Of a stretch of 64,000 nucleotides of DNA, positions 1 through 64,000 are shown one piece after another. Each line of letters opens with the position of its first letter. Within the stretch, counting starts at the first letter, position 1. Where the stretch lies: contig PABP01000038.1 of the NCBI GenBank assembly GCA_002699585.1, forward strand, positions 186,001-250,000. The letters are read 5' to 3'. Made by a program: the position numbers and the translations under genes. The notes under the pieces are model-generated. The model did no database searches and was not told the DNA's origin. It saw nothing but the letters and a program-made list of their open reading frames with translations. This DNA is from Anaerolineaceae bacterium. GTDB taxonomy: Bacteria; Chloroflexota; Anaerolineae; Aggregatilineales; Phototrophicaceae.

Positions 1-1236
1 ATTTCAATTTCGCTGGTCATCGCGCTGGAAACATTCGTCGGGGAAAAAGAACGTCGCAGCCTGGAACCCTTATTGAGCACGCCGCTGACCAATACGGAGC
101 TGTATATCGGCAAGACGCTGTCAGCGATGATCCCGCCGCTGATTGCCAGCTTCGGTGGGATGATGTTGTATCTGCTGACAGCCTTGACTGGCGAACTGGC
201 TTGGCGACCCCAGCCGATGCTGCTGGTGCAGATCATTCTGCTGACAATCGTGCAAGCCCTGGTGATGATTAGCGGCGCAGTCGTCGTCAGCAGCCAAACA
301 ACCAGCACCCGCGCCGCTAACCTGCTGGCCAGCTTCATCATCATCCCGATGACGCTCATCATCAACGGCGAGAGCGTCATCATGTTCATCGCGCCGGATG
401 CGACCTCACCCAGTGGCATCGGCGCATTATGGGCCATCATTGTCGCCATGATTGTGGTGGCGATCTTGTTGCTGCGGGTTGGCAGCACGTTGTTCAACCG
501 CGAGGAACTGCTCGGACGGACGATTGACAGCATCAATCTGGGAGGCATGTTCAAACGCATTTTGAAGTGGACTATCGCCATAAATGACGAATGTTCCCCC
601 GCTCGTAACCCGCTCGACTGGTATCGACGGGCGATTCCTTATTCACTACGTAAGCTCAAAACACCTATCGCACTAACGATAGCTGTGTTTGTCACAGCGT
701 TCGCGCTCGGCTTCATGGTGAGCCAGGACCCGGCGTGGCGTATCTCTCTACCGGAAGCTCCCAGTTATGATTCAGTCAGTGATACCTTTGCCTTATTCTC
801 GCAACAGTCCTTGCAGCAAGAAGCGTTGGGACTGGTTATGTGGCAGAATGCGCGCGTGCTGCTGTTGACACTTATACTGTCGATATTTTCACTGGGCGTG
901 GCCGCGTTTGTTATTCCGCCCATTGTGTACGCCATACTCGGATTCCTGTTGGGACAACTGCTACTGGCTGGGTATGATCTATCACTGTTTTTGGCGGCGA
1001 TTTTGCCACATGGCATCGTAGAAATCCCCATGATTGTTATCGCGACGGCGGCCATGTTCCGTCTAGGTGCGATCCCAACCCGACCGCCCAAACGGATGAC
1101 CGTCGGACAGGCATGGACAATGGCATTGGGCGACACTATCAAGATCGCGTTGGGCGTCATCCTGCCGATGCTAATCGTCGCCGCCCTACTCGAAGCTTAT
1201 GTAACACCGATGGTCATCGGCCAGTTTATGTCCTGA
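1..1236 (+). CDS. ABC-2 type permease fused to a SpoIIM-family domain (5' end cut by window edge)
   Basis: The frame is open from base 1, so the N-terminus lies outside; 411 residues are visible. The first residues carry the cytoplasmic loop typical of ABC-2 exporter permeases (FVGEKERRSLEPLLSTPLT, then YIGK), followed by membrane segments to about residue 175. After a soluble linker (to about 210) comes a second multi-pass module with the SpoIIM/DUF95 pattern, including LPHGIVEIP and a final hydrophobic helix. ABC-2 permeases work with an ATPase that should lie upstream, outside this window. SpoIIM-family proteins are membrane proteins found well beyond spore formers, so sporulation is not implied. 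The fusion is seen directly; the transported substrate is unknown. Confidence 0.8.
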   Translation: MSISLVIALETFVGEKERRSLEPLLSTPLTNTELYIGKTLSAMIPPLIASFGGMMLYLLTALTGELAWRPQPMLLVQIILLTIVQALVMISGAVVVSSQTTSTRAANLLASFIIIPMTLIINGESVIMFIAPDATSPSGIGALWAIIVAMIVVAILLLRVGSTLFNREELLGRTIDSINLGGMFKRILKWTIAINDECSPARNPLDWYRRAIPYSLRKLKTPIALTIAVFVTAFALGFMVSQDPAWRISLPEAPSYDSVSDTFALFSQQSLQQEALGLVMWQNARVLLLTLILSIFSLGVAAFVIPPIVYAILGFLLGQLLLAGYDLSLFLAAILPHGIVEIPMIVIATAAMFRLGAIPTRPPKRMTVGQAWTMALGDTIKIALGVILPMLIVAALLEAYVTPMVIGQFMS

Positions 1237-1372
1237 CAATATCAGATAGAAATATCCAGTGAGCCTAACAAATCACACCTGATTTGGTCTGCACAAGCCG
1301 AATTATGTCGATACAATAAGCGCATTGTTGACATACATCGGGCAAGCATCTCGCCCTAGCACGGGACGATCT

Positions 1373-2131
1373 ATGGCCAAAATCGTCATATTGGGTTCGG
1401 CAGCCGCCGTCAATGACGCGACACATGACTATACACACTTCTTATTGATCGGCGACCAGGGTAGCCCGATCCTGGTGGATGCCGGGTCCAACCCGCTGGG
1501 CAAGCTCAAAAACCTGGGATTGGACTACACTTCGCTGCAAGATGTGATCCTGACGCACTTCCATCCAGACCATGTGGGCGGCGTCCCGAATATGTTGATG
1601 AGCATGTGGTTGATTGGTCGGCAGGCACCGATGCGCGTATTTGGGCTGCATCACTGCATCAACCGCATTGAAGACACGATGGAAGCCTATAGCTGGCAGG
1701 ACTGGCCCGACTTTTTCCCGATTGCCTTCCACCGCTTGAGCGAACGTGACGGCATCACCGTAGTGGATAATGTCGATTTCCATATCACAGCCTACCCGGT
1801 GAAACATTTCGTGCCGACAATTGGCCTGCGGATTGTGAATAAGCACAATGGTCGCGTGCTGGGGTATAGCTGCGATACGGAACCGTGTGAGTCGGTGTAT
1901 AAGATTGCTGACAATGTGGACATGCTTATCCATGAAGCCGCCGGACCACCACCCGGCCATAGTACGGCGCAACAAGCGGCTCAAATCGCCAGGGATGCCA
2001 ACGCGAAATCGCTGTATCTAATTCACTATCAGGTGTGGAACACAGATCCTCAGCCGCTGGTTGATGAAGCCGCCGCTATTTACGATGGACCGATTACACT
2101 GTGCAATGATTTCGATATTTATGATTTCTAA
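1373..2131 (+). CDS. MBL-fold metallo-hydrolase
   Basis: Cytoplasmic protein of 252 residues of the metallo-beta-lactamase fold, close in style to RNase Z-like and phosphodiesterase-like members. The zinc motif HFHPDH is present near residue 62, with later metal-ligand candidates in the PVKHF, SCDTEP and LIHEA segments, so the two-metal site looks intact. I chose ATG 1373 because a GGGA element sits before it and MAKIVILGS is a normal first strand; an in-frame TTG at 1325 would add 16 residues of poor quality. It stands alone between the transporter fusion and lon. The substrate cannot be read from sequence. Confidence 0.85.
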   Translation: MAKIVILGSAAAVNDATHDYTHFLLIGDQGSPILVDAGSNPLGKLKNLGLDYTSLQDVILTHFHPDHVGGVPNMLMSMWLIGRQAPMRVFGLHHCINRIEDTMEAYSWQDWPDFFPIAFHRLSERDGITVVDNVDFHITAYPVKHFVPTIGLRIVNKHNGRVLGYSCDTEPCESVYKIADNVDMLIHEAAGPPPGHSTAQQAAQIARDANAKSLYLIHYQVWNTDPQPLVDEAAAIYDGPITLCNDFDIYDF

Positions 2132-2496
2132 TATCGATGTCTGCTACAATAGAGTCGCACGGACATTGGCATCAACAGAGTGTAAGAAGTGTGCAAGAGA
2201 CATCGAAATCTTACGCACTTTTAATTCATCCTAGCTACACTGCATTATGAGGGTATTGTCGGTTTTTATCGCAATCATCTGTTGGCCATCATTGTAACCA
2301 ATAGACAGGTGACATCCATTCTTATAGGTAACAGGAACGATACTCATAAAAGCCTTCACTCCTATAGGGACTCACGACAAGAACAGCAGTAGACCCTCAC
2401 CATTTGCCTTTACAGGCTTGTTTTAATCATAAACACACCTCTGTTTATCCTATTTAACGATAGTGACTCACAGAGTCAAATCGGTAAGGAAATTGT
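2132..2496. other. Intergenic region between MBL hydrolase and lon
   Basis: No convincing gene on either strand. It holds a terminator-like hairpin close to the upstream gene (2187-2220) and an AT-rich stretch before lon that must contain the lon promoter. I could not pick a clear -35/-10 pair. No CIRCE-type heat-shock element (TTAGCACTC with its inverted copy) was found. Confidence 0.5.
2187..2225 (+). terminator. Possible rho-independent terminator of the MBL gene
   Basis: Arms at 2187-2198 and 2209-2220 can pair over 12 positions with one G-U and one mismatch, followed by TTTTAATT. The stem is AT-rich, so strength is doubtful. Confidence 0.4.
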
Positions 2497-4974
2497 ATGA
2501 GTGAAGAGCTCGAACGTTTAATCGCTGATCTGATTTCGTCAAACAACGGATCGACATCGGAACTCAATGACGACGAAATCGTAACCAACAGCGATGTCCC
2601 GGCCAGTGTGCCGGTCCTGCCGCTGCGGGGTCTGGTTGTTTACCCGCATACGGCGATTCCGCTGACTGTAGGCCAGCAGCGCAGCCTGAAGCTGGTCGAC
2701 GATGTCATCGAAGGCAATCGGCTGGTCGGCCTGTTCACGGCCCTGGACCCGGAACTGGAAACACCCGGCCCGGATGACATCTACCGAGTAGGCACTCTGG
2801 CTGCGATCCACCGCTTATTCCGTGCCCCCGATGGCACGATTCGCCTGTTGGTACAGGGCCTGAAGCGCATCCGCATTGAAGAATTCACATCAGAAGAACC
2901 CTATCTGAACGCCGCCATCAGCGAACTGCCGGAATCGGTCGAGAGCGAACTTGAAGTTGAAGCCCTCGAACGCAACGTGATGGATCAGTTCCGGCATTTG
3001 GCCGACCTGATGCCAAGCATCCCACCGGAGTTGGTGACAACCGCCCTGGCTACGGATGATCCACTGCAATTGGCCTACTCTGTGGCGACGTATGTGCGCA
3101 TCGACCTGGAAAAAGCACAGGACCTCCTGGAACTGGACAGCACCCAGCACAAACTTCGTCTGCTTCTGGAACTGCTCAACAAAGAAGTTGAAGTGCTGGA
3201 ACTGGGTCGCAAAATCCAGACTGAGGCCCAAACTGAGATGGAAAAGAGCCAGCGCGAGTATTACTTGCGTGAGCAGCTCAAAGCCATTCAACGTGAGTTA
3301 TCCGAAGGTGACGACCAAACAGAAGAAGTCGGCCAGTTCAGGAAAGCCATTGAAGAAGCTGGCATGACGGATGAGGCTCGTAAAGAAGCCGAGCGCGAAC
3401 TCGACCGCTTGAGTAAGCTGTCGGTTGCATCAGCCGAGTATGGCGTCATTCGGACGTATCTGGATTGGCTGGTCAATATGCCCTGGAGCAAGCGCACGGA
3501 GGATAACCTCGATATTGGCCATGCGCGCCAGGTGCTAGAAGAAGACCACTATGGCTTAAAAGACATCAAAGAACGCATTCTGGAATTCCTGGCCGTTCGT
3601 AAACTGCGCGCGGAACGTGCTGATGAACTCGAAGCCAATGAAGACGAGAAAGAAGAATACACCGTTCGGCGTGATCGGCAGGGTGCGATTTTGTGCTTTG
3701 TTGGCCCGCCAGGTGTGGGTAAGACATCGCTTGGAGCCAGCATTGCCCGGGCGATGGAGCGCAAGTTCATCCGGCTGAGCCTGGGTGGCGTACGCGACGA
3801 AGCCGAAATTCGCGGTTTCCGTCGGACGTATATTGGTGCCATGCCGGGACGCATCGTGCAGACGCTGCGCCGTGCCGAGTCGCGCAATCCGCTCATTATG
3901 CTGGACGAGGTCGATAAACTGGGCCGCGACTTCCGCGGTGATCCAGCTTCCGCCCTGCTTGAACTGCTTGATCCTGAGCAGAATGCGGAATTCCGGGATA
4001 CCTACCTGGATGTGCCCTTCGACCTGAGCGAAGTATTCTTCATCACGACGGCCAACTCCCTGGATACCATTCCGGGGCCACTGCTGGACCGTATGGAGGT
4101 CATCCAACTGAGTGGCTACACTGAACAGGAAAAACTGGCGATTGCCACACAGTATCTGGTGCCGCGTCAGACACGCGAAAATGGCCTGCGCCCCGATGAA
4201 ATCAAGTTGAGTGATGATGCGCTGCTAACGGTCATTCGTGACTTCACACGCGAGGCTGGCGTCCGTAATCTGGAACGCGAGATCGGTCGTGTGGCTCGTA
4301 AGGTCGTCACCCAGATCGCCGAGGGCAAAGAAGACGAAATCGTCATTGATGGTGAGCAGGTCAAAGAGCTACTGGGCAAGCCGCGCTTTGGCTATCGCAC
4401 AGAGCTAGAAGACCGGACGGATTTACCGGGTGTGGCCACAGGCCTCGCCTGGACGCCTGTAGGCGGTGATGTCTTGTTCATCGAAGCGACATCTATGCCA
4501 GGTGACAAAGCCTTCCAGTATACGGGCCAGCTCGGTGATGTCATGCAGGAAAGTGCACGTATCGCCTTGAGCTATATTCGCTCCAAAGCGGAAGAACTGC
4601 ACATCGGTGACGAGTACTTCAAACAGCATGAGATCCATTTACATGTGCCTGCCGGTGCCACGCCGAAAGATGGCCCATCAGCCGGCGTCACGATGGCCGT
4701 AGCCCTAGCCTCGCTGTTGACCAAGCAGCCAACTCGCCACAACGTCGCTATGACGGGCGAATTGACGCTGAATGGCCAGGTTTTGCCAGTGGGCGGCATC
4801 AAAGATAAAGTTCTGGCTGCGCATCGCATCGGCGTGGATACGATTATCCTGCCAGCGAAAAATGAGCCGGACCTCGAAGATTTACCCCAAGAAGTGCGCG
4901 ACCAGATGCGATTTGTCTTGATCGAGCACGTCGATAAGGCGCTCGAAGTCGCACTGGGTAAAGACATCGCCTAG
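2497..4974 (+). CDS. lon: ATP-dependent protease Lon (endopeptidase La)
   Basis: Cytosolic AAA+ serine protease of 825 residues that unfolds and degrades damaged and regulatory proteins as a hexamer. Domain order is complete: N-terminal substrate-binding domain (about 35-230) after a short acidic lead, coiled helical linker, AAA+ module with Walker A GPPGVGKT at 403-410, and the C-terminal protease domain. The catalytic dyad is intact: Ser728 in PKDGPSAG and Lys771 in the GGIKDK segment, 43 residues apart as in E. coli Lon. ATG 2497 follows AAGGAAATTGT, a good ribosome site. It is transcribed alone, with a long leader region before it. Confidence 0.97.
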
Positions 4975-4989
4975 TATTTTGAAGACGAT

Positions 4990-5032
4990 TGCCTCATCTG
5001 GCTGGACACAGTTTTTGTTCCCAGGTGGGGCA
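4990..5032 (+). other. Long-looped hairpin downstream of lon
   Basis: Arms 4990-5001 and 5021-5032 pair over 12 positions, two of them G-U, around a 19-base loop that contains the T-run. No T-run follows the stem, so a normal intrinsic terminator is not supported; it may stabilise the lon mRNA end. Confidence 0.4.
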
Positions 5033-5062
5033 TTCGTCAACTCGTGAAAAATCACCTATAAT
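5033..5062 (+). promoter_or_regulatory. Candidate promoter for the receiver-domain gene
   Basis: A perfect -10 hexamer TATAAT lies at 5057-5062, about 50 bases before the start codon at 5112. The -35 position (around 5033-5038, TTCGTC) matches poorly. A small hairpin could form in the predicted leader around 5068-5090. Confidence 0.45.
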
Positions 5063-5111
5063 TCTAGACGGTAGTATTAAACTATCGGCTTTGACACGTC
5101 AAAGGATCATT

Positions 5112-5468
5112 ATGAGCAAAATTTTGATAGTCGATGATGACCGGACGACGGTTTCATTGCTACAAACGCTGCTTGAGCTAGATGGGTTTGATGTCACCAT
5201 CGTAGCAAACGGCAGTGGCGTGATACCTACCTTACAAACATCGGTACCTGATGTTATCCTGATGGACTATCATTTGACCGACATGCTCGGCGTTGAAGTA
5301 CTACGCGACTTACGCGCTAATGAGATATATGGTGAAATACCCGTGATCATTACCTCCGGTATGGACGTTAGTGACGAAGCCATGAGCGCCGGTGCAAATG
5401 AATTCCTTGTCAAACCCTTTGAACCTGGCGAGTTACCCGCCCTATTCAACAAACATATTGCAAAATAG
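5112..5468 (+). CDS. Stand-alone response regulator receiver domain protein
   Basis: Single receiver (CheY-like) domain of 118 residues with no output domain. The acidic pocket DDD is at 8-10, the phospho-acceptor is Asp52 in LMDYH, the switch region ITSG is present, and the conserved lysine is in LVKPFEP. ATG 5112 is preceded by AAAGGA at a suitable distance; reading further upstream in frame gives an unrelated tail. The PHP/AlbA_2 fusion begins 31 bases downstream, so the two are probably co-transcribed. No sensor kinase is adjacent, so the phosphate donor is unknown. Confidence 0.9.
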   Translation: MSKILIVDDDRTTVSLLQTLLELDGFDVTIVANGSGVIPTLQTSVPDVILMDYHLTDMLGVEVLRDLRANEIYGEIPVIITSGMDVSDEAMSAGANEFLVKPFEPGELPALFNKHIAK

Positions 5469-5499
5469 CTCGATTTTAGCGACACCGTGAGAAAACATC

Positions 5500-7272
5500 T
5501 TGGCTAACAAGAACAACAATCGCATGCAGTGGTACCGCGTTGACCTGCATGTGCATACCCCCGCAAGCGCGGATTACAAAGACGCAGATAGTCCCTATAT
5601 TGAAATCCTACGCCGTGCAGAACGTCGCGGCATCGATATTATTGCCTTCACCGACCACAATACAGTCGGCGGCTATGCCGCTATGATGGCAGAAATTGAA
5701 CGCCTGAATTTTCTAGAGCAAACAGGACGCGCCCTGGCAGATGAACTACGCATGCTCGCCGAATATCGGCGGCTGCTGGATAAGGTGCTGGTCCTACCGG
5801 GCTTTGAATTTTCGGCAACATTTGGCTTCCATGTGTTGGGCATATTCTCGCCTGATACATCTATGCGTTATATTGAGCACGTCCTATTAAGCTTAAACGT
5901 GCCACCGCAAGTGCTCGATGAAGGCAACCCAGCAGCAGGCAGCACGGCAGATGTCCTAGAAGCCTACCGTATGATTGACGAGGCGGGCGGCATCGCCATT
6001 GCAGCCCATATTAACAGCGCGCATGGTGTGATGATGCGCGGCCTCAATTTTGGTGGGCAAACACGCATCGCCTATACGCAGGATCGCCATTTACATGCCC
6101 TGGAATTGACCGACATGCATAAGCGCGGTCGGGCCTCAACGCGGCGCTTCTTCGACGGTACCAAGCCGGAATATCCGCGCCGCATGCACATGATTCAGGG
6201 GTCCGATGCGCACAGCCTGGACACCTTCAACGAAGGCAAAAACGTGCGTTTTGGCATCGGCGAGCGCGTGACGGAAATGCTACTGCAAGATCGCTCATTT
6301 GAAGCCATAAAGAGCTTATTCGCCAGCACGGATTTCAGCCGGACACGTCCTTATAACCCGGATAAAAAGCCTTATGACTTTATCCTGGCAGCACGGGAAG
6401 AAGGCCCCAGCCTGGTGCAGTCGTTCCATGAGAGCATCGAACGCAAGGGTGGCAAGCTACACAACGTCATCGCCGATGTGTGCGCCTTCGCCAATACCAA
6501 CGGCGGCACGATTTATGTCGGCCTGGGCCGCGACAAAAACCAATCCGTTGTAGGCGTCAAAGCTGTGTCAGATGCGATTAAGGTGCTGGAAAAAGAAATC
6601 AGCCGTGTGCTTTCGCCAGAGCTAGGCGTAGACATCGACACCCAGGAGACCCAGGGCAAACAGATTATCCGCGTGCTGGTCCCCTATGGTGAAGATCGCC
6701 CCTATGCGATTAATGACAATCAGATTTATGTGCGCGATGAAGGCGAAACCAGCCTGGCCGTGCGCGACGAAATTGTCAACCTTGTGCGACAAGGGCTGGT
6801 CTTCCTGAGGACAGAAGGCAACAACGGCACAGAAACGCCGATGGTCGTCGCAGAAGCCATCCGCGAGGAGATTTTGCCGACGTCAACTGTCGTCGATGAC
6901 AATACCGAGATTGCCCCACCGCGGGCAGGTGCGGAAATCGCTGATGTCGAAGATCGCAACGATACCCGCTATTACATGGTCCGTGATTTGCGTAATGGCA
7001 ACATCGTCAAAAACGTAACGCGCGACAGCGCCCGTCGCTTGTGGCATTATGCCATTCGCCAATTTGAGGGCAATCCTGTTAAAGAGGAAAAAGTGCAATG
7101 GTCGAATGGCATCGGCCTGTGGCGACGGTACAAAAAAGGCGGTCAGACCCGTTACGATCTGGTCCAGCGCGATAATGGCAAGCTGCGCATCTATTATGGC
7201 GTCACTGAAAATGGCATGACCGGACCCTGGGAAGCCTTCTTAGCGCCCGACGAGGATGAGGCCAACAGTTAG
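5500..7272 (+). CDS. PHP-domain phosphoesterase fused to an AlbA_2 (Schlafen-type) domain
   Basis: Protein of 590 residues. The N-terminal half is a PHP metal-dependent phosphoesterase: DLHVHTPAS near residue 14, FTDHNTVGG near 52, a central PGFEF, AAHI, and GSDAH near 245. The middle (about 305-430) matches the AlbA_2/Schlafen nucleic-acid-binding fold, with the hallmark [14 protein letters not shown] and the later [12 protein letters not shown]. The last 130 residues, after an acidic linker, form an unrecognised basic domain with several tryptophans. PHP domains hydrolyse phosphoesters; AlbA_2 domains bind or act on nucleic acids or ATP. The start is TTG 5500, weakly supported by GTGAG upstream; ATG 5524 is an alternative that keeps the PHP motif. 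The actual target is unknown. Confidence 0.88.
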
Positions 7273-7286
7273 TTGGCCCCTACCTG

Positions 7287-7586
7287 CTAGCTATATTGTC
7301 CCCTAAATCTGAAGATAACCGAGGCTGAAATGGTCGGTGCGCCTTGTCGCCAAGTAGCGACGGTGTCGTGCCGATCAATGACTTCTAATTGCCCAGGGAA
7401 CGAGGTTTTGAGCCGCTGTTCCCATTCATGGGCGTTGGGAATGCTTTGATTCATTTCAGGGGCGTAAAAGTCGGCCACATAGTAACCAGATTGGCGTTTA
7501 CGAGTGACTTTTTGCGCCTCAATACCTGCGCGATGCAATACCAACTGCATCGCCCGACCAGAGAAATTCGGGTTTGTGTTCAACAT
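7287..7586 (-). CDS. Hypothetical protein (99 residues)
   Basis: Not recognised. It is soluble, basic in the first third and rich in aromatic residues, with a plausible alpha/beta pattern ending in a strand-like ASVIFRFRG. It lies convergent to the PHP fusion with a 14-base gap and has a divergent spacer of about 220 bases to the TPR gene. Residue composition looks like a real protein and the frame has no rival on the other strand, but the ribosome site before ATG 7586 is weak. It could be a small accessory protein of the PHP unit or an unrelated orphan. Confidence 0.6.
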   Translation of the reverse strand: MLNTNPNFSGRAMQLVLHRAGIEAQKVTRKRQSGYYVADFYAPEMNQSIPNAHEWEQRLKTSFPGQLEVIDRHDTVATWRQGAPTISASVIFRFRGQYS

Positions 7587-7810
7587 GATATTAGTGTGAT
7601 TTGCTCATCTGTTTTAACTGATTGAGGGATACAAATTATAGAACAAATTTTCTAAAAAGTCAATAGAGATCGGCATCATATAGGTTGGATTTTGGCTAGA
7701 AAATGCAGCCAAATTGCTACTATAAAGAGCTATGAAACATGCCGATTTCCACAGCCTGTGTTACAGTAGGTTGAGTACGTTTTGCGGCTGAATTTTAGCA
7801 GAGGTGATGT

Positions 7811-8350
7811 ATGGCACGGTTGGGTGCTCGCCTGGGTCTGACGCGCTTCGACGCGGACGAATATTACAAACTGGCACTCAAAGCGTTCAAAAAGAATGAC
7901 GTCGAAGAAGCCATCCTGAATATGACGCATGCCATCGCGCTGCTGCCCTACCGCGCGGAGTATTATGCCGCACGCGGTTTTTTCCATCTGGAAGATGGCG
8001 TTGATCTGAAAGCGGCTGAAGACTTCGACAAGGCGCTTGAAATCAGCAATTACGAGATGCTCGCCAATTACGGCAAGGGCATCATCGCTTACCGTGATAA
8101 AGACTGGGAAGGCGCGTCACATTATTTTTTGGCCGCGTGGGCGGCATCCCCAGAACGTGCTGAAACCCTCTATTATCTGGCGATGGTTGCCTATCGGATG
8201 AAAGCATTCGCCAGAGCAGCCGACTGGATGATGCGCGCCCGTGCCAGCTATGAAAAACGCGGTGAGAAAAAGTCGGTAAACGATGCTAACGAGTGGATAC
8301 GCGAATTCCGCCTACAGGACAGCCGCGATCATCTGTTGAAAAATGACTGA
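7811..8350 (+). CDS. TPR-repeat protein
   Basis: Soluble protein of 179 residues made of about four tetratricopeptide-like helix pairs. The spacing of small and aromatic residues in YYKLALKAF, YYAARGFFHL, NYGKGIIAY and LYYLAMVAYR fits the TPR pattern. Such proteins are protein-protein adaptors; there is no enzyme motif and no signal peptide. The start ATG 7811 follows AGAGGTGATGT, a strong ribosome site. It ends 5 bases before the convergent stop of the phosphatase gene, so it forms a single-gene unit. The binding partner is unknown. Confidence 0.82.
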   Translation: MARLGARLGLTRFDADEYYKLALKAFKKNDVEEAILNMTHAIALLPYRAEYYAARGFFHLEDGVDLKAAEDFDKALEISNYEMLANYGKGIIAYRDKDWEGASHYFLAAWAASPERAETLYYLAMVAYRMKAFARAADWMMRARASYEKRGEKKSVNDANEWIREFRLQDSRDHLLKND

Positions 8351-8355
8351 TGCGC

Positions 8356-8979
8356 TCAGTAGGGGCGCAGGTATTCGTAGTGCGGAATCTCATCCTCGGC
8401 ATCCGTTTTGAATGTAAACGTATGAATAGAGGCGGTCGCTGGATAGTATTCTGGCAAGCCGAGGTCTGTTAAGCGGTTCCGCCCAATATCCGTGTCCGGC
8501 TGCTGCATCGCCCACAAGAACAACGCCACAATAACATCACCATGTGTAACCATCGCTACATGTTCCCCAGTATGGCGCGCCCGTAAATCACTCACAAAAG
8601 ACAGCGCGCGTTTGCGTATATCCGGCGGGAGTTCATACGGTGGTTCGTTACCGGTATAAATGTCAAACATCGTTTTCTCAAGAGTGGTGTTGGGCACGCC
8701 TTCAAAAGGCGCATGAACTTCATTGATGCGCTGTTCAACGACCACGTCAAAATCCGACGGGTGCTGGCTGATGACGAGATCAGCCGTTTCTTTCGTTCGC
8801 TGCATGGGGCTGCGATAGAAAGCATTGATGGGTTTGTCTTTGAGCGCACGTCCAGCCATCAGAGCTTGATGCCGTCCGACATCACTCAGTCTGAAACCGG
8901 GCAGACGACCATACCAGACATTATGCGGATTAAAGACTTCACCGTGGCGTAATGCATACAGGGTAAGTGGCCCACTCAT
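8356..8979 (-). CDS. Histidine phosphatase family protein (phosphoglycerate mutase-like)
   Basis: Cytoplasmic protein of 207 residues of the histidine phosphatase superfamily. The catalytic RHG motif is in LYALRHGE near residue 12, where the histidine takes the phosphate. The second catalytic histidine is in VTHGDVIV near residue 145, and a conserved acidic residue is supplied by the NEVHAPFEG segment. A standard start ATG 8979 is preceded by AGAGG. Length fits phosphatases of the CobC/GpmB type, but no cobalamin genes are nearby, so the substrate is left open. Confidence 0.9.
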   Translation of the reverse strand: MSGPLTLYALRHGEVFNPHNVWYGRLPGFRLSDVGRHQALMAGRALKDKPINAFYRSPMQRTKETADLVISQHPSDFDVVVEQRINEVHAPFEGVPNTTLEKTMFDIYTGNEPPYELPPDIRKRALSFVSDLRARHTGEHVAMVTHGDVIVALFLWAMQQPDTDIGRNRLTDLGLPEYYPATASIHTFTFKTDAEDEIPHYEYLRPY

Positions 8980-9112
8980 ACAGACAACCTCTTTTGTACA
9001 TGTTCATAAGCAATCACATCATACAGTTTACCGTGTGTCTTGCCACTACAACATCCCAGATCACACAAGCACATCGCGACCACCAGAACCCCATTCTCAC
9101 TACCTGATATGC

Positions 9113-9142
9113 TTGACGAACCACCCTGACCCATGCTACACT
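9113..9142 (+). promoter_or_regulatory. Candidate sigma-70-type promoter
   Basis: TTGACG at 9113-9118 (5 of 6 consensus), an 18-base spacer and TACACT at 9137-9142 (4 of 6). It points at the short frame at 9180, which has its own GGAGG ribosome site. Confidence 0.45.
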
Positions 9143-9179
9143 CCAAACAGTTTGTAAGATACCTATTGGAGGCGAAATT

Positions 9180-9230
9180 ATGCAAGCTGTCAAAGACTTA
9201 CCCCAATGGATGATGCCGGACGCTGCATAA
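9180..9230 (+). other. Very short open frame with strong translation signals
   Basis: Sixteen codons (MQAVKDLPQWMMPDAA) from ATG 9180 after GGAGGCGAAATT. It may be a genuine small peptide or the first codons of a broken gene whose remainder is scrambled downstream. Length alone gives no support for function. Confidence 0.3.
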
Positions 9231-9538
9231 GCTCCATGTAGGAACCTTGTTCTTTATGAACCTCCGTTCCAATTTGCGAATCAAGTCAGCTTCTGGCACC
9301 CCATCAACAGGACCAAACAGCCGCTTAGCATCTATCGTGATGCTGGGCAGGCCTTGCCGATGGAGTTGATTTTTGGCTATTCGCAGATTGGCACCTAGCT
9401 GTGCCCCCAAGATAGTCAACCAACTCAGAACACATCAATCGTATTGCGCAGTCTGTACGTGTCGCCATGCGTCTGCTGCCGGTAGGCATTGACCATTAAT
9501 CTCTGAATCGACAAATAACCAAACGAGTGAACCTAACA

Positions 9539-10531
9539 ATGACGAACTGGAATATGCCCCAGGACGATTACGAAGACTATCTGGAACAATTCAACCCGAT
9601 GTTGAACGATCGGCAGGCACGGCGCAAGCGTCGTAGCAAGCCACAGCACAATCCAAAGAAAAGCCAAACAGAGATCATCGAGGAGATTGCCGATACGAGC
9701 ATGACGCTCGAAGGGGGCTTTAATATCACCTACAACCCCAGCCTGCATGAGGAGGGATGGCTGTTAGACAGCCTGAATGGCTTCTATGAACGCGCCCTCA
9801 TTGTCGATGTGCTGGCCCAGGTCAAAGGCGGGAAAGAAGCCAGCGTTTATCGCTGTGAAGCCCACCCGACTGTCAAAGACACTGTCTACTTGGCTGCCAA
9901 GGTCTACCGACCGCGGATGTTCAGGCAGTTGCGCAATGACGCCATGTACCGCGAGGGACGGGCGATCATTGGTGGCGATGGCAAAGAGGTGACGGACCGC
10001 AACAAGCGTGAAATGCGCGCCATGCGTATCAAATCCAGCTTTGGCCAACAGATGTCGCATACAAGCTGGCTGATGCACGAATACAACACGCTGGAAGCAC
10101 TGTATGACGCTGGTGCAGCCGTTCCCAAGCCGTATGCCAATGGGATGAATGCCATGTTGATGAGCTATATCGGCGACGAGCACATGCCAGCGCCGACGCT
10201 CATCGAAATTGACCTGGATGCTGACGAAGCCCGCACCCTGTTTGATGAAGCCATGCGTAACATCGAACTGATGCTGTCGATGGGCATCGTGCATGGCGAT
10301 CTTTCCGCCTACAATATTCTGTATTGGGACGGTAAGATCACATTCATTGACTTCCCACAGGTATCATCCGTGACCAGCAACCCGAATGCGGAGTTCATTC
10401 TGAAACGCGACATCACGCGGGTGTGTGATTACTTCAGCAAGCAAGGCGTTGACTGCGATGCTGACCATATCACCCGCCACCTGTGGTCGACATATGGGTT
10501 TGAGCGTGACACCACCAACTACGACGAATGA
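9539..10531 (+). CDS. RIO-family atypical serine/threonine protein kinase
   Basis: Soluble protein of about 330 residues. The RIO1 signature GGKEASVY is followed by a candidate ATP-binding lysine (Lys121, AAKVYR), the long flexible insert, and the catalytic loop VHGDLSAYNIL with Asp254. Metal-binding Asp271 sits in FIDFPQ. RIO kinases/ATPases act in ribosome maturation in archaea and eukaryotes; their bacterial roles are largely unassigned. The first 60 residues are charged and probably disordered. ATG 9539 is preferred; GTG 9527 in frame would add four residues. The next gene, also kinase-fold, starts inside its last codons, so they are translationally linked. Confidence 0.9.
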   Translation: MTNWNMPQDDYEDYLEQFNPMLNDRQARRKRRSKPQHNPKKSQTEIIEEIADTSMTLEGGFNITYNPSLHEEGWLLDSLNGFYERALIVDVLAQVKGGKEASVYRCEAHPTVKDTVYLAAKVYRPRMFRQLRNDAMYREGRAIIGGDGKEVTDRNKREMRAMRIKSSFGQQMSHTSWLMHEYNTLEALYDAGAAVPKPYANGMNAMLMSYIGDEHMPAPTLIEIDLDADEARTLFDEAMRNIELMLSMGIVHGDLSAYNILYWDGKITFIDFPQVSSVTSNPNAEFILKRDITRVCDYFSKQGVDCDADHITRHLWSTYGFERDTTNYDE

Positions 10532-11522
10532 TAAGACACCCAACCACGATGAAGCCTACTGGCTAAGGTTGGCACAGGCAGCTATCGCCCAGGAGCCGGC
10601 CTACGCCGACGCTAATGTCACCTGGATGGCCCATACGCACAATGCGGTATTCAACGTGCAAAATGGGCCATATCTGGCCGTGCTGACGCTATATAAGCAC
10701 AATGTCAGCGTCAGCAGGCTACAATCAGAGGCTAGGTGGCTACAGGCGATTTCCGAGCAGACTGAACTGGTCGTCGGTCGTCCTATCAAGCTACTTAGCG
10801 TGCATGATACCCAGACAGGTAACATCATACGGGGCGTCCTAAAAGCCTATGTCGAAGGGGCACCCAAAGCGCCACTTGACCTCTCTATCGACGATATGGC
10901 ACGCATCGGCAGCTTCCTGGCGCAACTACATCACTTCTCGGAGCAGTACGAGCCACCTGCCGATTTCGACCGTCCACGCCTGGACTATGATGGGCTGTTC
11001 GGCAAAGGCGGCACATATGACCCCGGCGAAGCTATCGCCGTCTTTACAGCGCATCAACTCAGCATCATTGAACAAACAACTGAGCGTATTCACAAAGCGA
11101 TGAATGAGATCGGCCAGGATCAGGCTGATTTTGGGCTGGTTCATGGCGATATGCTGAGCAAGAATATTCTGTTCCATGAGGGCGATGTGCGAGCGATTGA
11201 CTGGGAGTTCAGCGGCTGGGGCTACTATCTGTATGACATGACACCGCTTTTGTGGCAGCTCAAGTCGCAGGCTAATTATGACGACCTCGCAGCAGCCTTA
11301 TGGTCAGGCTATACGTCGAAGCGTCCTCTGCCAGCTCACTATGGCCCCCTGCTGGATACATTCATTGCAGCGCGGCAGGTAGCAAGTATGCGCTGGCTAG
11401 CCAGCAACCTCGACCATCCGATGGTCAAAGGCCACGCGCAGGCGCTCATTCAGCAGCGCACCCAGGAACTACAAGAATTCCTCAAAACCGGCAAACTCAG
11501 GCGGCAATCCATCACGCTATAG
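10494..11522 (+). CDS. Phosphotransferase (aminoglycoside/homoserine-kinase-like, APH fold)
   Basis: Cytoplasmic small-molecule kinase of about 342 residues. The Brenner-type catalytic loop LVHGDMLSKNILF and the metal site RAIDWEFSG are intact, and the C-terminal helices match the APH/choline-kinase group. The lysine of the N-lobe is less obvious (LTLYKHN region). It overlaps the end of the RIO gene by 38 bases if ATG 10494 is used; GTG 10506 is an equally possible start. The overlap implies co-expression. These enzymes phosphorylate sugars, amino alcohols or antibiotics; the substrate here is not deducible, so a resistance role should not be assumed. Confidence 0.85.
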   Translation: MGLSVTPPTTTNDKTPNHDEAYWLRLAQAAIAQEPAYADANVTWMAHTHNAVFNVQNGPYLAVLTLYKHNVSVSRLQSEARWLQAISEQTELVVGRPIKLLSVHDTQTGNIIRGVLKAYVEGAPKAPLDLSIDDMARIGSFLAQLHHFSEQYEPPADFDRPRLDYDGLFGKGGTYDPGEAIAVFTAHQLSIIEQTTERIHKAMNEIGQDQADFGLVHGDMLSKNILFHEGDVRAIDWEFSGWGYYLYDMTPLLWQLKSQANYDDLAAALWSGYTSKRPLPAHYGPLLDTFIAARQVASMRWLASNLDHPMVKGHAQALIQQRTQELQEFLKTGKLRRQSITL

Positions 11523-11620
11523 ACTTGAAACAGACTCGAACAGAACTGATTTTCCAAGCCTTGTAGAAACCGTTATACTATGAAGCACGTTAGTCGCGAC
11601 TATGACAAAGGGTCTGCACC

Positions 11621-12124
11621 ATGTCTGAGAGTGATTTCACGATACGTCCACTTGAACGCGAAGATCGCGAATGGGTTGCCCATTTTATGGATGAACACTG
11701 GGGTACGACACAGATTGTATCCAGGGGGAAGTCCCACTATGGACATCTGATGCCAGGGTATGTCGCGGAGCGCGAAGGTAAAGAAGAGACCGAAACCATT
11801 GGCCTGCTGACCTATCGCTTAGAAGATAATACCTGCGAGATTATGACGCTCAACAGCCTAGATGAGGAAAAAGGCGTCGGCACTGCCCTGGTCGAGCGTT
11901 TGGTTGAAGATGTTAAAACCATCGGCAATATCAAGCGCATCTGGCTGATTACGACCAACGACAACCTGGCCGCACTCAAATTCTGGCAAAAGCGCGAATT
12001 TGTACTGGTAACGATTCACCGCGACTCCATAAAGGAATCACGACGTCTGAAGCCACAAATTCCCATCGTTGGCCAGGAGGGCATCCCGATCCGAGACGAA
12101 ATTGAACTGGAATACCCACTCTAA
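11621..12124 (+). CDS. GNAT-family N-acetyltransferase
   Basis: Protein of 167 residues with the GNAT fold. Strand 4 (CEIMTLNSL) leads into the acetyl-CoA pyrophosphate loop EEKGVGTALVERL, a variant of the Q/RxxGxG/A signature in which KGVGTA provides the backbone contacts. It is followed by RIWLITTNDN and LKFWQKREFV, typical of motif B. ATG 11621 follows AAGGGTCTGCACC. It is a single gene after the kinase pair and convergent with lspA. The acceptor substrate is unknown. Confidence 0.88.
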   Translation: MSESDFTIRPLEREDREWVAHFMDEHWGTTQIVSRGKSHYGHLMPGYVAEREGKEETETIGLLTYRLEDNTCEIMTLNSLDEEKGVGTALVERLVEDVKTIGNIKRIWLITTNDNLAALKFWQKREFVLVTIHRDSIKESRRLKPQIPIVGQEGIPIRDEIELEYPL

Positions 12125-12144
12125 ACCGCAAATTAGGCTGAAGG

Positions 12145-12687
12145 CTAACTTTCTTCTGCTAGGCTCTCGGCCTGCTTTTCTCTCTGCGCTCGTCGCTCTG
12201 CCAGCAAATTGTCGATCAATAGCATAATAACGCCCAGGACAATCGCGTGGTCCGCAAAATTGGACACATTGGAGAAGTTCAGGGGCGGGATGTAGATATG
12301 GAAAAAATCGACGACGTGGCCATGTTGTAAGCGGTCAATGAAGTTGCCGAGTGCCCCACCGACTACGATGCCAAAGGCGATGTGCATCACGGTATCGGTA
12401 TCCTGCGAGCGATAGATGAAATACAGAATCGCCACCACAATCAGCAGGGGCAGGATCTGGAACAGCCAACTTAATTCCGGGAAGATGCCGAAAGCGGCCC
12501 CGGTATTGGCGCTGTATGTAAACTGAAAGACCGGATAGAGGGCCGGAATCACCTGATACGTTTCCCCAAGGGCCAGGTTATTAACAATCCACTGCTTGGA
12601 TACCTGGTCTACTAGCAGAATGGCGATGACACCGACAGCAAAAATGACCCACCGACGCAATCTCGTACTCGCTTCTCTATGTGACAT
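12145..12687 (-). CDS. lspA: Lipoprotein signal peptidase (signal peptidase II)
   Basis: Inner-membrane aspartic protease of 180 residues that cleaves the signal peptide of prolipoproteins after diacylglycerol attachment. Four membrane helices are visible. The family motifs are complete: NTGAAFGIF after the first loop, the first catalytic aspartate in GNFIDRL with GHVVDFFHI, and the second in NFADHAIVLG. The C-terminal tail is charged and cytosolic. It is divergent from a lipoprotein gene 145 bases away, a natural client. Start ATG 12687 has no strong ribosome site. Confidence 0.96.
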   Translation of the reverse strand: MSHREASTRLRRWVIFAVGVIAILLVDQVSKQWIVNNLALGETYQVIPALYPVFQFTYSANTGAAFGIFPELSWLFQILPLLIVVAILYFIYRSQDTDTVMHIAFGIVVGGALGNFIDRLQHGHVVDFFHIYIPPLNFSNVSNFADHAIVLGVIMLLIDNLLAERRAQREKQAESLAEES

Positions 12688-12790
12688 CTATTGACGACGC
12701 ATTGTAGCATGGGCCTTCCCAGACAACAGCCCTGACCCCATATCTGGCACGATTAGGTTTTCGTAAGTCTTTTGCTTTAGGATAGGATAA

Positions 12791-12818
12791 GCGAGATATA
12801 GATAGCGAGATATAGATA
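12791..12818 (+). repeat. Perfect 14-base tandem duplication in a 5' leader
   Basis: GCGAGATATAGATA occurs at 12791-12804 and again at 12805-12818 with no gap, just before the GGAGAGAG ribosome site of the lipoprotein gene at 12833. It may be a slippage product or a regulatory tract. Confidence 0.85.
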
Positions 12819-12832
12819 CGGGAGAGAGATCC

Positions 12833-13315
12833 ATGCGCGCTGGACTTTTCGTGATCGCAATAGTTGTACTCAGTGGATGCAGCGTCTTCGAGTGGCTCGG
12901 CCAGTCAGGCGACATGCAGCAGGCAACAGGCATTCAAGAGGCAAATAGCGCCGCAAATGCAGATGTGACATTTGTCCGTGCGGTACAAAATGGCGATACC
13001 TGGACCTTCCATGTGACGGTGGCCCATCCTGATACGGGCTGGGAAGATTATGCTGATGGTTGGGATGTGGTGCTTCCAGATGGCACAGTCATCAAGCCGG
13101 ATGCCGAGTCACCATTCACACGATTGCTGCTGCATCCGCATGAGAATGAACAACCTTTTACGCGCAGCCAGAGCGGGATCATCATTCCAGAGAGCATCAC
13201 CCAGGTGACGGTGCGGGCGCATGATCTTGTCGATGGGTTTGGCGGGCAGGAGATTGTGGTCGATTTTACGCAGGACATCAGCGACTTTTACGAGGTCGTA
13301 CGAGGCAATTCATAG
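12833..13315 (+). CDS. Predicted lipoprotein of unknown function
   Basis: Protein of 160 residues with a short signal peptide ending in the lipobox LSGC (Cys16), so it should be anchored outside the membrane. The mature part begins with a polar linker and then forms a beta-rich domain with a repeated hydrophobic strand pattern (DVTFVRAVQ, WTFHVTVAHP, ITQVTVRAHD). I do not recognise the family. ATG 12833 follows a good GGAGAGAG ribosome site. A strong terminator lies 15 bases after the stop. Confidence 0.82.
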   Translation: MRAGLFVIAIVVLSGCSVFEWLGQSGDMQQATGIQEANSAANADVTFVRAVQNGDTWTFHVTVAHPDTGWEDYADGWDVVLPDGTVIKPDAESPFTRLLLHPHENEQPFTRSQSGIIIPESITQVTVRAHDLVDGFGGQEIVVDFTQDISDFYEVVRGNS

Positions 13316-13330
13316 TAGCGATTGTAATGC

Positions 13331-13360
13331 AAAAAGCACAGGCAATGCCTGTGCTTTTTA
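13331..13360. terminator. Bidirectional intrinsic terminator
   Basis: A perfect 14-base inverted repeat (13331-13344 with 13346-13359) with an A-run on one side and a T-run on the other. It serves both the lipoprotein gene (+) and the NarL-type regulator (-). Confidence 0.92.
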
Positions 13361-13379
13361 GTCATCAGATGGGTGCCAG

Positions 13380-14051
13380 CTAGTCTTCAATCGGTGGCAC
13401 AAATTCGCTGATATTGTGCTTGACTGCGAAAGCGGCTGCTTCCGCACGGTTTGATGCGTTGATCTTCGACAGCACACTGCTGACGTAATTGCGCACCGTA
13501 CCTTCGCCCAAATACAGTTTGAGCGCGATCTGACGATTGGTCAGGCCCTCAGCAACCAGCGCCAGCACTGCCATTTCCTGGGCGGTTAGCTCGGAGAAAG
13601 CGGCGGCATGTTGCGCCTGACTCGCCTTGCGAACTTCCGCAAAGACGCTGGCGGTCATGGCCGGGTCAAGCATGCCTTCGCCACGGCTAACGCGCTCAAC
13701 AGCTTGCAGGAGTTCCTGGCTGCCAATGCGCTTGAGCACATAACCAGATGCCCCGGCCTGGATCGCAGCCATGAGCAGTTCGTCTTCCGCGTAGGACGTC
13801 AGCATGATGACGCGACACTGCGGTATATTTTCGACAATCTGGCGGCAAGCCTCGATACCTGAAATACCCGGCATACGAATATCCAGTACGGCGACATCTG
13901 GCTGGATGTCAATTGCCTGACGAACCGCTTCTTCACCGGTGCTGGCTTCCGCCACCACAGCAAAGTTACTCGTCCGCTCCAGCAATGCCCTTAAGCCTGC
14001 CCGGACGACCACATGGTCGTCAGCAATGAGAATGCGAACCGTTTTTTGCAT
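13380..14051 (-). CDS. NarL/FixJ-family response regulator
   Basis: DNA-binding response regulator of 223 residues. The receiver domain has the acidic pocket ADDH at 10-13, phospho-acceptor Asp57 in VLDIRMPG, TSYA, and the lysine in VLKRIG. The C-terminal LuxR helix-turn-helix is clear (LTAQEMAVLALVAEG, then LTNRQIALKLYL and YVSSVLSKI). It lies head-to-head with a HisKA_3 sensor kinase across 191 bases, so the two almost certainly form a two-component pair. The target genes are not evident; self-regulation from the shared spacer is likely. Confidence 0.95.
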   Translation of the reverse strand: MQKTVRILIADDHVVVRAGLRALLERTSNFAVVAEASTGEEAVRQAIDIQPDVAVLDIRMPGISGIEACRQIVENIPQCRVIMLTSYAEDELLMAAIQAGASGYVLKRIGSQELLQAVERVSRGEGMLDPAMTASVFAEVRKASQAQHAAAFSELTAQEMAVLALVAEGLTNRQIALKLYLGEGTVRNYVSSVLSKINASNRAEAAAFAVKHNISEFVPPIED

Positions 14052-14242
14052 CGCGCTGCCCCTCTCTACAGTCGCTGCCTGTTTGACATATCCCTGGTGT
14101 TTTTGCGCACGTTCGTTTTGCCAACAACACCATTGAGGTTGTGCTGCAAATTGACCACTAAAGATGATACAATAAACGCAGATATCGATTTAATGACAAC
14201 CGACATCTTACCGAACGTTATCTATCATATATCAACAGGGTT

Positions 14243-15367
14243 ATGATTAAAACCTCCTATCACCTAAATGAAATCGCTCGGCTTGTGTTAAAGGCCGCCG
14301 AAGCCACCGATGTTCAGGAGACGTTGCAACGTATTGCGACTGTCAGCCGTGAACTGGTTAAGTGTAAATACGCTGCCATGGGTATCCCCGATGGCGAAGG
14401 CGGTTTGCGCTATTTTATGACATCGGGCCTGAGCGACGACCATATCAAGCAAATTCCACATCTGCCGCGTGGACAGGGTCTCATTGGCGAGATCATGCGG
14501 CAGCGTGACGCTGTTGTCCTTGATGAATTGGCAGAAGACCCGCGTTCCTATGGCTTCCCACAGAACCATCCTGATATGAGTTCATTCCTGGGTGTGCCGG
14601 TCATGTTGGGGCAGCAGATGTTCGGCATGATGTACTTGTGCGACCGTGAAGATGGCCAGCCCTTCGATAGCGATGATCGGGAAATGATCGAGATGTTGGC
14701 GGGTTACGCGGCCCTCACGATTGCCAATGCGGAAATGAACGAGCATCACCAGCAGTTAAAATTGCTAGAACAGCGCGAGAACATCGGCATGGAACTGCAC
14801 GATGGCATCATTCAGTCGCTGTATGGCCTGGGCATGCAAGTGGACCTCATGCGCCAGAAAGAAGCTGTCTCCGGCGAGGAATTGGATACGGTTGTTGACA
14901 GCCTGAACGACACGATTGAAGAAATCCGGCGCTACATATTGCATCTACGTGCACACGACCGAACCCGCTATACCATCCGTGAGCAGATCAAGAACATTAA
15001 AAAGCGGCTGTTCGTGCCGGATCGCATCAAGGTACAGATTGACGCACCCGATGTGCCACCGCCCTTCCCCTTCACGATATTTGAGTCCATTGGCTTGATT
15101 ATCAACGAAGCGATGAGCAATGCCATTCGTCATGCAGATGCTACCGAAATTTACATCCGCACGATTGAAAAAGAGGGCGAGTTTATCGTCATTGTAAAAG
15201 ACAATGGCGTTGGCTTTGCCCCTGGCGCACCCAATCCAGACAATGCAAATGGCCTGGGTTTGCGCAATATGCAGCATCGGGCACGGCTCTACGGGGGGCA
15301 TGTCGATGTGCAATCCATCCCCGGCGAAGGCACGACCCTGAAGGCCGTCATCCCCATACAAGCCTAG
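14243..15367 (+). CDS. Soluble GAF-domain sensor histidine kinase (HisKA_3 type)
   Basis: Protein of 374 residues without membrane segments. A GAF sensory domain fills about residues 18-165. The HisKA_3 dimerisation helix carries the phospho-acceptor His186 in MELHDGIIQSLYG, and the ATPase domain follows with N-box INEAMSNAIRHA, G1 KDNGVGF and G2 NGLGLRNM. It should autophosphorylate in response to a cytosolic signal bound by GAF and pass phosphate to the divergent NarL-type regulator. ATG 14243 follows AGGGTT. A terminator lies 25 bases after the stop. Confidence 0.95.
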   Translation: MIKTSYHLNEIARLVLKAAEATDVQETLQRIATVSRELVKCKYAAMGIPDGEGGLRYFMTSGLSDDHIKQIPHLPRGQGLIGEIMRQRDAVVLDELAEDPRSYGFPQNHPDMSSFLGVPVMLGQQMFGMMYLCDREDGQPFDSDDREMIEMLAGYAALTIANAEMNEHHQQLKLLEQRENIGMELHDGIIQSLYGLGMQVDLMRQKEAVSGEELDTVVDSLNDTIEEIRRYILHLRAHDRTRYTIREQIKNIKKRLFVPDRIKVQIDAPDVPPPFPFTIFESIGLIINEAMSNAIRHADATEIYIRTIEKEGEFIVIVKDNGVGFAPGAPNPDNANGLGLRNMQHRARLYGGHVDVQSIPGEGTTLKAVIPIQA

Positions 15368-15390
15368 TCGAATATCTCCTTTGAATATCA

Positions 15391-15431
15391 AGCAGCCTGC
15401 CTCATGAAAAAGTGAAACAGGCTGTTTTTTG
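15391..15431 (+). terminator. Intrinsic terminator of the sensor kinase gene
   Basis: Arms CAGCCTG at 15393-15399 and CAGGCTG at 15418-15424, directly followed by TTTTTTG. Confidence 0.75.
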
Positions 15432-15605
15432 TTTTTATAGCCACACAATTCTTATTATTGAAGATGACAATTGTCCGGCCTTAGCGGGAACATCCACATT
15501 AGGCGCACATCTCGAATCATCTTAAGCTTGAATTAAAGTAGACAGAAATTTTCTTTTTTTGGCACGGCAATACGTGCACACAATATTCTTTTAAGTGAGG
15601 TCAAG

Positions 15606-16040
15606 ATGTTCGAAAAAATACTTGTTAAAGAGTGGATGACAGCCGACGTCATCACCGCCCGTCCTGATATGCCAATCAGTGACGCGCATCAGATCATGAA
15701 AAAGAATGCAATTCGTCGGCTGCCGGTCGAACAAAATGGCAAGTTGGTTGGCATCATCACCATTGGTGATGTACGTGAAGCAAGCCCATCCGATGCGACA
15801 ACGTTAAGCATCTGGGAGTTGAATTACCTGTGGGCGCAACTCACAGTAGAAAAGATCATGTCGAGTGATGTGTTTACTGTGACTGCGGAGACACCTATTC
15901 TTGATGCTGCTGAGTTAATGCTAGAACACAAGGTAAGTGGTCTGCCAGTCATAAAGCCAGATGAGACATTGGCTGGCATCATTACGGAATCAGACATATT
16001 CAGGATGCTGGTACGGTCCAGAGTGACATCCGCATCATAA
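15606..16040 (+). CDS. CBS-domain pair protein (first of two)
   Basis: Protein of 144 residues consisting of one Bateman module, two CBS motifs: WMTADVITARPD to GIITIGDVRE, and IMSSDVFTVTAE to GIITESDIFR. These modules sense adenosyl nucleotides or related ligands and regulate partner proteins; no catalytic domain is attached. ATG 15606 follows AAGTGAGGTCAAG. A second CBS-pair gene follows after 36 bases, so they are probably one operon and may form a hetero-oligomer. Confidence 0.92.
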   Translation: MFEKILVKEWMTADVITARPDMPISDAHQIMKKNAIRRLPVEQNGKLVGIITIGDVREASPSDATTLSIWELNYLWAQLTVEKIMSSDVFTVTAETPILDAAELMLEHKVSGLPVIKPDETLAGIITESDIFRMLVRSRVTSAS

Positions 16041-16076
16041 TCTACTTGCAGAGTCAAATAAGGGCAGTAATAAACA

Positions 16077-16517
16077 ATGAATGTCGTCGATATAATGACG
16101 CATAACCCAATTACCGTGATGGGTGACCAGCCAATCGTTAAAGCGTTGGCACTTATGGCATCGCATGGTTGTAAGCACCTGCCGGTCTTAAGCCGCAGTC
16201 ACCATCTGGTTGGTGTTATCAGCGACCGCGATATTCGTTATGCACTAGAAAGCCCCTTTACCCAGGAAAATGATTGGGCGCAACATCAAACGGCGCATCA
16301 CATCAAGATCAGCACGGTCATGACGGCTGCGCCAATTATTGTTGAGCCACAAGCACCGGCTGAACACGCGGCTGAATTGATGCTGTCACACAGCATCGGC
16401 TGCTTGCCTGTGATGCGCGCAGAAACCCTGGTGGGCATCATCACCCGTTCGGATATTCTGATTGCGTTTATCAATATTCAACAACGCGCTTCCGCAAGAA
16501 ACAACGGAACGAAATAA
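16077..16517 (+). CDS. CBS-domain pair protein (second of two)
   Basis: Protein of 146 residues, again one Bateman module. CBS1 runs from IMTHNPITVMGD to GVISDRDIRYAL and CBS2 from VMTAAPIIVEPQ to GIITRSDILIAF. The S/T-x-x-D end of each repeat, which contacts ribose, is kept. It is more similar to stand-alone IMPDH-type CBS proteins than to the upstream copy. The ribosome site is weak (AGGGC 13 bases upstream), suggesting coupled translation with the first gene. The regulatory target is unknown. Confidence 0.92.
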   Translation: MNVVDIMTHNPITVMGDQPIVKALALMASHGCKHLPVLSRSHHLVGVISDRDIRYALESPFTQENDWAQHQTAHHIKISTVMTAAPIIVEPQAPAEHAAELMLSHSIGCLPVMRAETLVGIITRSDILIAFINIQQRASARNNGTK

Positions 16518-16591
16518 TCGTCACCTGGTTGTATCACACCGTTGTATCGTATCAGGGACATAACAACAGTTGATAATATCCCTCATCCAAT

Positions 16592-16629
16592 GACGAATGC
16601 TCTCTATGAATCTCTGGAGAGCATTTGTC
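16592..16629 (+). terminator. Stable hairpin after the CBS genes, probable terminator
   Basis: Arms 16592-16604 and 16617-16629 pair over 13 bases with one G-U and a 12-base loop. The following T-run is poor (GTTTCTGG), so termination may be partial. Confidence 0.5.
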
Positions 16630-16698
16630 GTTTCTGGATTCATTAATCGACTTCTCCCCTGACGCAAATGCTCGCTTGCAGTACACTGAGGAGGTCGC

Positions 16699-16737
16699 AT
16701 GTGCAACTCTTCTGTTGCTGCTGCGTATTCTGCATAG
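16699..16737 (+). promoter_or_regulatory. Possible leader peptide before the ABC ATPase gene
   Basis: Twelve codons (MCNSSVAAAYSA) from ATG 16699 behind a near-perfect GAGGAGG ribosome site, ending 52 bases before the ATPase start. It might act as a translated leader in attenuation. No alternative hairpins were worked out. Confidence 0.35.
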
Positions 16738-16789
16738 ACAGTTGGCCGGGCATTGATACCGCCCTCGAACAGAATTGAGATAAGGCGAT

Positions 16790-17497
16790 ATGACGAGAAA
16801 AGCAGTCATCAGCGTACAGGACGTCACCAAAGATTTGAAGCTGGGTCCACATACGATCCATGTGCTGCGCGGCGTCAGTTTTGACGTGCACGAGGGCGAG
16901 ATGGTCAGCATTGTCGGCCCCAGTGGTAGTGGTAAAAGTACCCTGCTAGGTATTGTGGGTGGGCTGGATACAGCCACGTCAGGCAAACTCATCATTGATG
17001 ATGTCGATGTCACACGGATGAGCGAAGGCAAACTGACAGAAATTCGTAACAGTAAGATTGGCTTTATCTTCCAGTTCTTCAACCTGATCCCGACGCTAAC
17101 GGCCCTGGAAAATGTCGCGCTGCCGATTGAGTTCTCACGGAATCGGCAATTCCGACCCCGTAAACGGGCCAAAGAACTGCTAGAACTGCTCGGATTGGGG
17201 GACCGGCTGGGCCATCTACCGACGCAGCTATCCGGTGGTCAGCAGCAACGTGTGGCCATCGCCCGCGCCCTGGCCAATAATCCGGCCTTCCTGCTGGCGG
17301 ATGAACCCACAGGCAACCTCGACTCAGAATCCAGCGAAAACGTGCTGCGTGCCCTGCAAAGCATCCGGCGCACGGCCAATACGACCATTGTGCTGGTCAC
17401 GCATGATGCCGAATTAGCAGATCGTGGGGATCGCGTTTTAACGCTGGTTGATGGTGAAATCGTTGACGAAAAGATCAATACGGTTCCAGCCCTGTAG
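16790..17497 (+). CDS. ABC transporter ATP-binding protein (LolD/MacB type)
   Basis: ATPase subunit of 235 residues. Walker A GPSGSGKST near 43-51, a Q-loop in IFQFFN, signature LSGGQQQRVAIARA, Walker B and glutamate in LLADEPTGNLD, and the H-loop VTHDAE are all present. The sequence style matches the LolD/MacB/FtsE group, whose partners are FtsX-like permeases or periplasmic-face complexes. No permease is adjacent on either side, so the partner must be encoded elsewhere. ATG 16790 follows GATAAGG. A VWA-FHA gene follows after 125 bases. Confidence 0.95.
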   Translation: MTRKAVISVQDVTKDLKLGPHTIHVLRGVSFDVHEGEMVSIVGPSGSGKSTLLGIVGGLDTATSGKLIIDDVDVTRMSEGKLTEIRNSKIGFIFQFFNLIPTLTALENVALPIEFSRNRQFRPRKRAKELLELLGLGDRLGHLPTQLSGGQQQRVAIARALANNPAFLLADEPTGNLDSESSENVLRALQSIRRTANTTIVLVTHDAELADRGDRVLTLVDGEIVDEKINTVPAL

Positions 17498-17596
17498 TTC
17501 CCTTGGATACACTGACATCGTTCCGTTCCGGGCACATCGAATAAATGGCAGGCCAAAGCGTATTTGTATGCTAAAATAACAGGCGAAGTTGTCCCA

Positions 17597-17623
17597 ATGG
17601 CCAATGAGTCTGGTTACATCTAA
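17597..17623 (+). promoter_or_regulatory. Short upstream frame ending on the VWA-FHA start (TAATG)
   Basis: Eight codons (MANESGYI) from ATG 17597, preceded by AGGCGAAG. The stop TAA at 17621-17623 shares its last base with ATG 17623. The main gene has no good ribosome site of its own, so re-initiation is possible. Confidence 0.35.
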
Positions 17624-19248
17624 TGCATACCGCATTTTCGCTCGATTGCGATGTCCTGACGGTTGCACAATCTCATAAAGTGTATGTTGTTGCTCGCTTT
17701 AAGGCTGAGGAACTCGTGTCTTCATCGCGTCCTGGCCTCAACCTGAGTCTGGTCATCGACCGCAGCGGCAGCATGGCTGGCGCTAAAATCGACTATACAC
17801 GCCAAGCGGCCCAATTCCTGGTGCAGCACCTGGGGCCTCAGGATGCCTTCTCTATCGTGCTTTACAATAACACCGTAGAAACGCTACTCCCTCCGCAGTA
17901 CGTCCAGAATAAAGACGATGTCATGCAACGGCTGGAGCACATCACGGTCAGCAGCACGACCAACCTGAGCGGAGGTTGGCTGCAAGGCTGCCAGCACGTC
18001 GCCCAGAACCTGGCACCGACGCTGCTCAACCGCGTCCTGCTAATGACGGATGGTCTGGCGAACCGCGGCGTCACTGACCGTGAGCAACTGGTCGAGATGG
18101 CGCGACATAAGCGCGATGAGAGCATTGTCACCACGACGATGGGCCTGGGCAATGACTTCAACGAAGAATTGATGATGGCCATCGCCGATGCCGGTGGCGG
18201 CTCGTTTTATTTCATCGATAGCCCAGAAGTCACGCCTGAGATCTTCAACGAAGAACTGCGTGGCTTGCTGAATACGGTTGGCCAAAACCTCAAAATCACG
18301 ATCACAGCCAGCAACAAAATCGCCCACATTGAGCAGCTTAACGCCTACCCCACTGAGACGGTTGACGATACGATCAGCTATATTCTGGGCGATATTTATT
18401 CCAACGAAATCAAGACGCTGGTGCTAGAGCTAGACGTCCCGGACTTGGAAAAATTGGGAGAACGCCAGATTGGGATGCTGCATTTTGCCTATGATGAGAT
18501 CGGCCCAGCATACAGCCATTATCAAGAGCAAGACCTGCCCATTATCATCAACGTGGCTGATGCCAACGATATGCCCGTTGCGCGGCGCAATGACATCACC
18601 CAGGCGGTACTGCTGCTGAAAGCCGCCCACACGCGCCAGCAGGCCGTTGAAGCCGCCGATCAGGGCAAGCACAGCGAAGCATCCGATATGCTGTACGCGA
18701 TGGCCAAAGACATCAGCGAATCGAACCTGAATAGCGCCATCTTACACGAAGAGCGCAATGCGCTCATCGACCAGGCCAAGCGACTGGCTGAAGGCAAAAG
18801 CACGTTCGATGCGTACCAGCGTAAGACGATGGCCACGCAAGCCTATTACACGCGCACAGACCGTCATAACGCCACCGTCATGCTGCGCACACGCGACGTC
18901 ATGCGTATGGTGCAGCAAGGGCAAGATGATGACCATGATGCGCTTGCGCCATCATCAGACATGCCGCCGACACACCTTCTCTGGCGCGATCATCAATTCC
19001 CTCTAACGGGCAATCTCATTCGCATCGGGCGCGCTATTCATAACGACATCGTCATTGATGCCGGTGGCATTTCTCGTTTTCACTGTCAGATACGGCGCGA
19101 TGGCGATAAACTGGTGCTGGAAGATGTCGGCAGTACCAACGGCACCTATATCAAGGGGCAAGCCCTGGAAGGTCCGGCTATCGTGCAAACAGGTGATGAT
19201 ATCTTCATCAGCCAGGAAAAACTCTCGCTTATCCATCGTACGATTTAG
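17623..19248 (+). CDS. VWA-domain protein with C-terminal FHA domain
   Basis: Protein of 541 residues with no signal peptide. After a short beta region, the von Willebrand A domain carries the MIDAS motif DRSGS at 46-50, with the later threonine (SSTTNLSGG) and aspartate (LMTDGLANRG). The middle holds a beta domain (VIT/TerF-like arrangement) and a helical segment. An FHA domain fills about 460-535, with IRIGR, SRFHCQI and DVGSTNGTY, which binds phosphothreonine. Together these suggest a metal-dependent scaffold controlled by Ser/Thr phosphorylation. The RIO kinase 7 kb away is one candidate writer, but that is only a guess. Confidence 0.92.
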   Translation: MHTAFSLDCDVLTVAQSHKVYVVARFKAEELVSSSRPGLNLSLVIDRSGSMAGAKIDYTRQAAQFLVQHLGPQDAFSIVLYNNTVETLLPPQYVQNKDDVMQRLEHITVSSTTNLSGGWLQGCQHVAQNLAPTLLNRVLLMTDGLANRGVTDREQLVEMARHKRDESIVTTTMGLGNDFNEELMMAIADAGGGSFYFIDSPEVTPEIFNEELRGLLNTVGQNLKITITASNKIAHIEQLNAYPTETVDDTISYILGDIYSNEIKTLVLELDVPDLEKLGERQIGMLHFAYDEIGPAYSHYQEQDLPIIINVADANDMPVARRNDITQAVLLLKAAHTRQQAVEAADQGKHSEASDMLYAMAKDISESNLNSAILHEERNALIDQAKRLAEGKSTFDAYQRKTMATQAYYTRTDRHNATVMLRTRDVMRMVQQGQDDDHDALAPSSDMPPTHLLWRDHQFPLTGNLIRIGRAIHNDIVIDAGGISRFHCQIRRDGDKLVLEDVGSTNGTYIKGQALEGPAIVQTGDDIFISQEKLSLIHRTI

Positions 19249-19294
19249 GCGTGCGATTTAAGTCCAACTCCACAATACTAAGGTACAAGAACTT

Positions 19295-19852
19295 ATGTCT
19301 TCTCGAGAAACTTATTCGATTGAAATTGCGGGCATCAAACGCGATTTGCGCTTGTTTGAAATCAAACCAGGGGTACGCATTGCCATCCTCAATATTCTGG
19401 GCGATACGGAACTCGTGGAGGCCACGGCAAAAGCGCTCAATGAGAAGCTGAAAGACATTGACTACGATTATTTGGTCACAGCAGAAGCCAAATCGATTCC
19501 GTTGGCACATGCGCTGGCGGTTGTCGCGAACAAGCGCTATGTAGTCCTGCGCAAAAGCTGGAAACCCTACATGGGCGATGCACTCAAGTCCGAGACATTG
19601 AGCATCACCACTGGCGAACCGCAAACGCTGTATCTGGATGAGAAAGACCATGACCGCCTCAACGGGGCGCGGGTGGTCATCGTGGATGATGTGATTTCTA
19701 CGGGCAGCACTTTACAGGGCATGCGCCTGATTCTCGAAAAAGCGAAAGCCAACGTGGTCGCGGAAACAGCCATCTTGACCGAAGGCGACCGCGCCCAATG
19801 GCATAATATCATCGCGCTGGGCCACTTACCCGTCTGGGTGGATGGCAACTAA
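19295..19852 (+). CDS. Purine-type phosphoribosyltransferase
   Basis: Type I phosphoribosyltransferase of 185 residues. The PRPP-binding loop VVIVDDVISTGST is at about 126-138, and the long N-terminal hood plus RKSWKPYMG resembles adenine and xanthine phosphoribosyltransferases. These enzymes salvage a free base with PRPP to give the nucleotide and pyrophosphate. I cannot tell adenine from another purine. It lies 46 bases after the VWA-FHA gene and its stop overlaps, tail-to-tail, the stop of the MutS-like gene by four bases. Confidence 0.88.
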   Translation: MSSRETYSIEIAGIKRDLRLFEIKPGVRIAILNILGDTELVEATAKALNEKLKDIDYDYLVTAEAKSIPLAHALAVVANKRYVVLRKSWKPYMGDALKSETLSITTGEPQTLYLDEKDHDRLNGARVVIVDDVISTGSTLQGMRLILEKAKANVVAETAILTEGDRAQWHNIIALGHLPVWVDGN

Positions 19853-21543
19853 TCCAGCAAATTGCGCTGACGCAACACATCCATCAACTGACCATAGCTA
19901 ATCCCAAACCGGGCCGCTAATTCGACCGCGTAACTGCGGCTCATCGGTGGCCCGGGTTTGATTTCATAGGTACGGCGCACCACCTGGCCATCCTCCCCGT
20001 GTTCGATAACGACTTGCGACACAACACTGATAATACGCGCATCACCCCCGGAATCGGCATTGATGGCGTCGGCTTCCGCAGCCAGCGTATGCAAATGGGT
20101 TGCAAAAACAGCCCGCAGCCCCAATTGGCGCAGCACACGCAGCACATCGCGCGCGATAAAAACGCTCTCATCGGCTGCCGTACTGGATAGCGATTCATTG
20201 AGCAACACCAGGCTGGCCGACGTCGCTTTATGGAAAATCGCCCCTAAGCGACGCGCTTCTTCCCCCAAACGCCCTGCTTCATATTCAGGGCGCTCCTCGG
20301 TGGCAAAATGCGTATAAATGCCATCCACCGGGCTGAGGGTCGCCTGACTGGCGGGTACGTGCAACCCGGCCTGAGCCAGGATGTGCATCAAGCCTATGGC
20401 CTGGGTATAAGTGGTTTTGCCGCCCTGGTTCGGCCCGGTGAGGATAAAGATACGTCCATCGGAACCAAAAGCGGCGTCATTGCGCACGATGACTTTGTCG
20501 AGTTGGGCGTAGTTTGGCAGCAGTTGCAGGGCAAGATTGATGTTATACAGCGATTCCGCCTGCATCATCCGTTCAGACATGGGCGCAATGGTTGGCGCCG
20601 ACATGGGCAGCCCTGCCCCACGCAGGCGTTTAATGAGCTTAACCGCCCCTATGTAGAAGGCAATTTCATTTTTGAGGGCGATCAGGGTGCGTGTGCTGAC
20701 GGCAGTGAACTGCTTGAGCGCGGCTTCCACCGGGCGGCTGGTATCATTGACCAACTGCGATAGATCCCGAAATAGCTGCGGCATAAAAGGGCTATTGCGG
20801 TCTTCGAGTTCGACGTTGAACCGTGCACCACCCATATTTAGCGAACGGGCATCGTGTAGCGGACCTTTGCCCTGTGGCGCGTCGTTTTCTCGTTTGAAGA
20901 AGCGGTCGAGGATACCAGCACCGACAAATCGCTCCATGTGCGCATCGAGCAAAGTCGCCGACAGTGGCCGGAGCTGGTCATCGAGGTTGATACCAATCGT
21001 GATGCTGCGTATAGCTTGAATCTTGGGCAAAAGCTCTGGCAGCGTTTGGCGCAGGTTGATGAAGGCCGGGCTGTTGACATGAGCGTGGATTTCGTCGCGC
21101 AGGCGTTGGAGCGCCGTTGACCGCAAGCGATCCCCCACGCGCTGCATAACCTCATCAAATTGGCAAACACAGGTGGCGTAGTTATCCAGTTCGCTCAAGC
21201 GCCATGCGACCAACCGCAAGCGGTTATCGCGCCATTGCGGCGCCATCAAATAGCCTTCTAGCTCAAGGATGCGCTCCAGTAGGATTTCCAGTTGCAGCAG
21301 CAAATCGTCGTCGTCGAGTAAGTCAGCCAGTACAGCCTGTCGATAGCGTATGACGTTTTCGTCGGTACAGAGTGTGAGCAACAAATCGCGCACATAATTT
21401 TCGTAAGCCGGGTTGAGGCTGAGCCGCCGCACGAGCAGACGCAAATTGAGGTCGGAAACCAGCTCGGCGACATCGGTGTATTCAAACTGACGTTCGTAGC
21501 CAGGTGGCCACAACAAACTGACCGAATTGGTCGTATCAAACAT
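19849..21543 (-). CDS. MutS-family ATPase lacking the mismatch-recognition domain
   Basis: Protein of 564 residues built from the MutS lever/clamp region and the ATPase domain. Walker A TGPNQGGKTTY is near 368, Walker B is in LVLLNESLSSTAADE, and the conserved histidine in FATHLHTL follows. The N-terminal mismatch-binding domain with its FxE motif is absent, and no Smr nuclease tail is seen, so it is neither MutS1 nor MutS2. Related short MutS homologues are poorly characterised and may act in recombination or DNA structure binding. ATG 21543 follows GAGAGCACC. The stop overlaps the phosphoribosyltransferase stop. Confidence 0.9.
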   Translation of the reverse strand: MFDTTNSVSLLWPPGYERQFEYTDVAELVSDLNLRLLVRRLSLNPAYENYVRDLLLTLCTDENVIRYRQAVLADLLDDDDLLLQLEILLERILELEGYLMAPQWRDNRLRLVAWRLSELDNYATCVCQFDEVMQRVGDRLRSTALQRLRDEIHAHVNSPAFINLRQTLPELLPKIQAIRSITIGINLDDQLRPLSATLLDAHMERFVGAGILDRFFKRENDAPQGKGPLHDARSLNMGGARFNVELEDRNSPFMPQLFRDLSQLVNDTSRPVEAALKQFTAVSTRTLIALKNEIAFYIGAVKLIKRLRGAGLPMSAPTIAPMSERMMQAESLYNINLALQLLPNYAQLDKVIVRNDAAFGSDGRIFILTGPNQGGKTTYTQAIGLMHILAQAGLHVPASQATLSPVDGIYTHFATEERPEYEAGRLGEEARRLGAIFHKATSASLVLLNESLSSTAADESVFIARDVLRVLRQLGLRAVFATHLHTLAAEADAINADSGGDARIISVVSQVVIEHGEDGQVVRRTYEIKPGPPMSRSYAVELAARFGISYGQLMDVLRQRNLLD

Positions 21544-21610
21544 GAAAAAAGGTGCTCTCTATAAAACAACAATGTCTAGATTTTAGGCACAAGCCACGTT
21601 GGATGCGAAA

Positions 21611-22345
21611 CTATTCACCCGTCTTTTCGACCACGAGGAAGTGTGACAATCCCCAGGTATCCAACGGTGTGCCATCCAGCTTTTGCAGGGCATCGCGCAT
21701 AACGCGCATGGGCGTCCCCAGACGCTGAATCAAATTATCGTAAGCACCGTAGACGCGGTGATGATGCACGAACTTGACATTCTGATCGGCGAATAGGCCG
21801 CGAATGCCACGCCAGCTATAAGCACGCACATGGGGAGCCAGTTTATTACGCCAGACATCCGGCAAATAATTAATCAGGGGCGTATTGCCAAAATGATAGT
21901 CGCCCTGCCAATAATGGCCATGCGTTTCGAAAGGATACCAGCGGTTGGGGCAAAAAAGCACAATGCGCCCACCCGGTTTGAGGACGCGCACCATCTCGCG
22001 CGCTGTCTGACGATCATTGGCCACATGCTCAATGACTTCATGCGATAGGATCGTGTCGAAAACGTTACTGCGATATGGCAGAGATTCTGTGGCCGCGACG
22101 ATAGCATGCGGCGTATTTTCTGAGGCTTTTAGCGCAAACGGCCATTCGATATCGAAAAGCTCGACCTGAGCTTCATAGCGTTGGCCAATCTGGGCGGCAT
22201 ACATGCCCACGCCACCGCCTGCTTCCAAGACGGTTGCACCATCGAGTTTTGCCCATTTTGCGATGAGGTTCAGGCGGCGTTCCTGGCCTTCGCGCCAAAC
22301 GTAGCTGGGCACCCCACGCAGGGCGGCCAAGTCATCCTTCGGCAT
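21611..22345 (-). CDS. SAM-dependent class I methyltransferase
   Basis: Protein of 244 residues of the Rossmann methyltransferase fold (Methyltransf_11 group). SAM motif I is VLEAGGGVGMYA near 40, followed by an acidic residue at the end of strand 2 (VELFDIEW) and the family segment LSHEVIEHVAND. The C-terminal part has an aromatic-rich region (NRWYPFETHGHYW) typical of small-molecule or lipid/glycan O-methylases. I chose ATG 22345 because AAGGA lies eight bases before it; the longer start at 22369 lacks such a site. It sits between the MutS-like gene and a membrane kinase, all on the minus strand. The substrate is unknown. Confidence 0.88.
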   Translation of the reverse strand: MPKDDLAALRGVPSYVWREGQERRLNLIAKWAKLDGATVLEAGGGVGMYAAQIGQRYEAQVELFDIEWPFALKASENTPHAIVAATESLPYRSNVFDTILSHEVIEHVANDRQTAREMVRVLKPGGRIVLFCPNRWYPFETHGHYWQGDYHFGNTPLINYLPDVWRNKLAPHVRAYSWRGIRGLFADQNVKFVHHHRVYGAYDNLIQRLGTPMRVMRDALQKLDGTPLDTWGLSHFLVVEKTGE

Positions 22346-22433
22346 AGTTGTTGTCCTTGTGTACGACAAATTTCAGACGAACCAGCGGTTGCAACCTGTG
22401 CTCGTCATTTTGGTCCAGGGCCATTATGCCTGA

Positions 22434-24302
22434 CTATGTGGGGGGTGACAACGGGCCGCTGTATTCGCGGTCTAGCCGTTTGTGGAACGATTTACGCGGC
22501 GTGGAATCGGGCCGGACGGATTTAACAGGTTCAACAGATACCTGCACCGGAATGCTAACGACAACGGTCGTGCCAACACCGGGCTTGCTCTGAAGATCAA
22601 ACAGGCCACCAACGAGTTCAGCACGCTCGCGCATATTGACCATGCCAAAGCTACCGCGATTCTCGTAATTCGTGCCGACAGCCGTCATGTCGAAGCCGAC
22701 ACCGTTGTCAATCACACGGACAGTCACGTAAGTCCCTTCCAGCGTGATACGTACCCGTATCGACGACGCCTTGGCATATTTGCGCGCGTTGTTGACAGCT
22801 TCTTCAATCAGGTAGAAGAGCGCACCCTCTTGCTTTTGCTCTAGCTGCATGATGGCTGTTTCATCCATATCGAGCGTGACGCGCTGCTCGTACGTCTTGT
22901 CCATCTTGTCAGCAAGTTGACGCAGCGCTTCTGAAAGGCCCTGTGTTTCCAGGCTGAGGGGTCGCAACGTAAACATGACATGACGAATTTCCGCAGTGGC
23001 GCGCAGGGCCATCTCTCGGATTTTTTCAACTTCTTCCAAGAATTGGCCAGCATCCCTTTCGGCTAGCTTCGGCAGCAGAGAAAGGCGCATGGCGACAGCC
23101 GACACAGTTTGGGTCGGCACATCGTGCAAATCACGAACGAGCGCTTTACGTGCGCTCTCTTCGATTTCGATGATACGTTCTTTTTCTTCCATCAGGCTGC
23201 TGAACAGCACCGCGTTTTGAATGGCCAACGTGGCCTGAATACCCACCGAACGCAGCGTGTCGATGAGTTCTTCATAGAAAGCATTTTCATCCGCGCTGCC
23301 GAACAGCAAGACGCCGTAGTTATCATAGTGGGCACGCAGCGGCACACATAGTAGTGACTGAATATACTGGAATGAGATCAATATCTTGAGTTCGGGGTCG
23401 TCCATCGCTCCACCTGCAATCACAGGATTACCCGTCTCCATCGTTTCAGCGATGATGCCTTTTAAGCCCTTAAAACGGCGTTTCTCGTCTGTGTGGCTAA
23501 GGCCGCGAGCTGTCGCAATATAAAGCTCTTCGTTGTCATCGACCAGCAAGACCATGCTAACAACACGCTGCTTCAAATCCTGGCGGACGCAAAGCCTGCC
23601 GATGTCCATCGCGGCTTCAATGACGCGCTCGAAATTACGCGACTCAATGAGTGCCGCACCCATATTCGATACCGCATGGGCACGATGAACCATGCCTTGC
23701 ATCAGTGCTTCGTTATGAGCAAGCTGCTTCTTGATCTGCTTATTGGTGCGGCTGTTAGCAGCGTCCAGTGCGTTCGACCAGAAGGAGGTAATCACAGCAA
23801 TGAGCACCAGGCCAATGACCAAGGGCAAAATGCTCATGATAGTATCCGGGATGAGTTGCAAGCTAAACGCCTGGTCGGTGGTCGCCTGACTGATGCCCAA
23901 ACCGATAGTAACCGCTAGGATAGTACCTACGGTATGCAGGACACCCCAGGCAACGCCAAATCGCAAAATGCCACTGACGATAACGATACCGGCTGCAATG
24001 GCGATAATCAGTTGATCGCCCATACTGAGGTAGGTAAACATGCCCACGACAAGCCAATCGCCAGGTGTAGCAACAATCGGGAGATAGAGTTGCAAGCCTT
24101 TTATGAGGCTGAGGCCACCTAACAGGACAGTCGCAGCCGCCCCGACGCCCACAGCAATTAGAATGTCCGAAATGGAATCGACTGAATCGACAACGCGGCC
24201 CTGCGTCAGGATAATCAGGATGCTAAAGCCAAGCAGCAACAGCCAACGCTGGGCAAAATATACGCGATTCGGACGACGCATCCACCAGGAAGCGGTGAAC
24301 AT
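22434..24302 (-). CDS. Membrane sensor histidine kinase (MASE-like N-terminus, GAF, HisKA_3)
   Basis: Protein of 622 residues. Six or more hydrophobic helices occupy about 20-190, arranged as a compact membrane sensor. A GAF domain follows (about 215-370), then HisKA_3 with phospho-acceptor His393 in VRDLHDVPTQTV and the ATPase domain with N-box LIEEAVNNARKYA, G1 VIDNGVGFD and G2 GSFGMVNMRERA. It should signal a membrane-linked stimulus to a NarL-type regulator. No regulator is adjacent, so it is an orphan here; the regulator at 13.4 kb has its own partner. Confidence 0.93.
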   Translation of the reverse strand: MFTASWWMRRPNRVYFAQRWLLLLGFSILIILTQGRVVDSVDSISDILIAVGVGAAATVLLGGLSLIKGLQLYLPIVATPGDWLVVGMFTYLSMGDQLIIAIAAGIVIVSGILRFGVAWGVLHTVGTILAVTIGLGISQATTDQAFSLQLIPDTIMSILPLVIGLVLIAVITSFWSNALDAANSRTNKQIKKQLAHNEALMQGMVHRAHAVSNMGAALIESRNFERVIEAAMDIGRLCVRQDLKQRVVSMVLLVDDNEELYIATARGLSHTDEKRRFKGLKGIIAETMETGNPVIAGGAMDDPELKILISFQYIQSLLCVPLRAHYDNYGVLLFGSADENAFYEELIDTLRSVGIQATLAIQNAVLFSSLMEEKERIIEIEESARKALVRDLHDVPTQTVSAVAMRLSLLPKLAERDAGQFLEEVEKIREMALRATAEIRHVMFTLRPLSLETQGLSEALRQLADKMDKTYEQRVTLDMDETAIMQLEQKQEGALFYLIEEAVNNARKYAKASSIRVRITLEGTYVTVRVIDNGVGFDMTAVGTNYENRGSFGMVNMRERAELVGGLFDLQSKPGVGTTVVVSIPVQVSVEPVKSVRPDSTPRKSFHKRLDREYSGPLSPPT

Positions 24303-24387
24303 AATCCCTCGTAATCAATACGTTTACAGCTCAATTCGTGCGCAATACGCTACCATGATTTTATCGGCATAACAATTCGCTAGTCAG

Positions 24388-25293
24388 TTAAGCTTTGTGG
24401 CTAGCAACTAACCGATCAAATCCCGCCACGTCGAGTAGGCCCTTGGCGGCCCCGGATTCCCCAATCTTATGACCAGCATAAAGTGTGGCAGCTTGCATTG
24501 ACCTTTCGGCGTCACCCGATGTGAGATAACCGTGCAAAAACGAAGAAAATAAGGCATCCCCCGCGCCAATCGTATTGACCACAGGCCGAACCTGCTGCGC
24601 TGGAAACATCTGGACGGGCTTATCCGGCAGCTTGAGGGCGACACCTCGCGCCCCCATACCTATGGCGACAATATCGTTATCGAAGGTTTGCTGGACAGTT
24701 TGTGCCCATTCGATAGGCGGCGATGGCAAGCGTTCATCGCTCATGAGCAAGATATTTGCGGCAGACATGTAATCGCGATTGTAAGCGTCCGTCAGGCTAT
24801 CAATGGTATGGACATCAGTCGCAATCGGTATACCTCGTTCCCGGGTCGCTGCCAGCAGTGGCCGAGAGAAGTTGATGTTGCACAGCACGGCCAGGTCAAC
24901 ACCAGCGATGGCCTGTTCGTATGTAGCAAATGGATAGGTTGTTTCCTGAATATCTTTGAGATCCACGTTAATCATGCGGCGGCCATCGCCATCGTAGAGG
25001 ATGACCGACTGCGGCGTTTCCGGGAGCTGTGAAAGCACAAAATCCTGGGCGATGCCATTTTGTTTGAGGGCATGGCGCACAAAAGTCGCAGCCTCGTCCT
25101 GGCCGATCATGGCCAGGAAGCGCACCTCATGGCCAAGTAGGGTCAGTGCTTTGGCGACGTTAAAGCCCACGCCCGACACGGTCGTCCGTACGCCGAAGAA
25201 AGGATAGCGCACCGACATATAATCGACCGGGAAGTGATCAATGCGAGCGGTTGTCTCTATGTTGATGAGGCCAGCTACGAGAATCTTGGCCAT
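24388..25293 (-). CDS. PfkB-family carbohydrate kinase
   Basis: Ribokinase-fold kinase of 301 residues. The N-terminal GLINIETT and the GVGFNVAKALTLLG substrate region are present, and the catalytic anion-hole motif NTIGAGDALFSSF carries the base aspartate. It phosphorylates a sugar or sugar-like alcohol; the exact substrate is not clear. ATG 25293 is supported by AGGAGCC directly upstream, and the 23 residues before it in frame are not conserved in style. It starts 16 bases after glpK ends, so the two are one operon, suggesting joint use in carbon uptake. Confidence 0.9.
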   Translation of the reverse strand: MAKILVAGLINIETTARIDHFPVDYMSVRYPFFGVRTTVSGVGFNVAKALTLLGHEVRFLAMIGQDEAATFVRHALKQNGIAQDFVLSQLPETPQSVILYDGDGRRMINVDLKDIQETTYPFATYEQAIAGVDLAVLCNINFSRPLLAATRERGIPIATDVHTIDSLTDAYNRDYMSAANILLMSDERLPSPPIEWAQTVQQTFDNDIVAIGMGARGVALKLPDKPVQMFPAQQVRPVVNTIGAGDALFSSFLHGYLTSGDAERSMQAATLYAGHKIGESGAAKGLLDVAGFDRLVASHKA

Positions 25294-25309
25294 TGGCTCC
25301 TGATTTCTA

Positions 25310-26791
25310 TTAGTTCTGTTCCCAATCTCGCGCACGTTCGACAGCCCGCTGCCAACCCGCATACAGGCTCTCGCGCTGATCTGCGGACATGGACGGCTCG
25401 AAAGTGCGATCTTCCTTCCACTGCTGCTGAATTTCTTCCTGAGAAGACCAGTAACCGACTGCCAATCCGGCTAAGTAGGCGGCACCAAGCGCCGTTGTTT
25501 CCGCGACTTGAGGTCGTACAACGGGTACACCCAGAATATCGGCCTGGAACTGCATCAGGAAGTTGTTGCTGACCGCACCGCCATCGACCCGTAAAGCAGG
25601 GATGTCGAGGCCGCTATCGGCTTTCATCGCGGTGAGGATGTCGCGCGTCTGGTAAGCGATACCTTCCAGCGTCGCGCGTACGATGTGGGCCCGTCCACTG
25701 CCGCGTGTCAGGCCGACGATGGTCCCGCGCGCGTACTGGTCCCAATAAGGAGCGCCCAACCCCACAAATGCCGGAACCATATAGACGCCATCTGTGCCAT
25801 CAATGCTATTGGCGATGGCTTCAGTTTCACTGGCCGAAGTGATCAGCTTCATTTCGTCACGCAGCCATTGGACCGCGGCCCCGGCAATGAAGATACTGCC
25901 CTCAAGCGCGTACTGCGTCGGCTGTTCGCCCACACGCCACGCGACAGTTGTTAGCAGGCTGTTCTGGCTAGCAACCGGTTCTGAACCCGTATTCATCAAC
26001 ATGAAGCAACCCGTGCCATAAGTATTTTTGACCTGCCCTGCCTCATAGCAAGCCTGACCGAAGGTCGCCGCCTGCTGGTCGCCAGCGATGCCCGCAATCG
26101 GGATCGCCTTACCAAACAGCTCAGGCGATGTTTCGCCGTAGACATCGCTACTGCTGACCACCTGCGGCAAAATCGACATGGGAATATCGAAGCGCTCAAG
26201 AATGGTCGTTGACCACCATTTTTTATGAATGTCGTAGAGCATGGTGCGGCAGGCATTGGTGACATCGGTGATATGCAGATGGCCACCAGTCAGTTTCCAG
26301 ATGAGGTAGCTATCAATCGTCCCAAAAGCCAGCTTGCCCGCTTTGGCTTTTTCACGCGCACCCGGAATATTGTCCAGCAGCCATTTGACTTTGGTACCGC
26401 TAAAATAGGCATCCGTTACCAGACCTGTTTTTTCTGCAATGGTTTTGTCGAAGCCCTCGCTGCGCAGTTCGTCACAGAAACGGCTGGTACGGCGATCCTG
26501 CCAGACAATGGCATTGTGGATGGGTTCGCCCGTTTCCCGGTCCCAGATGACGGTCGTCTCGCGTTGATTGGTAATACCGATCGCAGCAATTGATACATTA
26601 TTGGCAACCTGCTGGGCGACTGCCAGCTGCGAGCGCCAGATGGCTTCCGGGTCGTGCTCCACCCAACCAGGTTGCGGGTAAATCTGGGGGAATTCACGTT
26701 GGGCCACGTTGACGATATGGCCACTTTTATCAAAAAGAATCGCACGGGAGGATGTTGTTCCCTGATCTAACGCCAAAATATAGTCTGACAT
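25310..26791 (-). CDS. glpK: Glycerol kinase
   Basis: FGGY-family kinase of 493 residues, close to the usual 495-505. The first phosphate motif [13 protein letters not shown] is at the N-terminus; [29 protein letters not shown] and [15 protein letters not shown] complete the nucleotide and glycerol sites, and W-R in VAWRVGEQP fits the group. It makes glycerol 3-phosphate from glycerol and ATP in the cytoplasm. No glycerol facilitator or G3P dehydrogenase is near. It is followed by the PfkB kinase 16 bases later. Confidence 0.97.
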
Positions 26792-26885
26792 AGGGTAAAA
26801 AGCCTCGACTAATATGAACCTGTTTTTATCAAAATAAGTGGATTAATGGTAACGCGCCAGCCTTTTTTCGCAAAACACCACCACA

Positions 26886-26935
26886 TATAAAAAAGGCATC
26901 TACCCAGCCATGAAGAACCTGTGGGCAGATGCCTT
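26886..26935 (-). terminator. Intrinsic terminator of the universal stress protein gene
   Basis: On the minus strand, AAGGCATCT-CCCA arms (about 26891-26905 and 26921-26935) close a hairpin followed by six or more T. It lies between the stress protein gene and glpK and so separates the two units. Confidence 0.85.
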
Positions 26936-26997
26936 AGATTGTGGGTGGCATCAAAATGTCAACTAGCGACGACTTTGACTGCCGTATTGTCAATCAA

Positions 26998-27525
26998 TTA
27001 GGTCGGCTGGGAAGCGGTATTCAGTGGTGTATCAGTCGCTTCTTGTTTGGCTTCTTCGCCCGATGATACATGGACAACACCCGGCACCACGAGAACCGGG
27101 CATGGCATGGCGTTAAGCACCTTTTGGGTGACGCTGCCAAATAGCCAGCGGCTCAGGCCGGAACGACCGTGTGTTGACATGACAATGGTGTCGACTTTTA
27201 ACTTGGCAGCCTGGTCAACAATGACCTGGGCAGGATCACCAGCGAGAATTTTGGTACGTGCATGGAGACCGCGCTCTTGCAAGCGCTTGACCTGGCCATC
27301 CAGATATTCTTTCATGCCAGATTCGACTTTATTAACGAACTGATCGTAGTCCATTTCTTTGACCAGCAGCGGCATATCATACATGGTATAAACCTGGATA
27401 TCGGGCACATCAACCACACTCAAGAGCGTGATCTCACCGCCTTTAGGCAAAATACGTTCTGCATACGCTAGTGCTTGTTCTGCCAACTCGGACCCATCAA
27501 GGGTGACCAAAACATGCTTTAACAT
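26998..27525 (-). CDS. Universal stress protein (UspA family)
   Basis: Single-domain protein of 175 residues. It has the Usp fold with HVLVTLDGSELAEQAL at the start, and the ATP-binding G-2x-G-9x-G-S/T type loop in STHGRSGLSRWLFGSVTQ, then the final strand CPVLVV. Members bind ATP or AMP and are induced by stress; the mechanism is often unclear. ATG 27525 follows GGAGGTCGTT, a strong ribosome site; longer in-frame readings are not needed. The last 20 residues are a polar tail. Confidence 0.93.
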   Translation of the reverse strand: MLKHVLVTLDGSELAEQALAYAERILPKGGEITLLSVVDVPDIQVYTMYDMPLLVKEMDYDQFVNKVESGMKEYLDGQVKRLQERGLHARTKILAGDPAQVIVDQAAKLKVDTIVMSTHGRSGLSRWLFGSVTQKVLNAMPCPVLVVPGVVHVSSGEEAKQEATDTPLNTASQPT

Positions 27526-27698
27526 AACGACCTCCAAAGAAAGCACTATTTGCTACATTTTCTAGTAAGTGTTTCTTTCACCATACGACACATTGGCATA
27601 ACGACATAGTGTGGTCTATCGTCACCTGGGCGCAAAGTGTCACTTTTGCATTTATAGTTTGAAAAGAGCATTGGAAAAGAGGTATTGATATACATGAA

Positions 27699-27735
27699 AT
27701 CAAAAGCGCCCAATGCTTGATCGACATTGAGCGCT
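27699..27735 (-). terminator. Intrinsic terminator of the sigma factor gene
   Basis: On the minus strand, arms at 27725-27735 and 27705-27715 pair over 11 positions with one mismatch, followed by TTTTGATTT, about 30 bases after the sigma factor stop. Confidence 0.75.
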
Positions 27736-27764
27736 GAATATGACTTGTGTGATTTGCGTGTTGT

Positions 27765-28931
27765 TTAGAGATAATCGCGCAAATTATGGGCCAGACGTGG
27801 GTGACGCAGGCGGCGCAGCGCTTCTTTTTCTAGCTGGCGGATGCGTTCACGCGAGAGGCCAAATTTGTTAGCAATTTCTTCCAGAGTGTGCGGTTCCCCA
27901 CCACCCAGGCCAAAGCGCAAGCGCAAAATATGACTCTGACGGGGCGTCAATTCGCTGAGCACTTCTTCTATTGTTTCTTCTAGGAGGTGTTGTGTCGCTG
28001 ATTCGACCGGACTGGGGGTGTCCTGATCTTCAATGAAATCGCCAAATTCGCTATCGCCATCATCGCCTACGGGCCGTTCCAGGGCGATGGCGTGCTGGCT
28101 GGCATCCATCATGCTCCGAATGGTTTCTTCCGGCAGTTCCATCTCAGCAGCGATTTCTTCTACCGTTGGGCGACGTCCGCACTGTTGCTCCAGATTCTGG
28201 GCGATGCGGTACATCTGGCGGATGCGTTCCGTCATGTGCAGCGGAATGCGGATGGTGCGCGTTTTCTGGGCCAGGGCACGGGTAATAGCCTGACGAATCC
28301 ACCATGTGGCATAGGTACTAAAGCGATTGCCACGACGATAATCATATTTATCAACGGCGCGCATCAGACCGACATTGCCTTCCTGGATCAAATCCGGGAA
28401 TGGCAGGCCCTGCCCCATATAGCGCTTGGCAATGCTGACCACCAGGCGGGTATTGGCACGACCGAGATGCTCACGCGCGAGCTGGCCATCAAAAATAAGG
28501 CGTTCCATATGACGGTGCCAGCGGTCACTGCGGTCTTTAGCATCGGGATATTCGACACGATCTTGTGCGCGTTTGCCACGCTCAATGCGCTTGGCTAAGT
28601 CTATTTCTTCTTGAGCATTGAGGAGGGGTTCCTGGGCCATCTGGCGGAAATAGAGGCCAACCGGGTCATCTGAGGAAATCGCAGTGATGTCACCAATTTC
28701 AGGATCTTGGACTAATTCTTTGTCGCCGTAATCGCTAGAAGAATCTTCTTCAGAACTGAGGAGCGTACTATCTTCGCCTTCTTTTTGTAGTTCAATGCCT
28801 AATTCATCTAATTCATAAAGGATCGTTTCTAATGAGACAAGGTCGTCGCTGTCTTCTTCCATGACCTCCACGACATCATCGTACGTTAGGTAGCCACGTT
28901 GATCCGCTCGATTGATGAGTTCCTGAATCAC
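27765..28931 (-). CDS. rpoD: Primary-type RNA polymerase sigma factor (sigma-70 family)
   Basis: Protein of 388 residues. Region 1.1-like N-terminus (LTYDDVVEVMEE), an acidic linker, region 1.2 (DPVGLYFRQMAQEPLL), regions 2.1-2.4 including the -10 reader (NRFSTYATWWIRQAI), region 3, and region 4.2 helix-turn-helix (TLEEIANKFGLSRERIRQLE) are all present. That full set is typical of a housekeeping (SigA/RpoD) factor or a very close group 2 paralogue. The start is GTG 28931 behind GGGGAAG. It stands alone, with a long AT-rich spacer upstream, divergent from the DnaB-like gene. Confidence 0.95.
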   Translation of the reverse strand: MIQELINRADQRGYLTYDDVVEVMEEDSDDLVSLETILYELDELGIELQKEGEDSTLLSSEEDSSSDYGDKELVQDPEIGDITAISSDDPVGLYFRQMAQEPLLNAQEEIDLAKRIERGKRAQDRVEYPDAKDRSDRWHRHMERLIFDGQLAREHLGRANTRLVVSIAKRYMGQGLPFPDLIQEGNVGLMRAVDKYDYRRGNRFSTYATWWIRQAITRALAQKTRTIRIPLHMTERIRQMYRIAQNLEQQCGRRPTVEEIAAEMELPEETIRSMMDASQHAIALERPVGDDGDSEFGDFIEDQDTPSPVESATQHLLEETIEEVLSELTPRQSHILRLRFGLGGGEPHTLEEIANKFGLSRERIRQLEKEALRRLRHPRLAHNLRDYL

Positions 28932-29530
28932 GTCATCTTCCCCTGGCTGCTTACACGGATAAAGCGATTACAGTGTGGTGTTGAAACCTGTATTCAATTA
29001 CCTTCATGAACACACACGCCCTAATTTGGTGTATATAACAAACAGTAACACAATACATCACCAAAGCTACAAAATGTATCTTATGTGTGAAAATGGGCTA
29101 TTCACTTTTATCTTTCGGTTGCTTATGAGGCATTTCACTTAGTTGCACAGCACCACATGTGTCCTCGTTGAGTTTAGCATACAATATATGCGTAATTTAA
29201 TAAACATACGATTCTAAATTACGCGCTGTAACGTCAAACGTCAACGCTTTAACAACACTATAAACTAAATCGTTTAGACATGTCCATTAGACCAATCCTA
29301 AATATGTTTTTCTCATCTAATATGCATTGCTGACAGGCACCAGGCAAAAAGAAAACCTTACAGTTGTTAGAATAACCCTAAGTCATTAACGAAGAAATTG
29401 GTGCGATCATTTAAAATGACATATGCTTTAGGCGTTTGCATTTGAATACAATGTATATGACAATAGAGTTAGTCTGTTCAAATGACGACGCTTTCTTTTT
29501 GCCGATAGTGTTGCGCGCGAGGAATCCCTG
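28932..29530. other. AT-rich divergent intergenic region between the sigma factor and helicase genes
   Basis: About 600 bases with no convincing gene and clearly higher AT content than its neighbours. It contains a perfect 10-base inverted repeat (29190-29224), a smaller one CTAAA-TCG-TTTAG (29264-29276), GCATA-CAATA-TATGC around 29178-29192, and a short direct repeat ACGTCAA. Promoters for both flanking genes must be here. I found no DnaA boxes (TTATCCACA), so an origin is not supported. Confidence 0.6.
29190..29224. repeat. Perfect 10-base inverted repeat
   Basis: GCGTAATTTA at 29190-29199 and TAAATTACGC at 29215-29224, with a 15-base centre. The spacing suits a dimeric regulator binding site or a cruciform; no T-run follows, so it is not a terminator. 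Confidence 0.85.
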
Positions 29531-30718
29531 ATGTCGACGAGACGCTTTACAGATGACCTGCCGGATCCAATGCAGCCCGCATCCGACAATAATGTAACGA
29601 TGAGACCCTCTGCGTCTACGCCGCAGCCTGAGTCTGCGCCTACGCCGCAACGTCGCCCTCCAGCAGCAGCCCGGCGAGAAAACGCACATCTGCCGCGCAC
29701 CCTAACCCAGGTAATTAACGAAGCTGACGAAAAAGTCATGCAGGGTGACCTGGTTGACTATGTGCCGCTGGCTACTGGGTTTGATCCACTTGATGGGCTG
29801 ATTGGCGGCGGTTTACGTAAGACTGAGCTGACACTGCTCGGTGGTGCCCAGGGTATCGGCAAAACAATTGCGACCTTGCAGATCGCCCGCAACATCGCCA
29901 TGCGTCCAGATCAATACGCCTTTTATTTGTCATATGAACATACAGAAGCTCACCTCATGCACAGACTGCTGTGCCTGGAGAGTATCAACCCGCCAGAGAT
30001 AGACCTGGCAAACGGTTTGAAGCTACGTGACCTCTATAACATCATCGTGTCACAGCGTGCGAAGAAGTTCATGGGGCGCAATGATGGCAGTGGTTCTTTG
30101 CAGGCCATCCTGCGTGAGCATCCCAAAGCCGCACAGCCCATTCAACGCCTGCTGCGCTACAGTGACCGTCTGATTATGCTCAAAGCCAGCCCAGCCGTTA
30201 CCAACCTGCGTGCCATCAAAGAGATGACAGCCCGTCTGGCAGATGCCACGGGCGGCAATGTGACCGTATTCGTTGACTATCTCCAGAAGATCGCGGTCCA
30301 TCCGGAGCGCCCGCGCGATGAAAACGACAAAGTCACCATTATTGTGGAGGGCTTGAAGGACATCGCCCTATCATTGGATGTCCCGGTATTCTCCATCGTG
30401 GCCGCTGACCGCGAAGGGCTAAAGAGCAAGCGAATCCACCTGTATCACTTACGCGGCAGCAGCGCGCTCGATTATGAATCCGATATTGCCCTCATCATGA
30501 ATAACAAGTACCAGATTTTGGCGAAGGACCATGTGGCCTTCAATCCATATAACGCCAAAGCCTACCGTAACTGGGTGGTCTTCACGGTCGAGAAGAACCG
30601 CGCAGGCCGCGCCATGATCGACGTGGAATTCCAGATCCATGCGGAGAACTTCGCATTCAACCCACGCGGCCAGCGCGTACAGCAGCAGTTGATCGACGAC
30701 AAGGTCATCGAAAGCTAG
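29531..30718 (+). CDS. DnaB-type helicase C-terminal domain protein
   Basis: Protein of 395 residues with a low-complexity N-terminus rich in Pro/Ala/Arg (about 1-60) and a RecA-like core of the DnaB family. Walker A GGAQGIGKT is at 104-112, Walker B in VFVDYLQKI, and the DnaB-type motifs PLATGFDPLDGLIGGGL and SSALDYESDIALIM are present. The DnaB N-terminal primase-interaction domain is missing, so it is not the main replicative helicase. Such cores occur in KaiC-like, phage and repair proteins. ATG 29531 follows CGAGGA. A terminator lies 25 bases downstream. Confidence 0.88.
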   Translation: MSTRRFTDDLPDPMQPASDNNVTMRPSASTPQPESAPTPQRRPPAAARRENAHLPRTLTQVINEADEKVMQGDLVDYVPLATGFDPLDGLIGGGLRKTELTLLGGAQGIGKTIATLQIARNIAMRPDQYAFYLSYEHTEAHLMHRLLCLESINPPEIDLANGLKLRDLYNIIVSQRAKKFMGRNDGSGSLQAILREHPKAAQPIQRLLRYSDRLIMLKASPAVTNLRAIKEMTARLADATGGNVTVFVDYLQKIAVHPERPRDENDKVTIIVEGLKDIALSLDVPVFSIVAADREGLKSKRIHLYHLRGSSALDYESDIALIMNNKYQILAKDHVAFNPYNAKAYRNWVVFTVEKNRAGRAMIDVEFQIHAENFAFNPRGQRVQQQLIDDKVIES

Positions 30719-30740
30719 TTAGCACCCTTGCAACACCCAC

Positions 30741-30770
30741 AAGCCGCGTCCTTTCGATGCGGCTTTTTCA
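30741..30770 (+). terminator. Intrinsic terminator of the helicase gene
   Basis: Arms AAGCCGC (30741-30747) and GCGGCTT (30759-30765) followed by TTTTC. Confidence 0.85.
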
Positions 30771-30805
30771 TTCGCACGGTAATGCTTAGTCGTGGGGTTG
30801 GCGTG

Positions 30806-31579
30806 ATGTTGTACTTCAAAGAGAGCAATGCAGACCAAGCGGAGACCATTATCTGGCTGCACGGGGCGATGTTGGCACATTGGATGTGGGATGATCTGAT
30901 TAGCAAGCTGCCACAATATCATCATCTAGCCGTCGATTTACCGGGACACGCCGCCAGCAATCAAACTCCCTTCTTGAGCTTAGCGGACGCAGCCAAACGA
31001 ATCGGAGAATTGATTAAAACCAAGGCCCATCACGGAAAAGCCCATCTGGTTGGATTGTCGTTGGGCGGGTACATCGTGCTGAAAGTTATCGAGCAAACGC
31101 CTGATGTCGTAGACAGTGCGATTGTGAGTGGCATCACGGTCCTGCCGATCCCCAACCTGGGCTTTTACAATATGTTGATGCCAGTGATGGCGACTGTACT
31201 CAAATGGCCATTTGTCGCTAGGATGAATGCCAAGTCGCTCAAAATGCCGGATACCGTGCTGGCAAAATATGTTGAATCGGCCAAGCAAACCCAACGCAGC
31301 GCGATTCTGACAACCAGCCGAGATGTCGCTAATTTCCACCTATCCAGTGAATTATTTTCTCGGCAGCATCCCATTTTGAGTGTTGCAGGGACCAATGAAC
31401 ATCCAACGGTTAAGGCATCTGTAAAAGAAATCGCCAACAAACTACCCCATGCCCAGGGATACCTGGTTCCTGATGTCGGGCATGGGTGGACAGCCGAAGC
31501 GCCCACCCTTTTCGCAGAAATGGTCGCGTCGTGGTTTGAGCGCCAGAGCGTGCCCCAAACTTTTCATCCCATAGAATAA
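30806..31579 (+). CDS. Alpha/beta hydrolase
   Basis: Soluble enzyme of 257 residues with the alpha/beta hydrolase fold. The oxyanion region IIWLHGAMLAH is followed by DLPGHAAS, the nucleophile elbow GLSLGG with its serine, and the catalytic histidine in VGHGWTAEAP. The acid is probably in the SVAGTNEHP region or just before it. I chose ATG 30806 because the longer in-frame start at 30728 would run through the preceding terminator. Substrate and pathway are unknown. The gene stands alone with its own terminator. Confidence 0.88.
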   Translation: MLYFKESNADQAETIIWLHGAMLAHWMWDDLISKLPQYHHLAVDLPGHAASNQTPFLSLADAAKRIGELIKTKAHHGKAHLVGLSLGGYIVLKVIEQTPDVVDSAIVSGITVLPIPNLGFYNMLMPVMATVLKWPFVARMNAKSLKMPDTVLAKYVESAKQTQRSAILTTSRDVANFHLSSELFSRQHPILSVAGTNEHPTVKASVKEIANKLPHAQGYLVPDVGHGWTAEAPTLFAEMVASWFERQSVPQTFHPIE

Positions 31580-31590
31580 GTGTTGGAAAC

Positions 31591-31626
31591 AAAAAGTGAG
31601 CACTCAGTTGGGTACTCACTTTTTTG
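31591..31626. terminator. Bidirectional terminator between hydrolase and lipA
   Basis: AAAAAGTGAG at 31591-31600 and CTCACTTTTT at about 31615-31624 enclose a 14-base centre, with T-runs on both strands. It sits between two convergent genes. Confidence 0.85.
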
Positions 31627-31646
31627 TATTTGCTGTATTAAGACGT

Positions 31647-32624
31647 TTAGTCGCCAGAGACCGTTTCGCGGTCGCTGTGCAGCTTGATGTGGTTGAGCTG
31701 GCTGAGGGCGCGAACTTGTTGGTCGGCGTGGTAACTACTACGAACCAGCGGACCACTTTCAACCCACTTGAAGCCCATTTCCAGGCCCAGGCGACGGAGT
31801 TCATCGAACTCTTCTGGTGTGTAGTAGCGTTCAATCGGCAAGTGCTTTTTGCTAGGCTGCAAGTACTGGCCGATTGTCAGAATATCGACGTTGATTTCCG
31901 CAAGGGCTTGCATGGTTTCGACAACTTCGTCGAACGTCTCGCCCAGACCAACCATGATACCGCTCTTAGTCAGCACAAGCGGGTCCATTGCTTTGGCATT
32001 GGTGAGGGTCGCTATGGCCCACTCCCAACGATCTTGCGGCTGTACTTTCTTGAACAAGCGCGGGACCGTTTCTACGTTGTGGTTGAGGATTTCCGGCTGG
32101 GCGTCCATCACAATCTTGAGAGCAACCTCATTGCCCTTGAAGTCAGGAATGAGCACTTCAATGCTGCAACCGGGTTGTAGCTGGCGAATGCGGCGGATAA
32201 CCATCGCAAACAAGGGCGCACCGCCATCGGGGCGATCATCGCGGTTAACGCTGGTGATGACCACATGCTGCAAATTCATGGCGCGCACACTCTGGGCGAT
32301 GCGGTTGGGTTCGGCCCAGTCAAGCGGATTGGGACGACCCGTTTTAATATCGCAGAAGCCGCACGAGCGCGTGCAGGTATCGCCGAGCATCAAAAATGTG
32401 GCCGTACCGTGTCCCCAACACTCGCCCATATTAGGGCACATGGCCTCTTCGCAGACCGTATTGAGTGCTTTACTGCGCATCAGATCGCGTACACTTTCAT
32501 ACGTTTCGCCACTGGGGGCTTTGACACGGATCCAGGGTGGGCGGCGGCGTGGGTACTTCGGATCGGGCTGCCAACCCTCGCTATTCGCTACCGGAATACC
32601 ATCCGGCTTAATGACATCAGTCAC
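31647..32624 (-). CDS. lipA: Lipoyl synthase
   Basis: Radical-SAM enzyme of 325 residues that inserts two sulfurs into octanoyl groups on lipoyl-dependent enzymes. Both iron-sulfur clusters are accounted for: the auxiliary cluster motif [12 protein letters not shown] and the radical SAM motif CTRSCGFC. The C-terminal RSSYHADQ serine, a ligand of the auxiliary cluster, is also present. The start is GTG 32624 behind GGAG at seven bases; an ATG further upstream would add 12 poor residues. No lipB is adjacent. Confidence 0.96.
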
Positions 32625-32742
32625 GAGATATCTCCAATACAATGGCATCAACAATGCCAAGACATCTATTGCATTTGATTATAAACGCCACGGGTGAGAA
32701 TTCTACTCACATTAAGGCCAGGAAACTTGAGAAGCTCATGAA

Positions 32743-33618
32743 TCAAGTGGTTTGCAGAATTGATTCTGCTTCTGGCATAGCTGCATTGAGGTGATTGACG
32801 AGGACACGCCACAACCAGCGCAATATAACTTCTCGCAAGAGGATATACACGCCTGCGGTCACAATGATCTGTTCCAGGGTGCCCTTCACTCCAGGCAGTC
32901 CCAAGTTTTGCATACTGAAAAAGACCACAAAGCAAACCATATACACAATCAACTGCACGACTAAAAAGATACTTAGCGATCGTATTTGGGCTTCGTAAGG
33001 GTTGATCTCATCAATAGGCATGAGCATGCCGAACATAGCTGCCGTCACCAGGCTGTAGAAATGATCGAAGCAAAATAACACAACCAGACCCACGGCTCCG
33101 GTCGCTTGCTGCAAAATCATGTTATTTAATTCCACACTGGATTGTGCTGCATTCCCGGCTGAAGCTACAAAAAGCGTCAATAGGACGATAACAAACAGCG
33201 TCACCGTCACTACGATACTGATGAGGCGCACGAAAAACGGCACCCACGCAAACGAAGGCCGCCGATGCAAGCGCGTGACACAGGTCGCCCAGACGAGGCC
33301 AAAGGTCCCTGCGGGCGACGAAGCCAACAACGGATACCGATTGTGCATCTTTTCTGTGGCGATGGCATGGCTCACAGCGGCCCCGCTGGTCAGGGCATAG
33401 ATGATATTTATCAAGAACATGCCAACAATCAAAAAGTTAGGGAGCCAGGACCAGGTCGAAGCAGAACAAAAGCCAATGCCGGCCAGCATCATCATCCAGG
33501 GGAAGAATGTCCCGGTCACACGCGGCGATTGCAGGCGTACCGTCAACAAGCCACGCCGATATATTGGCTGCTGCCAGGGGGGATTCTGAATTGCACGCCA
33601 TAATCGCCAGAGCAACAT
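32743..33618 (-). CDS. Multi-pass membrane protein, ABC-2-permease-like
   Basis: Protein of 291 residues with about six hydrophobic helices. The cytoplasmic stretch between helices 2 and 3 (IATEKMHNRYPLLASSPAG) resembles the glutamate-lysine loop of ABC-2 permeases, as in the gene at the left edge of the window. No ATPase is adjacent. It lies 85 bases after a second membrane gene of similar size and layout, and the two may be distant paralogues forming a heterodimer. Function is unknown; the ABC-2 link is an inference from loop pattern only. Confidence 0.75.
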   Translation of the reverse strand: MLLWRLWRAIQNPPWQQPIYRRGLLTVRLQSPRVTGTFFPWMMMLAGIGFCSASTWSWLPNFLIVGMFLINIIYALTSGAAVSHAIATEKMHNRYPLLASSPAGTFGLVWATCVTRLHRRPSFAWVPFFVRLISIVVTVTLFVIVLLTLFVASAGNAAQSSVELNNMILQQATGAVGLVVLFCFDHFYSLVTAAMFGMLMPIDEINPYEAQIRSLSIFLVVQLIVYMVCFVVFFSMQNLGLPGVKGTLEQIIVTAGVYILLREVILRWLWRVLVNHLNAAMPEAESILQTT

Positions 33619-33703
33619 GGTTTCTATCGCTCACTCACTGCTATCAGACCACTTTCGGATACTTATGGGTTGCATACTCTAGCACATTCAGCAACAAGCT
33701 GCA

Positions 33704-34621
33704 TTAGTAGGACGTATTTAATCGGTTCCATATCACCGTAATAAGCATCTGCCGAAGCAAGTAAAGTTCCATGACAAGCAGTATCACGACACCAATCGGC
33801 ACGATGGCCAATGCCCAATAGGGCATCAGAACGATTCGTAGGCACAAAAGCGTTACCAACCCGATCACATAGGGCAAACAATAAATGAGGAAGAAAGCAG
33901 CTATCGCACTGATATGTGCGGACACGGCCTGTTGGAAGCCCTTTAGCTGGACTGAAACCAGCACAGCCAGTACCGCGCTGCTGGTCGCATAGTGAAAGTC
34001 CAGGTACATCACGATGAAAAGGCAGGCAATCGGGATGATGGCTGCCAGCGAGCGATACGCGACTTCTAGCGTCTGAGGGTCAGATGCCGCGCTTAGGATA
34101 TTGCCGATAATCAGCAGACCCGCCACCAGACAGGTGACGAGAGCCACGCCCACAACCGAGCGCAAGCTTCGATGCAGCCGATGGAGGCGATTTTGACGAT
34201 GGAGTGTCGCTGTCGCTACCATCACACAGGCATCAAGTGAGCCTATGTGGGTTAAGCGCATCAGGTCGGAAGCCATCACAACCCCATAGGCCGATAGACT
34301 CCTGACAATCGCCACTGTAAAAGCCATACCAAGAACCCAGCCATTGAACGCGACCGCCAACAATGGCGCACCGAGAATCATGAGCATGATGACAAACAGC
34401 GTATTAGACGGATTGAGCAGCAGCAAGGTGATAGCCGCCATCAGCATCAGCATGAATGTTACCCATAACCCACTGCGCCATATTGCCCCGCGTCGGGTTG
34501 GCTGCAAACGGTAGCGTGCAAAAATGGGATGGTCATAATCCGGCGACCAGATCGCTTGATCCAGGTGGGCTATCGGCGAGCGAGACACCGATTGCGACAG
34601 GGTTAACTGCGGAAACATCAT
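33704..34621 (-). CDS. Multi-pass membrane protein (partner of the downstream one)
   Basis: Protein of 305 residues with about seven hydrophobic helices after a 50-residue cytosolic lead. Layout parallels the next gene: a HPIF-type N-terminal segment, two helices, a polar loop (LMRLTHIGSLDACV), an R/H-rich turn, then four helices. Its ATG overlaps the stop of the secreted propeller gene upstream by four bases (ATGA), so the two are translated together. I do not recognise a named family. Confidence 0.75.
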   Translation of the reverse strand: MMFPQLTLSQSVSRSPIAHLDQAIWSPDYDHPIFARYRLQPTRRGAIWRSGLWVTFMLMLMAAITLLLLNPSNTLFVIMLMILGAPLLAVAFNGWVLGMAFTVAIVRSLSAYGVVMASDLMRLTHIGSLDACVMVATATLHRQNRLHRLHRSLRSVVGVALVTCLVAGLLIIGNILSAASDPQTLEVAYRSLAAIIPIACLFIVMYLDFHYATSSAVLAVLVSVQLKGFQQAVSAHISAIAAFFLIYCLPYVIGLVTLLCLRIVLMPYWALAIVPIGVVILLVMELYLLRQMLITVIWNRLNTSY

Positions 34622-35781
34622 GGTTTGTTACCCCAGGCGACTACATCAGGACGTCCTAACGCCGGATAAATACCATCGCTCAATTCGATGAAGACGCCCG
34701 TTTCCAGATTCAGTGCCAATAAGAGATAGCCCTTGTCATCACCAGGGATATTGCCCGCCAGCGCCAGATGACTGCCATCCGGCGACCAAACAATACGCGA
34801 GGGATTGGGCGTGTGTTCGTTGGTGACGAAGCCACAATAAGCCACAAGCTGCCCTGTCGTGATATCCAGCACATGTAATTCGGCTGTGCCGGTGTTGGCT
34901 TCGTAATCCGGGCCGATGAGTTCAATCACCCAGAACGCAATGCGGGTGCTATCCGGTGACCAGCTCAGGCTGTTGGGTATAAAGCCATCAATGCGTACGG
35001 CCCCATACTGTGACGAGAAATAGGTAAGCTGGCGTGGTATCGCACTCCCAGGCTGAATGAGGAAGAGTTCCGCCCCAGCCATATTAATGGAGGTATCGAG
35101 CGCACCACGCCCGACATAAGCCAGATAACTGCCATCTGGCGACCACATCGCCGCGTTGAAATAGGGCATATCCGGCGCCAGGAAAACGGGCGCTTGCTCG
35201 GCATTAGCCAGGTTAATGAGGGCACGGCGCAATTCTCCCTGGGCGTCTGCGACTAGGGCCAGCGCATAATACCCAGATGGCTGTACGGCCAGTACACCCT
35301 GCACGGGTAGATATTCACGTGCTTCCTCAACGTCTAAATCCGCTAGCGACCGCAAATAGGCGCGATGATCCGGCGTCCAGACCAGCACCCGTTCCTGCGA
35401 CCACCACTGCACATCGAAAGCCGCCCCAGTCGACAAAGGCGTTCGCTGAGTCCCATCGAGGCGCATCATACTGAAAATGCCCGTATCCGCATTGAGATAT
35501 GTCACCCAGTTTGCATCCGGGGATAAGTGACAATTCGCAAGACAGGGGCGCGTTTCCGGCAGTGGGTAACGGGTATCACGGTCGATGTCATAGACCCACA
35601 GACTCGCCCCATCAAAGGCGGTCAGGATAATGCCACCCGGCTCGAAACTGGCCGGACGCGGCTGAATGGCCTGCTGGCACCGTTGGTCTATCGATTGTTG
35701 AGCATGAACGGCAATCCCACCCAGGAACCATAGGCTCAGGATGAGGCTTGCCAGCTTAATAGTGGTTTTTTTCGGCATCAT
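34618..35781 (-). CDS. Secreted or anchored TolB-like beta-propeller protein
   Basis: Protein of 387 residues. The N-terminus is a signal peptide or uncleaved anchor (KLASLILSLWFLGGIAVHAQ). The rest has at least five PD40/WD40-like blades marked by WSPDGSYLAYVG, WSPDSTRIAFWV and WSPDGSHLALAG. Propellers of this type are extracytoplasmic binding or scaffold modules. I chose ATG 35781 next to the signal peptide; ATG 35799 or GTG 35835 are possible. It heads a three-gene unit with two membrane proteins, suggesting a complex at the cell surface. Confidence 0.85.
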   Translation of the reverse strand: MMPKKTTIKLASLILSLWFLGGIAVHAQQSIDQRCQQAIQPRPASFEPGGIILTAFDGASLWVYDIDRDTRYPLPETRPCLANCHLSPDANWVTYLNADTGIFSMMRLDGTQRTPLSTGAAFDVQWWSQERVLVWTPDHRAYLRSLADLDVEEAREYLPVQGVLAVQPSGYYALALVADAQGELRRALINLANAEQAPVFLAPDMPYFNAAMWSPDGSYLAYVGRGALDTSINMAGAELFLIQPGSAIPRQLTYFSSQYGAVRIDGFIPNSLSWSPDSTRIAFWVIELIGPDYEANTGTAELHVLDITTGQLVAYCGFVTNEHTPNPSRIVWSPDGSHLALAGNIPGDDKGYLLLALNLETGVFIELSDGIYPALGRPDVVAWGNKP

Positions 35782-36231
35782 GCATAAAAGATAACCCATT
35801 TTAGAGGCGGCTTCTATATCATGGTGTATGCTCACTCCGCATCGTAGGCCACACGTTGCGAAAGACGATAGGACACAAACGCTGCGTCGTGCTCAATGAG
35901 TTGATAAAAATGGGTATCAAAGTGTTGCATAAGAAACCCATATGACGAATTAGCGGATGCCGTGAAGATTTGTAATTGGTCCTCAAAAGCGACATAGTAA
36001 CTCTAATGACGCCTGCCTCAAAAACAGGTCACGAAGGAATATTCGCACATCTTAATTTGTACACCGAAGACCATTAACATACACGTTTACAGCCTCATCG
36101 TTTGTGACTTGATGAAAAGTATACAAACTTTAACAAACATGAAGGTTAATTAATGAAAAATCCATCATGGTGTGCTAGAATGAAATTAACATTAATTAAT
36201 CTGCGGTAATAAACGCGACGGAGACATCGTT
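35782..36231. other. AT-rich divergent spacer between propeller and receiver genes
   Basis: No gene is seen. It contains TTGATA with TATCAA around 35904-35923, ATGGGT with ACCCAT around 35913-35942, and, nearer the receiver gene, a 10-base inverted repeat that flanks a TAGAAT hexamer. The SD GGAG for the gene at 36232 lies at its end. Confidence 0.5.
36146..36199. repeat. 10-base inverted repeat flanking a -10-like hexamer
   Basis: TTAATTAATG (36146-36155) and CATTAATTAA (36190-36199), 34 bases apart, with TAGAAT at 36176-36181 between them. The core TTAATTAA is itself palindromic, so chance is possible in AT-rich DNA. Confidence 0.6.
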
Positions 36232-36873
36232 ATGCCAACCATCGATACGCTTGGCATCCTAACTGAATCCGGCGAAGGGCAAGACAAAATCGCCGATAAC
36301 TCGCCAATGTTCCAGATTCATGATAAGCTGGAAGTCGAGCGTCGTTTGGCACCCAGTGAAACTGGCATTTTCGATGCCCTTGTTCTCAATCCAGAGTCGC
36401 GCGATCATAGTGTAAACCTGCAAGATGCCGGACATGCACACGATGATGGCCGACAAAGTGATACTTCTGCGGAAACAGTTAATCAACAGGAACGGGCCTT
36501 GAACCAGGTTTTGATTATTGAAGATACAATTGAATTAGCAGAAGTCATGCAAGCAACCTTGCAGGAGCTTGGTTTTGATGCCACCATTGCCACAACTGGC
36601 AAAACAGGCCTCAAGATGATCCAGGATGCGATGCCCGGTATGCTGTTCATGGACCTGGGTTTGCCGGATATGACAGGTTGGAAGATCATCGAGGATGCAA
36701 AGAGCCTGTATCAGGCCCATAATTTGCCGCTGCCGAAGATCATCGTCGTGACGGCTTATGGGGATGCCCCCAACCGCGTGATTGGTAAATTGCAGAACAT
36801 CCACAGCTATCTGATTAAGCCAGTCACCCCGGCCCAACTGGAACAGACTGTTCAAGAGGTCATGAGTGCTTAG
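36232..36873 (+). CDS. Response regulator with long N-terminal extension
   Basis: Protein of 213 residues. The last 120 residues are a receiver domain: IEDT acidic pocket, phospho-acceptor Asp141 in LFMDLGLPD, VVTAYG switch, and lysine in YLIKPVTP. The first 90 residues are hydrophilic, with no recognised domain and no DNA-binding motif. It may act by protein contact, like other single-domain regulators. ATG 36232 follows GGAGACATCGTT. No kinase is adjacent; a TPR protein follows after 48 bases. Confidence 0.88.
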   Translation: MPTIDTLGILTESGEGQDKIADNSPMFQIHDKLEVERRLAPSETGIFDALVLNPESRDHSVNLQDAGHAHDDGRQSDTSAETVNQQERALNQVLIIEDTIELAEVMQATLQELGFDATIATTGKTGLKMIQDAMPGMLFMDLGLPDMTGWKIIEDAKSLYQAHNLPLPKIIVVTAYGDAPNRVIGKLQNIHSYLIKPVTPAQLEQTVQEVMSA

Positions 36874-36921
36874 CTCACAGGCAACTTAAGCCAGTCGAAA
36901 AAACTACTAACGTTCGTCATT

Positions 36922-38229
36922 GTGACTACTATCTTGACTGATGTTAGCTCTTCCCAAACGATCATAAAAGCCATTGCGGCATGTATTCTTGCATGCCTAT
37001 TTTGTTTTAGCCCCACCCATAGCCCGTCCTCCGCGCAGGATACGGACTTTTCGCCACATACCCTATTCCAGCAAATCCATGCCATAGAAGCCGATGCGCT
37101 CACATTGGGCTGGACTGCCGGGCGCTTGCAAGAAGTCGGTGATTTATGGGAACAAGCGGGACAAATTGAGCATGCCGTCGCCTATTGGGAACGGGCTGTC
37201 ACTATTGAGCCGGATGTGGACTTGTTGCAGCGGCTAACCCTGGCCTATATCAATGGGCAGATGTTTGATACGGCCCTGGCCACCCTGGGACAAATCCAGC
37301 AGTTGGCACCCAACAATAACTGGGCCATCTACTACACGGCACTGATCCTCGCGCCAATCCAGCCAGAAGAAGCGTTGAGCTATGCTCATGATCTGCTGCT
37401 GCACGATACCTATGGCCATACCATGCAAGACCTCTATAGCATCCTGAACAGTGAGCGACCGCACATCTATATTTTGAGCGATGTGGCGGCCCTGTATGCA
37501 GATCGGCGGCTGTGGCCGCTGGCGGAATATGCTTTTCAGTATGCCGCCGAGCAGTATGCGCCGTTCCCCGATGCGTTGGCCTACACGGCCCTCATGCGTG
37601 CTATGCAAGGCAAAGACAGCACCGAACGCCTGCATGAAGCCATCGAGCTAGCCCCAGAGAGCAGCACCATTCGTATGATCGCGGGTATCGAACGCCGCAT
37701 CAATCAGGATTATGAAGCGAGCCTATCGGCCCTATTGCAAGCCGTCGTCCTGGAACCCACCAATCCGGTGATCTATCACGAACTCAATTTGACGTATACA
37801 AACCTAGGGCAAACAGATAGCGCCGAAAATGCGGAGTTCGTTAGCCACCTACTAGCAGGGACTATCGACGCCGAGGGCAATGACATATCCGATGGAAATG
37901 CTCCCACGCTGTATATCCCTGGCATTGGCATCACTGAAACCGCTCTACAAAGCCTCAGCAATCTGGTAGAAGCCAAACCCGAAGACCAATGGCTGCGAGC
38001 GATCTATGGTTGGGCTTTGTTGGAACTGGGCCGCGTTGAGGGTGGTATAACCCTCATCGAAGCCGCCTGGAACGCGAACACTAACGATGAGCGCGTCGGT
38101 ATGATTGCTGCCCAGGCGTATATGGCGACCGGTCAATTGGCCGATGCATCTACCCTCTTGACGACGATTGCTAACAGTGACACGCCCTATGCCGAAGTCG
38201 CAGGAGCCATTTTAGGCATTCCACGCTAG
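36922..38229 (+). CDS. Exported TPR-repeat protein
   Basis: Protein of 435 residues. The start is GTG 36922, giving an N-terminal hydrophobic segment (AIAACILACLFCF) followed by a Pro/Ser-rich stretch, so it is probably exported or membrane-tethered. TPR repeats follow throughout, for example AVAYWERAVTIEPD, ALATLGQIQQLAPN, ASLSALLQAVVLEP and GITLIEAAWNANT. No enzyme motif is present. It may assemble surface proteins with the anchored protein encoded next, but this is inference from order only. Confidence 0.82.
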   Translation: MTTILTDVSSSQTIIKAIAACILACLFCFSPTHSPSSAQDTDFSPHTLFQQIHAIEADALTLGWTAGRLQEVGDLWEQAGQIEHAVAYWERAVTIEPDVDLLQRLTLAYINGQMFDTALATLGQIQQLAPNNNWAIYYTALILAPIQPEEALSYAHDLLLHDTYGHTMQDLYSILNSERPHIYILSDVAALYADRRLWPLAEYAFQYAAEQYAPFPDALAYTALMRAMQGKDSTERLHEAIELAPESSTIRMIAGIERRINQDYEASLSALLQAVVLEPTNPVIYHELNLTYTNLGQTDSAENAEFVSHLLAGTIDAEGNDISDGNAPTLYIPGIGITETALQSLSNLVEAKPEDQWLRAIYGWALLELGRVEGGITLIEAAWNANTNDERVGMIAAQAYMATGQLADASTLLTTIANSDTPYAEVAGAILGIPR

Positions 38230-38340
38230 GCCCGGCCCCTCAGTGGACTATCGCCCGACGACTTACCGTCTACGCTTCACAATAGTAAGTTCTTTGCTTA
38301 GAATCAGCCTGCATTGCCAAAGTAGCGAACAGGGCCATTG

Positions 38341-39234
38341 ATGGCTGAAGCGACAAATCGTCCCCAAAAAAGAAACTGGCTGCTAAACTTGCTGGTGCTC
38401 ATCATCCTGATTGCGGCGTTATTTGTGATCGATGCGTGGTATGCCGCCAGCAAATCGCAAGTGACGCTGTTGACGGGTGCACCGGGCGACTTGCTCTATG
38501 CAGCCGGGTTCGATGGTTTTGAGGATGAATGGCAGCAATCCGGTGGCCAGGAAGAAAAGGTCATCGAAGACGGTGTCATGCGCATCAGCGTCGGCGGCAG
38601 CGCAACGATTTACTCGGCTGCTGCACCCAGCTTTGGCGATTTTGACGCCACAGTAACGGCCAATGCGGTCGATGGCAGCGAACAAAACGAAGGCTTTGGC
38701 ATCGTGTTCCGCCTGCAAGAACCTGCCACCACCTGCAATATGCCTCTTGCTATTCTATGCGAACTGGCAGATTCCGGCGCGCTGCCCGTATTGCACCTGA
38801 TCTTCCCATCCGTCAGCAGCACGCCAACCAGCTACGCCATTTTCCTGATTAGCAATGATGGCTATTATTCACTGTGGCGCACTGACGAAAGCGGCCAAGC
38901 TACGCGGGCCACCGTCTGGCACTACAGCGACGGACTCATCAACGAAGGTTTGGACGTTAGCAATAGGGTACGGGTCGTGGGCCAAGGCGACGATTTCCGC
39001 TTTTACATCAATGGCGAAGCCGTTACCTTGTGCTTGCCCTTGGCCGGCGAACAGCCCACCGGCAGCGCGTCTGATTGCCAGGGCGAAGAATCACTGGTGT
39101 GGCAAGCACCGAATCTGGCTGAGACGGGCAAATTGGGCGTGGTCGTCAATACGAACCGCTACCCAGGCACAGTTGTCGAGTTTGATGATTTTGTCGTGTT
39201 CAGCCCAGGCGCACCCAACAGCGACGGCGCATAA
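38341..39234 (+). CDS. Membrane-anchored beta-sandwich (concanavalin-like) protein
   Basis: Protein of 297 residues. One N-terminal membrane helix (LLNLLVLIILIAALFVI) anchors it with the bulk outside. The rest is a beta-rich domain (about 50-290) with the pattern of laminin G/concanavalin-like folds: FDGFEDEWQQSGG, GFGIVFRL, NRVRVVGQGDDFRFYINGE and GVVVNTNRYPGTVVEFDDF. Such domains bind glycans or proteins. Paired cysteines (in TTCNMPLAILC and LCLPLAG...DCQG) could form disulfides. ATG 38341 is used; a TTG lies one codon before it. Exact function unknown. Confidence 0.78.
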   Translation: MAEATNRPQKRNWLLNLLVLIILIAALFVIDAWYAASKSQVTLLTGAPGDLLYAAGFDGFEDEWQQSGGQEEKVIEDGVMRISVGGSATIYSAAAPSFGDFDATVTANAVDGSEQNEGFGIVFRLQEPATTCNMPLAILCELADSGALPVLHLIFPSVSSTPTSYAIFLISNDGYYSLWRTDESGQATRATVWHYSDGLINEGLDVSNRVRVVGQGDDFRFYINGEAVTLCLPLAGEQPTGSASDCQGEESLVWQAPNLAETGKLGVVVNTNRYPGTVVEFDDFVVFSPGAPNSDGA

Positions 39235-39293
39235 ACGTTTCCGAATCGCAACCCATCCGAAGTTCCCATAGCATAGGCCATGATCAATCGCTT

Positions 39294-40580
39294 ATGAAAG
39301 TCCATTTGAGAATGCTCGGCTGTCGGCTCAACCAGAGTGAGATCGACACATTAGCGCGACAATTCCAGCAGCAAGGCCACGAAATTGTCGATCAGCCGGA
39401 ATTGGCCGATGAAGTCATCGTCAATACCTGCGCTGTGACAAACGAGGCTGTCCGTAGTGGCCGCCAAATGATTCGCGGGATTCATCGCGCCAATGAACAT
39501 GCGAAAATTACCGTCACGGGCTGCCACGCACAGATCGCGCCGGATGATATTGCCGTGCTGCCCGGTGTGGCCAAGGTGGTCGATAACCAGCGCAAAATGG
39601 ACATCGTGCCGATCATCACCGGGGAAGAGGTTCCGACTTTTGACAGGGAACCCATTGAGCGCGACGACTTGCTGCCAGGGGCCAGCCGCCGAACGCGGGC
39701 TTTCGTCAAAGTGCAGGATGGCTGTGACAACGCCTGTACCTTCTGCATTACGACCGTCGCCCGTGGTGATGGGCAAAGCCAGCCACTCGATGAGATCATC
39801 AGCGAGATCCACCATCTACAGGATTTGGGCTATCAGGAAGTGGTGCTGACAGGCGTGCATCTGGGCAGTTATGGGCATGACCTGGGCAACCGAGATGGTT
39901 TGAAGCATCTCGTTGAAGCTATCTTGAAGCAAACAACGGTGCCCCGAATCCGGCTGTCATCGCTGGAACCCTGGGACATCAGCGAGGGATTATTTGAGCT
40001 GTGGGCCGATGAACGGCTATGTCCGCATCTGCACCTGCCCTTACAAAGCGGCTGTGATGCCACGCTGAAGCGCATGCGGCGCAACACGAATCAGGCAGCG
40101 TTCCGGGCGATTGTGGCCGATGCCCGCGCCAACATCCCCAACTTGAGACTAACCTCCGATGTCATCGTCGGGTTCCCTGGCGAAACGGATGCCGAATTCC
40201 AGCAAAGTGCCGATTTCATCGCGGAGATGGACTTCGCCGGGTTACATGTGTTCCGGTACAGTACACGGCCCGGTACACCTGCCAGCCGAATGAAGGGCCA
40301 GGTACGCAATACCAAGAAGAAAGCCCGCAGCCATCACTTGCTGGAACTGGCCAAACACGCCGAGGATACCTTTGCCAGTACCTTTATTGGGCAAGACCTG
40401 CCCGTGCTATGGGAGCAAGTCACCGGGGCCAGCGAGGACGGCTTCGTCAATGTGGGCTATACCGACAACTATATTCGGGTGCAAGCGGTGCACCCGCGCC
40501 CCCTGGATAACCACATCACAGCAGCCCGAATCGACGCCGTAAATGACGGCACAGTGTATGCGACTCCTGTGATAGAATAG
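39294..40580 (+). CDS. mtaB: tRNA t6A37 methylthiotransferase MtaB (MiaB-like)
   Basis: Radical-SAM methylthiotransferase of 428 residues. The UPF0004 domain has its three cysteines in LGCRLNQ, NTCAVT and TGCHAQ. The radical SAM CxxxCxxC is in DGCDNACTFC, and the LPLQSGCDATLKRMRRN motif and a C-terminal TRAM-like segment follow. MtaB adds a methylthio group to t6A37 in tRNAs reading ANN codons. The GCRLNQSE beginning favours MtaB over MiaB or RimO. It leads the block mtaB-yqeY-HD hydrolase-ybeY-dgkA, an order partly shared with Firmicutes. Confidence 0.93.
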   Translation: MKVHLRMLGCRLNQSEIDTLARQFQQQGHEIVDQPELADEVIVNTCAVTNEAVRSGRQMIRGIHRANEHAKITVTGCHAQIAPDDIAVLPGVAKVVDNQRKMDIVPIITGEEVPTFDREPIERDDLLPGASRRTRAFVKVQDGCDNACTFCITTVARGDGQSQPLDEIISEIHHLQDLGYQEVVLTGVHLGSYGHDLGNRDGLKHLVEAILKQTTVPRIRLSSLEPWDISEGLFELWADERLCPHLHLPLQSGCDATLKRMRRNTNQAAFRAIVADARANIPNLRLTSDVIVGFPGETDAEFQQSADFIAEMDFAGLHVFRYSTRPGTPASRMKGQVRNTKKKARSHHLLELAKHAEDTFASTFIGQDLPVLWEQVTGASEDGFVNVGYTDNYIRVQAVHPRPLDNHITAARIDAVNDGTVYATPVIE

Positions 40581-40624
40581 GGGCTGCAATCCGGGTTATT
40601 TACACGCTTTAGAGGATTTACAAC

Positions 40625-41077
40625 ATGGCTGAAAGCCCTAAAGATCAACTGATGAGCGCCTTAAAAGAGGCGATGAAGAACAAAGACACGGAACGACGCA
40701 ACACCATTCGCCTGCTTCAGAGCGCCATCAAGCAGGTGGAAGTCGATGAACGCCGCGAATTGAGCGACGAAGATGTCGTCGATATTTTGCAGAAGGAAGC
40801 CAAGAAACGGCGTGAAAGCATTGACGAATTGACGGCAGCAGGCCGTGAAGAGCAGGCCCAGGCCGAACAAGATGAACTCGACATCATCATTGAATTTTTG
40901 CCAGAACAGCTCTCTCGCGAAGAAATCGAAGTTTTGGTCCGCGATGCCATCGCCAAAACAGGCGCCAGTTCCCCCAAAGAGATGGGCAAGGTCATGGGAA
41001 TACTCGTACCCCAGACCAAAGGCCGCGCCGATGGCAAACTGGTAAGCCTCGTCGTACGCGAGTTACTGAGCAACTAG
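40625..41077 (+). CDS. yqeY: GatB/YqeY-domain protein
   Basis: Soluble, mostly helical protein of 150 residues of the YqeY family, related to the tail domain of GatB, the tRNA amidotransferase subunit. The family pattern KDQLMSALKEAMKNKD, RLLQSAIKQVEVD, and the C-terminal GASSPKEMGKVMG with a GRADG turn are clear. The role of stand-alone YqeY is not established; tRNA binding is presumed. ATG 40625 follows AGAGGATTTACAAC. It lies 44 bases after mtaB and 16 before the HD hydrolase gene, so one transcript is likely. Confidence 0.93.
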   Translation: MAESPKDQLMSALKEAMKNKDTERRNTIRLLQSAIKQVEVDERRELSDEDVVDILQKEAKKRRESIDELTAAGREEQAQAEQDELDIIIEFLPEQLSREEIEVLVRDAIAKTGASSPKEMGKVMGILVPQTKGRADGKLVSLVVRELLSN

Positions 41078-41093
41078 CGACTAAGTAGGTTCC

Positions 41094-43598
41094 ATGATTG
41101 ACCGGCTGACTGAATTCCTGGAAGCCCAATATGGCTTTTCGCCAGAACGCACCCGGCAGACGCTGCAACAAATAGCGATCTCGTTGGCGGTGCTCGGTTT
41201 CTGGTTGAGTACGGCATTTGTCATTGCAGCGGATAGTTTTTTGCCCGGCTTAAATGGCGTGGCGTCGCTTGAAGTGGGTGCCGTCGCACCCAGGGATATT
41301 GTTGCTCCTACTAACGTCACATTTACCAGCGAAATCCTCACTGAGATTGAGCGGCAAAACGCGCGTGACGATGTGGAACCAATACTTTCGCCACCGGACC
41401 CGGAGCGGGTCCAGCAGCAGACCGAATTGGCCAGCAGCATACTCGTCTTTATGCGCAACGTCCGACGCGCAACCTATGACACGACCAATCAAAAGATCGA
41501 GGACATCGCTGCTATCCAGGCCCTCGATCTGGATGAGAGCATCAGCGAAGCGATTTTGCGCTTTGATGACGAAACCTGGACAGACATTGAGAATGAAGTC
41601 CTGGCCGTCTTGCCGCGTGTGATGCGCTCCGTCCGTGAAGACGAAATCGACGCCATACGTGAGCAACTACCGACCCAGGTAGCGGTGCGCTTTAATGCCA
41701 ATGAACGGCGCGTCATTGTGGCTATTGTTGAGGATTTGATTAGCGCGAACCGAGTCGTCAACCTGGATGCGACCGAAGAAGCCCGACAAGTCGCAGCAGA
41801 TGCCGTTTCCCCGGTTCCACGCAGCTTTGTAACCGGCGAGCGCATTGTCGAAGCCGGGAGTACTATCTCTGAAGCCGATTACGAAGCCCTATCCAAAATG
41901 GGCCTCTTGCGTACGCAGGATCGGCGGACAATGGACATCCTGCGCGCCCTGCTGGCAACCATTATTGTCATGGTCTTGACGACGCTCTATTTCTCGCGTT
42001 TTACGCCAGAAATCTTGCAAGAAAGTCACCTGCTGCGCCTGGGCCTGAACGTTGTTTTGTTCTTGTTGATGCTGCTGGCGACACGCCTGCTGGGTGTCGG
42101 CGGTGATATCTACCTGTTCCCGGTGGCAGCACTGGCGCTCATCTATGTGGCCGTTGCGGATGTCCATCTCGCCATTGCCGCTGGGCTGGCCATGAGCTTG
42201 CTCGTCGGCTTTATGATGAACAATTCGCTAGAAATCACGGTACTGGTGGCCGCTGGCAGCCTGGCCGGGGCCTTGAGCTTACGCAGTCCCGGTCGCCTCA
42301 ATTCGTTTTTTATATCAGGTGCATTGGTCGGTGTGGTCAACGTCGGGACGATTACGATCTTCTCGTTAGCCGCAGCGACGACCAGCGACATTGGCGTCAT
42401 CATCACGCGAGTTTTGCTGTCTTTCATCAGTGGTGCGCTCCTAGCACCGGCAACAGCTATCGCGGTAATGTATGTGGTGACGACGCTCTTCAACCTGCCA
42501 ACGGCGCTGCGTCTACTGGACCTGAGCCAGCCCAATAAGCCGCTGTTACAACGCCTGCTGAGAGAAGCCCCCGGTACTTATCAGCATTCATTGCAGGTAG
42601 CCAATCTGTCAGAACAGGCCGCAAGTGCCATCGACGCGGATTCGCAGTTAACACATGTAGCAGCCCTGTACCATGACATCGGCAAGATGTCCAATCCGCT
42701 GTACTTCACAGAGAATCAGCAAGAGCACATTGGCAACCCACATGATACGCTAAATGATCCAGCGCGTAGTGCGGACATCATCATCAATCACGTCATCGAG
42801 GGCGATGAGATCGCCAAGCAATCGCGGCTGCCGCAGCGCATTCGCGACTTCATCCGCGAACATCACGGCACAACGACCGTGTACGTGTTCTATCAGCGTG
42901 CCTTGCGACAACTGGGCGGCGATGAAAGTCAGCTCGACAAAGGCGATTTCAGCTATCCGGGGCCGATCCCACAATCGCGCGAGACGGGCATTCTCATGCT
43001 AGCTGATAGCTGTGAAGCAGCCGTCCGCAGCGCAAAACCCGAGAGCAAAGGTCAGATCAGCCAGATTGTGCGCGGTATCTTCAATAGCAAGCGCGAAGAA
43101 GGCCAACTCGATGCATCCGGCCTGACGCTGAACGATTTGCACATCATTGAGGATATTTTCGTAGACATCCTGCAAAGCATGTTCCATCCGCGCATCAACT
43201 ATCGAGAAGCGGTCCAGGGGCCCAGTGAAGTCCCGGCGAACAAGGGTAAAGCCAAAGAAACGATTTTGGTTTCACAAGTGACACCAACGCTCAACGGCGA
43301 GAAGGTGCCACCGCCGGAAACAACTAGTTCGCCTGTCTCCAAACCCAAGAAAGCTGAACCCTCCGACACAGGTCGAGCAACGCCAGGTCGAGCAACGCGG
43401 GAGGATGACCGAGCAGAGACCAAGCCGATACAAAACGGCGACGAGGCCGAGAGCTTTGACGAAGCGCCGATGACAGAAGTACCCCGTCTGCCAAGTCGGT
43501 CCGACCGCAAAACGACCCAGACAACGCCGCGCGTCAATGTGGAAGGCGATGATACCCAGGCGCCGACGGACAATTCACCAGAAACTGACGATGCATGA
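41094..43598 (+). CDS. 7TM-HD family phosphohydrolase (PgpH/YqfF-like)
   Basis: Membrane protein of 834 residues. A first helix (about 25-48) is followed by a large extracellular 7TMR-HDED domain (about 55-275), then seven membrane helices (about 285-475), and a cytosolic HD domain with His498 (YQHSLQVA) and His527-Asp528 (LYHDIGKM). PgpH homologues hydrolyse c-di-AMP, a messenger controlling osmolyte uptake. The last 110 residues are a hydrophilic, Pro/Thr/Glu-rich tail longer than I would expect for the family. Its stop overlaps ybeY by four bases (ATGA), confirming an operon. Confidence 0.93.
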   Translation: MIDRLTEFLEAQYGFSPERTRQTLQQIAISLAVLGFWLSTAFVIAADSFLPGLNGVASLEVGAVAPRDIVAPTNVTFTSEILTEIERQNARDDVEPILSPPDPERVQQQTELASSILVFMRNVRRATYDTTNQKIEDIAAIQALDLDESISEAILRFDDETWTDIENEVLAVLPRVMRSVREDEIDAIREQLPTQVAVRFNANERRVIVAIVEDLISANRVVNLDATEEARQVAADAVSPVPRSFVTGERIVEAGSTISEADYEALSKMGLLRTQDRRTMDILRALLATIIVMVLTTLYFSRFTPEILQESHLLRLGLNVVLFLLMLLATRLLGVGGDIYLFPVAALALIYVAVADVHLAIAAGLAMSLLVGFMMNNSLEITVLVAAGSLAGALSLRSPGRLNSFFISGALVGVVNVGTITIFSLAAATTSDIGVIITRVLLSFISGALLAPATAIAVMYVVTTLFNLPTALRLLDLSQPNKPLLQRLLREAPGTYQHSLQVANLSEQAASAIDADSQLTHVAALYHDIGKMSNPLYFTENQQEHIGNPHDTLNDPARSADIIINHVIEGDEIAKQSRLPQRIRDFIREHHGTTTVYVFYQRALRQLGGDESQLDKGDFSYPGPIPQSRETGILMLADSCEAAVRSAKPESKGQISQIVRGIFNSKREEGQLDASGLTLNDLHIIEDIFVDILQSMFHPRINYREAVQGPSEVPANKGKAKETILVSQVTPTLNGEKVPPPETTSSPVSKPKKAEPSDTGRATPGRATREDDRAETKPIQNGDEAESFDEAPMTEVPRLPSRSDRKTTQTTPRVNVEGDDTQAPTDNSPETDDA

Positions 43599-44083
43599 GT
43601 AACGAAGCAAGCATTGGCATCCAGAACGAAAAAGCCTACCCCATCTCCGAGTCGGATTTGATCGCTGCCGCTGAAGCCGTGCTCAAACAGCACGACGCTA
43701 TCACTAGCGAGATGTCTATTGTCGTCACAGACAATGAGGAGGTCCATGCGCTCAATAAACAGTATCGACAAACGGATGCACCAACCGATGTGCTGTCATT
43801 CCCAGCAGAACCGCTGCCGAATAATCTTGGCGATGAGGCTCCGTATATCGGTGATCTAGTCATTGCCTACCCTTACGCATCAGACCAGGCACAGCGCCTG
43901 GGGCACCCTATGCGCGACACGCTGATGCTGCTCGTCGCCCACGGGACGCTGCACCTGCTGGGTTACGATCATGACACAGCCGAAAATCGCAAAGCGATGT
44001 GGGCCAAACAGGCTGACGCGCTCACAGCACTCGGCATTGAACTGGCGATTGTGCCCTCAATTGAGGACGATCCCCATGATTAG
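43595..44083 (+). CDS. ybeY: Endoribonuclease YbeY (16S rRNA maturation)
   Basis: Zinc-dependent endoribonuclease of 162 residues, acting in 16S rRNA 3' maturation and ribosome quality control. The zinc motif HGTLHLLGYDH is intact with His116, His120 and His126. TDVLSFP, another family landmark, is present. ATG 43595 overlaps the HD hydrolase stop and its own end overlaps the dgkA start by eight bases, so expression of the three is tightly coupled. phoH, which often sits nearby in Firmicutes, is absent. Confidence 0.95.
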   Translation: MSNEASIGIQNEKAYPISESDLIAAAEAVLKQHDAITSEMSIVVTDNEEVHALNKQYRQTDAPTDVLSFPAEPLPNNLGDEAPYIGDLVIAYPYASDQAQRLGHPMRDTLMLLVAHGTLHLLGYDHDTAENRKAMWAKQADALTALGIELAIVPSIEDDPHD

Positions 44084-44543
44084 GCGGCTCATCGACCAAC
44101 TCATGGGGACATCACGCATCGACCCCAGCGACTATGCAGCCCAGATCAGTCCCAATCGATTTAAGAGCCTCACTTATGCACTGGCAGGCTGGGTATATAT
44201 GCTGCGCCGTCAGAAGAACACGCGCATTATGTCAATCGCCTCGCTGTTGATGGCAGTACTATGCATCTGGCTGGAACTCGACCGCATCGAATTCGCGATC
44301 ATCATTATTGCGGTGACGATTGTCTGGCTGACAGAGTTCTTGAACGCCGGCATCGAAGCCGCAGTTGATCTGGCATCGCCGGACCTGCACCCGATGGCTC
44401 AGGTCGGCAAGGATGTGGCGTCAGCGGCAGTACTGCTAGGTGTCATCGCGTCGATCCTGATCGGCATCCTTATCCTGGGGCCACACCTCATCGAAAAGAT
44501 CGACCCGAATTCGCCTCTTTCACTCTCCGAATTACCCACCTAA
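44076..44543 (+). CDS. dgkA: Diacylglycerol/undecaprenol kinase family protein
   Basis: Integral membrane kinase of 155 residues. It has three membrane helices after a cytosolic start, and the family motif EFLNAGIEAAVDL with the following PMAQVGKDVASAAVLL, which carries active-site glutamate, asparagine and lysine. Gram-positive-type members phosphorylate undecaprenol rather than diacylglycerol. The true start is ATG 44076 behind GAGGA; longer in-frame readings overlap ybeY. It closes the mtaB-to-dgkA block; era, the usual next neighbour, is not here. Confidence 0.92.
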   Translation: MIRRLIDQLMGTSRIDPSDYAAQISPNRFKSLTYALAGWVYMLRRQKNTRIMSIASLLMAVLCIWLELDRIEFAIIIIAVTIVWLTEFLNAGIEAAVDLASPDLHPMAQVGKDVASAAVLLGVIASILIGILILGPHLIEKIDPNSPLSLSELPT

Positions 44544-44630
44544 TGCCTGACGCCTCTCGCACCAGCGCATGGGTCGGCTTATAATAAGGGTATATTGCAA
44601 TAATCTAACTCTGCTGACATAGGTAAGCGC

Positions 44631-45791
44631 ATGTCAAAAGCACGCGAACGCATCGCCAAACGACGTGCCCGTCAGATGGCAACGCAACGACGGCCACACT
44701 CCAGCGTACAGGCGCAGGATACCCATCAAACCAAGCTGCAAGCGGCCATTCAACAGGTTATGGCAACGCTGGCCGCCATCCCCCGCAATCGTCTAGTATT
44801 GCTCATTGCGGCGCTGGTGGTCATTGGCGCTGTGGTTGCCGCACTGGCTCTGATCAAACCCCAGGAAGAGGTTGCCGCAGGCAATGGCTATTGGCTCAAT
44901 CGGGAGTGGAGCTATGTGGCGCAAGAAGATGCGCGCGTCCAGGCATTAGTAAACGAGTTGAAGACCCACCACATCGACCAGCTTTATGTGTACCTGAGTT
45001 CGCTAAAGGGTGATGGCACCTGGGCGGGTGATCCGACACTGCGCGACCGCTACAGCGAAGTCGAACCCAATGTGAGCGCGTTCATAGAACAGCTCACGAC
45101 TTATTATCCAGAAGCGCAAATATACGCCTGGATCGAAGTCATTGGCGAAACACCCACAGGCTATCGGCTGGATGATCGTCAGCTGCATGTGACGGTCGCC
45201 GAATTCGCTGGCCGCGCTATTCGGACGCCCGATATTGAAGGTGTGATGCTCGACATCAAGCCCATTTTTACCGACAATGATGACCTGCCAGTGCTGCTGC
45301 GAGCCGTGCGCGCAGAAATCGGCCTGGATAGCACGCTGGCCGTGGTCGCTTCACCGGACCTGACCCCTACCGAAGCAGACATCAACGTGGCGGCATTTAT
45401 CGCACCGGATACGATGTGGTCGAATGAGTATAAGCAGCGCATCGCCCTACAGGCCGACCAATTGATCGTCACGGCGTATAACAGCTACCTGACGGAACCC
45501 GTTGATTACATCAATTGGGTGACGCATCAAGTGCGGTCGTACACGGAGATGACCTCAAATATCGAAGGCGGCGCCCACGTCATCATCAGCATCCCGAACT
45601 ATGGCGATATGGAACCGGCCCACATTGCGGATATTGAGAGCATCGCTGCGGCATTGGATGGCATCAGCCGAGCAATACCCGACATGACTGAGAGAGAAAT
45701 TGAGCTGCTACAAGGGGTTGCTATCTACAGTGACGCCGCGCTATCTTCAAGCGATTGGCAGGCTTACGACCAGCGCTGGCCGCGCGAGTAA
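44631..45791 (+). CDS. Membrane-anchored protein with a TIM-barrel-like domain
   Basis: Protein of 386 residues. A strongly basic N-terminus (KARERIAKRRARQ) precedes one membrane helix near 58-77, so the rest is likely outside. The extracytoplasmic part shows alternating strands and helices as in glycosidase-type TIM barrels: HIDQLYVYLSSLKG, YAWIEVIGE, IEGVMLDIKP, LAVVASPDL and LIVTAYNSYL. Acidic residues sit at the ends of several strands, but I cannot name a family or catalytic pair. It follows dgkA by 87 bases and precedes the aminotransferase by 12. Confidence 0.78.
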   Translation: MSKARERIAKRRARQMATQRRPHSSVQAQDTHQTKLQAAIQQVMATLAAIPRNRLVLLIAALVVIGAVVAALALIKPQEEVAAGNGYWLNREWSYVAQEDARVQALVNELKTHHIDQLYVYLSSLKGDGTWAGDPTLRDRYSEVEPNVSAFIEQLTTYYPEAQIYAWIEVIGETPTGYRLDDRQLHVTVAEFAGRAIRTPDIEGVMLDIKPIFTDNDDLPVLLRAVRAEIGLDSTLAVVASPDLTPTEADINVAAFIAPDTMWSNEYKQRIALQADQLIVTAYNSYLTEPVDYINWVTHQVRSYTEMTSNIEGGAHVIISIPNYGDMEPAHIADIESIAAALDGISRAIPDMTEREIELLQGVAIYSDAALSSSDWQAYDQRWPRE

Positions 45792-45803
45792 GGATCAAAC
45801 CCA

Positions 45804-46634
45804 ATGCCTTGTTTCATCCGATTGCTGACGCCCTCTGGCCTGGAGCCTGTTGATTACACAGCGGACTCTTTGGCAGATGCGGCCCAATACGAACCTGATA
45901 ATGGCATTTATACCGTCACCAATACCTACCAGGTGACGAAAGTGCTGAAGCTGGATGCCCATCTGGACCGCATGGAGGACTCCGCGCGGCGAGCGGGTTT
46001 TCATCTGGAACTGGACCGACAACGGCTGAGAACCACTCTACGCGAGATGATTCTGGAAGCGGGTTATGGCGATGTACGCTTCCGGGTGACGGTCAGCAAA
46101 GATCGACCAGAAGTGTTTATTATCTCATTGGAACCCTTCAGCCCACCCAGCCAACAGCTCATCGAAAAAGGTGTAAGCTGTATCACCGCAGCCAATAGCG
46201 CCCGGCAATCCGCTGAGACCAAGTCCACTGCATGGATGCACGCGCGTAAAGCGCTGTCTGATGCCATGCCCGAAGGCATTTACGATACGTTCCTGCTAGA
46301 TGCCGATGGCTATCTGATGGAAGGCCTGGGAGCGAATTTTTACGCCATACTCGATGGCACATTGCGAACAGCAGGTCAGGGCGTCCTAAAGGGCATCGCC
46401 CAGCAGATTGTGCTGGAAGTCGCGCCCGATATTTTGCCTGTGCAGATGGATGCGGCCCATGTGAGCCAGATTGACCAGCTTGAAGAAGCCTTCCTGACCA
46501 GCAGCAGTCGAGGAATTATCCCAGTGGTTGAAATCGACCATATTCAGATTGGGAATGGCGTACCGGGGACGCTGACAAAGAAACTCATTGCGGCCTATCA
46601 TGCCTGGGTAGATGCGCACCTGCAAGCGTTATAA
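45804..46634 (+). CDS. Class IV aminotransferase (PLP-dependent)
   Basis: Fold type IV PLP enzyme of 276 residues, similar to branched-chain aminotransferase, D-amino acid aminotransferase and 4-amino-4-deoxychorismate lyase. The Schiff-base lysine is in WMHARKAL; the PLP glutamate and loop are in LMEGLGANFYAI, and SSSRGIIPV matches the phosphate-binding segment. HLDRMEDSARRAG is typical of the group near the N-terminus. The exact reaction cannot be fixed without pab or ilv genes nearby. It is 12 bases after the TIM-barrel-like gene. Confidence 0.88.
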   Translation: MPCFIRLLTPSGLEPVDYTADSLADAAQYEPDNGIYTVTNTYQVTKVLKLDAHLDRMEDSARRAGFHLELDRQRLRTTLREMILEAGYGDVRFRVTVSKDRPEVFIISLEPFSPPSQQLIEKGVSCITAANSARQSAETKSTAWMHARKALSDAMPEGIYDTFLLDADGYLMEGLGANFYAILDGTLRTAGQGVLKGIAQQIVLEVAPDILPVQMDAAHVSQIDQLEEAFLTSSSRGIIPVVEIDHIQIGNGVPGTLTKKLIAAYHAWVDAHLQAL

Positions 46635-46668
46635 TCATAGGCGACCCTAGTCTGTACGAGGTATCACG

Positions 46669-47091
46669 ATGCAGCATTTAGACAACCTGTGGAAGATCGT
46701 CAATGTTGCGTCCAGCGTGCGTGATATTGCTGTTGAACGCAAAACTTATCGCTATACGGTTGCCCCACCGGTTACGCTCTATCTCCATTTGCAGGCGGCC
46801 CACATTACGTTTGAGCAGTGGATACAGCCCACAATAGAAATCTCGGCTGAGTTCCAGGCTAGCTTTGGCTGGCGGCTCAAAGCTGAGCAAGACGATTACG
46901 GCGTCTACTTTGTCGCCAAGCCGATGGCCGTTGTCGGCAGTTTGGCCCAGGCCAAAATCCGGGCGATGCTCCCGGCAAAAACCAACCTGGTACTGCGCCT
47001 GGAAAAATGCACGCTGACACTGGCTAATCTGACTGGCACAGTCGAGTTGCCGGATCAAGAGGGCCTCGTCCATTTGCTGTCATCCGGTTAA
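46669..47091 (+). CDS. Hypothetical beta-rich protein (140 residues)
   Basis: Not recognised. It is soluble, without signal peptide, and dominated by alternating hydrophobic strands (YRYTVAPPVTLYLHL, IEISAEFQAS, VYFVAKPMAVVG, LVLRLEKCTLTLANL), a pattern similar to adhesin or auto-transporter-like beta-helix domains found in DUF4097-type proteins. ATG 46669 follows GAGGTATCACG. It lies 34 bases after the aminotransferase stop, so it is probably the last gene of that unit. Confidence 0.7.
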   Translation: MQHLDNLWKIVNVASSVRDIAVERKTYRYTVAPPVTLYLHLQAAHITFEQWIQPTIEISAEFQASFGWRLKAEQDDYGVYFVAKPMAVVGSLAQAKIRAMLPAKTNLVLRLEKCTLTLANLTGTVELPDQEGLVHLLSSG

Positions 47092-47130
47092 GTATATGAC
47101 GCAGCACGTATAAGTCACCTTCGATTAGAG

Positions 47131-47136
47131 TATAAT
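47131..47136 (+). promoter_or_regulatory. -10 box of a candidate RNA promoter
   Basis: A perfect TATAAT; the -35 region 17 bases upstream is weak. Expected transcription start is about 47143, where the candidate RNA's 5' pairing arm begins. Confidence 0.5.
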
Positions 47137-47140
47137 TAAA

Positions 47141-47331
47141 CACTTATCAGATCACATAAGCTAAGCGTTGCATATTGGGTGCAGTCGTGTTATGTTTTGC
47201 GCATGGAACGCTATCTGACTGCCACCACCTGTTGTATGATGCCGATTCGAAAAACCGGGTTGGTTTGCTTTTGATAGTGGTTTCTTACGTAACGTGTCAA
47301 TGACAAAGCCAACCTCGTGTTGGCTTTTTTT
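47141..47331 (+). ncRNA. Candidate small structured RNA or transcribed leader
   Basis: The 303-base gap before the rhodanese gene has no convincing protein frame. It has a perfect -10 box (47131-47136), a 5' arm CACTTATCA (47141-47149) that pairs with TGATAGTG (47272-47279) with one bulge, internal helices (GGTGCAGTC with GACTGC-C-ACC; GCGTT with AACGC), and then a strong terminator at 47305-47331. The predicted transcript is about 190 bases. It could be a trans-acting RNA or a terminated leader of the sulfurtransferase. SAM-I, TPP, T-box and tmRNA signatures were not found. Confidence 0.45.
47305..47331 (+). terminator. Intrinsic terminator inside the pre-rhodanese spacer
   Basis: AAGCCAAC (47306-47313) pairs with GTTGGCTT (47319-47326), followed by a run of T. 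It lies 64 bases before the next start codon and 214 after the previous stop, so it closes a separate transcript or a leader. Confidence 0.88.
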
Positions 47332-47394
47332 GTCCAGACACACCATCATCATTCCAGTAATCTATTAGCTACAAAAATTTGAGGAGACACGTTT

Positions 47395-48258
47395 ATGAGT
47401 GATATATCCGAGCGCGGTTATGCCAACAGTGATGTCCTGGTTACTACCGAGTGGGTGGCCAATAACCTGAACAATCCTGATGTCCGTATCATTGAATCCA
47501 ACGAAGACCCGCTTCTCTATCCATCTGGGCATGTGCCGGGTGCCGTTGAAGTCGATTGGACGAGCGACCTGAACGACCCTATCGTCCGTGATTACATCGG
47601 CAAAGATGCGTTTGAATCCCTGGCCAGCCGCATCGGCATCACGCCGGATACGACCGTCATATTCTACGGCGACAAGAGCAACTGGTGGGCGACTTATGCG
47701 CTGTGGGTTTTCCGGCTGTTTGGCCACACCAATGCCAAAATCATGGATGGTGGCCGCAAGAAATGGGTCGATGAAGGCCGTGACCTGAATCGTGAAGTCC
47801 CGTCTTACGAGGCAACCGACTACAAAGTGCCGCACGAGCGCGATGACAAAACCGAACGTGCCCTGCGCGAAGAAGTCCTCAAGCATGTCCAGGCATCGGG
47901 CCAGTTGGTAGATGTCCGCAGCCCAGCCGAGTACACCGGCGAAAAGCTGCACATGGAAGGTTATCCGCAGGAAGGCGCGCTGCGTGGTGGCCATATCCCT
48001 GGCGCACGCAACATCCCCTGGAGCCGTGCCGCCAACGAAGACGGCACCTTCAAGGGCGCTGACGAACTGCGCGAAATCTACGAAAAAGAACAGGGCCTGA
48101 ACGCAGATAACCCGGTCATCACTTACTGCCGCATTGGCGAACGTAGCAGCCATAGCTGGTTCGTGCTGTCATTCCTGCTGGGCTACGACGATGTCCGCAA
48201 TTACGATGGCTCCTGGACCGAATGGGGCAACAGCGTCGGCGTCCCGATTGAAAAATAG
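47395..48258 (+). CDS. Two-domain rhodanese (thiosulfate or 3-mercaptopyruvate sulfurtransferase)
   Basis: Protein of 287 residues made of two rhodanese domains. The N-terminal one is inactive; the C-terminal active loop is CRIGERS with nucleophile Cys245, which carries a persulfide. The domain entry motifs [22 protein letters not shown] and [12 protein letters not shown] are clear. The CRIGERS loop is closer to thiosulfate than to mercaptopyruvate sulfurtransferases. ATG 47395 follows GAGGAGACACGTTT. SufE, another sulfur carrier, is encoded 126 bases downstream. Confidence 0.94.
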
Positions 48259-48287
48259 GGCGTCCATAGCGTAGTGAAGTGCTTTTG

Positions 48288-48311
48288 TGGGGGCTATTTG
48301 GCCCCCATTTT
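48288..48311 (+). terminator. Intrinsic terminator after the rhodanese gene
   Basis: TGGGGGC (48288-48294) pairs with GCCCCCA (48301-48307), then TTTT. It separates the rhodanese gene from the sufE unit. Confidence 0.85.
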
Positions 48312-48384
48312 GCTCTCTGTTGGTTGGCATAGTTCCAGCGCATGATACAATAATCGCCGATTTGTAACGTTGTTGAGGCAACTT

Positions 48385-48831
48385 ATGAGCGACATTCCAC
48401 CTAAATTGCAAGAATCCATTGAAGATTTTAGTTTCATCACCACGCGCACGGAGCGCCAGGAATATCTGATTCAGTTGGCAGCCAGCTTTGACGAGGTCAA
48501 AGTACCGGAGCGCATCGCAACCCAACCCTATGATGAAAGCCATCGCGTCCCCGCCTGTGAATCGGATGCTTTCGTCTGGGCGGAAGAACAAGAAGATGGC
48601 ACGCTCAAATATTGGTTCGATGTGCTGAACCCGCAGGGCCTCAGCGCGATGGCAATGGCCGTCATCCTGGACCAATCGTTATCGGGTGCCCAGCTTGACC
48701 AGATCACCAATGTGCAATCCGATATTGTGCTGGATTTCTTCGGCAAAGGGATTTCGATGGGCAAAGGTCAGGGCCTGATGGGCATCGTCAACATGGTCGT
48801 TGCAGAAGCCAAGCGCCGAACAAAAGCCTGA
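48385..48831 (+). CDS. sufE: SufE-family sulfur acceptor for Fe-S cluster assembly
   Basis: Soluble protein of 148 residues. SufE accepts persulfide sulfur from the cysteine desulfurase SufS and passes it to the scaffold. The active cysteine Cys58 lies in HRVPACESDAF, the family position. ATG 48385 follows GAGGCAACTT; an upstream TTG in frame is less likely. No sufBCDS genes are in the window. The ATP-grasp gene starts 13 bases after the stop, placing sufE at the head of a five-gene run. Confidence 0.9.
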   Translation: MSDIPPKLQESIEDFSFITTRTERQEYLIQLAASFDEVKVPERIATQPYDESHRVPACESDAFVWAEEQEDGTLKYWFDVLNPQGLSAMAMAVILDQSLSGAQLDQITNVQSDIVLDFFGKGISMGKGQGLMGIVNMVVAEAKRRTKA

Positions 48832-48844
48832 GAAAGCGACCTGC

Positions 48845-49735
48845 ATGCAGATCGCCATTGCGACCACAGCCATCGATAACGTCCCATTTGTTGGCACAGA
48901 ACACGGCCTCATACCATCGCTAAAGCGGCATGGTATCGAGGCTGAATTTGTTATCTGGGACGATGAATGTATCGATTGGTCGCGCTACGATGCCGTACTT
49001 GTGCGTTCTATCTGGAATTATCACGAAAAGCCGCAGATATTTCTCGATTGGCTGTCTAGCCTGGAAAGCCAATCCATCCCCGTCGCCAACAAACCGGACA
49101 TCCTACGCTGGAATATGGACAAGCGCTATTTACGCGACCTGGCCGTGCACAACATTCCAACCCTGCCGACAGTCTGGGTTGAAGATAGTTGTAAAACATC
49201 GCTTCTGACTATTCTGGAAACAAATACCTGGCAAGAGGCGGTCATTAAGCCGACTGTCAGCAACAGCGCAATCAATACCTGGCGCACAGACATCGCCTCA
49301 GCCAAATCTGACCAAGCGCGTTTTGAAGCACTCATGCAGCGCAAGCGGGTTATGGTCCAGCAGTTCGCCCCGCAAATTGCGACAGGTGAATATTCGTTTC
49401 TATTCTTTGGCGGCACATTCAGCCATCTGGTACTGAAGAAACCCGCTGAGAATGCGTATTTTGTGCAGGCAGAATATGGCGGCACAACCACCCTGATTGA
49501 TGCCATTGAAGCTCACTATGTCGAACAAGCTGAGGATATTCTATCGGCAGCAACACAGATCATTGGGCACACACCCACTTATGCCCGTGTGGATGTCATC
49601 GACGACGGTGGCACATTGGTCCTCATGGAATTGGAGCTGATTGAGCCGGAACTATTTTTACTCACGGATGACATCACCCAACGCTGTGCCGATGCCGTCG
49701 CCAGCGATCTATACGCCAACGACCTGCACCTATGA
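48845..49735 (+). CDS. ATP-grasp ligase, DcsG-like
   Basis: Protein of 296 residues with the ATP-grasp fold. The preATP domain has the pattern YDAVLVRSIWNYHEKPQIFLDW and the DcsG-like segment ILRWNMDKRYLRDLA. The ATP-binding lysines are in EAVIKPTVSN, with GEYSFLFFGG and YARVDVIDD, LMELELIEPELF as metal-binding parts. DcsG, the O-ureido-serine cyclo-ligase of D-cycloserine synthesis, is the best described relative, but the wider family is uncharacterised. Its stop overlaps the methyltransferase start by four bases (ATGA). Confidence 0.88.
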   Translation: MQIAIATTAIDNVPFVGTEHGLIPSLKRHGIEAEFVIWDDECIDWSRYDAVLVRSIWNYHEKPQIFLDWLSSLESQSIPVANKPDILRWNMDKRYLRDLAVHNIPTLPTVWVEDSCKTSLLTILETNTWQEAVIKPTVSNSAINTWRTDIASAKSDQARFEALMQRKRVMVQQFAPQIATGEYSFLFFGGTFSHLVLKKPAENAYFVQAEYGGTTTLIDAIEAHYVEQAEDILSAATQIIGHTPTYARVDVIDDGGTLVLMELELIEPELFLLTDDITQRCADAVASDLYANDLHL

Positions 49736-51942
49736 ACGAGCCGCTCTCTGCGCGTCGAGTTAAGCAGCTCTTTGGGCGCAAATCCCAGGTAACCAAGCAC
49801 ACCCTCCCCACAATTTATGACGCCCTGGCAGAAGATCCAGCACTCAAATTAGCCAAACCCCCAAAATCATCGGTCGATTGGAAACGTTACGGCCAACAAT
49901 ATGACATTGAAAACGGCTCCCCAGGAATACTATTGGGGGCGTTGCATGTTTACTATGCTGGTATCGCGCTCTGGCTAGCCGCGGAACGCATCGCACAGCA
50001 AAATGACCAGCCCTATTGGCAAGAAGTCGTGTCAGGGCGTTTTTTCCAGAAAAATGGCATTCAAAATTTGGTAGCGCCTGACTGGATGCAAGAAGCCCTT
50101 ATGGCTATCGACACGGCTCATTTTCCGCAGTTTGATGTACCAGGTATGCCGGGGGATGTACTCAAGCACCTCTACCAGGATTTGATCCCCAAGAAGATAC
50201 GCCATGCCGTTGGTGCGTACTATACGCCGGATTGGTTAGCGGATCATCTGTTGGCGCAAGTCGACTATGATGGCCAGCAAACCCTGCTCGACCCGGCCTG
50301 CGGCAGCGGCACGTTCCTGGTGGCGGCTGTGCAGATGGCCACCACGCGAAGCATAAAATCCGATGACATCCTAAGCAGGTTGTATGGCATCGATAATGAC
50401 CCACTTGCGATATTAGCCGCAAAGGTCAATCTGCTGCTGAACTTGCCGCCCATCAACAGCCCAATCACGTTGCCCATTTACGAGGCAGATGCCCTCTTCA
50501 ATGACCTGGGCCTTACTCAGGTTGACTTGGTTGTCGGCAATCCACCCTGGATCAACTGGCAGCATCTATCGGCAGCTTATCGGACCCAAACGCGCGATCT
50601 GTGGGACGAATATGGGCTGTTTGCCCATCAGGGCATGGACCAAATTTTGGGCAAAGGCAAAAAAGATTTCGCTACGCTGTTCACCTGTGTGGTTGCGGAT
50701 CGCTATCTGAAAGATGGCGGCCAACTGGCCTTTTTGCTCAGTCGCAGCACGCTGAAGTCAGGCGGCGCGAGTGCCGGGTTCCGGCATTATTTGATAGAGG
50801 GGCCGCTCAAGGTCAACCATGTGGATGACGTCAGCCAGATTACCAGCTACGGCGGCACTCGGCTGGACACAATTGCCCTCTTCGCCACGAAAACAAGCGA
50901 GCAAAAAGTGCGTCCCACGATTAGCTATAGTCTGTGGCGACCACAACGACAGCGTTTACGTCTGGAAGATGAACCCCTCAAGCGAGTCCTGACCTTGACG
51001 ACACGCCATATTCTGCAAGCCGAACCCATCGCCGCAGACGATCCACGCAGTCCATGGTTGAGCGCCCCCCAGGCTGGCATAGCGGCGATTCGTAAGCTCA
51101 CGGGCACATCGGCCTATGAAGCCCATGCCGGCGTTTATACAGGTGGGGCGAATGCAGCATATTGGCTGGACATCCTCGAAGATCGCGGGCAAACGCTGCT
51201 CGTGAAGAATATTCGGGAACGCAGCAAACGCGCCATCAAAATGGTCACCGCAGAAATTGAGCGTGACCTGGTGTATCCGCTGCTGCGGGGTCGAGATGTG
51301 CAGCGCTGGTACGCCCAGCCCTCAGCGCATATTTTGATGGTCCAGGACCCGCAACGGCGGCGCGGCTACGACGAGACATGGCTGCAACAGGTCTATCCGC
51401 GGGTATATGACTACCTACTGACTTTCAAGCCGACATTACTCAAGCGTGGGGCTTATAAACGCTATTTTCGGGATGATGCGCCGTTTTACACCATGTTCGA
51501 TGTCGCAGCGTATTCTTTTGCACCCTACAAGGTGGTTTGGCAAGGCATCGGGGCGCGGTCGATGCAAGCGGCTGTGTGCAGCCCAAGCCAGGGTAAACCC
51601 GTCATGACCAACCAGGCCATGCATCCTTTTGTCGGGCTGGAAGATGAGGACGAGGCCCATTACTTAGCGGCCTGCCTCAATAGCTTGCCCTTTGAATATG
51701 CCCTGCTCACACATTCGCAGGCTGGCAGCCAGAGTTTTGCCCAGGCGGGTATTCTCAAACGCTTGCGCATCCCAGCTTATCATCGGGACAATAGCCTTCA
51801 TCGGGAGTTGACTACTTTTTCCCAGGATGCCCATAATGGGGATATTGGCGATGACTTAGCCGAAATCAGTGCGGCGCTATGGGGCATCACAGCAGCCGAG
51901 TTAGAAGCCATGCGCCAGAATATCAGCATATGGCAAAAATAG
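49732..51942 (+). CDS. N6-adenine-type DNA methyltransferase (Eco57I-like, COG1002 group)
   Basis: Protein of 736 residues. SAM motif I is DPACGSGTFLVA at about 187-198, and the catalytic NPPW motif is at 270-273, typical of enzymes methylating adenine N6. A YYTPDWLADHLL lead-in and a C-terminal TaqI-like target-recognition region (about 440-720) complete it. No nuclease motif (PD-DxK) is obvious in the first 120 residues, and no restriction gene is adjacent, so it may be an orphan modification enzyme. Its start overlaps the ATP-grasp gene, which is an unusual partner. Confidence 0.9.
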   Translation: MNEPLSARRVKQLFGRKSQVTKHTLPTIYDALAEDPALKLAKPPKSSVDWKRYGQQYDIENGSPGILLGALHVYYAGIALWLAAERIAQQNDQPYWQEVVSGRFFQKNGIQNLVAPDWMQEALMAIDTAHFPQFDVPGMPGDVLKHLYQDLIPKKIRHAVGAYYTPDWLADHLLAQVDYDGQQTLLDPACGSGTFLVAAVQMATTRSIKSDDILSRLYGIDNDPLAILAAKVNLLLNLPPINSPITLPIYEADALFNDLGLTQVDLVVGNPPWINWQHLSAAYRTQTRDLWDEYGLFAHQGMDQILGKGKKDFATLFTCVVADRYLKDGGQLAFLLSRSTLKSGGASAGFRHYLIEGPLKVNHVDDVSQITSYGGTRLDTIALFATKTSEQKVRPTISYSLWRPQRQRLRLEDEPLKRVLTLTTRHILQAEPIAADDPRSPWLSAPQAGIAAIRKLTGTSAYEAHAGVYTGGANAAYWLDILEDRGQTLLVKNIRERSKRAIKMVTAEIERDLVYPLLRGRDVQRWYAQPSAHILMVQDPQRRRGYDETWLQQVYPRVYDYLLTFKPTLLKRGAYKRYFRDDAPFYTMFDVAAYSFAPYKVVWQGIGARSMQAAVCSPSQGKPVMTNQAMHPFVGLEDEDEAHYLAACLNSLPFEYALLTHSQAGSQSFAQAGILKRLRIPAYHRDNSLHRELTTFSQDAHNGDIGDDLAEISAALWGITAAELEAMRQNISIWQK

Positions 51943-51975
51943 ATTGATCTTTCATAAAGCGATTTTGAGGTCAAG

Positions 51976-53094
51976 ATGTTCACATTACAGGTTAACGACC
52001 ACGTCAAATTGGCACTGCTAGAAGCGAAGCAGGCTGAAACCATCAATACGATTGTCGATCAAGACCGTGATTTCATCGGGCAATGGCTGCCCTGGGCGCG
52101 TCAATCGACCGAAGTGAGTCACTACCGCCAGTACGTCAAGATGATGCGCAAGAACCTGGCAGCCGCTACCGACTACGGTCTGGCCATTCTCTACGATGGC
52201 GAGGTCGTTGGTGGCATTGGGTTACATATTCGTAGTTCGATAGACCGCCGCGCCGAAATTGGCTACTGGTTGATCAAAGGCCAGAATGGCAAGGGCATCA
52301 TGACGCAATCGGCCAAGGCCCTGACCGATTACGGTTTTGGCGCCCTGCGTATGAACCGGCTTTTGATACGAGCAGCTTCTGAAAATCCAGGTAGCCAGAA
52401 TGTCGCCAAACGATTGGGATTCTCGCATGAGATGACCGCCAGAAAAGGCGGTGTCATCACGGATGCTGATCAGATCGACCATTTGATTGACATGCAGTAC
52501 TATGCCATGCTCAGTGAAGATTGGCACCTACCTGCGTCCGTGCCGGAATTCGCTTATGCGATCACAGAGAATACCGAGCTGCGCTTGCTGCTGCACCATC
52601 ACGATGCTGCACTGTATAACGTCATCCACGAAAATCGCAGCCATCTGAGAGATACCCAGTCGTGGGTCGATGACATCCAGACGGCGGCGGATGCCCATTT
52701 CTGGATCGAGACGCTGCTCGAAAAATATGCCGAGGACAAGGGATATGCGCCAGGCATCTGGCATGAAAATACGCTCGTCGGCGGGTTACAGGTCGATGTG
52801 GATCACCGGGGCAAGGCGGCAAAACTGGCTTACTGGTCAGCCGCCGATACAGCGGCAGAGGTCATCGTGCAGGCTGTCCGGGGCGTGACGGACTATGCGT
52901 TTACAGAAGATAAGCTGGAGCGCGTCGAAATCGCCTGTTTGCCGGATGAAACGCAGCGTTATGTCCCTGAAGCACTGGGCTTTACCCTGGAGGGCATTCG
53001 GCGGCAAACGCGGCGCATACAGGGCCACTACCTCGATTCGCTGATCTATGCGATGTTGGCTGAAGATTGGACACAAAACGGAGAAAATGCATGA
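51976..53094 (+). CDS. Tandem GNAT acetyltransferase (RimJ/RimL-like, two domains)
   Basis: Protein of 372 residues with two GNAT domains. The first (about 1-180) has RDFIGQWLPWA and the acetyl-CoA loop GQNGKGIMTQSAKAL, then RAASENPGSQNVAKRLGF, as in RimL-type ribosomal protein acetylases. The second (about 190-370) is more divergent, with a degenerate CoA loop (SAADTAAEVIVQAV), so it may be non-catalytic. ATG 51976 follows GAGGTCAAG, 33 bases after the methyltransferase. Its stop overlaps the DUF952 start (ATGA). Confidence 0.9.
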   Translation: MFTLQVNDHVKLALLEAKQAETINTIVDQDRDFIGQWLPWARQSTEVSHYRQYVKMMRKNLAAATDYGLAILYDGEVVGGIGLHIRSSIDRRAEIGYWLIKGQNGKGIMTQSAKALTDYGFGALRMNRLLIRAASENPGSQNVAKRLGFSHEMTARKGGVITDADQIDHLIDMQYYAMLSEDWHLPASVPEFAYAITENTELRLLLHHHDAALYNVIHENRSHLRDTQSWVDDIQTAADAHFWIETLLEKYAEDKGYAPGIWHENTLVGGLQVDVDHRGKAAKLAYWSAADTAAEVIVQAVRGVTDYAFTEDKLERVEIACLPDETQRYVPEALGFTLEGIRRQTRRIQGHYLDSLIYAMLAEDWTQNGENA

Positions 53095-53459
53095 TCTATC
53101 ACATCACGACAGGCTCAGCCTGGGAACAAGCCCAGCAAAGCGGCCACTACACAGCAGATTCACTGGCTACAGAGGGCTTTATCCACTGTTCGGCAAGGCA
53201 TCAGGTGGAAACAGTCGCCAATAGTTTTTACCGTGATGTGGACGACCTCATCGTGTTGTGCATCGACGACAACAAGCTCACATCAGAACTCAAATGGGAA
53301 GATCCGGCGCACCCCACCCCAGATAGTCCCACCCGACCCAGCGACGATGACTTGTTCCCGCATGTGTACGGGATCATCAATCTGGATGCTGTGAAAGATC
53401 GTGTGGCTTTATTGCGAACTGAAAGTGGCGATTATGCCCTATCGCCAGATACGCCATAG
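53091..53459 (+). CDS. DUF952 family protein
   Basis: Protein of 122 residues of the DUF952 family, a small alpha/beta protein with the pattern MIYHITTGSAWEQA, EGFIHCSARHQV, DDLIVLCIDDNKL, and FPHVYGIINLDAV. The fold is related to NAD-dependent ADP-ribosyl or RNA 2'-phosphotransferase-like proteins by general shape, but no activity is established. ATG 53091 follows CGGAGAAAATGC and overlaps the GNAT stop. Its 3' end overlaps the convergent membrane gene by 28 bases. Confidence 0.9.
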   Translation: MIYHITTGSAWEQAQQSGHYTADSLATEGFIHCSARHQVETVANSFYRDVDDLIVLCIDDNKLTSELKWEDPAHPTPDSPTRPSDDDLFPHVYGIINLDAVKDRVALLRTESGDYALSPDTP

Positions 53460-53863
53460 ATCGCCCAGCTATACAGGCCAAAACTTGTGCCCAACAACAA
53501 ACCCGCTACAGTCCACAGTGGCAGGCGTTGGAGCATCGCAAACATCATCGGTGCCGGATAATCTGGAAACAAATGGCTATGCCAAGCTGTTTTCAGGAAC
53601 ATCATAATTGTCGTCAGGATGACTGTACCCGCGCCGATGAGCGCACTCAACAGGGCAATGGCCAGAATGAATTTCACTGGCGAGATGGCCTGACTCGCAA
53701 AGCGCTGCAACAAGGGGTTGAGTAGCCATAGGCTGGTCGCTAACAGGCTCAACAAAATGATCGGCGGTAGTTGTGTGTCTTCCAGCGTGAGCCAGATGAA
53801 AAGCAGCCCACCGACCATCAGCGAAAACAAGCGCCAACCCAGGCTGACTGAGGGCACGTTCAT
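53432..53863 (-). CDS. Small membrane protein, four helices
   Basis: Protein of 143 residues with four hydrophobic helices (SLMVGGLLFIWLTL, ILLSLLATSLWLL, FILAIALLSALIGAGTVIL, VAGLLLGTSFGLYSW). No named family recognised. Its ATG overlaps the stop of the glycosidase gene by four bases (ATGA), so the pair is co-translated, though the soluble glycosidase gives no clue to its role. Confidence 0.75.
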   Translation of the reverse strand: MNVPSVSLGWRLFSLMVGGLLFIWLTLEDTQLPPIILLSLLATSLWLLNPLLQRFASQAISPVKFILAIALLSALIGAGTVILTTIMMFLKTAWHSHLFPDYPAPMMFAMLQRLPLWTVAGLLLGTSFGLYSWAIYGVSGDRA

Positions 53864-55428
53864 GCGGTTTCGCGCTTACGCTCCTTGCGACGTCTGGTTT
53901 TGCCAGCCGCGCCAACCGGTACCAGATGGAAAACAAAGGCGTCATAACTCTCCATCTCAATCGGCAAGCCCAGTTCGCTGACCTCATCGCCATTGAAACT
54001 AATCGATACGCCGTTGAGGACATCTTTTGCTTGCCAGCGATAAGGCGACAGAATTTCCGCCCAGTAGCCCATTTCCACCATTGCCGATACCGATTCGCCC
54101 GACATATTGAGCACAATCAGACGATAATCATCGCCCAGGTACCAACCATATGCGACAACGTGCTCCGAGCCACCGCTATCACCATCGTTGATAGGCGTAC
54201 ACTGGAACATACCCCACTGCCCTGTCCGGTATATGGCAGTGGTCGCTTCTTTGACGAGGGTTTCATAAAAATGGACCAGATCGTCGTCAACGGGTTCATC
54301 AGGCTGACGGTCAATTTGCACCGGCAATTTAATGCGACGACCCGTAAACTGGCCCTCATGTAACAGAGTCGCCCCCGGCAGCGTACAGATCATCGTCGCC
54401 GCTGGCTTGCTACGTTCAATACCAAACTCAGAAGCGGCACGCGGCTCATCGTGATTTTCGATGAAGCGAATATTCTTCTTTAGGAACTCAATATTCGCGA
54501 CCATATGGGCATAAATACCCCGTACATCCGCCGACACCAGTCGATCATACAGGGTCTTATCGTAAGTGTAATCAAAGCCTTCCAGATGCAGCGCATAATC
54601 CATGCCCCAATACGTTTCCGCAATGAACAGGAAATCCCGGTATTTGCGCAGCACTTTTGGAATGACGTAGGTCCAGAAGTCTTCTCGCGGTGCGTTGTAA
54701 CCCAGCCATCCCCATGTACCGGAAAAGATCTCATTCATCATGAGCATGGCCATATCACAACGCACGCCATCGCATTGTTCGGCCATGTCTTTCAGCGTGT
54801 TGATGGTCGCTTCACGGTAGCCGGGACTGAACGCATTGAGCTGCGAGGTATCAATCCAGCCGGGGAAATAAGGATCGCGACCATGCGCGATAATTTCCCG
54901 GCGCTGTGCGGTCATTGGGCTATCGACAGCAAAGAAATTACCCGGATCGGCTTCCAAGAGTTCAGGCGTCCCCTGCACGAAGTAATCAGGGCGCTCCACC
55001 AGCCAGGGATGATCGGTCGCGACGTGATTAGGCACGAAGTCCAGAATCAGGCGCATATTGAGCTTTTGCAGCTTGGCACGTAAGCGCGCCAACCCCTCAC
55101 GGCCTCCCAGTGCTGGGTCAACTTGATAATCATGAATCGCATACGCTGAGCCAATCACATCCTTTTCAGTGATGTCTGGCAATACGCCACGATATTCATG
55201 AATATAGTTCAATGCGCTGGCGCGTGTGGCTGGGCCACGATGCCAAACGCCCATCAACCAGATCGCATCGATACCCAGTTCCGCAAGCGTAGCTAGTTCA
55301 CGCTTGGGCACATTGGCCAGCGTCACTTGCTTCCTGTATTTTTTGCTGAGTGATGTCAACCACACAGCGGTATTGATCTCATAGATGATTGGATTTTGCG
55401 GCCAGTTCTTCGTCATGTTGGTTGCCAT
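53860..55428 (-). CDS. GH13 alpha-amylase-family glycosidase
   Basis: Cytosolic enzyme of 522 residues; no signal peptide. GH13 conserved regions are present: DFVPNHVATDHPW (region I), GVRCDMAMLM with the nucleophile aspartate (II), LFIAETYWGMD with the acid/base glutamate (III), and FIENHDEPR with the transition-state aspartate (IV). A C-terminal beta domain follows the barrel. The substrate may be maltose-type oligosaccharides or glycogen-related glucans; no transport genes help. ATG 55428 follows AGGAAGACATC. Confidence 0.93.
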   Translation of the reverse strand: MATNMTKNWPQNPIIYEINTAVWLTSLSKKYRKQVTLANVPKRELATLAELGIDAIWLMGVWHRGPATRASALNYIHEYRGVLPDITEKDVIGSAYAIHDYQVDPALGGREGLARLRAKLQKLNMRLILDFVPNHVATDHPWLVERPDYFVQGTPELLEADPGNFFAVDSPMTAQRREIIAHGRDPYFPGWIDTSQLNAFSPGYREATINTLKDMAEQCDGVRCDMAMLMMNEIFSGTWGWLGYNAPREDFWTYVIPKVLRKYRDFLFIAETYWGMDYALHLEGFDYTYDKTLYDRLVSADVRGIYAHMVANIEFLKKNIRFIENHDEPRAASEFGIERSKPAATMICTLPGATLLHEGQFTGRRIKLPVQIDRQPDEPVDDDLVHFYETLVKEATTAIYRTGQWGMFQCTPINDGDSGGSEHVVAYGWYLGDDYRLIVLNMSGESVSAMVEMGYWAEILSPYRWQAKDVLNGVSISFNGDEVSELGLPIEMESYDAFVFHLVPVGAAGKTRRRKERKRETA

Positions 55429-55641
55429 GATGTCTTCCTGGAGTATGGCCTCTTAAGGTATTCAACGTTCTTTATGGGCGGATGATAAACAATCCGTCGC
55501 AAAGTAACAAAAATATCTAAATCACACGATCAATCTTATCATCAGCCTCATTATGGCCGGAAAGCCTTGCATACTTCATACACGGCCCTAAAACACGGAA
55601 ATCAAACCGTTTATTATTTACCTGATTTGTTGTTGAGAGGG

Positions 55642-55666
55642 CTTTGGGATGCCTCTTTGGGATGCC
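55642..55666 (+). repeat. 12-base tandem direct repeat overlapping a -35 box
   Basis: CTTTGGGATGCC at 55642-55653 and again at 55655-55666, a period of 13 bases. The second copy supplies the -35 hexamer. Confidence 0.9.
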
Positions 55667-55685
55667 CCCGGTGAGCGTGTATAAT
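55657..55685 (+). promoter_or_regulatory. Sigma-70-type promoter of the L,D-transpeptidase gene
   Basis: TTGGGA at 55657-55662, exactly 17 bases of spacer, and a perfect TATAAT at 55680-55685. It is the best-matched promoter in the window. The overlapping direct repeat suggests a regulator binds at -35. Confidence 0.75.
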
Positions 55686-55814
55686 AGTATAAGTTGATAG
55701 GATAGTATAGCGTCTGCCATTTGTTGGCAGGTTTACCGCACTCTTGCAGCATGTTCCACACCCATCTATTGTTAGTCTGATGTTGTTAGCCTGACTGTTC
55801 TTCGGGACTTGATT

Positions 55815-57584
55815 ATGAGCAACGAATATACAACACCGCCACGTAAGCGTGTGAGCCGTGCTCGGCAACGCCGGGAAAAACGCCGCCAACGCCGCGAATC
55901 ACGCGAGCATGCCGTCAGTCAAACTTCTGAGAAGCCATCCCTTACGGAACGCATACCCACGAGTATCCCTACGGATGCCATCAATTTGCAGCCCGTACAA
56001 CGCGGATTTTCTTATCTGCGCGATACAGTATGGCATCTGGTCAATCGAAGCCCATTGCTAAAACTAGTGCCGCTGGTCATCGTGGCGATCCTGGGTATCG
56101 TCTGGTTGGCATCGCTATTCACCGGGCAAATCCCGCCGAATGTGTGGGCGCTCAATGTGCCGCTCGGTGGCAGCACGATTGAGGATGCAGAGGCCGCTTT
56201 GACAGATGCCTGGTCCAACGCTGAAATCGAAATTCATCTGGATGATGAGGTCTTCGCACGGGTCGCTCCCCGTGACCTGGGCCTGCTGCTGGATACGGCA
56301 CAGATGGTAGAAGAAGCCAAAGAACAGGGCCTGTCGGGCATCCCCTTCGGCGTAGCAATTGAGCCGATCATCACCGTAGATGCTGGTGTCACTCAGGCCT
56401 ATTTGCTGGAACAGGTCGATGCCGTTTACATCCCGCCATATGATGCAGGCTTCGCCTGGGATAACGACCGTCTGATTGGTGTGAGTGGCGCACCCAGCCG
56501 TGAGCTTGATGTGACTGGCACGCTCGACCTGCTACGGTTTGACCCGCTCACGGTCTACGAGAACGGCAAGCTCGACTTGCAAATTACCCAAACGGCCCCG
56601 GCTGCGATTGACGCCACGCCTTATGTCGATGTGGCCTATCGAATGATTACACGCGGACTCATCCTCAATGGCTATGACCCGTTTATTGACGAGTTCAAAC
56701 AGTGGGGAACCAGTCAAGAGTTCCTGACACAGTTGGTGGCCGTTGGGCCAGCCGGGTTAACTATCCGCGAGAATCGTTTCCGTGATTTGATTAATCTGGT
56801 CAATAATGAACTCAATACAGGCGACCTACCCCGCTATTTGCGCATGGAAGAAGCGCGCGATGCTGTCCAAACAGCGATCAGCAGCAATGACGGTGAAGCA
56901 ACGGTACGCATCCGCTACTTGCCGCATGAATATACAGTCGAAGCAGGTGATACAGGTCATAGTATTGGACGCGCACATGGGCTACCTTACTTAAAAATCG
57001 AGGAAGCCAATCCCGACATTGATATGAACATCTTGAGTATTGGCGATGTTATTACGATTCCATCGCGCGATTCAATGATTCCAGAAGAGCCTGTCGTGAC
57101 GAAGCGCCTCGTGGTTGACCTCAATCGGCGTTGGCTGGTCGGGTTTGAGAATGGCGAGATCGCCTTTGACTGGCAAGTATCCATTGGCCTGCCAACAGAC
57201 CCGACGATTCCAGGGGTGTTCCAGGTGCAAAGCCATGTGATGAACGCAGTTGGCAGTAGTTCATACTTGTGTGGCAGCAATGGCGTCTGCGGCCAATGGA
57301 CGATGGAATACTTCATGGGGATTTATGACATCGGTGAAAACCTGACCAATGGCTTCCACGGTGTGGTCCATCTCCCCGGTGGCGGTCTGTTAGGCGATGG
57401 GTCCATCGGTACGCAAAATACTTACGGCTGCGTGATGTCTTCCTCGGAAAACTCTGAGTTCCTGTTTAACTGGGCTGAAGAAGGCACGGTAGTTGAAATA
57501 ATCTCCTATGAGTTTGCGCCTGAAAGTGAACTCGGACGCATTGCCAGTGACTATATCGCACAGGTGACACAGTCCGGCGCGTAG
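55815..57584 (+). CDS. L,D-transpeptidase with VanW-like and LysM domains
   Basis: Cell-envelope protein of 589 residues. A highly basic cytosolic lead (RKRVSRARQRREKRRQRR) precedes one membrane helix near 78-97. Outside lie a VanW/PG-binding-4-like region (about 105-330), a LysM domain near 378-422 (YTVEAGDTGHSIG), and a C-terminal YkuD catalytic domain with His515, His519 and nucleophile Cys539 in TYGCVMSS. YkuD enzymes form 3-3 peptidoglycan cross-links, implying a murein wall. ATG 55815 is used; TTG 55809 lies just before it. A terminator follows. Confidence 0.92.
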   Translation: MSNEYTTPPRKRVSRARQRREKRRQRRESREHAVSQTSEKPSLTERIPTSIPTDAINLQPVQRGFSYLRDTVWHLVNRSPLLKLVPLVIVAILGIVWLASLFTGQIPPNVWALNVPLGGSTIEDAEAALTDAWSNAEIEIHLDDEVFARVAPRDLGLLLDTAQMVEEAKEQGLSGIPFGVAIEPIITVDAGVTQAYLLEQVDAVYIPPYDAGFAWDNDRLIGVSGAPSRELDVTGTLDLLRFDPLTVYENGKLDLQITQTAPAAIDATPYVDVAYRMITRGLILNGYDPFIDEFKQWGTSQEFLTQLVAVGPAGLTIRENRFRDLINLVNNELNTGDLPRYLRMEEARDAVQTAISSNDGEATVRIRYLPHEYTVEAGDTGHSIGRAHGLPYLKIEEANPDIDMNILSIGDVITIPSRDSMIPEEPVVTKRLVVDLNRRWLVGFENGEIAFDWQVSIGLPTDPTIPGVFQVQSHVMNAVGSSSYLCGSNGVCGQWTMEYFMGIYDIGENLTNGFHGVVHLPGGGLLGDGSIGTQNTYGCVMSSSENSEFLFNWAEEGTVVEIISYEFAPESELGRIASDYIAQVTQSGA

Positions 57585-57620
57585 TGTCTGTCGAGTACAC
57601 CCAGTAGCACACGACTAAAC

Positions 57621-57652
57621 GGGCCTCATACAATTTCGTATGGGGCCTTTTA
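57621..57652 (+). terminator. Intrinsic terminator of the L,D-transpeptidase gene
   Basis: GGCCTCATAC (57622-57631) pairs with GTATGGGGCC (57638-57647) with one G-U, followed by TTTT. Confidence 0.85.
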
Positions 57653-57722
57653 CATCCCTGCCAGGAACCGCTAAAATCAGGAGCAAGCGTTAAGTTTACA
57701 CAACCAAGAGAGTTTTTCCCTT

Positions 57723-59591
57723 ATGACAAATCGTCCCTATGGCACATGGCCAAGCCCCATTAGCCCCCAAGATATGGCCTACACGACCCGTCTGAATGAT
57801 GTCCAATGGAGCCTTAACGGGCAAGCACTCATTTGGTCGGAACGGCGTGATGGCACAACCCGCCTCGTAGCAAAGATCAACGATTTGCCCATCCGTGACC
57901 TAACCAGCGCTGAGACGAAAATCGGCGGTGGCGTTGGCTACGGCGGTGGTGATTTTTGTGTTGGCAAGGATTTTATCTTTTACTGCTCCAGTGGCCGCCT
58001 GTACAAGATGGGCATCAACCACGGCGCACCCCAATCGCTGACGCCCAAGTACGGCGGCGTTGCCTCACCAACGCTGTCATCTGATGGCCGCTGGCTGGCT
58101 TATGTCCACACATACGAAGGCCAGGATGTGCTGGCGGTGGTCGATACTGAGGGCAAAGCATGGCCGCAAAAACTGGCCAGTGGCGATGATTTCGTCATGC
58201 AGCCCTCGTGGCACCCGCATGGCAAGTATCTGGCGTACGTGGCCTGGAATGTGCCTAATATGCCCTGGAACGGCACGGAACTGCGGCTGCTGACGCTGGA
58301 TGGCACTGAAACCGTGCCCCATGTCACCCAGACGCGCACCATCGCCGGTGACGAAGATACGGCCATTTTCCAGCCGACCTTCTCTCCCAATGGGCGCTAT
58401 CTGGCGTATGTGAGTGACGCCAGCGGCTTCGGACAGCTTTATCTGTATGATCCCGTTAACGACCAGCATAAGCAGCTCACAGATGGTGATTACGAACATG
58501 GCGCCCCCGCCTGGATACAGGGCTTACGCACCTTCACCTGGTCGGCGGATAGTGGCAGCATCGTCTTCATTCGCAATTCGGAAGGCGTTTGCACGCTGTG
58601 GCGCTATGACATCAGCCAGGGCACAGCGACCCAGATCCCACTTGAGGATTATACCTATCTGAATCAACCTGATCTGGCCCCGGATGGCACGATTGCCGTG
58701 CTGGCGTCATCCTCGACTATACCTGGCCGTATCATCACCATCACGCCCGAGAACGAGGTCAGCATCGCCCACTATGCGACCAAAGAACGAGTCGCCCCAT
58801 CAAAACTATCCCAGGTCGAACCGATCCAATGGCCGACACGCGATGGTCAGGTGGCTTACGGCCTGTTTAGCCCGCCCGCTGGGGATTATGAAGAAGCAGG
58901 CGCACCACCTATTGTGGTGTTGATTCACGGCGGTCCGACATCGCAGCGCTTCGCTGCCTTTGATGAGACTGCGCAGTTCTTCGCCACGCGGGGGTACGCT
59001 GTCTTGCAGGTCAACCACCGAGGCAGTACAGGTTACGGTAAAGCCTATATGAATATGCATAAAGGCAACTGGGGCATTTATGATGTGCAGGATGCCGTTG
59101 ATGCTGTTCAGTATCTGGCAGATGAAGGACGGGTTGATGGCAATCGTACAGCCATTATGGGTGGCAGCGCGGGTGGCTTCACCGTATTACAGGCCATGAT
59201 TGACGAACCCGGCTTCTTTAAGGTCGGCATTTGCTCCTATGGCGTAACCAACCAGTTCAGTCTGGCGATGGATACCCACAAGTTCGAGGCACGTTATAGC
59301 GACTGGCTGCTTGGTTCGCTACCGGAAGCCGCCGAGCTATACCGGGAGCGCTCACCGCTGTTCCATGCAGAAAAGATCAAGGACGCGCTGGTGATCTTCC
59401 AGGGCAGCATTGACCCGGTTGTACCCCAATCACAGTCAGATAGCATCGTTGCAACGCTGCGTCGTGCAGGCAACGAGCCAGATTATCACATTTACGAGGG
59501 TGAAGGGCACGGTTTCCGTAAACCAGAAAACGTCATTCACCAACACGAGACTATCGAAAAGTTCCTGCTAACCCATCTCATTTATGCTTAG
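57723..59591 (+). CDS. S9 family (prolyl oligopeptidase-like) serine peptidase
   Basis: Protein of 622 residues. The N-terminal part is a beta-propeller with blades such as LSSDGRWLAYVHTYEG, WHPHGKYLAYVAW and FSPNGRYLAYVSDA, and the C-terminal alpha/beta hydrolase domain (about 365-622) carries the triad Ser482 in GGSAGGF, Asp564 in GSIDPVVP and His596 in EGHGF. The arrangement fits the acylaminoacyl-peptidase/dipeptidyl-peptidase subgroup. No signal peptide is seen, so it acts in the cytosol on short peptides. It is followed by a small gene after 37 bases. Confidence 0.93.
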   Translation: MTNRPYGTWPSPISPQDMAYTTRLNDVQWSLNGQALIWSERRDGTTRLVAKINDLPIRDLTSAETKIGGGVGYGGGDFCVGKDFIFYCSSGRLYKMGINHGAPQSLTPKYGGVASPTLSSDGRWLAYVHTYEGQDVLAVVDTEGKAWPQKLASGDDFVMQPSWHPHGKYLAYVAWNVPNMPWNGTELRLLTLDGTETVPHVTQTRTIAGDEDTAIFQPTFSPNGRYLAYVSDASGFGQLYLYDPVNDQHKQLTDGDYEHGAPAWIQGLRTFTWSADSGSIVFIRNSEGVCTLWRYDISQGTATQIPLEDYTYLNQPDLAPDGTIAVLASSSTIPGRIITITPENEVSIAHYATKERVAPSKLSQVEPIQWPTRDGQVAYGLFSPPAGDYEEAGAPPIVVLIHGGPTSQRFAAFDETAQFFATRGYAVLQVNHRGSTGYGKAYMNMHKGNWGIYDVQDAVDAVQYLADEGRVDGNRTAIMGGSAGGFTVLQAMIDEPGFFKVGICSYGVTNQFSLAMDTHKFEARYSDWLLGSLPEAAELYRERSPLFHAEKIKDALVIFQGSIDPVVPQSQSDSIVATLRRAGNEPDYHIYEGEGHGFRKPENVIHQHETIEKFLLTHLIYA

Positions 59592-59628
59592 CTGGAACAC
59601 GCTCACTGATGCCCGATAAGAGCGACTC

Positions 59629-59874
59629 ATGGAGACGATCTGCGGTGAGATGATCGCATTGATGACATCTGGCCCCACGCTACACGAAATCATCCGCTTT
59701 CAGCATTCAGATGAGACCGTGCAGAAGGTGATCTATTTAGTCGATGCCTATAAGCAAGGGGCACTTTCTGAAGGGGAAGAACGAGAGCTTCGGCTTTTCT
59801 ATAAGTACGATCACTTCGTCGAAGAACTCAAAAAACGGGCTTATCGGCGGTTACAGCGAGACAGGAACATATAA
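59629..59874 (+). CDS. Small hypothetical protein (81 residues)
   Basis: Not recognised. It is predicted to be all-helical and charged, with a hydrophobic heptad-like middle (TVQKVIYLVDAYKQG) and a basic end (LKKRAYRRLQRDR). No signal peptide or motif. It lies 37 bases after the S9 peptidase and just before a strong terminator, so it is probably the second gene of that unit. ATG 59629 has a weak purine-rich site (AAGAG). Composition supports a real gene. Confidence 0.65.
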   Translation: METICGEMIALMTSGPTLHEIIRFQHSDETVQKVIYLVDAYKQGALSEGEERELRLFYKYDHFVEELKKRAYRRLQRDRNI

Positions 59875-59912
59875 AAAAACAGGTGCATCGCTGTAGATGC
59901 ACCTGTTTTTTA
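59873..59912. terminator. Bidirectional intrinsic terminator
   Basis: A near-perfect inverted repeat: ACAGGTGCATC (59879-59889) with GATGCACCTGT, with A-run and T-run on its two sides. It lies between the small gene (+) and serS (-). Confidence 0.92.
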
Positions 59913-59927
59913 TAAAGGCATTTTTGA

Positions 59928-61352
59928 CTACGACTGAGCCGGGATACGTTCCTCACCGCCCAGGTAAGGCCGCAAAGCCTTGGGGATGATGACGCTGCCA
60001 TCGGCCTGCTGGTTGTTCTCAAGGATGGCGATCAGCACGCGCGGAACAGCCAGACCGGAGCCGTTCAGGGTATGGACGAACTGCGTTTTCTTCTCGCCTT
60101 CAGGATAGTAGCGTACCTTGGCACGGCGCGCCTGGAAGGCTTCCGTGTTGCTGCATGAGCTGACTTCGAGCCATTCCTGGCAACCCGCGGCCCAGACTTC
60201 GACATCGTACTTCTTCGCAGCGCTGAAACCTAAGTCACCTGTGACCTGTTCCAACCGTCGCACGGGCAATTCCAGGCGACGCGCAACGTCCATAGCTGCT
60301 TCGGTCAGCGATTCCAACTCGGCGTAGCTAGTTTCCGGCGTCGTGAACTTATACATCTCGACTTTTTCGAACTGGTGACCACGCTTGATGCCGCGCGTAT
60401 CGCGTCCCGCTGCTGCCCGTTCCCGACGGAAGCAAGGCGTATGGGCCACGTAATAGAGTGGCAAATCGGCTTCGTTGAGGATCTCGTCACGGTGCAAATT
60501 GGTGATCGCGACTTCCGCAGTCGGCAGGAAGTAAAGCTCAGCATCAGCATCCAGATAGACCACATCGCGGAACTTGGGGAACTGGGCCGCACCGTAGAGC
60601 ATGTCTTCTTTGACCATGTAGGGCACATATAGCTCAGTAAAGCCCTTCTCACGCGCCATATCCAGGTAGAAGCTAATGAGCGCCCGCTGTAAACGCGCAC
60701 CCCAGCCCTGGAGCACGTAAAAACGCGATCCAGCCAATTTCACCCCGGCTTCAAAATCCAGGATGCCAAGCTGCGGGCCTAAGTCCCAATGCGGCAGCGG
60801 CTCGAAATCAAATTCTGGCAGTTCGCCTTCCGGCGTGTAGATGATATTTTCTTCGTCGCTCATGCCGACCTTGACGCTCTCATGCGGCAAATTCGGCAGC
60901 CAAAGCATGTTTTCTTCAAGCTGGGCATCCACGTCTTTGACTTTGTTATCCAGCTCGCTGTGGCGGTTCCCCATCGCGCGCAAAGCATCCATCAAATTAT
61001 TGAGCGCATCGTCTTTGCTAACATCCGACTGGGGCAAATCACCATCTTGCTGGCCGGTAACGATGGTATCTGCCCGGTCATAATCGCCTGATTCGACGGC
61101 CTCTTTGGCAGCGACCGCACGGCCAATAATGACCGCTTCATCCAGGCCTTTGCCGCCACGCAGGCGACCAAAACCTTTATTGAGCTTGTTGCGGCTGGCC
61201 TGCAAGTTGTCCCGCTGCTGAATCAAGTCACGTCGTTGTTCGTCCAGACGGACAATTTCGTCTACCCGCGCAAGCGCCACCTCATCGTTGAGGTTGCGTA
61301 TTTGCTGCTTGACCCATTCCGGGTCTTTGCGTATGAGGGCAATATCCAGCAT
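59928..61352 (-). CDS. serS: Seryl-tRNA synthetase
   Basis: Class II aminoacyl-tRNA synthetase of 474 residues charging tRNA-Ser. The N-terminal long coiled-coil arm that grips the tRNA variable arm is at about 30-160, with a somewhat extended acidic stretch (about 85-120) versus the usual 420-430 residues. Motif 2 is CFRRERAAAGRDTRGIKRGHQFEKVE and motif 3 is LNGSGLAVPRVLIAILENNQ. VSSCSNTEAFQARR confirms serine specificity. ATG 61352 follows AGGAGATATAACAAC. Confidence 0.97.
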   Translation of the reverse strand: MLDIALIRKDPEWVKQQIRNLNDEVALARVDEIVRLDEQRRDLIQQRDNLQASRNKLNKGFGRLRGGKGLDEAVIIGRAVAAKEAVESGDYDRADTIVTGQQDGDLPQSDVSKDDALNNLMDALRAMGNRHSELDNKVKDVDAQLEENMLWLPNLPHESVKVGMSDEENIIYTPEGELPEFDFEPLPHWDLGPQLGILDFEAGVKLAGSRFYVLQGWGARLQRALISFYLDMAREKGFTELYVPYMVKEDMLYGAAQFPKFRDVVYLDADAELYFLPTAEVAITNLHRDEILNEADLPLYYVAHTPCFRRERAAAGRDTRGIKRGHQFEKVEMYKFTTPETSYAELESLTEAAMDVARRLELPVRRLEQVTGDLGFSAAKKYDVEVWAAGCQEWLEVSSCSNTEAFQARRAKVRYYPEGEKKTQFVHTLNGSGLAVPRVLIAILENNQQADGSVIIPKALRPYLGGEERIPAQS

Positions 61353-61398
61353 GTTGTTATATCTCCTGTTTCATCAGTAGAGTTGATATCTGGGTAAA

Positions 61399-61566
61399 TC
61401 AATCATTAGTTGTGTTGTTCTGGCGTGTGTTGGCAGGCTGAGATCGGCGACTTCGACCACGTGGGCGGCGCAAATCGATATAAAAGCGCACACCAATCAG
61501 CGCCAATGCAATGATGATATTGGCGACGATGAGCGTATCAAATAATTCAGGTGTCAGCGCGTCCAT
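61399..61566 (-). CDS. Small single-helix membrane protein (55 residues)
   Basis: A short gene read on the minus strand from ATG 61566 to TGA 61399-61401. It has one membrane helix (about 11-30, LIVANIIIALALIGVRFYI) and a very basic tail (DLRRPRGRSRRS), followed by a polar end. AGGAAG lies ahead of the start at a fair distance. It is 46 bases upstream of serS on the same strand. No family recognised; the helix plus arginine-rich tail suggests membrane anchoring with a nucleic-acid or lipid-binding tail. Confidence 0.6.
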   Translation of the reverse strand: MDALTPELFDTLIVANIIIALALIGVRFYIDLRRPRGRSRRSQPANTRQNNTTND

Positions 61567-61644
61567 GATTTCTACTTCCTACTCGTCCATTACCAGCTCA
61601 TGTTGCGTATTTTACCCCATCGTCGGCTGACGACGAGCCAAATA

Positions 61645-61678
61645 AAAACGCCCCACCCTGACCAATCAGGGGAGGCGC
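61645..61678 (-). terminator. Intrinsic terminator of the PAS kinase gene
   Basis: On the minus strand, a CGCC-rich arm (about 61666-61677) pairs with its partner (about 61648-61659) around TTGG, followed by TTTTTATTTG. Confidence 0.8.
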
Positions 61679-61710
61679 GTAGGTATTCCTCATCCAGGGT
61701 CGGGCGTGGT

Positions 61711-62844
61711 TTAAGCGTCTTTATTGGAACTAGAAGAGGTTGACCACAACGGCAAATTAATGCAGAAGGTGGTACCGACATTCTCTTCTGTGCTAAACCA
61801 CAACTGACCGTTCATTGCTTCGATCTCTTGCTTACAAAGGTGGAGACACAGCCCATAACCAAATTCGCTGATGATCTGCGGCTGGCGCGCGCGCTCAAAA
61901 GCTGTAAAGACGCGCCGCCATTCTTTTTCTCGGATGCCATAGCCCTCGTCGATAACTTCGATCTGGACGGTTGTCTGGCGACCTTGAATACGCAGGCGAA
62001 TGGGCGTTCCTCTCAGGCTGTACATGATAGCATTACGCAAAAGCTCCTGCAAGGCATAGCGCAAGTAACGTGGTGCACCTTTGATGTACAGCTCATTGGG
62101 CATTTCAAGTTCAATACGCGACATGTAATCGGCTTGATTTTCTGTTTCCGGGTCCAGCAGTTGGATTTCATGCAGCTCTTCCACGAAGTCTTCCATGAAA
62201 TCCACCATATCGATTTTGCGGCGCTCCTGGCGAACGGTCTCGCGAATGTCACCCGTGCGCAGGGCTTCCAGCCGTTCCAGCAGCATCATGAAGCGATTGG
62301 CGCGGCTCATGTGGTTGGCAATCAGTCGGGTGAAGCCACCAATACGGCGCGCAATCCGCGCTTCAGCAGAGTCGCCATCGTCGGCATGCTGCTGGAGCGT
62401 CTTCTGAATCAAATCAACATGGCCCTGGGTTGTCCGAACGGCGTCGCGCATTTCATCACGGAAGCGGCCAATCACCTGATCGACGACCTGCCAGTCGGTA
62501 ACATCCAGTGTCAGCATGGTGTAGATCACCCCGCCTGCCCCAACAATGCTTGAGGCCCAACACGGGATATATTCACCAGAACGGAAGATATGGAAGCGCT
62601 GCGGCTCCGCGGCTTGCAACATCCGTTTACGGACAGCCGCCAGTTTGTATTCATCGTCGTTGATGCCTGTATCGAACAAGGCTTCCGCCAGGGGCCAGCC
62701 TTCATTGCGGATGACGCGCAGATCATTCCCAAGGAGCGTCCCCGCCGCCCGATTATGTAAGACCAATCGACCGTCTGATCCGAAGATCAAGACGCCGTGG
62801 CCCAATGCATCCAATACAAGTTCGATGTCTAAAGCTTCCGCCAT
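61711..62844 (-). CDS. PAS-domain histidine-kinase-like protein lacking the phospho-acceptor His
   Basis: Soluble protein of 377 residues. A PAS domain fills about 8-125. The next helices align with HisKA, but the acceptor position is Asp130 in FRDEMRDAV where SHELRTPL is expected. The ATPase domain is good: N-box LQELLRNAIMYSL, G1 VIDEGYGIRE, and GYGLCLHLCKQEIEAMNG. Without the histidine it cannot act as an ordinary kinase and may be a regulator, a partner that is phosphorylated in trans at another residue, or an ATPase switch. ATG 62844 follows AGGATGGGCT. Confidence 0.88.
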   Translation of the reverse strand: MAEALDIELVLDALGHGVLIFGSDGRLVLHNRAAGTLLGNDLRVIRNEGWPLAEALFDTGINDDEYKLAAVRKRMLQAAEPQRFHIFRSGEYIPCWASSIVGAGGVIYTMLTLDVTDWQVVDQVIGRFRDEMRDAVRTTQGHVDLIQKTLQQHADDGDSAEARIARRIGGFTRLIANHMSRANRFMMLLERLEALRTGDIRETVRQERRKIDMVDFMEDFVEELHEIQLLDPETENQADYMSRIELEMPNELYIKGAPRYLRYALQELLRNAIMYSLRGTPIRLRIQGRQTTVQIEVIDEGYGIREKEWRRVFTAFERARQPQIISEFGYGLCLHLCKQEIEAMNGQLWFSTEENVGTTFCINLPLWSTSSSSNKDA

Positions 62845-62962
62845 AGCCCATCCTGGTGTGGGTCAGCAATACGTACTTTTGAGTATACCCCCAGGTCAAA
62901 TTCACCACAATTGAAGAATAGTGCCAGTCCTGAGGGATGCCCAAAGAGCAACCCTCGATTAA

Positions 62963-64000
62963 CTATTCAGCACCTTGCTGGCGCATATGCGGGAACAGCA
63001 GTACATCGCGGATGGTGCGCTGGTCGGTGAGCAGCATCACCAGACGATCCACACCCATGCCGAAGCCACCATTGGGTGGCATGCCGTAGCGCATGGCGCG
63101 CAGATAATCTTCATCAAGCGGCGTTTCATCATCGTCGCCTTCACGATAGAGGGCAGCCATGAATTCAAAGCGCTGTTGCTGAATCAAGGGGTCGTTCAAC
63201 TCGGTGAAAGCATTGCCCATTTCCATACCGGCGATGAAGAACTCAAAGCGCTCAACATGAACATCATCACCCGCATCTTTGGCAAATGGGGAAACATCAC
63301 GCGGATACTCGGTGATAAAAGTCGGCTGGATGAGTTCTTTTTCAACATAATCACCCAGCAGATGTTCGACGACCAAACGCCCCCAGGGTTCACCGGGTTT
63401 GAGCTTGGCATCGAATTTTTCCTGCATCATGACCGCTAGCGATTCCGCATCGGGGTAATCCATATAGTCGATGCCAAGTACTTCCTTGACCGCTTCGCGG
63501 ATGGTCATACGGCGCCAGGGTGGCGACATATCAATTTCCTGGCCCTGGAACGTGATGATCGGGCTACCTGTCACACGCTCAGCAATGTAGGCAAACATGC
63601 GCTCGGTGATGTCCATTACACCATGATAATCGATATAGGCTTTGTAAAACTCCATCATCGTGAATTCAGGATTGTGCTTCCAGCTCACACCTTCATTGCG
63701 GAAGTCGCGGCCAATCTCGTAGACGGCATCCAGGCCACCGACCAGCAGGCGCTTGAGGTAGAGTTCAAAGCTAATGCGAAGGAACAGGTCCTCGCCTAAT
63801 TGGTTGTGATGGGTCGTGAAGGGACGTGCGGCTGCACCACCGTAAATCGGCTGCAAAATAGGCGTCTCAACTTCGAGGAAGCCTTCGTTGTCCATGAATT
63901 CACGCATGGCCCTTAGCGTCAGGCTGCGCTTGCGGAAGACATCGCGCACGGTGCGGTTAACGGCCAGGTCAGCATAACGCTGGCGATAGCGCGTTTCTAC
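62963..64000 (-). CDS. lysS: Lysyl-tRNA synthetase, class II (5' end cut by window edge)
   Basis: The catalytic domain of class II LysRS, open to base 64000, with 345 residues visible. It begins at VETRYRQRYADLAVNRTVRDVFRKR, the normal start of the catalytic core, so the N-terminal OB-fold anticodon-binding domain lies beyond the edge. Motif 2 is IGRDFRNEGVSWKHNPEFTMMEFY and motif 3 is GFGMGVDRLVMLLTDQRTIRDV. It charges tRNA-Lys. It lies upstream, on the same strand, of the PAS protein gene with a 118-base gap. Confidence 0.96.
   Translation of the reverse strand, partial: VETRYRQRYADLAVNRTVRDVFRKRSLTLRAMREFMDNEGFLEVETPILQPIYGGAAARPFTTHHNQLGEDLFLRISFELYLKRLLVGGLDAVYEIGRDFRNEGVSWKHNPEFTMMEFYKAYIDYHGVMDITERMFAYIAERVTGSPIITFQGQEIDMSPPWRRMTIREAVKEVLGIDYMDYPDAESLAVMMQEKFDAKLKPGEPWGRLVVEHLLGDYVEKELIQPTFITEYPRDVSPFAKDAGDDVHVERFEFFIAGMEMGNAFTELNDPLIQQQRFEFMAALYREGDDDETPLDEDYLRAMRYGMPPNGGFGMGVDRLVMLLTDQRTIRDVLLFPHMRQQGAE

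Follow-up and report, generated by a model that had tools for sequence, protein, structure and literature searches.

A probable cysteine-responsive transcription attenuator upstream of rhodanese and SufE genes in a Chloroflexota bacterium

Introduction

What is encoded in the gap in front of a sulfurtransferase gene in the 64-kb window, the whole stretch of 64,000 nt analysed here? The gap extends from the stop of a 140-codon ORF (47091) to the ATG of the sulfurtransferase gene (47395). The original prediction, made from the sequence alone, placed there an RNA of about 190 nt, either an independent RNA resembling 6S in size or a new riboswitch or attenuator tied to sulfur metabolism. Our analysis indicates, with a probability of roughly 0.85, that the gap is a cysteine-responsive transcription attenuator, working by ribosome stalling, in front of rhodanese-SufE genes.

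The closest precedent is the set of leaderless polycysteine uORFs of mycobacteria, the subject of Canestrari et al. 2020, which reportedly attenuate in response to cysteine. That work is described or used in passages of PMC9031893 and PMC9094748. A passage of Shell et al. 2015 (PMC4633059) presents a leaderless uORF with a Cys cluster before cysA2 and regards such uORFs as possible first examples of cysteine-directed attenuation, and an excerpt of PMC13236596 labels certain Cys codons of M. tuberculosis leaders as regulatory. Leader peptides with runs of Cys had been predicted before actinobacterial cys operons in 2005, those of Mycobacterium without conserved terminator hairpins in the relevant passages of that paper (PMC1262725). 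Leaderless leader peptides are also described for Streptomyces lividans, and since termination at ilvL is said in the same excerpt to seem Rho-independent (PMC8079986), pairing a leaderless start and an intrinsic terminator already has a precedent. We found no paper on cysteine attenuators in Chloroflexi in the open-access literature searched; the available excerpt of PMC2965389 held no Chloroflexi term, and that of PMC4833913 named Chloroflexi once, without cysteine.

Results

The gap, its terminator and known RNA families

The gap described in the original prediction was confirmed: its plus strand carries no long ORF between 47091 and 47395, and its minus strand only mechanical ORFs of the ORF list. 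The strong terminator expected before the gene was also found, with a stem at 47305-47327 and a T-run to 47331, about 64 nt from the ATG. A perfect TATAAT is present as sequence at 47131-47136, and its proposed role as a promoter found no support, because no partner hexamer was scored in a promoter scan of 46600-47600, where the sole promoter-like site lay on the minus strand (47118-47091). The hexamer aligned to TATAAT in the same-genus relative L015 is AATAAT, and an additional upstream start may lie at TATAAT/AATAAT. A length of 190 nt counted from TATAAT is probably wrong; about 129 nt from the predicted start at 47203 suits the locus better. The long-range pairing proposed for the 5' end, another element of the original prediction, turned out to rest solely on a fold no stabler than shuffles: region 47140-47331 folded at -50.9 kcal/mol vs a shuffle mean of -48.1 (z -0.71; 52 of 200 shuffles as stable).

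We then consider known RNA families. The 6S covariance model RF00013 (membership cut-off 46.4 bits) gave no match in the window and matched the same genome elsewhere (G000:C35:266769-266943, 54.8 bits, above the cut-off). In an Rfam/Infernal scan the gap reached no gathering threshold. These results speak against an independent 6S-like RNA in the gap. No T-box or other Rfam riboswitch scored above threshold in the window or in the six loci scanned. The sole relaxed Rfam match in the gap, mir-1791, reached 16.3 bits vs the 75 required and was rejected as a spurious hit of a miRNA model. A DNA search with the gap against its own genome and 20 relatives, one of the same genus, returned only the gap itself at E<=0.001.

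A leader ORF with adjacent Cys codons

The original prediction missed an ORF with tandem Cys codons (47203-47274), as well as a promoter-like element whose end lies 6 nt upstream of it (Table 1). Transcription probably starts at 47203, which is the ATG of the leader ORF; the transcript would then be leaderless. We scored promoters in the 55 leaders described in the next section, searching -10 to ATG spacings of 4-9 nt with a small bonus for 6-7. A promoter was scored in 50 of the 55, and the distance from -10 to ATG was 6 nt in 35 leaders, 7 in 14 and 8 in one. Under a fixed leaderless criterion (at least 4/6 to TTGACA, a spacer of 16-18, TANNNT, and 5-8 nt before an in-frame ATG), 46 of 55 leaders passed. 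Among 2750 shuffles the number was 22, and of 295 other ATGs taken from these regions one passed. The window, with its weak -35, and L015 are among the nine leaders that failed, because TTGCAT matches only 3/6 positions. L015 keeps TTGCAT-17-TATGGT-6-ATG, the tandem TGT TGT, GGTTGG and a CCAACC...GGTTGG terminator, although the gap DNA search gave no match there.

Table 1. Features of the putative attenuator in the window, and genes behind similar leaders in relatives
Feature	Position or locus	Strand	Basis
-35-like TTGCAT, 3/6 to TTGACA, 17-nt spacer	47168..47173	+	Weak; same hexamer and spacing in L015
-10-like TATGTT, 6 nt upstream of ATG	47191..47196	+	Sequence; transcript predicted to begin at ATG
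Leader ORF, 23 codons, MERYLTATTCCMMPIRKTGLVCF	47203..47274	+	CysCys leader ORF and terminator in 55/95 family loci
Tandem Cys codons TGT TGT, proposed ribosome stall site	47230..47235	+	Sequence; CysCys enrichment
Predicted hairpin 1:2 (47241-47249 with 47256-47264)	47241..47264	+	-10.4 kcal/mol, z -2.64, 2/200 shuffles as stable (47236-47266)
Antiterminator 2:3 (47257-47266 with 47306-47315), predicted if a stalled ribosome covers 47203-47243	47257..47315	+	Folding
Intrinsic terminator 3:4, AAAGCCAAC-CTCGT-GTTGGCTTT and T-run	47305..47331	+	Sequence, terminator scan, folding
Shine-Dalgarno-like GAGGAG of the sulfurtransferase gene	47381..47386	+	Sequence
Two-domain rhodanese / thiosulfate sulfurtransferase, putative controlled gene	47395..48258	+	Pfam PF00581, 2 stretches
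SufE-family gene, probable second operon gene	48385..48831	+	Pfam PF02657; ORF listed from TTG 48370, ATG 48385
Prok-JAB/JAMM	L243, L247, L255, L257		Cys leader and hairpin/T-run; Pfam on one JAMM, the rest by likeness
PALP cysteine synthase-like	L249 MKQFYCCCCCHAEAGA, L250		Pfam on one PALP, the other by likeness
Cys/Met metabolism PLP enzyme	L256 (relative G046)		Cys leader and terminator; Pfam
Family-5 solute-binding protein	L245 (relative G061)		Cys leader MSAKLTQRCCTFCCWDSSY and terminator; Pfam

The presumed controlled gene matched the PDB entries 1uar, 3p3a, 3hzu (sseA) and 3aax. Of the 30 rhodanese loci L014-L043, not all of them complete, 25 contained a SufE match. Elsewhere in the window, a large ORF at 49732-51942 carries an NPPW motif, recognised by eye, of the kind seen in N6-adenine methylases.

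Recurrence of the leader before rhodanese genes

We collected one rhodanese orthologue each from 95 of the 98 family genomes (three had no match at the cut-off) and analysed the last 330 nt before the gene. The leader rule asked for a CysCys ORF (ATG, 8-50 codons) and a terminator within these 330 nt; its thresholds (330 nt, 90 nt, CC) were set after the first loci were seen, and an earlier round gave 24/57. The results showed that 64 of 95 loci carry an intrinsic terminator by rule, vs 5.1% of shuffles. A CysCys ORF together with a terminator occurred in 55 loci, vs 0.16% of 3800 dinucleotide shuffles and 0/95 on the reverse strand. With the upstream part shuffled and the terminator kept, 5.9% passed, equal to 3.8 loci expected. 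CysCys was the top of the 20 homodipeptides (55 vs 3.8 expected), the values for Met, Asp and Arg being 14 vs 2.0, 8 vs 1.4 and 21 vs 9.6. The other 40 loci failed the leader rule, 31 of them having no terminator by rule.

The 55 leaders are not independent, 34 of them belonging to one genus, and the genus counts weigh more than the total. By genus, the rule was passed by 34/34 loci in g25, 2/2 in g1 (the genus of the window), 12/17 in g12, 3/15 in g24, 2/2 in g6, 1/1 in g3 and 1/3 in g21. In 15 other genera of the family no locus passed the CysCys rule, and a looser rule adds one, L160 of g4. Alignment of 34 leaders from a single genus showed Cys codons in register and most other codons variable; across genera, peptide length and non-Cys residues diverge. 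The new riboswitch that had been suggested is not supported, since what recurs is a short frame with adjacent Cys codons, without conserved structure; the alternative guess of an attenuator tied to sulfur metabolism is supported. When both strands of the 64-kb window were searched by the same rule, the leader before the rhodanese gene was the only CysCys ORF with a terminator.

Outside the family, 35 genomes of other families in the order had a rhodanese at the cut-off. Among the 20 better-matching loci examined, one (L240) passed the CysCys rule and three passed with a looser Cys rule. Four passed among the best 80 loci listed from named genomes: the peptides of L044, L045 and L047 (Anaerolineae / Chloroflexi bacterium) are identical to family leaders, which puts the family in Chloroflexota, and the leader of L093 (Gemmatimonadaceae) is doubtful.

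Variants of the arrangement were also seen. L215, L221 and L255 have alternating Cys codons (CxCxC), which escape the CysCys rule. About 110-140 nt separate the terminator from the gene in L027, L028 and L132 of g12, and L028 has, by eye, an apparent second promoter after the terminator that would bypass the attenuator.

Predicted folding of the leader

Folding of the window leader gave modest stabilities compared with shuffles, with z -1.14 for the whole leader (47203-47333) and -18.5 kcal/mol for the antiterminator region 47244-47317 (z -1.68; 10/200 shuffles as stable). The predicted antiterminator overlaps the 5' arm of the terminator. We modelled a stalled state, with the RNA covered to 47243 (ribosome on the first Cys codon), and a stop state, with the RNA covered past the stop. 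Upstream pairing of the terminator 5' arm was predicted at 0.88 in the stalled state vs 0.15 with the ribosome at the stop, and the probability of the terminator at 0.02 vs 0.94; 6 of 100 shuffled spacers equalled this switching.

The same calculation in 24 leaders gave upstream pairing of the 5' arm of 0.60 stalled, 0.25 at the stop and 0.49 shuffled, and none of 100 shuffle sets reached 0.60. In 16 of these 24 leaders, L015 among them, the terminator of the full-length RNA remained at 0.94-1.00 at equilibrium even with the ribosome stalled, and these would therefore need kinetic folding. Across all 55 leaders, mean pairing was 0.60 stalled, 0.33 at the stop and 0.50 shuffled (0/60 sets reach 0.60), and 0.56 when the spacer was swapped from another genus. 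The expected direction was found in 43 of 55 leaders, with 41 above their own shuffle mean and 35 above the swap mean. Genus g12 showed no excess (0.54 vs 0.53 shuffled and 0.65 swapped). The difference between the stalled and stop states stems partly from the longer free spacer, and family-wide support for the predicted antiterminator is moderate.

An alignment of the 34 g25 leaders placed the sequence that follows the stop codon (consensus TAG GCGGGT) opposite ACCCGC of the terminator arm. The RNAalifold consensus of these leaders recovered the terminator and gave only 3 pairs before the 3' arm; for this reason the antiterminator was tested as a structure named by us. Its cells were 80.9% paired, a value reached by 8/500 shuffles, and 25-47% were paired when it was slid. 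The test of covariation proposed alongside the original prediction found little of it: the antiterminator has 5 pairs with double changes, which 55/500 shuffles reach, and the g25 terminator (98.7% paired) has no double changes.

Leaders before other sulfur genes

Model R1, built on 34 leaders of one genus, was run on the 98 family genomes. It recovered the 34 leaders used in training, matched the L015 leader over its full length (E 4.3e-4) and reported many other places; the window's own leader was absent from the matches of this one-genus model at E<=1. We examined 15 places, picked for full-length or strong matches and for location in the window's own genome. In eight of them (Table 1), a gene linked to sulfur or uptake is preceded by both a Cys-rich leader and a T-run hairpin; the other seven were unconvincing. 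The leaders of L249 and L250 have five and four consecutive Cys codons, respectively, before cysteine synthase-like genes; neither has a terminator by rule, and a long hairpin with a T-run was seen by eye in both. The L245 leader hints at cysteine-controlled uptake of peptides or glutathione. The own-genome places L248, L252, L253 and L254 resemble ordinary terminators and were rejected; L252 passes the CysCys and terminator rule, no sulfur gene was seen behind it, and it was counted as chance.

A second leader in the window's own genome, in L258 1085-2083 (G000:C2, minus strand), reads MSRERICRPLHQQQTTCCCLMTCTLHVGCFAL and includes CCC; between it and a JAMM gene lies a terminator, and the JAMM gene is followed by a ThiS-family sulfur carrier gene. 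JAMM and ThiS genes are the pair of the Mec/CysO cysteine route. A JAMM search in 21 genomes returned 18 loci, of which 12, counted without a shuffle control and under a looser Cys-rich rule (CC, or CxC with a third Cys), have a Cys-rich leader and a terminator; these include L258 and a same-genus relative. The six JAMM loci lacking a leader also lack a terminator; they are the more divergent copies, with identities of 48% or less. In G006 and G003, a Cys/Met PLP enzyme gene lies close to the JAMM gene. For cysteine synthase-like genes, 24 of 30 loci were examined, and three have a Cys-rich leader with a terminator; that of the window's own genome has none.

Discussion

At the level of sequence, the gap holds a leader ORF with adjacent Cys codons (TGT TGT, a feature shared by 55/95 loci), a promoter-like spacing before it and a terminator between ORF and gene, and this arrangement recurs across genera and before other sulfur genes. 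Our confidence in the attenuator plan is high; for the exact form of the antiterminator and the position of the start site it is moderate. The start of transcription, translation, stalling, antitermination and the cysteine response are proposed to operate as follows. RNA polymerase would start at about 47203, placing the AUG at the 5' end, and the ribosome would load without a Shine-Dalgarno site once the 5' end emerges; such leaderless loading could couple ribosome and polymerase tightly, replacing the usual pause. With ample Cys-tRNA, the ribosome would pass UGU UGU, reach the stop codon at 47272-47274 and cover strand 2 (47257-47266), and the terminator 47305-47331 would then form and release an RNA of about 129 nt. 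With scarce Cys-tRNA, the ribosome would stall at 47230-47235 and occupy the 5' half of hairpin 1:2, leaving strand 2 free to pair with 47306-47315. The terminator would then be blocked, and rhodanese-SufE would be transcribed, raising the sulfur supply. While the ribosome is off the Cys codons, hairpin 1:2 would sequester the antiterminator strand.

Other explanations were weighed against this reading. The size, the terminator and the intergenic position would also suit a free-standing, structured small RNA of the 6S kind, or a riboswitch that binds a metabolite, at 47140-47331. We regard this as extremely unlikely, given that 6S lies elsewhere in the genome, that the gap has no Rfam match and folds no better than shuffles, and that gap DNA is unmatched in 20 relatives, one of the same genus (E<=0.001), while the Cys frame persists. 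Cys clusters can bind metal, and the leader ORF might on this ground be a functional Cys-rich small protein, for example for metal or redox binding, followed by an ordinary terminator. Length and non-Cys residues that are not conserved across genera make such a protein very improbable, and NCBIfam, which holds curated leader-peptide profiles, gave no match for three leader peptides, the window's and two from relatives (0 families at E<=10, with very short queries).

A Cys leader peptide could also act on translation or on Rho, as proposed for mycobacteria, with the hairpin as a by-stander terminator. Consistent with this, the Cys leader ORFs of mycobacteria lie upstream of cys genes and, in the 2005 analysis (PMC1262725), are not accompanied by conserved terminator hairpins; one such uORF precedes cysA2 in an excerpt of PMC4633059. 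In the window, however, 120 nt lie between the uORF stop and the gene start, excluding stop-start coupling; terminators present in 64/95 loci vs 5.1% of shuffles, 55 with a Cys ORF ahead, and the occurrence of the Cys ORF and terminator pair before other genes also speak against it, and we consider it unlikely.

The preferred reading, a cysteine-responsive transcription attenuator, resembles the mycobacterial polycysteine uORFs in having Cys codons clustered in a short ORF upstream of sulfur genes, which in mycobacteria include the rhodanese gene cysA2, and in its leaderless start, here predicted. It differs from them in belonging to another phylum and in having an intrinsic terminator and a predicted antiterminator after the ORF. 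Compared with the details of classical trp-type attenuators, the codon here is Cys, the start is predicted to be leaderless, and the g25 antiterminator strand lies just after the stop codon. Leader codons, alternative hairpins and an intrinsic terminator are shared with trp-type attenuators as passages of PMC1262725 present them, and a short ORF with a run of Cys codons before sulfur genes is shared with the actinobacterial cys leader peptides of the same source. The S. lividans leader peptides are similar in being leaderless, as is predicted here; they belong to another phylum and to other amino acids, and the excerpt of PMC8079986 names no Cys-run leader.

On balance we lean slightly towards a cysteine-starvation regulon of Chloroflexota acting through leaderless poly-Cys ORFs and intrinsic terminators. 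Its members would be rhodanese-SufE and a JAMM/ThiS (Mec/CysO-like) operon, joined in relatives by cysteine synthase and Cys/Met PLP enzymes, and it would be separate or far diverged from the mycobacterial version. If the attenuator reading is true, the locus would be an example from outside Actinobacteria of a cysteine attenuator that has both an intrinsic terminator and an antiterminator, and it would stand before a rhodanese gene of the type that follows such a leader in mycobacteria. It would also be a compact, testable system in which attenuation of transcription starts from leaderless translation. It would explain why the gap DNA is unconserved while its plan persists, and would point to a cysteine-controlled gene set in a little-studied phylum.
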